Made by a program: the position numbers and the translations under genes
Shown: positions 1 through 35,324 of the stretch, piece after piece
How positions within the stretch are numbered: position 1 is the first letter of the stretch
Layout: every line of letters begins with the position of its first letter
Notes under the pieces: generated by a model
Database searches by the model: none
Told to the model about the DNA's origin: nothing
What the model saw: the letters and a program-made list of their open reading frames with translations, nothing else
NCBI GenBank assembly: GCA_026126245.1
Contig: JAHCJT010000010.1
Span: forward strand, 1-35,324
From: Alphaproteobacteria bacterium
GTDB lineage: Bacteria; Pseudomonadota; Alphaproteobacteria; Reyranellales; Reyranellaceae
Direction of reading: 5' to 3'
DNA: 35,324 bases

Positions 1-139
1 CGGCATCATCGGCGAAGCGGGCATAGGCAGCGATCTCGTCCAGCATGCGCTGGTAGAGCTCGGGCCTCCGTCCCGCCATGCCGGCTTCCAGCTCGGCCTT
101 GCGGCCCACCGTGCAATACATGAACAGGCTGAACTTCAT
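1..139 (-). CDS. Luciferase-like (LLM class) flavin-dependent oxidoreductase, N-terminal fragment
   Basis: Only the first 46 codons lie inside the window and the gene runs off the left edge. The start codon is the CAT at 137-139, with a GGAGGAAG ribosome binding site just upstream on the minus strand. The visible protein begins MKFSLFMY and continues with a stretch that includes PELYQRMLDEI and AYARFADDA. This is the usual first beta strand and helix of bacterial luciferase-like monooxygenases of the F420/FMN TIM-barrel type. Those enzymes use reduced flavin to oxidise small organic substrates in the cytoplasm, but the substrate cannot be read from this fragment. It lies 123 bases downstream of an Old Yellow Enzyme on the same strand, so two flavoproteins sit next to each other. 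The family call is fairly firm. The function is open. Confidence 0.72.
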   Translation of the reverse strand, partial: MKFSLFMYCTVGRKAELEAGMAGRRPELYQRMLDEIAAYARFADDA

Positions 140-262
140 CGCTTCCTCCAACCAATCCCGTCATTCCGCGCAAGGCCGGGAACTATGCGCGCCTGGAGTC
201 TTTGCTCGCGGGAAGAGCCCGCGCCGCGCCCGGGGGCGACGCGCGATCGGCGCGACACAAGC

Positions 263-1420
263 TCATTCGGCCGCCTTGGGCACCGGCTGCAGGGTCTTGG
301 CCCGTTTCTCCAGCCACCAGCCGATCTCGCTCGGCCACAGCGCGAAATCGGGATCGCAGCCCAGCGCTTGCGCGGCGTGCAAGGCCCAGAACGGGTCGTA
401 CAGTGCCTGGCGGCCGATGGCGACCAGATCGGCGTGGCCCTCCTGCAGGATCGCTTCGGCCTGCGGGCCGTCGAGGATCAGGCCCACGGCCATCGTGGTG
501 ACAGCGGCGCGGGACTTCACCGCCGAGGCGTAAGGCACCTGGAAGCCGGGATAGCGCGGGATCGGCGCCGCCGTCGCGGTACCGGTGAGGCCGCCGGACG
601 AGCAGTCGACCACGTCGACCCCGCAGGCCTTCAATGCCTCGGCCAGCGCCACGGTGTCGTCGATATCCCAGCCGCCGGCGCCGTCCAGCGCCGAGACTCG
701 GAAGAACAGCGGCTTGTGCGCCGGCCAGGCGGCGCGCACGGCACGTGCCACCTCCAGCGCAAAGCGCATGCGGCCGGCGCGGTCGCCGCCATAGGCGTCA
801 TTGCGCGTATTGCTGACCGGCGACAGGAAGCTGGCCAGCAGATAGCCGTGCGCGCCATGGATCTCGCAGACGTCGAAACCGGCTCGATCGGCGCGTCGCG
901 CCGCCTGCGCCCAGGCGTCGACAAGGCCGGCGATCTCGGCCGCCGTCAGCGCGTGCGGCACCAGCCAGCCGGGCCCGACCGGCTCGGTCGTCGGGCCGAT
1001 CACCTGCCAGGGCTTGCGGCCGCGCGCCAGGTCGGCGGCGGTCAGCGGGCCATTGCCTTCGGGGGCACTCTGCACCGCGCCCTTGCGACCGGAATGGGTG
1101 AGCTGGACGCCGGCCAGGGCGCGCTGGCCGTGAATGAACGTCGTCAGGCGCCGCAGGCCGTCGATCTGGGCATCGTCCCACAGGCCGAGATCCATCTCGG
1201 TGACCCGGCCGCCGGGAACCACGCCGGCGTTCTCGGTGAACACGATGCCGGCGCCGCCGTGGGCGAAGGCGCCCAGATGGACAAGGTGGAAGTCGTTCAC
1301 CAGCCCGTCACGGGCGTGGTACTGCACCATCGGCGAAATGACGACGCGGTTGCGCGCCGTCATGCCGCGCAGCGGCAGCGGCGTGAACAGCAGGGGAAGC
1401 GGCGCGGCGCCATCGTGCAT
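263..1420 (-). CDS. Old Yellow Enzyme family NADH:flavin oxidoreductase (YqjM/XenA type)
   Basis: This 385-residue cytoplasmic TIM-barrel flavoprotein belongs to the ene-reductases, which reduce activated C=C bonds with NAD(P)H through FMN. The family is shown by PLPLRGMTARNRVVISPM near the N-terminus, by QLTHSGRKG, by the substrate-binding His pair in HGAHGYLLASFLSP followed by N-R-D-YGGD, and by a C-terminal AIGRQALYDPFW phosphate-binding segment. The start is the ATG at 1420, preceded by GGAG. An in-frame extension to 1561 has no family similarity and was left out. One oddity: the position that holds the redox-tuning Cys in YqjM and XenA (SPMC-x-Y) is Val here (SPMVQY), so flavin potential or substrate choice may differ. 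It is divergent from the class II aldolase gene with a 139-base gap. Family confidence is high and the substrate is unknown. Confidence 0.9.
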   Translation of the reverse strand: MHDGAAPLPLLFTPLPLRGMTARNRVVISPMVQYHARDGLVNDFHLVHLGAFAHGGAGIVFTENAGVVPGGRVTEMDLGLWDDAQIDGLRRLTTFIHGQRALAGVQLTHSGRKGAVQSAPEGNGPLTAADLARGRKPWQVIGPTTEPVGPGWLVPHALTAAEIAGLVDAWAQAARRADRAGFDVCEIHGAHGYLLASFLSPVSNTRNDAYGGDRAGRMRFALEVARAVRAAWPAHKPLFFRVSALDGAGGWDIDDTVALAEALKACGVDVVDCSSGGLTGTATAAPIPRYPGFQVPYASAVKSRAAVTTMAVGLILDGPQAEAILQEGHADLVAIGRQALYDPFWALHAAQALGCDPDFALWPSEIGWWLEKRAKTLQPVPKAAE

Positions 1421-1559
1421 TGCGGGGCTCCAACGGGGTGACGGTCGCGACAGGGACCCGAGCCTAGCCGCGATCCGCCCGGACGTGTAGCGCCGGCGCG
1501 CATGGCGGCTTCCCAGCCGGGGGCTTTCCTTGCCATCATCCGGCCCGGAGGACCCAGGC

Positions 1560-2333
1560 ATGGCGCTCTACATGAAGGCGGCGTCGAGCCGCGCCCGCGA
1601 GCTACCGATGACCAACGCGGAGTGGGATGCGCGCGTCCAGCTCGCCGCCGCCTATCGCGTGTTCGACCACCTCGGGTGGACCGAGATGATCTTCAATCAC
1701 ATCTCGCTGCGCGTGCCCGGCGAGGAGCGCATTTTCCTGATCAATCCGTTCGGCCAGCACTACAGCGAGGTCAAGGCGTCGACCCTGGTGGCGATCGACA
1801 TCGAGGGCAATCCGGTGCGCGACACGCCGTGGCCGATCAATCGTGCCGGTTTCGTGCCGCACAGCACCATCCACCGCCACATCGAGGCGGCGCATTGCGT
1901 CATGCACACGCATACCACCAGCGGTCTTGCCGTGGCGTGCCACGCCGGCGGCCTGTCGCACGACAATTTCTATGGCGCCCAGCTTTACGGCCAGGTCGCC
2001 TACCACGAGTTCGAGGGCGTCACGGTCAACTCCGGCGAGGGCGCGCGCATGCTGGCCAGCATCGGCGAGCGGCGTGCCGTGATCCTGCGCAACCACGGAC
2101 TGCTGGCGTGGGGCCCGACACTGCCCGAGGCCTTCATGACGCTGTGGATCCTGCAACGCGCCTGCGACGTGCAGGTCGCGGCGGCATCCATGGGACCGGT
2201 CCATCCGATCCGCGAGGACGTGTTCGTGCAGACCGTGCGCGAGAGCGGCCCTGGCGAGAAGCAGGTCTGCGACATGGTGTTCGCCTGGCTGGTGCGCGCC
2301 ATCGAGGCCAAGGACCCGGGCTACAAGACGTGA
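1560..2333 (+). CDS. Class II aldolase/adducin family protein
   Basis: This 257-residue protein has the zinc-dependent class II aldolase/adducin fold. Members cleave or epimerise phosphorylated sugars, or decarboxylate and cleave sugar acids. Zinc ligands are visible as the His pair in HTHTTSG and the later His in RNHGLLAWG. The fold start is seen in LAAAYRVFDHLGW and FNHISLRVP. The Glu that is the acid/base in fuculose aldolase (PSSEW) is not present; the corresponding stretch reads PHSTIH, as in the adducin-like branch, so true aldolase activity is not assured. The chosen ATG at 1560 follows GGAGG by seven bases. A TTG at 1530 is in frame but has no binding site. It is followed after 82 bases by a ketopantoate-reductase-like gene and then a Bug receptor, which suggests a catabolic operon for a sugar acid or related hydroxy acid. 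Confidence 0.88.
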   Translation: MALYMKAASSRARELPMTNAEWDARVQLAAAYRVFDHLGWTEMIFNHISLRVPGEERIFLINPFGQHYSEVKASTLVAIDIEGNPVRDTPWPINRAGFVPHSTIHRHIEAAHCVMHTHTTSGLAVACHAGGLSHDNFYGAQLYGQVAYHEFEGVTVNSGEGARMLASIGERRAVILRNHGLLAWGPTLPEAFMTLWILQRACDVQVAAASMGPVHPIREDVFVQTVRESGPGEKQVCDMVFAWLVRAIEAKDPGYKT

Positions 2334-2415
2334 CACGACCTGCTCGCATGACTGCACGTCCGCCGACAGGCTCAGCAGGAGCGCGCTCGGTGTCGCCAGG
2401 CGGGACCCTCGAGCG

Positions 2416-3438
2416 ATGAGCACGCCCGAGGTCTGCGTCGTCGGCGCCGGCGCGGTCGGCGGCCTGCTCGCCGTCCGGCTGGCGCAGGCCGGCGTCGCGG
2501 TCGGCGTGCTGGCGCGCGGCGCGCATCGTGCCCGCATTGCCGGCGAGGGGCTGGCGCTGATCGAAGGCGACGCGCGATCGGTCGCCCGCGTCGCGGTGTC
2601 CGACGACGCTACCGTCTTCGGCAAACCCGCCATCGTGATCATCGCGCTCAAGGCGCAAGGACTGGTCGCGGCCGCCACGTCACTGGCACCCCTGATCGGA
2701 CCGGGCACCATCATCGTGCCGATGATGAACGGCGTGCCGTGGTGGTTTTTCAGCGGTTTTGGCAAGCGGCTGACTGGTGCCGTCCTGCACGCCGTCGATC
2801 CCGGCGGTGCGATCGCGCGCGTCCTGCCGCCGCCCCAGGTCGTGGGCGCGGTAGTGCACCTGTCGTCCTCGGTCGCGGCGCCGGGCGTCATCCGACGCGG
2901 CCGCGGCAATCTGCTGTTGCTGGGCGAGCCGTCGGGCGCGACCACAGAGCGCCTGGACCGCGTCGTCGGGCTGCTGGCCGGCGGCGGCTTCGAGGCGCGG
3001 CCGACGCCGGAAATCCAGCGCGAGGTGTGGCTCAAGCTGTGGGGCAACATGAACATCAACCCGATCAGCGCGCTCACCAGCTCGACCGCCGACGTCATCA
3101 TGGACGACCCGCTGACGGCCGACCTGGTGCGGCGCATGATGGAAGAGGCCGCTTCGGTCGGCGAGGCAATGGGCATCGACATGGGCGTGACCATCGATCA
3201 GCGCTTCGCGGTGACGCGCGAGCTGGGCGCCTTCAAGACCTCGATGCTGCAGGATCTGGAGGCCGGACGCGGTCTGGAGATCGACGCCATTCTGGCAGCG
3301 CCGATCGAGATCGGCGATCGGCTCGGCATTGCCATGCCGTATTCCAAGGCCGTGCTCGGGTTGTTGCGCCAGCGTGCCGGCAACGCCGGTCTGTACGATG
3401 GTGCGGCAGCGGCAAGCGCGGCACGTGCCGCACCATAG
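2416..3438 (+). CDS. 2-dehydropantoate 2-reductase family (ApbA/PanE) oxidoreductase
   Basis: This 340-residue protein has the PanE fold: an N-terminal Rossmann domain with GAGAVGGLLA at about residues 10-19, binding NADP(H), and a helical C-terminal domain. Catalytic Lys and Asn are in KLWGNMNINP, and the substrate-binding Glu is in SMLQDLEAGRGLEIDAI. These are the signature residues of ketopantoate reductases, which reduce 2-oxo-4-hydroxy acids. The length is somewhat longer than biosynthetic PanE, and its neighbours (class II aldolase before, Bug receptor 40 bases after) are catabolic. I therefore infer a role on a different 2-keto acid in a degradation route and do not assign panE. The ATG at 2416 is the natural start because the Rossmann motif begins about ten residues later. 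Confidence 0.88.
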   Translation: MSTPEVCVVGAGAVGGLLAVRLAQAGVAVGVLARGAHRARIAGEGLALIEGDARSVARVAVSDDATVFGKPAIVIIALKAQGLVAAATSLAPLIGPGTIIVPMMNGVPWWFFSGFGKRLTGAVLHAVDPGGAIARVLPPPQVVGAVVHLSSSVAAPGVIRRGRGNLLLLGEPSGATTERLDRVVGLLAGGGFEARPTPEIQREVWLKLWGNMNINPISALTSSTADVIMDDPLTADLVRRMMEEAASVGEAMGIDMGVTIDQRFAVTRELGAFKTSMLQDLEAGRGLEIDAILAAPIEIGDRLGIAMPYSKAVLGLLRQRAGNAGLYDGAAAASAARAAP

Positions 3439-3478
3439 ACGCAGAGATGGCCCGCGAAGGGCTGCAGGGGGAGGAAAG

Positions 3479-4447
3479 ATGAAGCGACGTACGTTCCTGG
3501 GAACCGCCGGTGCGGTCACGGCCGCATTGGCAACGCCCGTGCGTGCCCAGGCATGGCCCAGCCGGCCGATCACCATGTTCGTGCCGTTCCCCGCCGGCGG
3601 ACCGGCCGACATGTTCGGCCGCATTCTGGCGCGCGGCATGACGGCGCAGCTCGGCCAGCAGGTCGTGGTCGAAAACAAGAGCGGCCTGGGTGGCGTCACC
3701 GGCGTCGACGCCATCGCCAAGGCGGCGCCCGACGGCTACGCCATCGGCATGAACAGCGCCGGCCCCTCGTCGATCGCACCGTTCGTGCTGCCCAAGATGC
3801 CGTTCGAGGACAAGGACCTCGCGCTGCTGACGCCGATCGCACTGGTTCAGGAGGTCATCGCCTGCTCGGCGTCGTTGCCGGTCAAGTCGATCGACGAGCT
3901 GATCGCGCACGCCCGGGCGAACCCGGGAAAGGTGAACTACGCCTCGTCCGGCACCGCCAGCATCACCCATCTGGCCGGCGAGCTGTTCAAGACGGCGGCC
4001 AAGCTCGACATCGTGCACGTGCCCTACCGAGGCGCGGCGCCGGCCGTGCAGGATCTGCTGGCCGGCCAGGTGCAGATGACGGTGCTCGACATCTCGGTGC
4101 TGTTGCCGCACATCCGTGCCGGCAAGCTGCGGGCGCTGGCGGTCACCAGCAAGACGCGCTCGGCACTGCTGCCCGACGTGCCGACCACCGCCGAGGCCGG
4201 GCTGCCGTCGGTCCTGTCCGACAACTGGTACGGGCTGGCGGCGCCGGCGGCGGTGCCCAAGGACATCCTCGCGCGCATCCACGCGGCTGCCGTCGCGGTG
4301 CTCAAGACCAAGGAGGCGGCCGAGCCGATGATGGCCCAGGGCGCCGTCATTCGTCCGATGTCGCCGGCCGACTATGTGGCGTTCGTGCGCCAGGAACGCG
4401 AGAAGTGGGCACCGGTGGTCAAGGCCGCCGGCGTCAAATCAGAGTGA
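3479..4447 (+). CDS. Bug/TctC family tripartite tricarboxylate transporter substrate-binding protein, Tat-type signal
   Basis: This is a 322-residue periplasmic receptor of the Bug (TctC) family, which captures carboxylates with two water-bridged beta loops. The N-terminus carries a twin-arginine-like signal (KRRTFLG) followed by a short hydrophobic stretch and an Ala-X-Ala-type cleavage before AWPSRPI. Family hallmarks are the VPFPAGGPADMFGR loop, NKSGLGGVTG, AAPDGY, ITHLAGELFK and the HVPYRGAAPAVQDLLAGQV segment. A strong GGGGGAGGAAAG ribosome binding site precedes the ATG at 3479. It follows the PanE-like gene by 40 bases and precedes gnd. No TctA/TctB membrane subunits are nearby, so it is an orphan receptor, as is very common for this family in Proteobacteria. 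The ligand cannot be read from sequence. Confidence 0.93.
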   Translation: MKRRTFLGTAGAVTAALATPVRAQAWPSRPITMFVPFPAGGPADMFGRILARGMTAQLGQQVVVENKSGLGGVTGVDAIAKAAPDGYAIGMNSAGPSSIAPFVLPKMPFEDKDLALLTPIALVQEVIACSASLPVKSIDELIAHARANPGKVNYASSGTASITHLAGELFKTAAKLDIVHVPYRGAAPAVQDLLAGQVQMTVLDISVLLPHIRAGKLRALAVTSKTRSALLPDVPTTAEAGLPSVLSDNWYGLAAPAAVPKDILARIHAAAVAVLKTKEAAEPMMAQGAVIRPMSPADYVAFVRQEREKWAPVVKAAGVKSE

Positions 4448-4561
4448 CGGCGACGCTGTCGCGGCCGGGCGTGAACGGTGGCGCAGCGGACGTCTGTGGA
4501 GGGCGGGAGTGATGCTGATGATGTGGGCTGAACGTTGCAGTCGCCGGGCGGCAGGTCGCTC

Positions 4562-5992
4562 ATGACCGCGCTTGGTCTGATGGGCCTTGGCGTCATGGGC
4601 GCCAATCTGGCGCGCAATTTCGTGGATCATGGCGCCACGCTCGCGCTCTACGATCCCGCCGCGGGCGCGGCCGACCGGCTGGCGGCCGATCTCGGCCGCA
4701 GCGGTCGCGCCTGTGCCGATCCGGCGGCGCTGGTTGCCGCCCTGCCGGCGCCGCGCACGGTTTTCCTGATGGTGCCGGCCGGCGCGCCGACCGACGCGGC
4801 CATCGACTCGCTGCTGCCGCGAATGGCGGCGGGTGACGCGATCATCGACGGCGGCAATGCCTTCTACAAGGACACGGCGCGCCGTCAGGCACGCTGCGCC
4901 GGAGCGAATATCCATCTGCTGGGGTTCGGAGTCTCCGGCGGCGCGGAGGGCGCGCGGCATGGCCCAGCGATCATGGCCGGCGGCGACCGCGCGGTGCTGG
5001 ACCGTCTGGCGCCGATCTTCAACGCCATTGCCGCCAAGGCGCCCGACGGCACGGCATGCTTCGCGCGCGTCGGCGACGGGGCGGCCGGCCATTTCGTGAA
5101 GACGGTGCACAACGGCATCGAATACGCCCACATGCAGCTGATCGCCGAGGCGTGGCAGCTGCTGCGCCGCCTGGTTGGCCTGTCGCAGGCCGAGGTGCGC
5201 GAGCTGTTCGCGCGTTGGGCCCGGGGATCGCTGTCGTCGTTCCTGATGGAGTGCGCCGTGCGCGCGCTCGACACGATGGACCCGGCCGACGGTACGCCGC
5301 TGATCGAGCGCATCGTCGATACCGCCGAGCAGAAGGGCACCGGCCTGTGGACGGCCAACGCGGCGCTGGAATACGGCGTCGCGGCGCCGACACTGGCCGA
5401 GGCGGTGCATGCCCGCTGCCTGTCGGCGCTGAAGGACACGCGCCTGGCGGCCGCGGCGGCGCTGGGTGCGCCATCGATCGCATTTTCCGGCGACCGGCAG
5501 GCGCTGATCGCGGCCCTGGAGAAGGCGTTGATGGCCGCCAACATCGCCGTGCTGGCACAGGGGTTCGCGCTGATCCGGGCCGTCAACGCCGAGCACGGCT
5601 GGGGCATCGACCCGGCGGTGGTGGCGCGCGTCTGGCGCGGCGGCTGCATCATCCGCTCGACCCTGCTGGAGCCGATCGCCGAGGCCTTCTCGGCGTCGCC
5701 CGATCTCGACAACCTGCTGCGCCACGCCGCGCTGTGGCGCCTCGTCGCGGCCGGCGACAGCGAGTGGCGCCAGGTGGCCGTCACCGCCGTCGCGCACGGC
5801 GTGCCGGCGCCGGCCTTCACGTCGGCGCTGGCCTATGTCGACGGCCTGCGGACCGGGCGGCTGTGGGCCGACATGATCGCGGCCCAGCGCGACATTTTCG
5901 GCCAGCATGGTTTCGCGCGCTTCGATGCGCCGGGCCGCCACCATGCCGACTGGGCGCCGCTGGACCTGGCGCCGCGTCAGGGCGGCCGCTGA
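4562..5992 (+). CDS. gnd: 6-phosphogluconate dehydrogenase, decarboxylating
   Basis: This 476-residue enzyme oxidatively decarboxylates 6-phosphogluconate to ribulose 5-phosphate with NAD(P)+. The dinucleotide site GLGVMGANLARN is at residues 8-19. The DGGNAFYKDT loop, the G-SGG-EGARHGPAIMAGG segment and the catalytic Lys180 and Glu187 in HFVKTVHNGIEY follow. Near the C-terminus, the Arg and His of AQRDIFGQH match the phosphate-binding pair of the sheep enzyme. The Lys usually present in KGTGKWT (Lys260 in sheep) is Leu262 here, so one phosphate contact is missing. The start is the ATG at 4562, because the Rossmann motif follows directly; the binding site is weak. Two bases separate its stop from the gluconokinase start, which supports co-translation and a gluconate to 6-phosphogluconate to pentose phosphate route. 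Confidence 0.93.
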   Translation: MTALGLMGLGVMGANLARNFVDHGATLALYDPAAGAADRLAADLGRSGRACADPAALVAALPAPRTVFLMVPAGAPTDAAIDSLLPRMAAGDAIIDGGNAFYKDTARRQARCAGANIHLLGFGVSGGAEGARHGPAIMAGGDRAVLDRLAPIFNAIAAKAPDGTACFARVGDGAAGHFVKTVHNGIEYAHMQLIAEAWQLLRRLVGLSQAEVRELFARWARGSLSSFLMECAVRALDTMDPADGTPLIERIVDTAEQKGTGLWTANAALEYGVAAPTLAEAVHARCLSALKDTRLAAAAALGAPSIAFSGDRQALIAALEKALMAANIAVLAQGFALIRAVNAEHGWGIDPAVVARVWRGGCIIRSTLLEPIAEAFSASPDLDNLLRHAALWRLVAAGDSEWRQVAVTAVAHGVPAPAFTSALAYVDGLRTGRLWADMIAAQRDIFGQHGFARFDAPGRHHADWAPLDLAPRQGGR

Positions 5993-5994
5993 GC

Positions 5995-6540
5995 ATGCTG
6001 GTCGTGGTCGTGATGGGCGTGTCGGGCAGTGGCAAGAGCACGGTCGGATCGCGGCTCGCCGCGGTGCTGGGCGGCGACTATCAGGAGGGCGACGCGTTCC
6101 ATCCGCCGGCCAACGTCGCCAAGATGAAATCTGGCCAGCCGCTAGACGACGCCGATCGGCAACCCTGGCTGGCGGCGATGGCGGCGGCGATCGGCGAATG
6201 GTCGACCAAGGACCGCCCTACCGTGCTCAGCTGCTCGGCGCTGAAGCGTCGCTATCGCGACATCCTGCGCGGCGGTGCGGCCGACCTGCGCTTCGTCCAT
6301 CTGGCCGGCGACAAGGCGCTGATCGCCGCCCGCCTGGCCGACCGTACCGACCACTTCATGCCGGCGGCGTTGCTGGACAGCCAGTTCGCGGCCCTCGAGC
6401 CGCCGGGCCAGGACGAGGCGATCGTGGTCTCGATCGACCAGCCGCCCGAGGCAATCGTGGCCGAGGTCATCGCAAAGTTGACCGTCATACAGGGCACAAC
6501 GCCGGACGTGGCGCGCCGCAGCCCGCCATCCCGAGCATAG
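5995..6540 (+). CDS. gntK: Gluconokinase (GntK type)
   Basis: This 181-residue P-loop kinase phosphorylates gluconate to 6-phosphogluconate with ATP in the cytoplasm. The Walker A motif GVSGSGKST is at residues 8-16. The family-specific segments EGDAFHPPANVAKM, PLDDADRQPWL, SCSALKRRYRD and the ADRTDHFMPAALLDSQFAALE lid region are all present and in order. Length and motifs match thermoresistant gluconokinases. The final ~12 residues (Pro/Arg/Ser-rich) exceed the usual end and look like unstructured tail. The ATG lies two bases after the gnd stop, so its product would feed directly into the dehydrogenase encoded just before it. No gluconate permease is in the window. Confidence 0.93.
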   Translation: MLVVVVMGVSGSGKSTVGSRLAAVLGGDYQEGDAFHPPANVAKMKSGQPLDDADRQPWLAAMAAAIGEWSTKDRPTVLSCSALKRRYRDILRGGAADLRFVHLAGDKALIAARLADRTDHFMPAALLDSQFAALEPPGQDEAIVVSIDQPPEAIVAEVIAKLTVIQGTTPDVARRSPPSRA

Positions 6541-6638
6541 CGTGGACCGGTCTGCGATCAGGCCTGCAAGCGTCGGGTCCGCAGGGAGTGCGCGACGCGT
6601 ACGGACGGGCAGGCGGTCGTTCGGCGACTTGCCGAGTC

Positions 6639-7382
6639 TTATCGCCCCTTGAACTTTGGCGAGCGCTTTTCCTTGAAGGCGCGGGCGCCTTCCTGGCCGT
6701 CCTCGCTCAGCCGCACGCGCTCGAGATCGACCATGGCGTGGCCCATCAGCTCCGACGGCCCCTTGGGCAGCACGCTCTGGGTGATGAAGCGCTTGATGGT
6801 GCTGAGCACCAGTGGCGCGTAGGTCGCCAGCTCCTGGCCCCAGGCGACGGCTTCCTCGACCTGCTTGCCGACCGGCACCAGCTTGTTGACCAGGCCGACC
6901 TCGTAGGCGCGCTGGGCCTCCATCGGCTTGCACATCATGATGATTTCCATGGCGATCTTGTGCGGGATCCGCCCGGCGAGGCCGGAGATGATGCCACCGG
7001 TGAAGCCCAGCTTGGCCTCGGGATAGTAGAACTTCGTGCTCTCGCTCGAGATGCAGAGATCGGCCATCATGGTCATCACCATGGCGCCGCCGACCACCCA
7101 GCCCGAGGTCGCCGCGATGACCGGCTTCTCGGTCTGGATGCCGACGGTGGGGATGCAGCGCCACAGCTCGGGCAGGTCGGTGACATCGGCGCCGGCCGAG
7201 AAGTTGCGATCGCCGGCGCCGGTGATCACCGCGACGCGCTGGTCGTCGTCGGCGTCGAAGGCGGCGAACGCCGACTGCAGGTCCACCGCCACCTGGCGGC
7301 TGATCGCGTTGCCCTTCTCCGGGCGGTTGATCGTGAAGATCGAGACCGGACCCTGCTTCGCCACCGTCACGACGTCGGCCAT
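6639..7382 (-). CDS. Enoyl-CoA hydratase/isomerase (crotonase) family protein
   Basis: This 247-residue crotonase-fold protein acts on an acyl-CoA in the cytoplasm. The oxyanion-hole segments are FSAGADVTDL (residues 61-70) and GWVVGGAMVM (94-103). Of the two catalytic glutamates of classical hydratases, the one equivalent to rat Glu164 is present as Glu122 (YPEAKLGF). The one equivalent to Glu144 (GGGCEL) is Val102 (GGAMVM). A single active-site Glu is typical of enoyl-CoA isomerases and other crotonase variants, so hydration is doubtful. The start at 7382 has AGGAG upstream. An in-frame reading further upstream overlaps the next gene and was rejected. It follows a Bug receptor gene by 20 bases on the same strand and is probably co-transcribed with it. 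Confidence 0.88.
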   Translation of the reverse strand: MADVVTVAKQGPVSIFTINRPEKGNAISRQVAVDLQSAFAAFDADDDQRVAVITGAGDRNFSAGADVTDLPELWRCIPTVGIQTEKPVIAATSGWVVGGAMVMTMMADLCISSESTKFYYPEAKLGFTGGIISGLAGRIPHKIAMEIIMMCKPMEAQRAYEVGLVNKLVPVGKQVEEAVAWGQELATYAPLVLSTIKRFITQSVLPKGPSELMGHAMVDLERVRLSEDGQEGARAFKEKRSPKFKGR

Positions 7383-7402
7383 GCTCCTGCGCTCCCTGAC
7401 TG

Positions 7403-8368
7403 CTATTCGGCCTTGATATTGCCCTTGCGGATGATGTCGCCGAACGACTTTGTTTCGGCCGTGATCGTGGCGCGGAACGCCGCCGGATCGAGCCAGGTCG
7501 GACGCAGCCCGGCGTTGTCGAGCTTGGTCTGGACGTCGGGCGCGGCGATCGCCTCGGCCATCGCCTTGGCCATCCTGTCGATGATCGGTTGCGGCGTGCC
7601 GGCCGGCGCCACGATGCCGAACCAGCTCTCGCCGCCGTTCTTGCCGTAACCCTGCTCCTTCAGGGTCGGCAGGTCGGGCAGCTGGTGCCAGCGCACGTCG
7701 GCCAGCATGGCCAGTCCGCGCAAGGTACCGGCCTTGATGTGCGGCAGCACCACCGAATCGAACTGCACCTGGATCTGATTGGCGAGCAACCCCTGCGTCG
7801 CCGGCGCGCTGCCCTTGTAGGGCACATGCACCGTGTCGATGCCGGTCTCGAGCTTCAGCATCTCGCCGAACAGGTGCGTGATCGTCGCCTGGCCGGACGA
7901 ACCGACATTGATCTTGCCCGGGTTGGCCTTGGCGTAGGCGACGAACTCCTTGACGTTCGTGGCCGGGATCGAGGGATGAACGGCCATCGCGATCCACGAC
8001 GTGGCCATGCGGCCGACGGTGATGAAATCCTTCTCCGGATCGAACGGGATCGGCTGCAGGTGGCGCGTGATGCAGACCATCGCCGTGGTCACCATCAGGA
8101 ACGTGTAGCCGTCCGGCGCCGACGTCTTGGCCGCCTCGGCACCGATCATGCCGCTGGCACCGCCCTTGTTGTCGATCACGATCGGCTGTTTGAGCAGCGT
8201 CGAGACGCGCTCCATCACGATGCGGGTGCTGGAGTCGCTGGGGCCGCCCGGCGGATAGGGCACGATCACGCGGATCGGCCGGGTCGGCCAGTCGGCCTGG
8301 GCAGACGCCAGGCTTGGCGCGAGCAGCACGACGGCTGCGGTCAACGCCGCGATCAATCTCCGTTTCAT
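7403..8368 (-). CDS. Bug/TctC family tripartite tricarboxylate transporter substrate-binding protein
   Basis: This is a 321-residue periplasmic carboxylate receptor with a Sec signal peptide (MKRRLIAALTAAVVLLAP, cleavage after ASA-QA). The Bug signature runs WPTRPIRVIVPYPPGGPSD, then NKGGASGMIGAEAAK and SAPDGYTFL. ITHLFGEMLK, HVPYKGSAPATQGLLANQI, and a C-terminal loop with the WFGIVAPAGTP segment complete it. It is a paralogue of the receptor at 3479-4447 but clearly distinct, with a Sec and not a Tat-like signal. The next gene on the strand is the crotonase-like gene, 20 bases downstream. The 133 bases upstream separate it from a divergent RraA-like gene. Bug receptors beside RraA-like and crotonase-type genes suggest uptake and breakdown of a carboxylic acid; that is inference. 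No permease genes are present. Confidence 0.93.
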   Translation of the reverse strand: MKRRLIAALTAAVVLLAPSLASAQADWPTRPIRVIVPYPPGGPSDSSTRIVMERVSTLLKQPIVIDNKGGASGMIGAEAAKTSAPDGYTFLMVTTAMVCITRHLQPIPFDPEKDFITVGRMATSWIAMAVHPSIPATNVKEFVAYAKANPGKINVGSSGQATITHLFGEMLKLETGIDTVHVPYKGSAPATQGLLANQIQVQFDSVVLPHIKAGTLRGLAMLADVRWHQLPDLPTLKEQGYGKNGGESWFGIVAPAGTPQPIIDRMAKAMAEAIAAPDVQTKLDNAGLRPTWLDPAAFRATITAETKSFGDIIRKGNIKAE

Positions 8369-8501
8369 GGACGTCCTCCCGGCCCTTGCCGGCGGCGACT
8401 ATGGCACCGGCGGGGAAGGCGGAAAAGGCGGCGCCGCAGGGTGACGCCGGCCCGGCGGCTGCGGCAGGATGCGCGCCCTGCGTCGTGGGAGGACCCCGGA
8501 C

Positions 8502-9188
8502 ATGCTCGACGATCCGCCGCTGCTGACGATCCGCCAGACATTTGCCCGCCCGGACCCTGCCAGGGTCGCGGCCCTGACCGGCGCGCAGACCGGCCATCTG
8601 GTCGACTGCATGGACGGCCGCGGCGCGCTCGACTGGCGGATCAAGCCGCTCGATCCGGCCAACGCGACGATCTGCGGCACCGCCATCACCGCCTTCGCCT
8701 ATCCGGCCGACAATCTCGGCGTGTTCGGTGCCCTGCATCAGGCGCAGCCCGGCGACGTCATCGTGGTCGCCAATGACTCTTACACTGGCACGGCGCTGAT
8801 CGGTGATCTCGTGTGCGGCATGATGAAGAACAAGGGCGTCGCCGGCTTCGTCACCGATGGGCTGGCGCGCGATCGTGCCGGCATCGTGGCGAGCGGCCTG
8901 CCGGTGTTCTGCGCCGGCATCTCGCCCAACTCGCCGGCGCGAAACGGGCCGGGCACGACGAACCTGCCTGTCCTGTGCGGCGGTGTCGCGGTGTCGCCGG
9001 GTGACGTCGTGGTCGCGGACGCCGACGGCGTGGTGATTGTGCCGCAGGCGATGCTCGATCTGGTGATCGAGCGGCTGCAGGCGGTGCGTGCGGCGGAGGC
9101 CGCCGCCGAAGCGGCTGTGAAGGCCGGTGCAACCATGACTGCGGCGGTGGAGCGACTGCTGAACTCGGATCGGGTGAAGCGGATCTGA
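8502..9188 (+). CDS. RraA-like protein (4-hydroxy-4-methyl-2-oxoglutarate aldolase/oxaloacetate decarboxylase family)
   Basis: This 228-residue protein is of the RraA-like family, often mislabelled dimethylmenaquinone methyltransferase. Many members are divalent-metal class II pyruvate aldolases acting on 4-hydroxy-2-oxo acids, or oxaloacetate decarboxylases. Visible hallmarks are CGTAITAFAYPADN, GDVIVVANDS and IGDLVCGMMKNKGVAGFVTDG. The Arg-Asp after that Gly-containing loop (LARD) matches the metal/substrate-binding R-D pair, and the late hairpin GDVVVADADGVVIVP is diagnostic. The start is the ATG at 8502 with GGGAGG nine bases upstream; an in-frame ATG at 8469 would place that site inside the gene. 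It is divergent from a Bug receptor, a common pairing that suggests it cleaves an intermediate derived from the imported acid. The exact substrate is not determinable. Confidence 0.88.
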   Translation: MLDDPPLLTIRQTFARPDPARVAALTGAQTGHLVDCMDGRGALDWRIKPLDPANATICGTAITAFAYPADNLGVFGALHQAQPGDVIVVANDSYTGTALIGDLVCGMMKNKGVAGFVTDGLARDRAGIVASGLPVFCAGISPNSPARNGPGTTNLPVLCGGVAVSPGDVVVADADGVVIVPQAMLDLVIERLQAVRAAEAAAEAAVKAGATMTAAVERLLNSDRVKRI

Positions 9189-9212
9189 TCAGGCTTGTGC
9201 GCTCATGGCGCT

Positions 9213-9347
9213 CCTCTCCCGCTTGCGGGAGAGGAAGGGGCCCATCGCGCCAGCGATGGGAAGGTGAGGGGCGGAGGACGCCGTACCGTGCGTGAAGCCC
9301 TCACCCGGCACGCAGCGCGCGCCGACCTCTCCCGCAAGCGGGAGAGG
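9213..9347. repeat. Composite intergenic palindromic element, likely bidirectional terminator
   Basis: The gap between two convergent genes holds three hairpins. The first has a 10-base stem (9213-9222 with 9225-9234, arms CCTCTCCCGC/GCGGGAGAGG, loop TT). The second has an 8-base stem (9241-9248 with 9253-9260, CCCATCGC/GCGATGGG). The third (9326-9335 with 9338-9347) has the same arms as the first around AA. The outer hairpins are inverted copies of each other. GGTGAGGG near 9263 can also pair with CCCTCACC near 9298, so the whole segment can fold as one large cruciform. Elements of this kind are scattered through many alphaproteobacterial genomes. The position between stop codons at 9188 and 9359 fits transcription termination in both directions. 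Confidence 0.8.
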
Positions 9348-9358
9348 TGAAAGTAAAG

Positions 9359-10981
9359 TCACAGCTTGCCGGCGCGGCGGTACTCCAGGTCGCGCAACTC
9401 GCGACGGCGGGTCTTGCCGGTTGGCGTCTTGGGCAGTTCGGCCACGAACTCGATGCGTCGCGGATATTTGTAGGGCGCGGTCATGCGCCTGGCGTGTTCC
9501 TGGATGTCGCGTGCCAGCGCGTCCGATGGCGCGACGCCCGGCTTCAGCACAATGAACGCCTTCACCACTTCGCCACGTTCGGCGTCCGGGCTGGCGACGG
9601 CGGCACATTCGGCGATGGCATCGTGTTCCATCAGGACGTTCTCGACCTCGGTCGGACCGATGCGGTAGCCGGCTGAACCGATGATGTCGTCGTCGCGCCC
9701 CTGGTAGTAGATGTAGCCGTCGCGATCGATGGTCACGAGATCGCCGGTCAGATGCCACTGCACACCATCGATGCGCACAAGGTCGGCTGCGGTGCGCACC
9801 GGATCGCGCCAGTAGCCCAGCATCTGCATAGGCTGTGGCTGGCGGATCGCCAGGACGCCGACCTCGTCGGGGCCCAGCAGCCGGCCACGGTCGGCCGAAA
9901 CCACGGCGGCGTCGATGCCGGGATAGGGTTTGCCCATCGAGCCGGGGCGCGGCGGCAGCAGCGCATGGTTGGTGGCCAGCATCAGGCCTTCGGTCTGGCC
10001 ATAGGCTTCCAGCAGCCGGCGGCCGGTCAGCGCCTCCCAGCGCGCGACGATCTCGGGATTGACGCTCTCGCCGGCGGATAGCGAAACGCGCAGCGACGAC
10101 AGGTCGACGGCCGAAACGTCCTCCAGCACCAGCCGCCGTAGTTCGGTGTTGGGCGCGCAGAACACGCTGACGCGATAGCGCTGGATCAGCTCCAGGCGCC
10201 GACGGGCATCGAACGGGCCGTCGTGAAATAGTACGGCGGCGCCGCACGACCATGGGCCGATCAACACGCTGGTGCCGGCCTTGGCCCAGCCGGTGTCGGC
10301 GGTGCACCAGATGACGTCGCGCTCCGTCAGGTCAGGCCAGAACCACATGGCGTTGCGCCAGGCGAAGAGCGCGCGGGCCGCATGCAGCACGCCCTTGGGC
10401 TTGCCGGTCGAGCCAGAGGTGAAGAACAGCAGCGCCGGATCGTCGGCCCGCACGACCGCCGCCGGGCATTCGCTGCCGGCCGCGGCGATGGCCCGGTCGA
10501 AGTCGATCCAGCCCGCGCCGCCGCCGACCGCAATGCGGGCCTTGATGCCCGGCAAGCCGGCGAACTTGTCGATATTGGCGGTCGTGGTCACGGCCGCCAC
10601 CGCGTCGGCCGTCTCGGCGCGGTAGGCGATGTCGGCCGCGGTCAGCATCTCGATCGAGGGAATCGGGACGGCGCCCAGACGCAGGCACGCCACCATGGCG
10701 ATCTGCCAGGCCGGCAGGCGCGGCAGCATGACGACGACGCGATCGCCCTGCCGTACGCCGGCGTCGCGCAGCACGTTGGCAAACCGGCACGCCAGTTCGG
10801 CGATCTCGGCGAAGGAGAAGTCGCGGCGCGCGCCGGACGCGTCGGACCAGAACAGGGCCGGCCGCGCCGCATCGCGAGCCCAGCGATCGACGACATCGGT
10901 CGCGAAGTTGAACGTCGCGGGAATTTCCCAGCGGAAGGCGGCGCGTAGCGCGTCGAAAGTGTCGGCTTGCGGTCGGTGCAT
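9359..10981 (-). CDS. AMP-forming acyl-CoA synthetase (medium-chain/benzoate-CoA ligase-like)
   Basis: This 540-residue ANL-superfamily enzyme activates a carboxylic acid to its acyl-CoA through an acyl-adenylate. The ATP loop TSGSTGKPKG is at residues 188-197. Further on come WCTADTGWAKAG, the YGQTEG adenine motif, HLTGDLVTIDRDGYIYYQGRDDDII with the hinge Asp/Arg, GYRIGPTEVENVL, and the C-terminal catalytic Lys in PKTPTGKTRRREL. The overall pattern is closest to the medium-chain (ACSM) and aryl-CoA ligase branch. The ATG at 10981 is chosen; upstream the frame continues but has no family similarity and runs through the neighbouring gene. The binding site is weak, with GGGAG about 20 bases upstream. 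With a nearby acyl-CoA dehydrogenase, a crotonase and a thiolase in the window, it could feed beta-oxidation of an unusual acid. Confidence 0.9.
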   Translation of the reverse strand: MHRPQADTFDALRAAFRWEIPATFNFATDVVDRWARDAARPALFWSDASGARRDFSFAEIAELACRFANVLRDAGVRQGDRVVVMLPRLPAWQIAMVACLRLGAVPIPSIEMLTAADIAYRAETADAVAAVTTTANIDKFAGLPGIKARIAVGGGAGWIDFDRAIAAAGSECPAAVVRADDPALLFFTSGSTGKPKGVLHAARALFAWRNAMWFWPDLTERDVIWCTADTGWAKAGTSVLIGPWSCGAAVLFHDGPFDARRRLELIQRYRVSVFCAPNTELRRLVLEDVSAVDLSSLRVSLSAGESVNPEIVARWEALTGRRLLEAYGQTEGLMLATNHALLPPRPGSMGKPYPGIDAAVVSADRGRLLGPDEVGVLAIRQPQPMQMLGYWRDPVRTAADLVRIDGVQWHLTGDLVTIDRDGYIYYQGRDDDIIGSAGYRIGPTEVENVLMEHDAIAECAAVASPDAERGEVVKAFIVLKPGVAPSDALARDIQEHARRMTAPYKYPRRIEFVAELPKTPTGKTRRRELRDLEYRRAGKL

Positions 10982-11091
10982 GGCGATGTCGCGATAAAGG
11001 ACTCCCGGCGCACGGGCCTCCGTGGCTCCAGCTTGCCGCGGAATCGATCGGAAATCTCTAGCCGGCGGAAGGCCAGCCGAAGGACACTGCC

Positions 11092-11544
11092 TTATTCGTT
11101 GGCGCGGTCCAGGATGGCTTTGAGCGTGACCGAGCCGTTCAATCCGGGCGGCGGCGTATGCCCGGTCTCGGCGATTCGGCGGCGCTGGGCGTCCTCCCAG
11201 TGCCGGCCGTCGAAAAACCGGGTTGGCTTGAGGCTCGGTCCGTCGATCCCGTCGAGACAGCGGGCATTGACGGAGATGCGGTCCGGCTGGGAACGCGGAA
11301 TGTAGAACGCATGCATGCCGCACTGTGTGCAGAAGGCGTGCTGCGCCACGCCGGTGCCGAAGGTGTACACCGTCAGTGCATGCTTGCCGCGCAGCAACTG
11401 GAAGACCTCCGGACTCGCGGGCAGATGGAGGATCCCCTTTTTGGTGCATATCGTGCAGCTGCATTGCGACATCAGGTCCAAGTCGACCTCGGCGCGGAAG
11501 CGCACGCGGCCGCAGTGGCAGCCGCCCTCACGCGTTTCGAGCAT
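11092..11544 (-). CDS. GFA/CENP-V family zinc protein (glutathione-dependent formaldehyde-activating enzyme-like)
   Basis: This 150-residue protein is of the GFA (CENP-V) family, a zinc-binding beta fold. The name comes from the formaldehyde-glutathione adduct enzyme of Paracoccus, but most members have no proven activity. Zinc ligands are visible as GGCHCGRVRF at the N-terminus, CSCTICTKKG, and HAFCTQCGMHAF. These give the characteristic CxC, CxCxxC and CxxC pattern. The ATG at 11544 is preceded by GGGAGG at good spacing, and an in-frame start at 11604 was rejected. It sits 110 bases upstream of the acyl-CoA ligase on the same strand. The family call is secure. The formaldehyde role is only a label. 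Confidence 0.88.
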   Translation of the reverse strand: MLETREGGCHCGRVRFRAEVDLDLMSQCSCTICTKKGILHLPASPEVFQLLRGKHALTVYTFGTGVAQHAFCTQCGMHAFYIPRSQPDRISVNARCLDGIDGPSLKPTRFFDGRHWEDAQRRRIAETGHTPPPGLNGSVTLKAILDRANE

Positions 11545-11682
11545 CGCCGGCCTCCCTTCTTCTCGAAGCGCTGCGATAGTCGGCCGCGGGCGAACAGTCT
11601 TCAAGTGTCCTCAAGGCGACGCCCGCGCAGGCCTGGCCGGATCGGCGTGATCAGCGCCCGATGCCGCGGCCGGACGCCCCCT

Positions 11683-12859
11683 TCACGCTCTTGCCGCCAG
11701 GCCGCGCGCCAGGCTCCAGCGATGCACCTCGGACGGGCCGTCGTAGATGCGAAAGGCGCGGACCTCGCGGAAGATGCGCTCGACCAGCGTATCGCCGGTG
11801 ACGCCCAGGCCACCCAGCACCTGCACGCAACGGTCGGCGACGCGGAACAGTGCCTCGGATACCGCCACCTTGCTGATGCTCGATTCGATGCGCGCGTCGC
11901 GGCCCTGATCGAGCACCCAGGCGCAATGCCAGATCGCCAGCCGCGCCATGTGCAGGTCGATCAGGTTGTCGGCGAGCTGGAAGCCGACGCCCTCGTGCTC
12001 GATCAGTGTCTTGCCGAACGCCTTGCGCCGGTTGGCATAGTCGACGGCGATGTCGTGCGCCCGGCGCGCCGCACCCAGCCAGCGCATGCAGTGTGTCAGC
12101 CGCGCCGGCGCCAGCCGCACCTGGGCATAGCGGAAGCCGCGGCCGACCTCGCCCAGCACGTCGTCGCGGTGCACCCGCAGGTTTCTGAAGCGCACGACGC
12201 CATGACCGCCAGTCATGCTCTGCTCGATGGTGTCGATGGTGCGTTCGATGGCGATGCCGTCGGCCGGCAAAGTCGCTCATGAACATGGTGGCGCCGCGAT
12301 CCTGGCCGTCGACCACGGTGCGGGCCATGATGATCATGACGCCGGCCCCGTTGGCACCGGTGATCAGCCATTTCTCGCCGTTGATGACGAAGTGCTCGCC
12401 GTCCTGCACCGCGGTGGTGGTCATCGCCGACGGGTCGGAGCCGGCGCCGGGCGGCGGCTCGGTCATGGCGAAGCAGGAGCGGATGTCGCCGGCGGCCAGC
12501 GGCTTCAGCCAGCGTTGCCGGTGTGCCTCGCTCGCCACCGCCTCCAGCATGTGCATGTTGCCTTCGTCGGGCGCCATGCAGTGCATCGCGATCGGGCCGA
12601 GCAGCGAATAGCCGGCTTCCTCGAACACGACGGCGCGTTCGCGGTGCGTCAGTCCCAGCCCGCCCCAGTGCGGGTCGCATTGCGGCGCCAGCAGGCCGGC
12701 GCGTTTGGCCAGCGCATTGAGCTCGCGGCGCAGGTCGTCGCCGGGCCTCATGCGGGCTCTGCCGCTTGTCGGCCTCGTAGGGGGATCGACATCACGCACG
12801 AAGGCGCGCGTGCGATCCCGCAGGTCCTGTTCGCGCGGGGTGAGACTGAAATCGATCAT
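11683..12859 (-). pseudogene. Acyl-CoA dehydrogenase, interrupted by three single-base indels
   Basis: Read through three frame changes, this encodes a full-length (~390 residue) FAD-dependent acyl-CoA dehydrogenase. The N-terminal part has DFSLTPREQDLRDRTRAFV, LLAPQCDPHWGGLG, and the flavin segments CFAMTEPPPGAGSDPSAM and GEKWLITGANGAG. The C-terminal part (from about 12270) has IAIERTIDTIEQSM, ANRRKAFGKTL and VLGGLGVTGDTLVERIFREVR. It ends with RIYDGPSEVHRW. The frames join perfectly if one T is removed from the minus-strand TTT (plus-strand AAA at 12269-12271), giving SDLPADGIAI. A second pair of compensating indels lies at about 12780-12784 (one base missing beside a G run) and about 12742-12752 (one extra). 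Between them the other frame reads the conserved P-YEADKRQSPHE. Whether these are real mutations or sequence errors cannot be told here. Confidence 0.85.
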
Positions 12860-12922
12860 GCCGGACTCGCGATGGGAGGTGCCGCGGGTCTAGCGAGCGC
12901 CACGCCGCTTGGCAACCAGTGC

Positions 12923-14347
12923 TCAGGGCTTCGCCGCCTCGAACGGCCGCCAGAAACCCCATTGCCGACGATAGTCGTCGCGCAGACGGTCGATGAAGGC
13001 GTCGTGACTTTCCGGGCCGGACGGCGGCCAAGACGGATCCGGCAGCGTGGCGCAGTCGGCCAGGGCCTGGGCGGCCTTTTCGTACAGACGCGACAGGCCG
13101 CGCTGCAGGACGGCCAGTACGGCGAGGCGTACGGCGATAACGGATTCCTGCGGATGTCGCTCGCGCAGCGCCTCGGCGGCCTGGAACAGGGCTTCGGGCG
13201 GCGTGGCGCCAAATTCGTGCGCGCGCGCGCGCAGCAGCCGGGCGGCCATGTCGAGGTCGGGCCAGGCGGTCAGGAAGGCCAGCGCGTCGGAAGCCGAACG
13301 CGCGGCCAGCGCATACTCCATGGCGCGACGCTCGGCCTCGAAGTCCTCGAAGTCCGGCAGATGCGCCAGGTAGTCGCGCAGCATCGCCCGGTCGAGCTGT
13401 CGTTCGAAGCGCTGCCAGCGCAGCGCCTGCGCCGCCTCGCCGCGGCCCGCCGCGTCGAGCGCCGCCAGCCGCAGGTCGGTGGTGTCGATCAACCGGTTGT
13501 GGTAGCGCGCGTCGTCCAGCCAGGTCAGGGCCTCGTCGCTGCGCCCGGCGCGCAAGAGGCGCTCGACGATGGCGCGCACCTGGACCTGGCTGCGCGGCTG
13601 CCCTTGCTGCAGGGCGATGAAACCGTCGACGTCACCGCGCAGATCGGCGATTTCGCCCAGCCGGCGCCGCAGCAGCCTGGCGCGTCGCCACGTATCGTAG
13701 GCGCGCCCACCGGCGGCGCCCCAAGAGCCGCCGGCTTCTTGGGTCGGCAAGTCGGTCAGTCCGCTCTGCAGCTGCGCCTGCACGCGCAGCAATCCGGGCT
13801 CACCGAGCAACGGTGCGAATGGCGTGACCAGTTCGGTCGGTTTTTCACCATAGCTCTCGCAGCAGGCGGCGACGAAATCGGCCACCTCGTCAGCGCGTGG
13901 CGCGTCGCGTTGCCACAGGCCGGCGAGATCGGACACGACGGCAGTCTGCCAGGCCTCGGTCGCCTCGCCCACGGCCTCGATGCGCCCGACGATCGCCGGC
14001 GCCAGCTCGACCATGAGGCGCAGCAGGGAAATCGCCGCCGGCAGATCGCGGGGTGCGATCACCTCGACCGCGCTGCGGCGCAGATCGTCCAGCTCGCCGA
14101 CACGCGCGCGGGCGGCGGCGGCATCGCCGGCCGGCCGCGCCTTGGCCAGCACCGGCAGCCGGCGCTCGATGTAGTGGCGCAAATCGTCCGGCCCGGCGGC
14201 CTCGGCCAGCGCGCGCGCCAGGGTTTCGCGCAGTGTCCGGTCGCGGCGCGCCTGCTCGACCAGCAGGGCCGCCAGCTTGGGTGTCCCCAGGCGTTCCAGA
14301 CTGGCGGCGGTGACGTTGGTCCGGCTGCGCACCGGTGTTCTGGGCAA
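12923..14347 (-). CDS. DUF6880 family protein
   Basis: I recognise this as a member of the uncharacterised DUF6880 family, seen mainly in Alphaproteobacteria. The N-terminal pattern matches: VTAASLERLGTPKLAALLVEQA, then an AGPDDLRHYIERRLPVLAKAR stretch, ELDDLRRSAVEVIAPRD and the P-A-ISLLRLMVELA helix. The whole ~474-residue protein is predicted to be alpha-helical, rich in Ala, Leu and Arg, and built like a TPR/HEAT-type solenoid. The C-terminal half has repeated paired helices (for example RLLRAGRSDEALTWLDDAR). It has no signal peptide or membrane segment and no catalytic motif I can name. A TTG at 14347 preceded by GGGAG six bases away is the best start; another TTG at 14392 lacks a binding site. 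The function is unknown. It lies 63 bases upstream of the frameshifted acyl-CoA dehydrogenase. Confidence 0.75.
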   Translation of the reverse strand: MPRTPVRSRTNVTAASLERLGTPKLAALLVEQARRDRTLRETLARALAEAAGPDDLRHYIERRLPVLAKARPAGDAAAARARVGELDDLRRSAVEVIAPRDLPAAISLLRLMVELAPAIVGRIEAVGEATEAWQTAVVSDLAGLWQRDAPRADEVADFVAACCESYGEKPTELVTPFAPLLGEPGLLRVQAQLQSGLTDLPTQEAGGSWGAAGGRAYDTWRRARLLRRRLGEIADLRGDVDGFIALQQGQPRSQVQVRAIVERLLRAGRSDEALTWLDDARYHNRLIDTTDLRLAALDAAGRGEAAQALRWQRFERQLDRAMLRDYLAHLPDFEDFEAERRAMEYALAARSASDALAFLTAWPDLDMAARLLRARAHEFGATPPEALFQAAEALRERHPQESVIAVRLAVLAVLQRGLSRLYEKAAQALADCATLPDPSWPPSGPESHDAFIDRLRDDYRRQWGFWRPFEAAKP

Positions 14348-14497
14348 ACCTAGCTCCCGGCCGTCGAATCCATGCCGGACGGCAGGCGGCAAAGCCGGCT
14401 ATTGCAGCGACTCGGGCAGTTCCTGTCAAATCGGCCGCGTGAAGCCGATGGCTGGGCGGGCGGTATCAACCTTGCACGCAGCCATGGTCAGGCCTCG

Positions 14498-14513
14498 ATG
14501 GACGGACGTCCAT
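14498..14513. promoter_or_regulatory. Inverted repeat upstream of xdhA, candidate operator
   Basis: ATGGACG and CGTCCAT (7-base arms, two-base centre) form a near-continuous palindrome 34 bases before the xdhA start codon. The position, between the promoter-sized gap and the ribosome binding site, is where a repressor site would lie. No regulator gene is adjacent, so the cognate protein is unknown. Confidence 0.35.
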
Positions 14514-14547
14514 GGGTCGATTCCCGGTTTGGCCGGGTAGGAGGGAC

Positions 14548-16011
14548 ATGTCCGATCATATCGCCTTCGTCCTGAACGGCCGGCCGGTCACGGCGACGGG
14601 GGCGTCGCCGGCGATGACCCTGCTTGACTGGTTGCGCGGCTCGGCGCGTCTGACCGGCACGAAAGAGGGGTGCGCCGAGGGCGATTGCGGCGCGTGCACC
14701 GTGGTGCTGGAGGACGCGACGACGGAACGCGGCGGACCGTGTGCGCCGGTCAACGCCTGCCTGCTGATGCTGGGCCAGATCCATGGGCGTGCAGTGCGCA
14801 CCGTCGAGGGATTGCGCGGCGCTGACGGCACGCCGCATCCGGTGCAGCGGGCGCTGGCCGAGGGCGACGGCACGCAGTGCGGCTACTGCACACCGGGCAT
14901 CATCATGAGCATGTACGCCTTTGCCGTCGGCGGTGAACCGGCGCAACCGGAACTGATCCACGACGCGCTGGCCGGCAACCTCTGCCGCTGCACCGGCTAC
15001 CGGCCGATCGTCGAGGCGATGGCGCGCGTGGCCCAGCTGCCGGAGGCGCGCATCGCGGCTGCGGCAACGGTGGCGGCCTCGATGCCCGAGGTGCCGGCCG
15101 GACCGGTTTTCCGAACTGCCGCGCCTGCCGGACAGCCCGACGGCGCGCGATTCGATGTGCCGGCGACCATGGACGCGCTGCTGGCACTGCGCCGCGATCA
15201 TCCCGACGCCTGGTTGCTGGCGGGCGGCACCGATCTGGGGCTGCGCGTCAGCCACGACCGCGAGGTGCCGGCACATGTCGTGTATGTCGGGCGGGTGCCC
15301 GAGCTGCAGGTCATCGCGGCGACGCCCGGCCGGCTGCGGATCGGCGCCGCCGCGAGCTACGCCCGGCTGTTGCCGCAGCTCGACGGTGCGCTGATGCCGT
15401 TCGGCGCCATGGTGCGCCGACTGGGTTCGCGTCAGATCCGCGCCATGGGGACGATCGGCGGCAATCTCGGCACGGCCTCGCCGATCGGCGATACGCTGCC
15501 GGTGCTGCTGGCGCTCGGCGCGAGCGTCCACCTGCGCTCCGCCGCCAATGGGACGCGTGCCGTGGCGATCGACGACTACTTCGTCGGCTACCGCCGCACG
15601 GCGTTGCGGGCCGACGAGATCATCGAGGCCGTCGAGATCGAGGTGCCGGCGAGGGACGAGATCTTCCACGTCGACAAGGTTTCCAAACGCCGCGACCAGG
15701 ATATCTCGGCCGTGCTCGGGGCTTATCGGCTACGCATCGACGGCGGCATTGTGCGCGCGGCGCGTCTGGCCTTCGGCGGCATGGCGGCCACGCCGGCGCG
15801 GGCACGGCAGGCGGAAGCGGCGCTGGTCGGGCGGCCCTGGAGCGACGCGACTGTTGCCGCCGCCGCGGCGGTGATGGAAGGCGATTTCCAGCCGGTCGAC
15901 GACTGGCGCGGCAGTGCCCGGTATCGCCAAGTCGTCGCCGGCAACCTGTTGCGCCGATTGCACGTGCGCGTGACGCGGCCCGACGTTGCCCTCGAGATCG
16001 ACCGGCTATGA
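14548..16011 (+). CDS. xdhA: Xanthine dehydrogenase small subunit (2Fe-2S and FAD domains)
   Basis: This 487-residue subunit carries the electron-transfer cofactors of a molybdenum hydroxylase. The plant-type 2Fe-2S domain has Cys42, Cys47 and Cys50 (GCAEGDCGACTVVL) and Cys71. A second all-helical 2Fe-2S domain follows with GTQCGYCTPG and NLCRCTGYRPIVEA. After a linker near residues 170-200, the FAD domain shows LLAGGTDLGL, MGTIGGNLGTASPIGDTLPVLLALGA and KRRDQDISAVLGAY. This domain order in one chain of about 490 residues is that of bacterial XdhA, as in Rhodobacter. The ATG at 14548 follows AGGAGGGAC. The stop overlaps the xdhB start by four bases. The holoenzyme oxidises hypoxanthine and xanthine to urate with NAD+ in the cytoplasm. 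Confidence 0.93.
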   Translation: MSDHIAFVLNGRPVTATGASPAMTLLDWLRGSARLTGTKEGCAEGDCGACTVVLEDATTERGGPCAPVNACLLMLGQIHGRAVRTVEGLRGADGTPHPVQRALAEGDGTQCGYCTPGIIMSMYAFAVGGEPAQPELIHDALAGNLCRCTGYRPIVEAMARVAQLPEARIAAAATVAASMPEVPAGPVFRTAAPAGQPDGARFDVPATMDALLALRRDHPDAWLLAGGTDLGLRVSHDREVPAHVVYVGRVPELQVIAATPGRLRIGAAASYARLLPQLDGALMPFGAMVRRLGSRQIRAMGTIGGNLGTASPIGDTLPVLLALGASVHLRSAANGTRAVAIDDYFVGYRRTALRADEIIEAVEIEVPARDEIFHVDKVSKRRDQDISAVLGAYRLRIDGGIVRAARLAFGGMAATPARARQAEAALVGRPWSDATVAAAAAVMEGDFQPVDDWRGSARYRQVVAGNLLRRLHVRVTRPDVALEIDRL

Positions 16012-18359
16012 GCGCGGCCGATCCCGATCGCGCGCCAGGCACCGCCAGGGGCGGTGTGCACAAGGCCGAACGCCACGACAGCGCGCTGAAGCACACCACG
16101 GGCGAAGCCGTCTACATCGACGACATGGCGGAACCGGCCGGGCTGGTGCATGCCGCCCTGGTGCTTTCGCCGGTTGCGCATGGCAGGCTCGCGGCGGTCG
16201 ATCTGACGGCGGTGCGCGCGCTGCCCGGCGTGGTCGCGGCGGTGACGGCGGCCGACATCCCCGGCCGCAACGACATCGCGCCGATCCGCGACAACGAGAG
16301 GCTGTTGGCCGACGGCGTGGTCGAATATGCCGGCCAACCAGTGGCCGCCATTGCCGCCACGTCGTTGGACGTGGCGCGCGCCGCGGCGAAGAAGGTTGCG
16401 CTCGAGATCGAACCGCTGCTGCCGGTCCTCACGCTGGACGAGGCGCTGGACAGGCGGTCGCTGCTCTATCCGCCGTCGGTCGTGGCGCGCGGCGACGTCG
16501 ATGCGGCGATGAAAGGCGCGCCGCGGCGGCTATCGGGCAGCTTCCGCGTCGGCGGTCAGGAGCACTTCTATCTCGAAGGCCAGATCGCATTGGTGGCGCC
16601 GGGCGAGGACGGCGATCTCATTGTCCATTCCTCGACCCAGCATCCGACCGAGGTGCAGCACATTGTGTCTCGCGTGCTGGGGCTGGAGTTCAACCAGGTC
16701 ACGGTGATGGTCCGCCGCATGGGCGGCGCCTTCGGCGGCAAGGAGAGCAACGCCTCGTGGGTGGCGGCGGCGGCGGCGCTGCTGGCGTACCAGTCCGGCC
16801 GGCCGGTCAAGCTGCGTCTGCCGCGCGCCGACGACATGGTGGCGACCGGCAAGCGCCACGCCTTCCTCTATCGCTACGAGGTCGGCTTCGACGACGATGG
16901 CCGTGTGCTAGCGCTGGACGCGACGATGGCCGCCGACGGCGGCCATAGCGTCGATCTGACGCCGGGCGTGCTGGGCCGCGCCCTGACGCATGTCGACAAC
17001 GTTTACTGGCTGCCGCACGTGCGCTGCACCGGACTGGCGTGCAAGACGAACACGGTGTCCAACACCGCCTTCCGAGGATTCGGCGGGCCGCAGGGCGTGG
17101 TGGTCATGGAGGACGCCGTCGGCAGAATCGCGCAGGCGCTGGGCAAGACTCCGGAGGCGGTGCGGGCCGTCAATTTCTACGGCGAGGGCACGAACGACGA
17201 GACGCCCTATGGCCAGAAGGTCGAGGACAACCAGATCCGGCGGTGCGTGGCGCAGGTGATGCGTGATGCCGAATGGGAGCGCCGTCGTGCCGAGGTCGAT
17301 GCCTTCAACCGCGCAAGCCCTGTCCTCAAGCGCGGGCTCGGCCTGTTCCCGCTGAAGTTCGGCGTCTCGTTCAACATCCCGAGCATGAACCAGGCCGGCG
17401 CCCTGGTGCACGTCTACAGCGACGGTTCGATCCGGCTGAACCACGGCGGCACCGAGATGGGTCAGGGGCTGTTCGTCAAGGTGGCGCAGATCGTCGCCGA
17501 GGTGTTCCAGGTCGATCTCGACCGCATTCGCGTGACGCCGACATCCACGGGCGAGGTCCCCAACACGTCGCCGACGGCGGCGTCGACCGGTTCCGATCTC
17601 AATGGTTGGGCCGCCTTCGCCGCCGCCAACACCATCCGCCAGCGCATGGCGGCGTTCGCGGCCATCCATTTCGACGTGCCCGAGGAGGTCATCGACTTTC
17701 GCGACAACCGGGTGTGCGTGGCACGACCGGGCGACAACCGCGCCATGGCTTTCGGCGAGCTGGCGAAATTGTGCCACGCCGGCCGGGTATCGCTATCGTC
17801 GACCGGTTTCTACAAGACGCCCAAGATCCACTGGGATCCGGCGACGATGACCGGCCGGCCGTTCTTCTACTTCTCCTACGGTGCGGCGGTCGCCGAGGTG
17901 GCGATCGATACGCTGACCGGGGAGACGCGCGTGCTGCGCGCCGACCTGGTGCAGGATTGCGGCCGGTCGCTGAACCCGGCCGTCGATCTCGGCCAGATCG
18001 AAGGCGCCTTCGCGCAAGGCATGGGGTGGCTGACCTGCGAGGAACTTTGGTGGGACAAACAGGGCCGTCTGCGCACGGCCGGCCCCTCGACCTACAAGAT
18101 CCCCGGCAGTCGCGACGTGCCGCCGATCTTCAACGTGCGCCTGCTTGACGATGCGCCGGCGCGTGAGGCTACGATTTTTCGGTCCAAGGCGATCGGCGAG
18201 CCGCCGCTGCTGCTGGCAACGGCGGTGTGGACGGCGCTGAAGGATGCCATCTCAAGCGTCGTCGACCACACCATGCCGGTGCACCTGGACGCGCCGGCCA
18301 CGCCCGAACGCGTGCTGATGGCGGTGCGCCGGTTGCAGGAAATCGTCGCGGCTGGGTGA
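16008..18359 (+). CDS. xdhB: Xanthine dehydrogenase large subunit (molybdopterin-binding)
   Basis: This 783-residue catalytic subunit binds the molybdenum-pterin cofactor and the purine. Key regions are GSFRVGGQEHFYLEGQ, the active-site Glu in GGAFGGKES, and the purine-binding Arg in AFRGFGGPQG. GTEMGQGLFVKVAQI and the catalytic base Glu in KAIGEPPLLLA near the C-terminus complete the set. These correspond to Glu232, Arg310 and Glu730 of the Rhodobacter enzyme, so true xanthine dehydrogenase activity, and not that of an aldehyde or CO dehydrogenase relative, is likely. The length matches XdhB. The ATGA overlap with xdhA implies translational coupling. The XdhC sulfuration chaperone gene that usually follows is not in the window, and the purine permease and guanine deaminase are also absent, so maturation must rely on genes elsewhere. 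Confidence 0.94.
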   Translation: MSAADPDRAPGTARGGVHKAERHDSALKHTTGEAVYIDDMAEPAGLVHAALVLSPVAHGRLAAVDLTAVRALPGVVAAVTAADIPGRNDIAPIRDNERLLADGVVEYAGQPVAAIAATSLDVARAAAKKVALEIEPLLPVLTLDEALDRRSLLYPPSVVARGDVDAAMKGAPRRLSGSFRVGGQEHFYLEGQIALVAPGEDGDLIVHSSTQHPTEVQHIVSRVLGLEFNQVTVMVRRMGGAFGGKESNASWVAAAAALLAYQSGRPVKLRLPRADDMVATGKRHAFLYRYEVGFDDDGRVLALDATMAADGGHSVDLTPGVLGRALTHVDNVYWLPHVRCTGLACKTNTVSNTAFRGFGGPQGVVVMEDAVGRIAQALGKTPEAVRAVNFYGEGTNDETPYGQKVEDNQIRRCVAQVMRDAEWERRRAEVDAFNRASPVLKRGLGLFPLKFGVSFNIPSMNQAGALVHVYSDGSIRLNHGGTEMGQGLFVKVAQIVAEVFQVDLDRIRVTPTSTGEVPNTSPTAASTGSDLNGWAAFAAANTIRQRMAAFAAIHFDVPEEVIDFRDNRVCVARPGDNRAMAFGELAKLCHAGRVSLSSTGFYKTPKIHWDPATMTGRPFFYFSYGAAVAEVAIDTLTGETRVLRADLVQDCGRSLNPAVDLGQIEGAFAQGMGWLTCEELWWDKQGRLRTAGPSTYKIPGSRDVPPIFNVRLLDDAPAREATIFRSKAIGEPPLLLATAVWTALKDAISSVVDHTMPVHLDAPATPERVLMAVRRLQEIVAAG

Positions 18360-18468
18360 GCCATCACGGGTCGGTCCACCCGGCGCTTCGGTACGGACGA
18401 CGTAGGTCTGCGGCGCGGCCGGGATCAGTCGGGCCGACGTCGCGCCGCTCGGCGGCTTTCGTCTGTCA

Positions 18469-18675
18469 GGGCGCGTTGCGCAGGCCGGCGGGCGGGCGGT
18501 CCTGCCTCAGTTTCGCGTAGTCGTAGTTGCCGATGCACGCTGCCGGTTTTCCCTTGGGCGCGGCATAGACTTCGATCCGCTCGCCTTCTTCCACGATCAG
18601 CATGACGCCGGGTCCGTACCAGACGCCGCGGTTCAGGGCTTCGTGGCCCGGTTCCACAAAGAAAGTCTTGCTCAT
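18469..18675 (-). CDS. Small protein of unknown function (68 residues)
   Basis: I do not recognise this protein. It begins MSKTFFVEPGHEALNRG and contains a compact, beta-rich stretch (GVMLIVEEGERIEVYAAPKG) and the single Cys in PAACIGNYDY, with a Pro/Arg-rich tail. It has no signal peptide or membrane helix. Support for it being a real gene is moderate. The sequence has ordinary amino-acid composition, not the Arg/Pro/Ala-rich pattern of antisense frames in this GC-rich DNA. An AT-rich promoter-like region lies about 85 bases upstream, and no other gene covers the interval. An in-frame ATG at 18687 would add four residues. The stop is at 18466-18468, just before the first coding base given here. 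Confidence 0.5.
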
Positions 18676-18759
18676 CGCTGGGCCCATTCGCGTTGGGACA
18701 ACAAACTACGCGGGCTTGCGCAATTGGGGATGACGCGCGACCTCAGCGCCCCCGCGCCG

Positions 18760-18787
18760 TTAATATAATACAATCAGAAATTGTAAA
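18760..18787 (-). promoter_or_regulatory. AT-rich putative sigma-70 promoter with overlapping inverted repeat
   Basis: This short island is conspicuously AT-rich in an otherwise GC-rich window. On the minus strand, TTTACA (18787-18782) and TATTAA (18765-18760) are spaced 16 bases, a plausible -35/-10 pair for the small gene starting at 18675. A perfect inverted repeat TACAAT-CAGAA-ATTGTA (18769-18785) lies inside the spacer, positioned to act as an operator. A TATAAT hexamer also occurs on the plus strand (18764-18769) but lacks a -35 partner. Confidence 0.4.
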
Positions 18788-18863
18788 GCGATTTTCGCTG
18801 CAGGCGCCTGTTGCAGGCGTGCTGCATCAGAAAACTGACACCAGCATGATGGTGACCGGGTTC

Positions 18864-20136
18864 CTATCTGGCGAATTCCCGAACCAGGGCACGCCACAGT
18901 GCCACGGCTTCGGCGCCAGCGGGATCGCGCGGCTGCCGGCGCACCGCCGTGTGCACCATCACCAGCCTGGCGCGCGGATGGATGAAAATGGCCTGACCGC
19001 GCACGCCCAACAGTGCGAACTGCCGATCGGCCTCGGGAAAGATCCAGGTCTGGTAGCCATAGCCGAAGAAGCGCGTGGCAGTGCCGGGTTTGAGATGCGG
19101 CGCGGCGTCGTCAGAGACTGTTGCCGCACGCACCCAGTCCGGCGGCACGATCTGTCGTCCGTCGCGGATGCCGTCGGACGCCAGCAGCAGGCCGAGCCGC
19201 GCGTAGTCGCGCAGGATCGCGTTGAAACAGCAGAAGGTGGCTTCCTGGCCGGCGGCATCGATGTTCCAGGTCGCGTCGGCCTCGGCGCCCATCGGCTGCC
19301 GGTAGCCTGGTCGCAGAGATATCGCACAGCGGCATATGGGTGGCGCCGCGCAGCACCATGCCGAGAACCTGGGTTTCGGCCGAGGCGTAGTGGAACTTTT
19401 CGCCCGGCGGCCGGCTGCGACTGTTGAACTGGGTCACGGCCACCGGGCCGCCGGGTCCCGTGCGCAGCAGCGTGGCGCGCCACAATCGAGTGATGTCGTC
19501 CTTGCCGTCGTAGTCCTCGGTGAAGGCAACGCCCGAGGACATGGTGAGCAGGTGCCGGATTGGCGTCTCGCCATACGCGGTGCCACGGAATTCGGGCACA
19601 TAGGTATCAGCCCGGTCGTCGAGCGACCGGATGGCCCCGTCGCGCAACGCGATACCCAGCAGCATGGCGGTAATCGTTTTCGCCATGGAAAACGACGTGA
19701 AGCGATGGTGTTCGGTCCGGTCGTACTGGTAGGTTTCGACCAGGATCCTGCCGTCCTTGACGATCAACAGCCCCGTCGTGGGATTGCCATCGAGATAGCG
19801 CTGCAGGTTCCGTCGTTCGTTGTTGAACGTGTACCAGACGTCCGGCGCGCGGTCGGCCCGCGTCAGCGGTCGTGGCCGGGGCGATGCCGGCACCGGCCGG
19901 GCCTCGAAGAGCGTGTCGAACTTGCTGAGGGCGCCGACCAGATACTGCTGCCGCCCCCACGTCGTCGTAGTCCCGATGGGATAGCCTTGCGACTTGCCGT
20001 AGCCGTCCTCGTCCGGTGCGGCCCGCGCCGGACCGCCCAGGATCGTGGCCAGCAAGGGCAACAGGACAATGCACCGGCGCACGACCGGGGCGAGGGTGCG
20101 GCTCGAGGCGGTAGTCAGGGTCGAAGGGCGGATCAT
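18864..20136 (-). pseudogene. Beta-lactamase-family (class C-like) serine hydrolase, disrupted by two single-base deletions
   Basis: The reading frames together encode a ~420-residue secreted serine hydrolase. The N-terminus has a basic start and a hydrophobic signal segment (IVLLPLLATILGG, cleavage near ARA-AP). The nucleophile motif SMAK lies in FTSFSMAKTITAMLLG, HLLTMSSGVAF follows, and the Tyr motif is YAS in FHYASAETQVLG. After the breaks the last part has DATWNIDAAGQEATFCCFNA, DYARLGLLL and FFGYGYQTW. The frame changes twice between 19304 and 19322. Adding one base at 19321/19322 and one at 19304/19305 restores the continuous reading CD-YLCDQA-YRQPMGAEAD. Such enzymes (EstB/6-aminohexanoate-dimer hydrolase-like) cleave esters or amides. 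Whether it is a pseudogene or a sequence artefact is undecided. Confidence 0.83.
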
Positions 20137-20174
20137 CGCGGGCCCCAACCTAGCACAATGCCGGCTTCGCAAGA

Positions 20175-20996
20175 TCAATCTGGCGCCGCCACGGGGCGCG
20201 TGCCGACGACCCGGCCGATCTCGCGCGCGGCGCGCTGCAGATCGTCGAGATAGTGGCCAACCGCCTCCTCAACGGTCAGCGCGCGGCGCAGGAAGCGCAG
20301 CGACAGGCAGGCCAGCACCGTTTCGCCGTCCATGACCGGCACGGCCATGCCCAGATATCGGCTGCGGCTGGGCGGCGTCAGCGCGTAGCCCTGGCGGCGA
20401 ATGGCGCGCAGCGTGGCCAGCAGTCCGCGCGGATCGCGCGCCGGCGCGGTCTCGGCCCGGGCCGAGGTGGCCAGTGCCCGCAGAATCATCGACCGCTCAG
20501 CGTCGGGACAGAAGGCGAGATAGGCGTGGCCCAGGGCGCTGCTGAGGATCGGCCATGCGCGGTTGTAGGCTGCCGGCTCGGTCGACAACGGGCTGTCGGC
20601 GACGGTGCTGTGGCGGACCTGGATGGTGCTGCCTTCCAGCGTGCCGAGATAGAGCGGCCAGCGGTGGCGTTGGGTGAACTGATCCATCGGGCCGATCGCC
20701 GCATCGACCACCCGATCGCGCATGCGGACTCCGGCCGACAGCTGCACGACCCGGCCGGTCACCCGATAGCCGAGGCGGCGCGATATCTGCTCGACATACC
20801 CGGCGGCGCGCAGCGCATGCAGCAGGCGCACCAGAGTCGGCTTCGGCAGGCCGGTGTCGTCGTGCAGGACGCGCAGCGGCGTGCTCGGTCGCCGGTTCAA
20901 CGCCTCCAGCACGGCGAGGGCGCGCGTCACCGGACCGATCGCGTCGGCCGAGGTTGCATCAGTGGCGGGAGGCTGCATCGTTGCGATCCATTGCAT
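20175..20996 (-). CDS. IclR family transcriptional regulator
   Basis: This 273-residue DNA-binding protein has an N-terminal winged helix (about residues 20-85: PVTRALAVLEALN, then LHDDTGLPKPTLVRLLHALRAAGYV). The C-terminal effector domain of the IclR type follows, with a typical SALGHAYLAF and the late AVPVMDGETVLACLSLRF strand. IclR proteins are tetrameric sensors of small aromatic or carboxylic acids that repress or activate an adjacent catabolic gene. It is divergent from the TauD-type dioxygenase with a 95-base gap containing a perfect 15-base palindrome. This makes control of that dioxygenase, and of itself, the obvious inference. The ATG at 20996 lies three bases from the palindrome; an alternative ATG at 20978 would shorten it by six residues. 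Neither has a clear ribosome binding site. Confidence 0.92.
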   Translation of the reverse strand: MQWIATMQPPATDATSADAIGPVTRALAVLEALNRRPSTPLRVLHDDTGLPKPTLVRLLHALRAAGYVEQISRRLGYRVTGRVVQLSAGVRMRDRVVDAAIGPMDQFTQRHRWPLYLGTLEGSTIQVRHSTVADSPLSTEPAAYNRAWPILSSALGHAYLAFCPDAERSMILRALATSARAETAPARDPRGLLATLRAIRRQGYALTPPSRSRYLGMAVPVMDGETVLACLSLRFLRRALTVEEAVGHYLDDLQRAAREIGRVVGTRPVAAPD

Positions 20997-20998
20997 CG

Positions 20999-21013
20999 TT
21001 CCGTAATACGGAA
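20999..21013. promoter_or_regulatory. Perfect palindrome, candidate IclR-family operator
   Basis: TTCCGTA-A-TACGGAA is a perfect inverted repeat (7-base arms, one-base centre) in the divergent gap between the IclR gene and the TauD-type gene. IclR-family sites are typically palindromes of about this size, often with G/C-rich TTCCG...CGGAA-like arms. It ends three bases from the regulator's start codon, so binding would also block that gene's translation start region or promoter. Confidence 0.65.
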
Positions 21014-21091
21014 TCTGGCAAGAATGTCCTCCCTTGTCACGGCCGCCGGTGCGAGAGTTTCGCCAACAACGCGACGGGCGCGGAGGAAGAC

Positions 21092-21922
21092 ATGACCTAC
21101 CAGACGATCGAGGTGCGCAAGCTCAACCCCGTGATCGGCGCGGAGATCGGTGGCGTCGACCTGTCGCGGCCACTGGGCAACCAGCAGTTCCAGGAAATTC
21201 ACGACGCCCTGGCCGACAACCTCGTGATCTTCTTCCGCGACCAGACGATGACGCCCGAGCAGCACAAGGATTTCGGGCGCCGCTTCGGCAAGCTGCACAT
21301 CCACCCAGCGTCGGGCCGAACGCTGGAGGGCCACCCCGAGATCCTGATCATCGCCGCTGACGAGAAATCCAAGCGGGTCGCGGGCGAGGAATGGCACTCC
21401 GACGTCTCGTTCGAGGCCGAACCGCCGATGGGCAGTATCCTCTATCTCACCGAGGTGCCGCCATCGGGCGGCGGCGACACGCTGTTCGCCAGCATGTACG
21501 CCGCCTACGAGGCGCTGTCGGACCGCATGAAGGCGCATCTCGACGGCCTGACGGCGATCCACGACAGCGCCCATGTGTTTGGCGGTGCCTACGGCGATCG
21601 GGCCGACAAGGTGCTGTCCAAGTCAGAGCATCCGGTGATCCGCACCCACCCGGTGACCGGCCGCAAGGCGCTGTTCGTCAACCGCGGCTTCACCACCCGC
21701 ATCCTTGGCCTGCCGCGGCCGGAGAGCGCAGCACTGCTGGAGTATCTCTACCGGCATGTCGAGACGCCGGAGTTCCAGTGCCGCTTTCACTGGCGCGCCA
21801 ACTCGGTCGCCTTCTGGGACAACCGCTGCGCCCAGCATCACGCGCTGTTCGACTATCACCCGCACCGCCGCTACGGGCATCGCGTGACGGTGTGCGGCGA
21901 CCGGCCGTTCTACCGGGCGTAG
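21092..21922 (+). CDS. TauD/TfdA family Fe(II)/2-oxoglutarate-dependent dioxygenase
   Basis: This 276-residue non-heme iron enzyme couples 2-oxoglutarate decarboxylation to hydroxylation of a small acid such as taurine, an alkyl sulfate or an aryloxyacetate. Iron ligands His102 and Asp104 are in WHSDVSF. The distal His lies in the CAQHHALFDY segment, and the 2-oxoglutarate-binding Arg in the following RRYGHRVTV. FVNRGFTTRILGL and SVAFWDNRC are other family hallmarks. The ATG at 21092 follows GGAGGAAGA. It is transcribed away from an IclR regulator and is monocistronic here, ending near a repeat-rich gap. The substrate cannot be named. A sulfonate role is not favoured, because no sulfonate transporter is nearby and IclR control is more usual for aromatic or carboxylic acids. 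Confidence 0.92.
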   Translation: MTYQTIEVRKLNPVIGAEIGGVDLSRPLGNQQFQEIHDALADNLVIFFRDQTMTPEQHKDFGRRFGKLHIHPASGRTLEGHPEILIIAADEKSKRVAGEEWHSDVSFEAEPPMGSILYLTEVPPSGGGDTLFASMYAAYEALSDRMKAHLDGLTAIHDSAHVFGGAYGDRADKVLSKSEHPVIRTHPVTGRKALFVNRGFTTRILGLPRPESAALLEYLYRHVETPEFQCRFHWRANSVAFWDNRCAQHHALFDYHPHRRYGHRVTVCGDRPFYRA

Positions 21923-21945
21923 GAGTCCTCCCCGGCCGAGCTGGG

Positions 21946-22079
21946 AAGGCCTGTCCTGAGCGAAGTCGAAGGATGTCCCGAAGGGGCGGCGGAGAGCCCA
22001 CGTGGCTTCTCCAGCGAGCCGCCGCGTGCGCTCTCCCTCCGGCCTCTAGCCATCTCCCCCATGCTGCGCATGAGGGGAG
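21946..22079. repeat. Intergenic repeat-like segment with terminal hairpin
   Basis: The gap between convergent genes carries CCTGTCCTGAGCGAAGTCGA near 21950, a motif I know as part of a widespread interspersed repeat of alphaproteobacterial genomes. It ends in a hairpin at 22054-22079 (CTCCCC-CATGC with GCATGAGGGGAG, one bulged base). It lies between the stops at 21922 and 22085 and probably ends transcription from both sides. I see no gene in it. Confidence 0.55.
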
Positions 22080-22084
22080 GATGC

Positions 22085-23251
22085 TCACTTCACCGGTTCG
22101 AGGATGCTGACGTAGTTGGCGACCGCGGCGCCGCCCATGTTGAAGATGCCGGCGAGTTTCGCGGTCGGCAGCTGCATGGCGCCCGCCGAGCCGGAGAGTT
22201 GCAGGCAGCCCATGACGTGCATCGACACGCCGGTGGCGCCGACCGGATGGCCCTTGGCTTTCAGGCCGCCCGAGACGTTGACCGGCAGCTTGCCGTCGCG
22301 CTCGGTCCAGCCCTCGAGGATAGCGCGCTCGCCTTGGCCACGCGGCGCCAGTCCCATGGCCTCGTACTCGATCAGCTCGGCGGACGTGAAGCAGTCGTGC
22401 GTCTCGACGAAGCTGAGATCGAGCAGATCCAGACGTGCCGATTCCAGGGCGCGCTTCCACGCCAAGGTCGGGCCCTCGAACTGGATGATGTCGCGCTTGG
22501 ACATCGGCAGGAAGTCATTGACGTGTTCGGCGGCGCGGAAGGCGATCGCCTGCTTCATGCCCAGCGCCGTGTCGGTGTCGGCCAGGATCACGGCGGCCGC
22601 GCCGTCGGTGACGGGCGAGCAGTCGGTGCGCTTCAGCGGGCCGGCGACGAACGGGTTCTTGTCGGACGGGTTGCGGCAGAAGGCGTAGTCGAACTCGCGC
22701 TGGAAGTGGGCGTAGGGATTCTTGACGCCGTTCCTGTGCGCCTTCACGGCGATGCGAGCCAGCGCGTCGGACTTGTCGCCGTAGCGCTGGAAATAGGCCG
22801 AGGTGATCTTGCCGAAGATGCCGGCGAAGCCGGCCTCGATGTTGGCCTCCTCGGCGACATACGATGCCTTGATCAGCACGTCGCCGGCCTGGGCACTGTT
22901 GAGCTCGGTCATCTTCTCGACGCCGACCACCAGCACGAAGCGCGCTTTCTTGGCTGCCAGGCTGTTAATGCCCATGTGGATGGCGGCGGAGCCGGTGGCG
23001 CAGGCGTTCTCGACCCGCGTCGAGGGCTTGAAGCGCAGGTCGGGATGCGCCTGCAGCGGCAGCGAGGAGTGGAACTCCTGCTTGACGAAGCCGCCGTTCA
23101 TGTTGCCGACATAGATGACATCGACGTCGCGCGGCTCGATGCCGGCATGGGCGATGGCGTCGCTCGCCACCTTGACGATCAGCGATTCGCTGGTCTCGGC
23201 GTCGAGCTTGCCGAACTTGGAATGGGCCCAGCCCACGATGCAGGCGGTCAT
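22085..23251 (-). CDS. Thiolase family protein (SCP-x-like acetyl-CoA acetyltransferase)
   Basis: This 388-residue thiolase-fold enzyme makes or cleaves a beta-ketoacyl-CoA. The nucleophilic Cys is in VENACATGSAAIH. The second region reads ETHDCFTSAELIEYEAMG, where classical thiolases have NEAFA. This HDCFT form marks the SCP-x/non-classical branch that is often found in steroid or branched-chain degradation. The C-terminal His is in GGLKAKGHPVGATG, but the usual CGG-type second catalytic Cys region reads NMGGAAVANYV and lacks the Cys. The ATG at 23251 fits the MTACIVGWAHSKFGK start of the family. The in-frame start at 23299 adds only basic residues. No DUF35/OB-fold partner, common for this branch, is visible beside it, so the pathway is open. 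Confidence 0.9.
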   Translation of the reverse strand: MTACIVGWAHSKFGKLDAETSESLIVKVASDAIAHAGIEPRDVDVIYVGNMNGGFVKQEFHSSLPLQAHPDLRFKPSTRVENACATGSAAIHMGINSLAAKKARFVLVVGVEKMTELNSAQAGDVLIKASYVAEEANIEAGFAGIFGKITSAYFQRYGDKSDALARIAVKAHRNGVKNPYAHFQREFDYAFCRNPSDKNPFVAGPLKRTDCSPVTDGAAAVILADTDTALGMKQAIAFRAAEHVNDFLPMSKRDIIQFEGPTLAWKRALESARLDLLDLSFVETHDCFTSAELIEYEAMGLAPRGQGERAILEGWTERDGKLPVNVSGGLKAKGHPVGATGVSMHVMGCLQLSGSAGAMQLPTAKLAGIFNMGGAAVANYVSILEPVK

Positions 23252-23370
23252 GGCGCGTCTCCTGCGCGGATGTCGTCGTGGCGCAATGTAGAGCCCCATC
23301 GCGGCGCCGTCGACCCCGCAGGCGACGTGGCCCGCACGACGCGAGTGCGGCGTCGCATGACGTCAGGCCG

Positions 23371-23661
23371 TCACGCCAGCAGATCGCGCTGCTCGGGATG
23401 GCGGGCGATCACGCGGGCGAAGAAACCGCAGCGCGGCACCACCTTGCGGCCCTGCGCGCGCAGGCGGTCCAGCGCGCCCAGCACCAGCGCCGTGCCGATG
23501 CCGCGCCCTTCCAGGGCTGGCGGCACTTCGGTGTAGGGCACCACCGCCACATTGCCGTCGAGGCGGTAGTCGACGAACGCCACGTGGCCGTCGACGGCCA
23601 GTTCGTAGCGGCGGCGCCCGGGAACGTCGATTACAGCCTGGCGCAAGGTCTGCGCATCCAT
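23371..23661 (-). CDS. Small GNAT-type N-acetyltransferase (YidJ/Gtn-like)
   Basis: This 96-residue protein is a minimal GCN5-related acetyltransferase. The acetyl-CoA-binding signature is EGRGIGTALVLGALDRLRAQG, preceded by a beta strand pair (YELAVDGHVAFVDYRLDGN and VAVVPYTEVPP). It ends with the CGFFARVIARHPE segment characteristic of the short GNAT family that protects against or modifies small cellular amines or cysteine. The length is normal for this short subfamily. The ATG at 23661 has AGGA upstream; in-frame extension to 23796 lacks similarity and was rejected. It is 103 bases from the DUF1028 gene on the same strand, possibly in one transcript. The substrate is unknown. Confidence 0.85.
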   Translation of the reverse strand: MDAQTLRQAVIDVPGRRRYELAVDGHVAFVDYRLDGNVAVVPYTEVPPALEGRGIGTALVLGALDRLRAQGRKVVPRCGFFARVIARHPEQRDLLA

Positions 23662-23764
23662 CACGTCGTCCTTCTGTCCTGGTGGTCCACGCATCGCAGC
23701 CGACACCGGCCGTTCCGACCCACATTCGGCGCGGTCGGCGCGCCGGCATGCACCTGCCGCAGTG

Positions 23765-24478
23765 TCATCCGGTCTCGGCGGCCTGGCCAGCGGCAATGCC
23801 GGCTTCGATCGTGGCGCGATCGGTGATGCCGGCGGGATTGGATCGCGTCGGCATGAATTGGCGGAAATGGACCCAGTGCTGGCGGCTCACTGTCTCCAGC
23901 CGTTCCAGCTCGGCCAGCGGGTCGGCGTGGTCGTCGACGCGCAGATCGAGATCCGAATACTCCTCCGCGCCATGGATCAACAGGGCGGCGGACTGCTTGC
24001 CACGCTTGTCGCCACCGACGCTTTCGCCGGCCTTGAGTGCCGCGATGAGGCGGCGGGCAAAGGATAGGGCGGCGCCGGACTGGAACGCGGCGGCGGTCTG
24101 CTCGATGACCTGCGGCCCGGCCAGCATGTTGCCGGCCACCGAGAAGCCGTCACGGATCACGTGACCGCACCAGTCGATGCAGGCCGTGCCGGTGTGGGCG
24201 GCGAAGCGCCCGGCGGCGTCCATGACGTGCACCTGGCGGTGCGCCTGGCCGTCGTCGGCCGCCGTCAGCAGGCGCACCACGTCGGCCGCCGGCACGCCCT
24301 CGCGCAGCAGCTGCAATCCGCGCGGGCCGTAGAAGGGGTTGACCATGGCCTGCGTCGCCACCGCGCCGATGCCGGTGGCGATGTAGGGCACGCGCGCGCC
24401 AACCGCGAAGAAGCGGGTGGCGACGGCGATCCCGATGGCGCCGGAGGCCCTGTCCCGTGCAATGATTGACCAGGTCAT
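23765..24478 (-). CDS. DUF1028 domain protein (predicted Ntn-hydrolase fold)
   Basis: This 237-residue protein matches the DUF1028 family, predicted to share the N-terminal nucleophile hydrolase fold. Hallmarks are TWSIIARDRASGAIGIAVATRFFAVG at the start, the TGIGAVATQAMVNPFYGPRGL segment, and HTGTACIDWCGH with FSVAGNMLAG and GEEYSDLDLRVDDH-type residues (here GAEEYSDLDLRVDDHADP). The first residue after Met is Thr, a possible nucleophile if Met is removed. It lies 12 bases downstream of the gamma-glutamyltransferase-family gene on the same strand, so the two are very likely co-transcribed. That makes two Ntn-fold proteins side by side. A role in processing gamma-glutamyl or other amide-linked small molecules is plausible but inferred. 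Confidence 0.87.
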   Translation of the reverse strand: MTWSIIARDRASGAIGIAVATRFFAVGARVPYIATGIGAVATQAMVNPFYGPRGLQLLREGVPAADVVRLLTAADDGQAHRQVHVMDAAGRFAAHTGTACIDWCGHVIRDGFSVAGNMLAGPQVIEQTAAAFQSGAALSFARRLIAALKAGESVGGDKRGKQSAALLIHGAEEYSDLDLRVDDHADPLAELERLETVSRQHWVHFRQFMPTRSNPAGITDRATIEAGIAAGQAAETG

Positions 24479-24490
24479 CGCCAGTCCCGC

Positions 24491-26293
24491 TCAGCGCCCG
24501 GCCGCATAGCCTTGCATGCCGCGCGGATTGGCGGCGGCCCTGCGCCAGGGATCGTCGCGCGACGCGGCGGTCAGACGACCTTCCGACCAGTCCTCGCCAA
24601 CTTCCACCTCGTGGCCGCGCCGGCGCAGCTCCTTGATGGTTTCGGCCGGCACACGGTTTTCGACCACCATCACGCCCGGCCGTGCCGTGCGCGGCCAGAA
24701 CGAACTGGGGAAGTGTTCGCTGTGCCACGCCGGCGCATCGATCGCCTCCTGCAGGTTCATGCCGCAATGGACGTGGCGCAGGAAAAACTGGGTGATCCAC
24801 TGGTCCTGCTGGTCGCCGCCGGGCGAACCCCAGGCGAGATACGGCTCGCCGTCGCGCAGCGCCAAGGTCGGGGTCAGGGTGGTGCGCGGCCGCTTGCCGG
24901 GCGCGAGCGTGCCGGGCTTGCCCTCGTCGAGCCAGAACATCTGCGCGCGCGTGCCCAGCGGGAAGCCGAGCTCGGGGATCACCGGCGAGCTCTGCAGCCA
25001 GCCGCCGCTGGGCGTCGCGGTCACCATGTTGCCGTCGCGGTCGATGATGTCGAAATGCACGGTGTCGCCGCGCACCTGGCCGAGCCGGCCGACCGTCGGC
25101 TCGCCGGCGCCGCTGGCGCCGACCGCGGCGCGCTGGGCGTCGGCGCGGCGCAGCTTGACGACGCCGCCGAAGCCGTCGATGCGGCCCGGGCGCAGTTCCA
25201 GCGACGCCTTGTCGGCGATCAGCTTGCGGCGCTCGGCGTTGTAGGCGTCCGACAGCAGCGTCGTCATCGGCACGTCGACGAAGTCGGGATCGCCGTAGAA
25301 CGCCTCGCGGTCGGCATAGGCCAGCTTGGCGCATTCGATCTGCAGGTGGATGAAGTCGGCGCTGGTCGGGTCCATGCCGTCGAGATGATAGCCTTTCAGC
25401 AGCGCGAGTTGCTGCAGCATGGCCGGGCCCTGACCCCACGGCCCGGTCTTGCACACCGTGTAACGGCCGTAGCGATAGGTTTGCGGCGGCTCGACCGTGG
25501 CCTGCCACCTGGCCATGTCGGCACCGCTCAACACGCCCTTGTGCGGTCGGCCGCTGACATCCATCACGTCCTGGGTGCGGCAGAAGCGGTCGATCGCCTC
25601 GGCGACGAAGCCCTGCGACCACGCGCGCCGGGCGCGTTCGATCTGCGCCAGGCGGTCGCTGCCGGCGCCTTCGGCCTCGCGCACGATGCGGGCGTAGGTC
25701 GCCGCGAAGGCGGCGTTGCGGAACAGCGAGCCCGGTGCCGGGACGTCGCCGCCGGGCAGGAACACCGCGGCCGATGTCGGCCAGTGCGTCTCGAACTGCT
25801 GGCGCACCGTGGCGATCGTGGCGCATGCCCGCTCGACGATCGGATGGCCGTCGCGGGCATAGGCGATGGCCGGCGCCAGCACGTCGGCCGGGCGCAGGGT
25901 GCCGTAGTCGCGCAACAGCAACATCCAGGCGTCGAAGGTGCCGGGGATGCAGGCCGCCAGTAGCCCGGTGCCGGGCACCATGTCGAGACCCTGATTGCGG
26001 TAGTGGGCGATTGTAGCGCCGGCCGGGGTCGGACCCTGGCCGCAGATCACTTCGGGGCGGCCGCGGCGCACGTCGTACAGAATGATCGGTACGTCGCCGC
26101 CCGGCCCGCACAGGTGGGGCTCGACCACCTGCAGCGTGAAGGCGGTGGCGACGGCGGCGTCGAACGCGTTGCCGCCCCGTTCCAGGATCGACATGCCGAC
26201 CGCGGTGGCGATCCAGTGGGTCGAGGCGACGACCCCGAAAGTACCGGTGATTTCCGGTCGGGTGGTGAAGCGACTGGGGTTGATGAACGACAT
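24491..26293 (-). CDS. Gamma-glutamyltransferase family protein (YwrD-like)
   Basis: This 600-residue protein is of the gamma-glutamyltransferase family, autocleaving Ntn hydrolases that transfer or hydrolyse gamma-glutamyl or related amide groups. The N-terminal subunit has VVASTHWIATAVGMSILERGGNAFDAAVATA and ECAKLAYADREAFYGDPDF. The processing site and nucleophilic Thr are in GDTVHFDIIDRDGNMV, and the small subunit has the oxyanion loop GSPGGDQQ. The residue after the nucleophile is Val, not the second Thr of E. coli Ggt. This is normal for the YwrD-like branch. There is no evident signal peptide, so a cytoplasmic location is likely, unlike periplasmic Ggt. The start at 26293 has a weak binding site. 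It is co-transcribed with the DUF1028 gene and divergent from a TRAP receptor, whose imported solute could be its substrate. Confidence 0.9.
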   Translation of the reverse strand: MSFINPSRFTTRPEITGTFGVVASTHWIATAVGMSILERGGNAFDAAVATAFTLQVVEPHLCGPGGDVPIILYDVRRGRPEVICGQGPTPAGATIAHYRNQGLDMVPGTGLLAACIPGTFDAWMLLLRDYGTLRPADVLAPAIAYARDGHPIVERACATIATVRQQFETHWPTSAAVFLPGGDVPAPGSLFRNAAFAATYARIVREAEGAGSDRLAQIERARRAWSQGFVAEAIDRFCRTQDVMDVSGRPHKGVLSGADMARWQATVEPPQTYRYGRYTVCKTGPWGQGPAMLQQLALLKGYHLDGMDPTSADFIHLQIECAKLAYADREAFYGDPDFVDVPMTTLLSDAYNAERRKLIADKASLELRPGRIDGFGGVVKLRRADAQRAAVGASGAGEPTVGRLGQVRGDTVHFDIIDRDGNMVTATPSGGWLQSSPVIPELGFPLGTRAQMFWLDEGKPGTLAPGKRPRTTLTPTLALRDGEPYLAWGSPGGDQQDQWITQFFLRHVHCGMNLQEAIDAPAWHSEHFPSSFWPRTARPGVMVVENRVPAETIKELRRRGHEVEVGEDWSEGRLTAASRDDPWRRAAANPRGMQGYAAGR

Positions 26294-26367
26294 GGTGAAC
26301 CCGATCCGGTGCTGGATGGTGACAGTTCCGTGCCGCCCCCTCTGGCGACACGTGAGCGTGGCAATGA

Positions 26368-26413
26368 GTCAGACGTCAGAACGTTGACATCCGTCTGACC
26401 GTCGTCCTAGTTT
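26368..26413 (+). promoter_or_regulatory. Putative sigma-70 promoter of the TRAP operon within nested inverted repeats
   Basis: TTGACA (26384-26389) is a perfect -35 box, with TAGTTT (26408-26413) as a weak -10 eighteen bases on. It is enclosed by an outer inverted repeat GTCAGACG (26368-26375) with CGTCTGAC (26392-26399) and an inner GTCA-N6-TGAC (26375-26388). Such nested dyads overlapping the -35 are typical of repressor sites for GntR/TetR-type proteins. The regulator is not encoded in the window beside it. Confidence 0.5.
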
Positions 26414-26481
26414 GCACGTGCAGCAACCCAACATGAAGGCTCGGAAGCGAGCCCACCGCTGCCGCATGGGAGGATTGAATC

Positions 26482-27588
26482 ATGAGATCACGGTTCCTCG
26501 GAACCGTGTTCGCGGCTGGATTGGCCGCGTTCACGGCACTCAGTCTTAGCCCGGCGCCGGCCGCGGCCCAGAAAGTCCTCAAGATGCAGGCGAGTTGGCC
26601 TGCGTCTCTGACGCTGTACGAGAATTTCACCATGTTCGCCAAGCGGGTGGAAGAGCTCACCGGCGGCGAGGTCAAGATCGAGGCGATGCCTGCCGGCCAG
26701 ATCGTGCCGGCGTTCGAAGTGCTCGATGCGACCAACAAGCGCGTGATCGACGGCGCCCACACCTGGGCCGGCTACTGGCAGGGCAAGAACAGCGCCGCCA
26801 TCCTGATGACCGGCGGCCCGGGCGGCCCCTGGGGCATGGACCAGCAGGACTTCCTAGGCTGGATCTGGTGGGGCGGCGGCGAGAAGCTGATCGACGAATT
26901 CTACCACGACCAGCTCAAGCTCAACGTCATCCATATCCCCATCCTGATCTCGAGCCCGCAGGCGCTGGGCTGGTTCAAGAAGCGGATCGAGAACCTTGCC
27001 GACTTCAAGGGCATGAAGTGCCGTCAGACCGGCGTCGCGGGCCAGATCTTCAACGAGATGGGCATGCGGACCGTCAACATGCCGGGCGGCGAAATCATGC
27101 CGGCCGCGGAGCGCGGCACGATCGACTGCGCCGAATGGGTCGGCGGCATCGAGGATCTGCGCTTCGGCTTCCAGACCGTGTGGAAGTACCACTACGCGCC
27201 GTCGCTGCACGAGTCGGTGTCGATCGGCAATCTTCTGATCAACGGCGACGCCTGGAAAGAGATCAGCAAGCGCAACCAGGAGATCATCAAGGCCGCCGCC
27301 ACCGAGGTTCTGATCAAGTGGTGGGTGGGTTGGCAGAAGCAGAACGCCGATGCTCTCAAGGAATTCCGGGAAAAGCACAAGGTCAACGTTCTGCAGACGC
27401 CGAACGAGATCCACGTCGAATTCCTGAAGGCCTGGGACCGGATCGCGGCCAAGGAGGCCCAGGCCAACCCGTTCTTCAAGAAGGTGATGGACAGCCAGAA
27501 GGCCTGGGCATCGGTCGTCGTGCCGGCCAAGAAGTTCTACTTCCCGGCCTACAATCTGGCGGCCGACCACTACTGGCCCGAGAAATAG
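26482..27588 (+). CDS. TRAP transporter solute-binding protein (DctP/TakP-like)
   Basis: This 368-residue periplasmic receptor of a tripartite ATP-independent transporter binds a carboxylate. The signal peptide is visible (MRSRFLGTVFAAGLAAFTAL, cleavage near AAA-QK). Mature regions include LKMQASWPASLTLYENFTMFAKRV, the TGGEVKIEAMPAGQIVPAFEVLDA segment, GPWGMDQQDFLGWIWWGGG, the conserved Arg in KCRQTGVAGQIF that clamps carboxylates, and CAEWVGGIEDLRFGF. The pattern, with Trp/Tyr-rich pocket segments, resembles the TakP group that binds 2-oxo acids with sodium, and the long chain fits that group. The ATG follows GGGAGGATTGAATC. It is the first gene of the receptor, small-permease and large-permease operon, followed by a hairpin. 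Confidence 0.92.
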   Translation: MRSRFLGTVFAAGLAAFTALSLSPAPAAAQKVLKMQASWPASLTLYENFTMFAKRVEELTGGEVKIEAMPAGQIVPAFEVLDATNKRVIDGAHTWAGYWQGKNSAAILMTGGPGGPWGMDQQDFLGWIWWGGGEKLIDEFYHDQLKLNVIHIPILISSPQALGWFKKRIENLADFKGMKCRQTGVAGQIFNEMGMRTVNMPGGEIMPAAERGTIDCAEWVGGIEDLRFGFQTVWKYHYAPSLHESVSIGNLLINGDAWKEISKRNQEIIKAAATEVLIKWWVGWQKQNADALKEFREKHKVNVLQTPNEIHVEFLKAWDRIAAKEAQANPFFKKVMDSQKAWASVVVPAKKFYFPAYNLAADHYWPEK

Positions 27589-27604
27589 GTGCCAGAGCGA
27601 CCGC

Positions 27605-27635
27605 GGGCCGCGCGACGAGCGCGGCCCGTTTCTTT
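27605..27635 (+). terminator. Intrinsic terminator/attenuator after the TRAP receptor gene
   Basis: A perfect 9-base stem (27605-27613 GGGCCGCGC with 27619-27627 GCGCGGCCC, loop GACGA) is followed by GTTTCTTT. It sits 17 bases after the receptor stop and about 70 bases before the small permease start. This would let part of the transcription end after the receptor and stabilise its mRNA, giving more receptor than membrane subunits. Confidence 0.7.
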
Positions 27636-27702
27636 GCGGCCGCGGGGGGAGCGGCATTCTGAACAACGTTCGCGCGGTTGGGGCTAAGGGGAGAGTTCCG
27701 AT

Positions 27703-28254
27703 ATGGACCAGCCGTCGCCGGCCTATCTGGCGGTGATCCGGGGAATCGACAAGTTCACCGAGTGGACGGGTTATCTTGTCGCGGTTCTCAGTATTCCGCT
27801 GATCGTGCCCAATGTCTGCGAAGTCGTGCTGCGCTACGGCTTCAACAGCCCGACCGATTGGGCGCAGGAAATCACCACGATGGCCTACGGGGCCATGTTC
27901 ATGCTCGGCGCCGCCTTCGCGCTGCTGAAGGGCGCCCATGTGCGCACCGACATGCTGTGGGAAAAGTTTACCGACCGGACCAAGGGCCGGATCGACACGC
28001 TTGCCTACATCATCTTCTTTTTTCCGGCGATCGCCGTGCTGTTCTGGGTCACGCTGGAAGACGCGCGCTATTCCCTCAGCATCTGGGAGAAGTCGAACGT
28101 CTCGGCGTGGCAGCCGATCATCTGGCCGCTGCGCTGGTGCATTCCGATCACCTGCGCGCTGCTGCTGGTCCAGGGCGTGTCGGAGCTGATGAAGAGCGTC
28201 TATGCCTGGCGCACGGGCCGCGAACTGGTCCATCACGAGAAGATCGAAATATGA
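27703..28254 (+). CDS. TRAP transporter small permease (DctQ family)
   Basis: This 183-residue inner-membrane protein has four predicted transmembrane helices, approximately at residues 22-43, 58-79, 104-124 and 142-165. It carries the family motifs VVLRYGFNSPTDWAQEITTMAYGAMFMLGAAFALLKGAHVRTDML and the CALLLVQGVSEL final helix. It forms the stalk that links the large permease to the receptor and is needed for transport. A GGGGAGAG ribosome binding site precedes the ATG. The stop overlaps the large permease start by four bases. The length fits the larger small-permease variants that accompany TakP-type receptors. Confidence 0.9.
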   Translation: MDQPSPAYLAVIRGIDKFTEWTGYLVAVLSIPLIVPNVCEVVLRYGFNSPTDWAQEITTMAYGAMFMLGAAFALLKGAHVRTDMLWEKFTDRTKGRIDTLAYIIFFFPAIAVLFWVTLEDARYSLSIWEKSNVSAWQPIIWPLRWCIPITCALLLVQGVSELMKSVYAWRTGRELVHHEKIEI

Positions 28255-29591
28255 GCGGTCCGGAAATCATGGGCCTGGTGATGCTGGCCGCGATGGTCAC
28301 CGTCATCTTCATCGGCTTTCCCATCTCCTTCACCCTGTTGGTCCTCGGCCTGGCGTTCGGCGTCGTCGGTCTGGGCACGTCGCAGACATTCAATCTGGCG
28401 TCGTTGCAGCTGTGGGGCCTGATGAAGGAGGAAGTGCTGCCGGCGGTGCCGCTCTTCATCTTCATGGGCTTCATGACCGAGCAGGCGGGATTGATGGAAC
28501 GATTGTTCCGGGCGTTCCGCGGCCTGCTGGAGAGGATTCCCGGCGCGCTCTACATGGCGGTGATCCTGACGGCGACGGTGTTCGCGATGGCCACCGGCAT
28601 CGTCGGCGCCGCCGTCACCGTGCTGGGCATCATGGCCGGGCCGATCATGATCAAGGCCGGCTATGACGCGCGCATGTCCTCAGGCGCGATCGCCGCCGGC
28701 GGCACGCTCGGCATCCTGGTGCCGCCCAGCGTCATGCTCGTGGTCATGGGGCCGACCATGGGCGTGCCGGTCAACCAGCTCTATGCCGCGTCGTTCGGGC
28801 CCGGCTTTCTGCTGGCCGGGATGTACATCGCCTACACGCTGTTCCGCAGTTTCAAGAACCCGCGGTTGGGTCCGCCGGTGCCGCAGGACGAGCGGATCGG
28901 CGACTGGCGCGTGAAGCTGCGCGAGGTCGTGATCGGCATGGTGCCGCTCAGCTGCCTGATCGGGTTCACGCTGGGAACGATCCTGGGCGGTCTGGCGACG
29001 CCGACCGAGGCCAGCGCCGCTGGCGCGTTCGGCGCCACGCTGCTTGCCGCGGCCTACGGCAAGCTGACCTGGCCGGCGCTCAAGACGGCCGCGATCGCGA
29101 CCATGACCACGTCGAGCATGGTGCTGTTCCTGGCCGCCGCGTCCAACGTGTTCGGCGCGATCTTCACCAAGTTCGGCACCGCGACGGTGATCACGAACAC
29201 GCTGCTGGGCCTGCCGTTTCCGCCCATGGTGGTGCTGATCATCATCATGGTGCTGATCTTCGTGCTCGGCTGGCCGTTCGAGTGGCCGGCGATCGTGCTG
29301 GTCTTCCTGCCGATCTTCCTGCCCGTGGTCGAGAAGCTTGATCTCGGCATCGGCACGCGCACCGAGCAGATGATCTGGTTCGGCGCGCTGGTGGCGGTCA
29401 ACCTGCAGACCGCCTTCCTCAGTCCGCCGGTGGCCATGTCGGCGTACTATCTGAAGAACGTTGTGCCGCAATGGTCGCTGGCCACCATCTACCGTGGCAT
29501 GGCCGACTTCATGGTGATCCAGTGCATCTGCCTGGCCGTCGTGCTGTTCCTGCCCGACGTCGCCATGTGGCTGCCGCGCGCCCTGAAGTGA
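28251..29591 (+). CDS. TRAP transporter large permease (DctM family)
   Basis: This 446-residue membrane protein has about twelve hydrophobic helices. It is the sodium-coupled channel that moves the receptor-bound carboxylate into the cytoplasm. The start MSGPEIMGLVMLAAMVTVIFIGFPISFTL is typical. GILVPPSVMLVVMGPTMGVPVNQLYAASFGPGFLLAGMYI and the late FGALVAVNLQTAFLSPPVAMSAYYLK segments carry the conserved glycine/proline and polar residues of the substrate and sodium sites. It starts within the small-permease stop codon (ATGA overlap), so the two are translationally coupled. A terminator follows 22 bases after the stop and an enolase-superfamily enzyme begins about 100 bases later, possibly acting on the imported acid. 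Confidence 0.92.
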   Translation: MSGPEIMGLVMLAAMVTVIFIGFPISFTLLVLGLAFGVVGLGTSQTFNLASLQLWGLMKEEVLPAVPLFIFMGFMTEQAGLMERLFRAFRGLLERIPGALYMAVILTATVFAMATGIVGAAVTVLGIMAGPIMIKAGYDARMSSGAIAAGGTLGILVPPSVMLVVMGPTMGVPVNQLYAASFGPGFLLAGMYIAYTLFRSFKNPRLGPPVPQDERIGDWRVKLREVVIGMVPLSCLIGFTLGTILGGLATPTEASAAGAFGATLLAAAYGKLTWPALKTAAIATMTTSSMVLFLAAASNVFGAIFTKFGTATVITNTLLGLPFPPMVVLIIIMVLIFVLGWPFEWPAIVLVFLPIFLPVVEKLDLGIGTRTEQMIWFGALVAVNLQTAFLSPPVAMSAYYLKNVVPQWSLATIYRGMADFMVIQCICLAVVLFLPDVAMWLPRALK

Positions 29592-29612
29592 GACCTGCCG
29601 AATGAGGCAATG

Positions 29613-29646
29613 CGACGCCGGGCCTTGTGCCCGGCGTCGTCGTTTT
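29613..29646 (+). terminator. Intrinsic terminator after the TRAP operon
   Basis: A perfect 11-base stem (29613-29623 CGACGCCGGGC with 29629-29639 GCCCGGCGTCG, loop CTTGT) is followed by TCGTTTT. It begins 22 bases after the large permease stop, and the next gene has its own strong ribosome binding site at 29681. Confidence 0.8.
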
Positions 29647-29689
29647 GGCGCGCCACCCGTTTTGCTACGCTGGCGTCGGAGGAGGAAAC

Positions 29690-30898
29690 ATGAAGATCTC
29701 CGCAGTCGAAACCGTCCGCTTGGGCGAATTCCCCAACCTGCTGTGGGTACGCCTGCGCAGCGACGAGGGCGTGCATGGCCTGGGCGAGACCTTCATGGGT
29801 GCCGCCGCCGTCGAGGCCTACATCCACGAATACGCCGGCCCGCGCCTGATCGGCCAGGACCCCCTGCGCAACGAATGGCTGGCCCGGCACCTGACGGGCT
29901 ATCTCGGGTGGCGCGGCGCCGGCGCCGAAACGCGCGGCAATTCGGCGATCGACCTCGCCCTGTGGGATCTCAAGGGCAAGGCGTGGGGTCAGCCGGTCTA
30001 CCGGCTGCTCGGCGGGCCGTTCCGCGAGCGCGTGCGCGTGTACAACACCTGCGCCGGCTATCGCTACATCCGCGACACCAAGCTGCAGCAGGTCGACAAC
30101 TGGGGCCTCGATCGCGGACTGGGCGACGCGGAAGGGCCCTACGAGGACCTCGACGGCTTCCTGCATCGGGCCGACGAACTGGCGCAGTCGTTGCTCGAGC
30201 AGGGCATCACGGCGATGAAGATCTGGCCATTCGATCCGCCGGCCGAGGCCAACGACGGCTGGCACATCTCGGCCGCGGAGATGCGCACGGCGCTCGAGCC
30301 GTTCGAGAAGATCCGCCGCGCCGTGGGCGACCGCATGGACATCATGGTCGAGTTCCATTCGCTGTGGCGCTTCCCGGCAGCCGAAACCATCGCGCGGGCC
30401 CTGGCGCCGTATCGCACCTACTGGCACGAGGATCCGGTGCGGATGGATGCGCTGGCCGACCTGAAGCGTTACGCGGCGGCCAGCCCGGCGCCGGTCTGCG
30501 CATCGGAGACGCTCAATGGCGCGTTCGCCTTTCGCGAGCTGATGGAGTCGGGCGCCGTGGGCGTCGTCATGCTCGACCTGAGCTGGTGCGGCGGCCTCAC
30601 CGAGGCGCGCAAGATCGCCGGCATGGCCGAGGCCTGGAAGCTGCCGATCGCGCCGCATGATTGCACCGGCCCCGTGGTGTGGACCGCATCGACGCATCTG
30701 GCGCTGGCGGCGCCCAACACCCTGATCCAGGAATCCGTGCGTGCCTTCTACAGCGGCTGGTACCGCGAGCTGGTCACGGCCCTGCCGGTCGTCAAGCACG
30801 GCGAGATATCCCTGGGCGAGGCGCCGGGCTTCGGCCTCGACCTGTTGCCCGGCATCGAGGGGCGCGCCGACGCGGTGGTGCGTGTGACCGGCGCCTGA
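29690..30898 (+). CDS. Mandelate racemase/muconate lactonizing (enolase superfamily) enzyme
   Basis: This 402-residue enolase-superfamily protein abstracts a proton next to a carboxylate with a magnesium-bound barrel site, typically dehydrating or epimerising sugar acids. It has the N-terminal capping domain and then the barrel. The first catalytic Lys is in MKIWPFD (Lys177). Metal ligands are Glu221 (DIMVEFH), Glu247 (WHEDP) and Glu273 (ASETL). The His-Asp dyad is Asp296 (MLDLSWCGG) and His323 (APHDCTGP), as in mandelate racemase. All metal and acid/base residues are present, so it should be active. The ATG at 29690 follows GGAGGAGGAAAC. It lies just after the TRAP operon but beyond its terminator, so the functional link to the transporter is inference. 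A sugar-acid dehydratase is the likeliest role. Confidence 0.92.
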   Translation: MKISAVETVRLGEFPNLLWVRLRSDEGVHGLGETFMGAAAVEAYIHEYAGPRLIGQDPLRNEWLARHLTGYLGWRGAGAETRGNSAIDLALWDLKGKAWGQPVYRLLGGPFRERVRVYNTCAGYRYIRDTKLQQVDNWGLDRGLGDAEGPYEDLDGFLHRADELAQSLLEQGITAMKIWPFDPPAEANDGWHISAAEMRTALEPFEKIRRAVGDRMDIMVEFHSLWRFPAAETIARALAPYRTYWHEDPVRMDALADLKRYAAASPAPVCASETLNGAFAFRELMESGAVGVVMLDLSWCGGLTEARKIAGMAEAWKLPIAPHDCTGPVVWTASTHLALAAPNTLIQESVRAFYSGWYRELVTALPVVKHGEISLGEAPGFGLDLLPGIEGRADAVVRVTGA

Positions 30899-31042
30899 TC
30901 GGTGTCCGGCATCGGTGCCCTGCCGCCGGCCGGGCGTCGGCGCCGCGCGCCAGACTTCTCGCATCCGTGACGCAACTCGGCCATAATTCAGCCGCGTCAA
31001 ACGGGTTACTCTTCAGTTTGGCGGTCTTCCACAGGACGTTCC

Positions 31043-32206
31043 ATGGCCGATCCGGTCAACATGAACAGCGGCAGCCAGGGCGGCAACGACAACAGGAAGG
31101 GCAATGCCGGCCTGAAGGCGGTGGGATTCGTCGCCGGCGGCATCCTCTTGCTGCTGATCGGTCTGGGGCTGGGCTGGTACTTCTTCTACCGGGTGCAGGT
31201 GAACGTCACGGTGCAGGCGCCACCCGCGCCGCCGCCGCCGCCCGCGTCCAAGCCCGATCCGGCCGCGGTGCGGGCGCTTGAGGAGGCGCTGGAAAAGCAG
31301 AAGCAGAGCAACAAGGCGCTGGAGGACCAGATCGCCAAGTTGCGCGATGCGCTGCAGGGCAACGTTTGCACCATCACCGACCCGCGCGGGCTAGGCATCA
31401 CGCCGCCGGCGCCCGGCGGGACCCCGTCCGGTCCGCAGTCGCCGGCGACGCCTGGCGTCGCGCCCGGGACCAAAGGCACTGCCGTCGAACCCAAGCCCGG
31501 GACACCGCCGACCGGAACCGCCGCGGATCTCGTGCCGGTGCTGGAAAACGCCACCGTCCTGATCCTGGCGCCGACGCAGCAGGGCGGTCTGAGCGCCGGT
31601 TCCGGCTTTTTCGTGACCGCCAATACGGTCGTCACCAACAACCACGTCGTGCGCGGCGCGGTCGACGGCCACGTCTTCCTGACCAGCCGCAAACTCGGCA
31701 CCGTCATGGACGGCGCGGTAGTGGCTGGCGTCGGCGGCGGCACGCCGACGCCGGGCAGCGCCGACTTTGCTGTCGTGCGGGTTTCCGAGGCAGTGCCGGC
31801 GCATATCCGGCCGCTCGGCCTGTCGGTCGAGCCCGGCGCGCTGAAGGACGTCGTCGCGGCCGGCTACCCCGACGCCGTGCTGCGCAACGACCGGAACTGG
31901 ATCGACCTGCTGAAGGGCGATCCCAGCAAGGCGCCGGAACTGATCGTCACCAAGGGCAGCATCAGCGCCATCCAGAACCGCGAGACCGGTCTGCCGTCCA
32001 TGCCGCATACGGCGAATATCTCGGGCGGCAACTCGGGCGGGCCGCTGATCGACATGTGCGGTCGCGTGGTCGGCATCAACACGTTCGTGTCACGCGCCGA
32101 AGCCGGCGCCGGCGGGCTCTTCGCCCTGGGCGCCACGGGCATTTCCAAGTTCCTGCGCGACAACAACGTGGCGTTCGACTGGACCGAGGCACCTTGCGCC
32201 AAGTAG
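31043..32206 (+). CDS. Membrane-tethered trypsin-like serine protease with coiled-coil and Pro-rich linker
   Basis: This 387-residue protein has, in order: a short polar cytoplasmic tail; one transmembrane helix (about residues 26-50, GFVAGGILLLLIGLGLGWYF); a Pro-rich run (60-69); and a coiled coil (about 75-105, LEEALEKQKQSNKALEDQIAKL). A Pro/Gly/Thr linker follows, and then a trypsin-like domain (about 160-385). The triad is clear: His201 in NNHVVRG, Asp241 in SADFAVVR and Ser331 in GGNSGGPL. The protease domain should sit in the periplasm on a stalk. No PDZ domain is present, unlike DegP/DegS. It is convergent with two coiled-coil lipoproteins 31 bases away. I infer a role in processing or sensing cell-envelope proteins, but the substrate is unknown. 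Confidence 0.88.
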   Translation: MADPVNMNSGSQGGNDNRKGNAGLKAVGFVAGGILLLLIGLGLGWYFFYRVQVNVTVQAPPAPPPPPASKPDPAAVRALEEALEKQKQSNKALEDQIAKLRDALQGNVCTITDPRGLGITPPAPGGTPSGPQSPATPGVAPGTKGTAVEPKPGTPPTGTAADLVPVLENATVLILAPTQQGGLSAGSGFFVTANTVVTNNHVVRGAVDGHVFLTSRKLGTVMDGAVVAGVGGGTPTPGSADFAVVRVSEAVPAHIRPLGLSVEPGALKDVVAAGYPDAVLRNDRNWIDLLKGDPSKAPELIVTKGSISAIQNRETGLPSMPHTANISGGNSGGPLIDMCGRVVGINTFVSRAEAGAGGLFALGATGISKFLRDNNVAFDWTEAPCAK

Positions 32207-32237
32207 GGCCTGTGCGGCACGAGCGGGCGCCTGGAGA

Positions 32238-32741
32238 TCAGGACCGGGCGCCGGCCGCCTGGTCGATGGCGCGTTCCAGCAGCTGCTTGCGCTGATTGAG
32301 CTCTTGCAGCCGGCGACGCTTTTCGGCGTCCGCCAGCGTCGGGTCGTTGTTGACCTGGTTGCCCGAGGCCTGCAGGGCGTCCAGCTCCCGCGCGAGGCGG
32401 CGCAACTCGGCGATGTTCTGCCCGCGGGTCGCTTCGGCGGCCGCGAGCTTGCCGCGCAGGCGGGCAATTTCGCTATTGAGTGCCGCGTTCTGGCGTTGCA
32501 GGGCGGCTTTTTCGCCGGCGACCTGCTGGCGTTCGGCGCCGGTCCGGGCGGCGTCGGCCTGAAGCTGCTGGTTGCGCTGCTGCTCGGCCGCCAGTGTGTC
32601 GCGCCGCGCCTGGGTCTGGCGGTCATAGGTGCCGCTGCTGAGCCCGCTGACGCCGCCGAAGAAGCCGCCGCGGCTGGGGTCGTCATTGGTGCAGGCGGCC
32701 GCGCCGAGGACGAGCGCGACAACGAGGATCGGCTTGCGCAT
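32238..32741 (-). CDS. Coiled-coil lipoprotein of unknown function
   Basis: This 167-residue protein has a lipoprotein-like signal (MRKPILVVALVLGAAAC; Cys17 would be lipidated, though the -3 position is Ala, not Leu). A short Gly/Ser stretch follows, then an almost continuous heptad-rich coiled coil (about residues 40-165). It contains EQQRNQQLQADAAR, QVAGEKAALQRQNAALNSEIARLRGKLAAAEA and RRRLQELNQRKQLLERAI. Thus it is predicted to be a membrane-anchored periplasmic rod. I do not recognise a named family. The ATG has GGAGACC upstream. It lies 19 bases after the glycine-zipper protein gene and is probably in one operon with it and with the FGE-like gene. Confidence 0.82.
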   Translation of the reverse strand: MRKPILVVALVLGAAACTNDDPSRGGFFGGVSGLSSGTYDRQTQARRDTLAAEQQRNQQLQADAARTGAERQQVAGEKAALQRQNAALNSEIARLRGKLAAAEATRGQNIAELRRLARELDALQASGNQVNNDPTLADAEKRRRLQELNQRKQLLERAIDQAAGARS

Positions 32742-32760
32742 GCCTGGTCTCCGTCTGGGC

Positions 32761-33492
32761 TCAGCCGGTCTTGGTGATCGCGATGGCGCCGTTCAGCTCG
32801 GCGAGCTGCGCCTCGAGCGCGGCGATCTGGCGGTTCAGCCGAGCGATCTCGGCGTCCATCGCCGCCGTGTTGGCGCCCGGGTTGTCGGATTTGGCCGCGT
32901 TGCGCGCCTGCACGTAGTCGTTCTGCCGTTCGCGCAGGCGGCCGATCGTCTGCTGGATGTGGGCCGCATCTTGCTGGGCGGTCGACACGCGGCGGTCGAG
33001 ATCGGCCTTGGTCGCCTGGCGGGCGTTGTATTCGCCGCGCAGCCGCGCTAGTTCCGCCTTGTCCTGGGCGACAACGGTGCGCGTATTGGCGATGTAGGCT
33101 TCGAGCTTGGCGTTATCGTTGCGCACATCGGCCGTCATCGCGTCCAGCCGCTGGTTCTCGTTGACGTATTGCTCCTTCTTCTTGGCCACGTAGTAGCCGG
33201 CGGCGCCGCCGACCAGCGCGCCGGTGCCGGCGCCGATCAGTGCGCCTGCCGCCCGGTTGTGCCGGCCGGCGGCCAGCGCGCCGATCAGGCCGCCGACCAG
33301 GGCGCCGGCAACCGCGCCCTCGCCGATGGTGCGGTTGAAATCCTCGTTGGCGCGCAGCCGGCGCTGCTCGGGCGTCAGATACTGGTCGTCGGCGTAGGTG
33401 CCACCGGAGGTGACGCAGCCGCCCAGCGTGGCGGCGCAGATCATGGCGGCGATCGTCGATCGCACGGCGCGGGGGCGAAAGACGGCATACAT
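32761..33492 (-). CDS. Glycine-zipper, coiled-coil lipoprotein
   Basis: This 243-residue protein has a lipoprotein signal with lipobox LGGC (Cys about residue 26). A glycine-zipper hairpin follows (about residues 56-101), with repeated small-residue spacing (GEGAVAGALVGGLIGALAAG, then AAGALIGAGTGALVGGAAGYYVA). A long coiled coil runs from there to the end (KKKEQYVNENQRLDAM..., RLNRQIAALEAQLAELNG). Glycine zippers of this kind insert into or pack on membranes, as in the 17-kDa-antigen and OmpA-associated lipoproteins. The start is the ATG at 33492; a GTG one codon upstream is possible. It sits 12 bases downstream of the FGE-like gene and 19 bases before the next lipoprotein gene. It is probably an outer-membrane-anchored structural partner. 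The exact role is unknown. Confidence 0.85.
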   Translation of the reverse strand: MYAVFRPRAVRSTIAAMICAATLGGCVTSGGTYADDQYLTPEQRRLRANEDFNRTIGEGAVAGALVGGLIGALAAGRHNRAAGALIGAGTGALVGGAAGYYVAKKKEQYVNENQRLDAMTADVRNDNAKLEAYIANTRTVVAQDKAELARLRGEYNARQATKADLDRRVSTAQQDAAHIQQTIGRLRERQNDYVQARNAAKSDNPGANTAAMDAEIARLNRQIAALEAQLAELNGAIAITKTG

Positions 33493-33504
33493 CACGAGTC
33501 TCCC

Positions 33505-35097
33505 TCAGGGCAGCGCGATTATGTCCTTGAACCAGGCATCCGGCTGCACACCGGACGATTTCCGGTAGGCCGATGCGTGAGCGGCGACCAGCTTGGCAAG
33601 CGGTTCCAGGTGGGTCGCGCCGCTCTTCTCGAATTCCAGCTTCAGAGTGCCCAACTGCTGCTCGACTGTCGAGTCGTTGAAGTCCTGCGCGATCTGCACC
33701 ACGGTGTCGGCGTAGTAGCGAACGTTGGCCTGCAACGTGGCGTTGAGCACCTTCAGCCGCGCGTCCAGGGCCGTGACGTTCATGCCGGCTTCCTTCTGCG
33801 TGTCGCGGCTCTTCTGCACCTGGTCCAGGAAGCGACGGTCGCTGCGCAGCTTGTCGCCGAGGAAGGCCGCCAGTCGCACCAGGCTGCGCGCGGCGCGGCC
33901 GCGCAGATTGGCTTCCTCGTCGATGCGCTTGGCATACTCGCGCTGCAGCGCCGCCAGACGCGAGCGGATGTCGGCGTCGGTCGTCGCCTTGATGATGGTC
34001 TGCAGCTCGGCCAGCGGATCGCTTTGCGCCACATCGCCCGACCGCAGCGCCTCGGCCTTGGGCAACGCCGCCCACGCCTTCTTGACCGCCTCGTAGCGCG
34101 CCGGTGAGGGAATCACGGGCGCGACCAGGGCGAGGCGAAAGCCGACGGTCGGCACGCGGCGCGGACCGTTGGCGTCGAACGGCAGCAGCTCGTTGCGGTA
34201 CGCCGACCGGACATCGGCCTCCGATGTCTGGTAGTTGCCGCCCTTGATCACGAAGCCGCCGGCCTGGCCGTGCAGGCGCGCCAGCTTGTTGAGGCGAAAG
34301 GGGTCGAGCACGATCTCGTCGACGTTGCCCAGCATGTCGTGCAGGCCGAGCGGGTTGGGCTTCAGGGCGCCGACAAGCTGCAGCTCGCCGTTCGACGATT
34401 TCTGGCTGCGGTACCAGACGTATTTCTCCATGCCGTCCGCCATCGGGAAGGTCTTCTCCTCGAATTCCGACGGCGATACCGCGATGCCGCCGCGGGCGGC
34501 GTATTCCCATTCCGCCTCGGTCGGCAGACGCAGGAAGCCCGGCAGGGCGTCCTCGCGCGGCAGCTTCTCGCGGGCGTTCTTCAGCAGCCATTCGGTGTAG
34601 AGCTGCGCCGCCTGCACGGCGTCGAACCACGTCATGCCGGTGGCCGGCCGCAGGCCGCCGCGGGTCGGCGCGACGCAGGTACCGGCCAGCGCCTTCATCT
34701 GCAGTTCGGTGGTTTCGTACTTGGCCAGATAGTAGGAGCGGCGGCCCTTGTCCCTGGCGTCGCTGAAGGCGCCGTCGATGTAGTCGTAGCGACTGCCTTC
34801 GGCGAAAGCGAAGCGCTCATCGGTACCGCCGACTACGATCTTGCGGTCGGCCAGCGCCGCCTCGTGCGGCACATCGATGCGGCGGAACACCATCGCGCCG
34901 CCACACGGCATGGGCAGCACCAGATCGCCCGACGCGGGTTGCGGATTGTAGAACCGCTCCGCCCAGGGCTGCGGCCTGGACTGGCCGTACACCGGCCCGG
35001 CCAGGGTCAGGACGGCAGCAAGCAGCGCCGCGGCGGCGCGCCAACGCGCCGACTCGCGCCGTGGCACGAAGTTCGTCCGGAATGAGTCCTGACCCAT
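33505..35097 (-). CDS. Secreted FGE-sulfatase-fold protein lacking the catalytic cysteines, with helical C-terminal domain
   Basis: This 530-residue protein has a signal peptide (RRESARWRAAAALLAAVLTLAG, cleavage near VYG-Q). A domain of the formylglycine-generating-enzyme fold follows (about residues 85-325), seen in YLAKYETTELQMKAL, MTWFDAVQAAQLYTEWLL, RLPTEAEWEYAARGG, GLHDMLGN and VGFRLAL. A mostly helical, coiled-coil-like C-terminal part runs from residue 330 to the end. In the FGE core GG-Y-x-C-x4-C the cysteines are replaced (GGNYQTSEADV), and the usual GNVWEW reads GNVDEI. Formylglycine formation is therefore unlikely, and a binding or structural role fits better. The ATG at 35097 gives a normal signal peptide. 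An in-frame ATG at 35151 adds 18 residues; neither start has a clear binding site. It heads an operon with two lipoproteins. Confidence 0.85.
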   Translation of the reverse strand: MGQDSFRTNFVPRRESARWRAAAALLAAVLTLAGPVYGQSRPQPWAERFYNPQPASGDLVLPMPCGGAMVFRRIDVPHEAALADRKIVVGGTDERFAFAEGSRYDYIDGAFSDARDKGRRSYYLAKYETTELQMKALAGTCVAPTRGGLRPATGMTWFDAVQAAQLYTEWLLKNAREKLPREDALPGFLRLPTEAEWEYAARGGIAVSPSEFEEKTFPMADGMEKYVWYRSQKSSNGELQLVGALKPNPLGLHDMLGNVDEIVLDPFRLNKLARLHGQAGGFVIKGGNYQTSEADVRSAYRNELLPFDANGPRRVPTVGFRLALVAPVIPSPARYEAVKKAWAALPKAEALRSGDVAQSDPLAELQTIIKATTDADIRSRLAALQREYAKRIDEEANLRGRAARSLVRLAAFLGDKLRSDRRFLDQVQKSRDTQKEAGMNVTALDARLKVLNATLQANVRYYADTVVQIAQDFNDSTVEQQLGTLKLEFEKSGATHLEPLAKLVAAHASAYRKSSGVQPDAWFKDIIALP

Positions 35098-35176
35098 GTC
35101 GACAACTCGCAGGGTGGGGGAGAAATGTGGACGATTCCGGGGCTCGATCATGGCGATTCGGGGATGGATACGAACT

Positions 35177-35324
35177 TCACGGCAACTTCATCCCGCGTGC
35201 CGCCATCACGCTGCGCAAGCGGTCGGGATAGTCGGTGATCAGCCCGTCGACGCCCCACTCCATCAGACGGGCCATGTCGGCGCGCGCGTTGACGGTCCAC
35301 GGCAGGACCTTCAGGCCCAGCGCC
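35177..35324 (-). CDS. Glycerophosphodiester phosphodiesterase, C-terminal fragment
   Basis: Only the last 49 codons and the stop are in the window. The gene starts beyond the right edge. The visible end reads [21 protein letters not shown] then [15 protein letters not shown]. This is the diagnostic last beta strand and loop of GDPD-type phosphodiesterases (V-x-x-WTVN...GVDGIITDYP), which hydrolyse glycerophosphodiesters to glycerol 3-phosphate and an alcohol. The stop at 35177-35179 lies 25 bases from the longest possible start of the FGE-like gene, so the two may be in one transcript. The localisation cannot be judged without the N-terminus. Confidence 0.85.

Follow-up and report, generated by a model that had tools for sequence, protein, structure and literature searches.

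The window, a 35,324-nucleotide stretch of alphaproteobacterial DNA, carries four adjacent genes that very probably constitute the detached envelope sensor and protease arm of an SrfABC-Tag system, a widespread type of bacterial system. These sensor genes and the protease gene stand apart from the rest of the system, which, srfB excepted, lies on contigs C210 and C401 of the same genome. The features of the locus are as follows.

31043..32206, + strand: membrane-tethered trypsin-like protease
31643-31645, 31763-31765, and 32033-32035, + strand: catalytic residues His201, Asp241, and Ser331, respectively, of the protease ORF
32238..32741, - strand: coiled-coil lipoprotein CC2, the third lipoprotein
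32761..33495, - strand: TagQ-like glycine-zipper lipoprotein; start ATG 33492 or GTG 33495
33505..35151, - strand: TagR homologue with an FGE-like domain; start codon uncertain, because the core of the signal peptide falls at ca. residues 38-58

All four ORFs for exported or membrane proteins lie where the initial annotation placed them, and its intergenic distances (12 and 19 bases within the minus-strand trio, 31 bases between the convergent genes) are correct. The tagR-tagQ-CC2 trio, convergent with the protease gene, is kept in seven other genomes from three genera of the same family (G001, G002, G003, G004, G007, G009, and G013), in the last of which tagR is interrupted by a contig end; in an eighth relative (G011) the contig stops inside tagQ and cuts the arrangement there. 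This conservation argues that the four-gene arrangement is not a product of chance. The earlier proposal of a real, co-conserved envelope module is thus strongly borne out, both by synteny across the three genera and by co-occurrence in a survey of 385 genomes. A scan for sigma-70 promoters, which is uninformative at ca. 69% GC, found none.

The initial annotation knew of no named system with this set of genes; however, two of the products are homologous to TagR and TagQ, and the whole set falls within the SrfABC-Tag system, a neighbourhood of which has been published (PMC3608642). By sequence, the FGE-fold protein is homologous to TagR over its full length and has a signal peptide, an FGE-like domain at residues 161-341 (Pfam FGE-sulfatase domain, 102 bits), and an all-helical tail at residues 350-548. 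It aligns to the TagR proteins of Pseudomonas-like loci at 29-30% identity over ca. 550 amino acids (E 9e-62 to 1e-57), the reference proteins being those of four genomes whose TagQ exceeds the NF041250 cut-off. The match runs nearly end to end, helical tail included, and tagR lies directly upstream of tagQ both in the window and in the Pseudomonas loci. Structure prediction also gave a helical tail, with a mean pLDDT of 57 that makes the model reliable for secondary structure at most. The FGE-sulfatase domain is common to this protein and to FGE (SUMF1) and PvdO-like proteins, but the window TagR differs from these in its helical tail, in the TagR-specific motif LPMPCGG, within which Cys83 is invariant across an alignment of 14 TagR homologues, and in the absence of cysteines at the catalytic positions. 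In the alignment, the FGE catalytic cysteines are missing from the corresponding TagR region, KGGNYQTSEADVRSAYRNEL, which rules out an active FGE or sulfatase maturase. The protein had been described as cysteine-less; this holds for the FGE catalytic positions, but two cysteines were found elsewhere by reading.

The glycine-zipper lipoprotein, with a putative lipobox L24-G-G-C27 (by reading) and a glycine zipper at ca. residues 60-106 (Pfam Gly-zipper matches), is TagQ-like. Its top NCBIfam match is NF041250 (TagQ), at 69 bits and spanning model positions 19-205; this is short of the curated cut-off of 300 bits, and we do not class the protein as an equivalog. It is nevertheless the best sub-cut-off match to NF041250 among 299 genomes of the phylum, and a profile-profile comparison with the TagQ proteins of cut-off-passing loci gave a match with 98.9% probability. 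The gene directly after tagQ encodes CC2, which has a putative lipobox at Cys17. CC2-type genes occur directly 3' of tagQ in many Srf-type loci, and also in an Azospirillum locus (L205) in which srfBC was undetected, whereas none were detected in T6SS-type tag loci of Pseudomonas. The CC2 profile match was 99.4%, a score of the kind that coiled coils inflate.

Outside the window's family, the components usually form a single cluster, in the order protease–srfA–srfB–srfC–vWA–tagT–tagS–tagR–tagQ–lipoprotein. In relatives, TagS, located by profile search, clusters with TagT, SrfB (PF07520), SrfC (PF10139), a protein of ca. 390 residues (x390), and a vWA protein of ca. 660 residues. SrfB carries a DVGGGTTDL motif like that of Hsp70/actin-type ATPases, and SrfC a GPSQAGKS P-loop (both by reading). 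Across the class survey of 385 genomes, TagR was found in 22 and SrfB in 21, with 17 encoding both (p 8e-22). Among the 14 TagR loci that we read, 11 are beside srfB/srfC, one is in a T6SS cluster, and two are in neither setting; those 11 run srfB-srfC-(x390)-vWA-tagT-tagS-tagR. Loci of Pseudomonas, Pantoea, Aggregatibacter, and Antarcticimicrobium show the same Srf-type order; the T6SS type (tssM-tagF-pppA-ppkA-tagT-S-R-Q) is found in other loci of Pseudomonas. The vWA protein aligns to residues 391-1016 of Pseudomonas-type PpkA at 40% (E ca. 1e-152), and is 40-42% identical to the C-terminal 630 residues of PpkA. Thus, it represents the PpkA periplasmic half, without the kinase. One copy is present in each of the nine genomes with the module and also in G006; it is absent from G005.

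In other families, tagR, tagQ, CC2, and the protease gene are contiguous with srfBC (for example, in G685 and G435). In the window genome and in related genera, these four genes are separated from the srfBC cluster. The window genome has srfC-x390-vWA-tagT on contig C210, and C401 begins in tagS. We did not find srfB in this assembly, which is 87.7% complete; SrfB is encoded by 36 of the 37 genomes of the family, the incomplete window assembly being the sole exception. Where sensor genes and srfABC of the family share a contig, they are not adjacent but ca. 17-37 kb apart (G007, G009, and G002), and in several family genomes they are on different contigs.

The protease has a transmembrane segment (ca. 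residues 24-48), a proline-rich linker, a coiled coil (ca. 73-106) that ends in an invariant VC motif (conserved Cys109), and a trypsin domain (ca. 160-375; Trypsin_2, 71 bits). Domain searches gave no PDZ match, and little sequence follows the trypsin domain. The catalytic triad was correctly described as intact: it does not vary among nine homologues of the protease, including two with just 37-38% identity. The protease is most readily understood as a trypsin head on a stalk of the SrfA type, because an SrfA N-domain is fused ahead of a transmembrane segment, stalk, and trypsin head in two genomes (L275 and L276), and because a profile of its stalk scores SrfA stalks at 15-29 bits, whereas the highest of 340 shuffles reached -0.7. 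Another SrfA-type protein (L033) carries a vWA head. HtrA/DegS and MarP-type proteases resemble the window protein in having a single transmembrane anchor and a trypsin-like head; in contrast to these, it lacks a PDZ domain, has a long SrfA-related coiled-coil stalk, and scores far below the NCBIfam cut-offs. A fold search with its low-confidence model (mean pLDDT 59, reliable for secondary structure at most) returned trypsin-fold heads alone, mostly of the HtrA type, with DegQ, DegS, and Rv3671c the nearest among solved folds. In PADLOC, the protease matched just the end of RT-Protease_XI models, presumably the protease part of those models.

A profile of the protease domain identified it in 17 of the 385 genomes of the class, two weak matches having been set aside. 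TagR is encoded by 16 of these 17 (hypergeometric p 1.5e-22) and SrfB by 15 (hypergeometric p 2e-20). Because genome counts are not independent, more weight falls on the count by family than on these p-values: SrfB and TagR are both present in every one of the 11 families that have the protease domain. Where the protease and srfB genes share a contig, they are separated by 1.5-4 kb (seven genomes), ca. 14 kb (three genomes), or 28 kb (one genome). The protease was not found in G653 and G672, although TagR and SrfB are present in both. Solely its N-terminal transmembrane/coiled-coil part was found in the four genomes of genus g3 that we checked (G005, G008, G010, and G021); in G005 this part is a 125-residue protein adjoining the srf cluster.

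To our knowledge, SrfABC has been termed a virulence factor or toxin and has no agreed function. We infer the localisation of the components, the direction of signalling, and the target of the protease as follows. TagQ and CC2 would sit in the outer membrane as anchors that hold TagR at its inner face. The trigger, by analogy with the Pseudomonas H1-T6SS, would be a disturbance of the outer membrane. TagR would then have two partners to act on, the TagST transporter in the inner membrane and the vWA protein that lacks the kinase, the latter step resting on the relation of TagR to PpkA in Pseudomonas. The signal would then pass to SrfA-type inner-membrane proteins and on to the cytoplasmic, NTPase-like SrfB and SrfC. 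When the sensor fires, the protease might also cut in the periplasm, perhaps at an SrfA or vWA head, a target at which we only guess; we consider this proteolytic step doubtful. On balance, we favor this account of the locus as a whole, and the probable recipient of the sensor arm's signal is SrfABC, not type VI secretion. More tentatively, we suggest that the TagQRST damage sensor may have a second, kinase-free output that drives SrfABC via a secreted copy of the vWA half of PpkA, and that SrfABC may be an NTPase-like membrane machine whose SrfA-family stalks bear interchangeable periplasmic heads, including vWA and trypsin protease domains. SrfABC loci become a testable envelope-response system once they are seen to carry all of the TagTSRQ sensor, the sensor half of PpkA without its kinase, a protease derived from SrfA, and a third lipoprotein. 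The Tag sensor is, moreover, separable from the T6SS, so that TagQRST in a genome is no proof of its use in type VI secretion.

A different destination for the signal, the organism's own T6SS, would make the module a tit-for-tat sensor in which TagQ and TagR activate PpkA and thereby Fha phosphorylation, as in Pseudomonas. In Pseudomonas aeruginosa, the sensor that sets off the H1-T6SS after envelope attack has TagQ and TagR as its outer-membrane part (PMC6657622, PMC11881912). The H1-T6SS TagQRST-PpkA-PppA-Fha pathway has tagR and tagQ homologues in the same order as the window, and the window genome likewise has TagST and the PpkA periplasmic domain. A T6SS (by TssC) is also encoded by every one of the nine genomes with the module, and the T6SS clusters examined include PpkA, PppA, TagF, and Fha. 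This co-occurrence does not suffice to identify a T6SS regulator, as the nine of nine is confounded by genus; against it stand G006, which has TagQRST and Srf without TssC, and five genomes of g3, a genus without TagR, which have a T6SS and no TagR match. The architecture of PpkA also argues against such a sensor: the PpkA of the same genus (L138) has no recognizable similarity to the vWA sensor domain (best E 0.94), and that half is instead a separate gene of the Srf cluster. Unlike the H1-T6SS pathway, the window system lacks a kinase-fused sensor domain; it also includes CC2, is associated with SrfABC, and is unlinked to the T6SS, the genes of which are on other contigs (C166 and C459). The TagST genes of the relatives that we read are inside the Srf cluster, not the T6SS cluster. 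In the TagR tree, from which nine long-branched rows were left out and in which support is good but not overwhelming, the window clade groups with same-class loci of the Srf type (91/88) and stands apart from the TagR of the Pseudomonas T6SS (100/100); grouping with the latter was rejected by the AU test (p 0.021). We therefore regard a sensor dedicated to the organism's own T6SS as unlikely, while crosstalk between the Srf-Tag arm and the T6SS is possible, given that all nine module genomes carry both.

An outer-membrane damage sensor common to SrfABC and the T6SS seems a little less likely again. Both systems are present in each of the nine module genomes (with srfB, or srfC in the window genome, taken as the sign of Srf), and one genome (G572) has TagTSR, a PpkA that consists of the kinase alone, and a vWA protein apart from it in a single T6SS cluster (L180), showing that the kinase half and the sensor half need not be fused. 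In the window's family, however, there is no linkage to the T6SS cluster. The TagR of L180 falls on the Srf side of the tree despite its T6SS linkage, and exchange between the Srf and T6SS systems has thus probably happened. The initial annotation's free-standing new periplasmic scaffold, with the protease cleaving a coiled-coil partner, accords with the tight four-gene synteny in three genera and is nonetheless highly improbable, as all four gene types recur within Srf-Tag clusters elsewhere and the TagR/TagQ homology and Srf synteny speak against a stand-alone new module.

A literature search, with most subscription journals outside its reach, found no experimental work on a Srf-type Tag module and no paper naming CC2, a protease of the SrfA type, the lack of a kinase in the ppkA-like gene, or the separation of the two gene groups. 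The protease, the third lipoprotein, the kinase-free sensor, and the split arrangement therefore appear to be new. T6SS-control genes near srfABC have been mentioned for Xenorhabdus stockiae (PMC6950479), and an SrfABC-tagQRST-ppkA neighbourhood of host-associated Deltaproteobacteria was published in 2013 (PMC3608642). The latter shares srfB, srfC, tagQ, tagR, tagS, tagT, and a ppkA-like gene with the system described here. The present system differs in that tagR-tagQ-CC2 and the protease gene are split off from srfBC-vWA-tagTS, that the ppkA-like gene is without a kinase, and that CC2 and the SrfA-type protease are recognized as members. Another gene of the deltaproteobacterial neighbourhood is annotated as encoding a Hap-like protein; we would guess that this protein may be a trypsin-type protease.

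At three loci (L034, L184 and L185), the genes are ordered vWA-tagT-tagS-tagR-tagQ, and neither SrfB/C nor T6SS genes were detected near these clusters, which are a possible third setting for the Tag sensor. TagR paralogues also occur in two surveyed genera (g2 and g5), where the match is limited to the TagR front and the FGE-like part, and no adjoining Tag genes were recognised at these loci:
L027, 8825-10465, TagR paralogue
L028, 9428-10972, TagR paralogue
L032, 9146-10135, TagR paralogue
L035, 3573-5027, TagR paralogue
L036, 8342-9343, TagR paralogue

The window's own genome (G000, contig C479) encodes a kinase that apparently has no relation to the Tag module:
L104, 370-2436, Ser/Thr kinase with C-terminal FGE-type domain

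Several genomes carry a glycerophosphodiester phosphodiesterase-like gene immediately upstream of tagR in the same orientation (the window, L025, L026 and L029), and the two may form one transcript. The window's copy is interrupted by the contig end:
Window, about 35180-35324, minus strand, glycerophosphodiester phosphodiesterase-like gene, partial

The window's genus has three to four SrfA-like genes in tandem, at sites apart from srfB and srfC:
L133, 8384-12374, tandem SrfA-like genes
L135, 7074-12434, tandem SrfA-like genes

Between ppkA and tssA, the T6SS clusters of the genera represented by the loci below encode a two-partner transporter of the ShlB type, a giant protein resembling filamentous haemagglutinin, and a protein with a CHAT domain, a set that looks unusual:
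L138, 11852-19900, T6SS cluster with this set
L049, 89-12200, T6SS cluster with this set
L051, 5-11145, T6SS cluster with this set
The T6SS cluster of G007, a relative sharing the four-gene module, has about six similar short Hcp-like ORFs in tandem, close to a vgrG-like gene (L052, 7542-10669).
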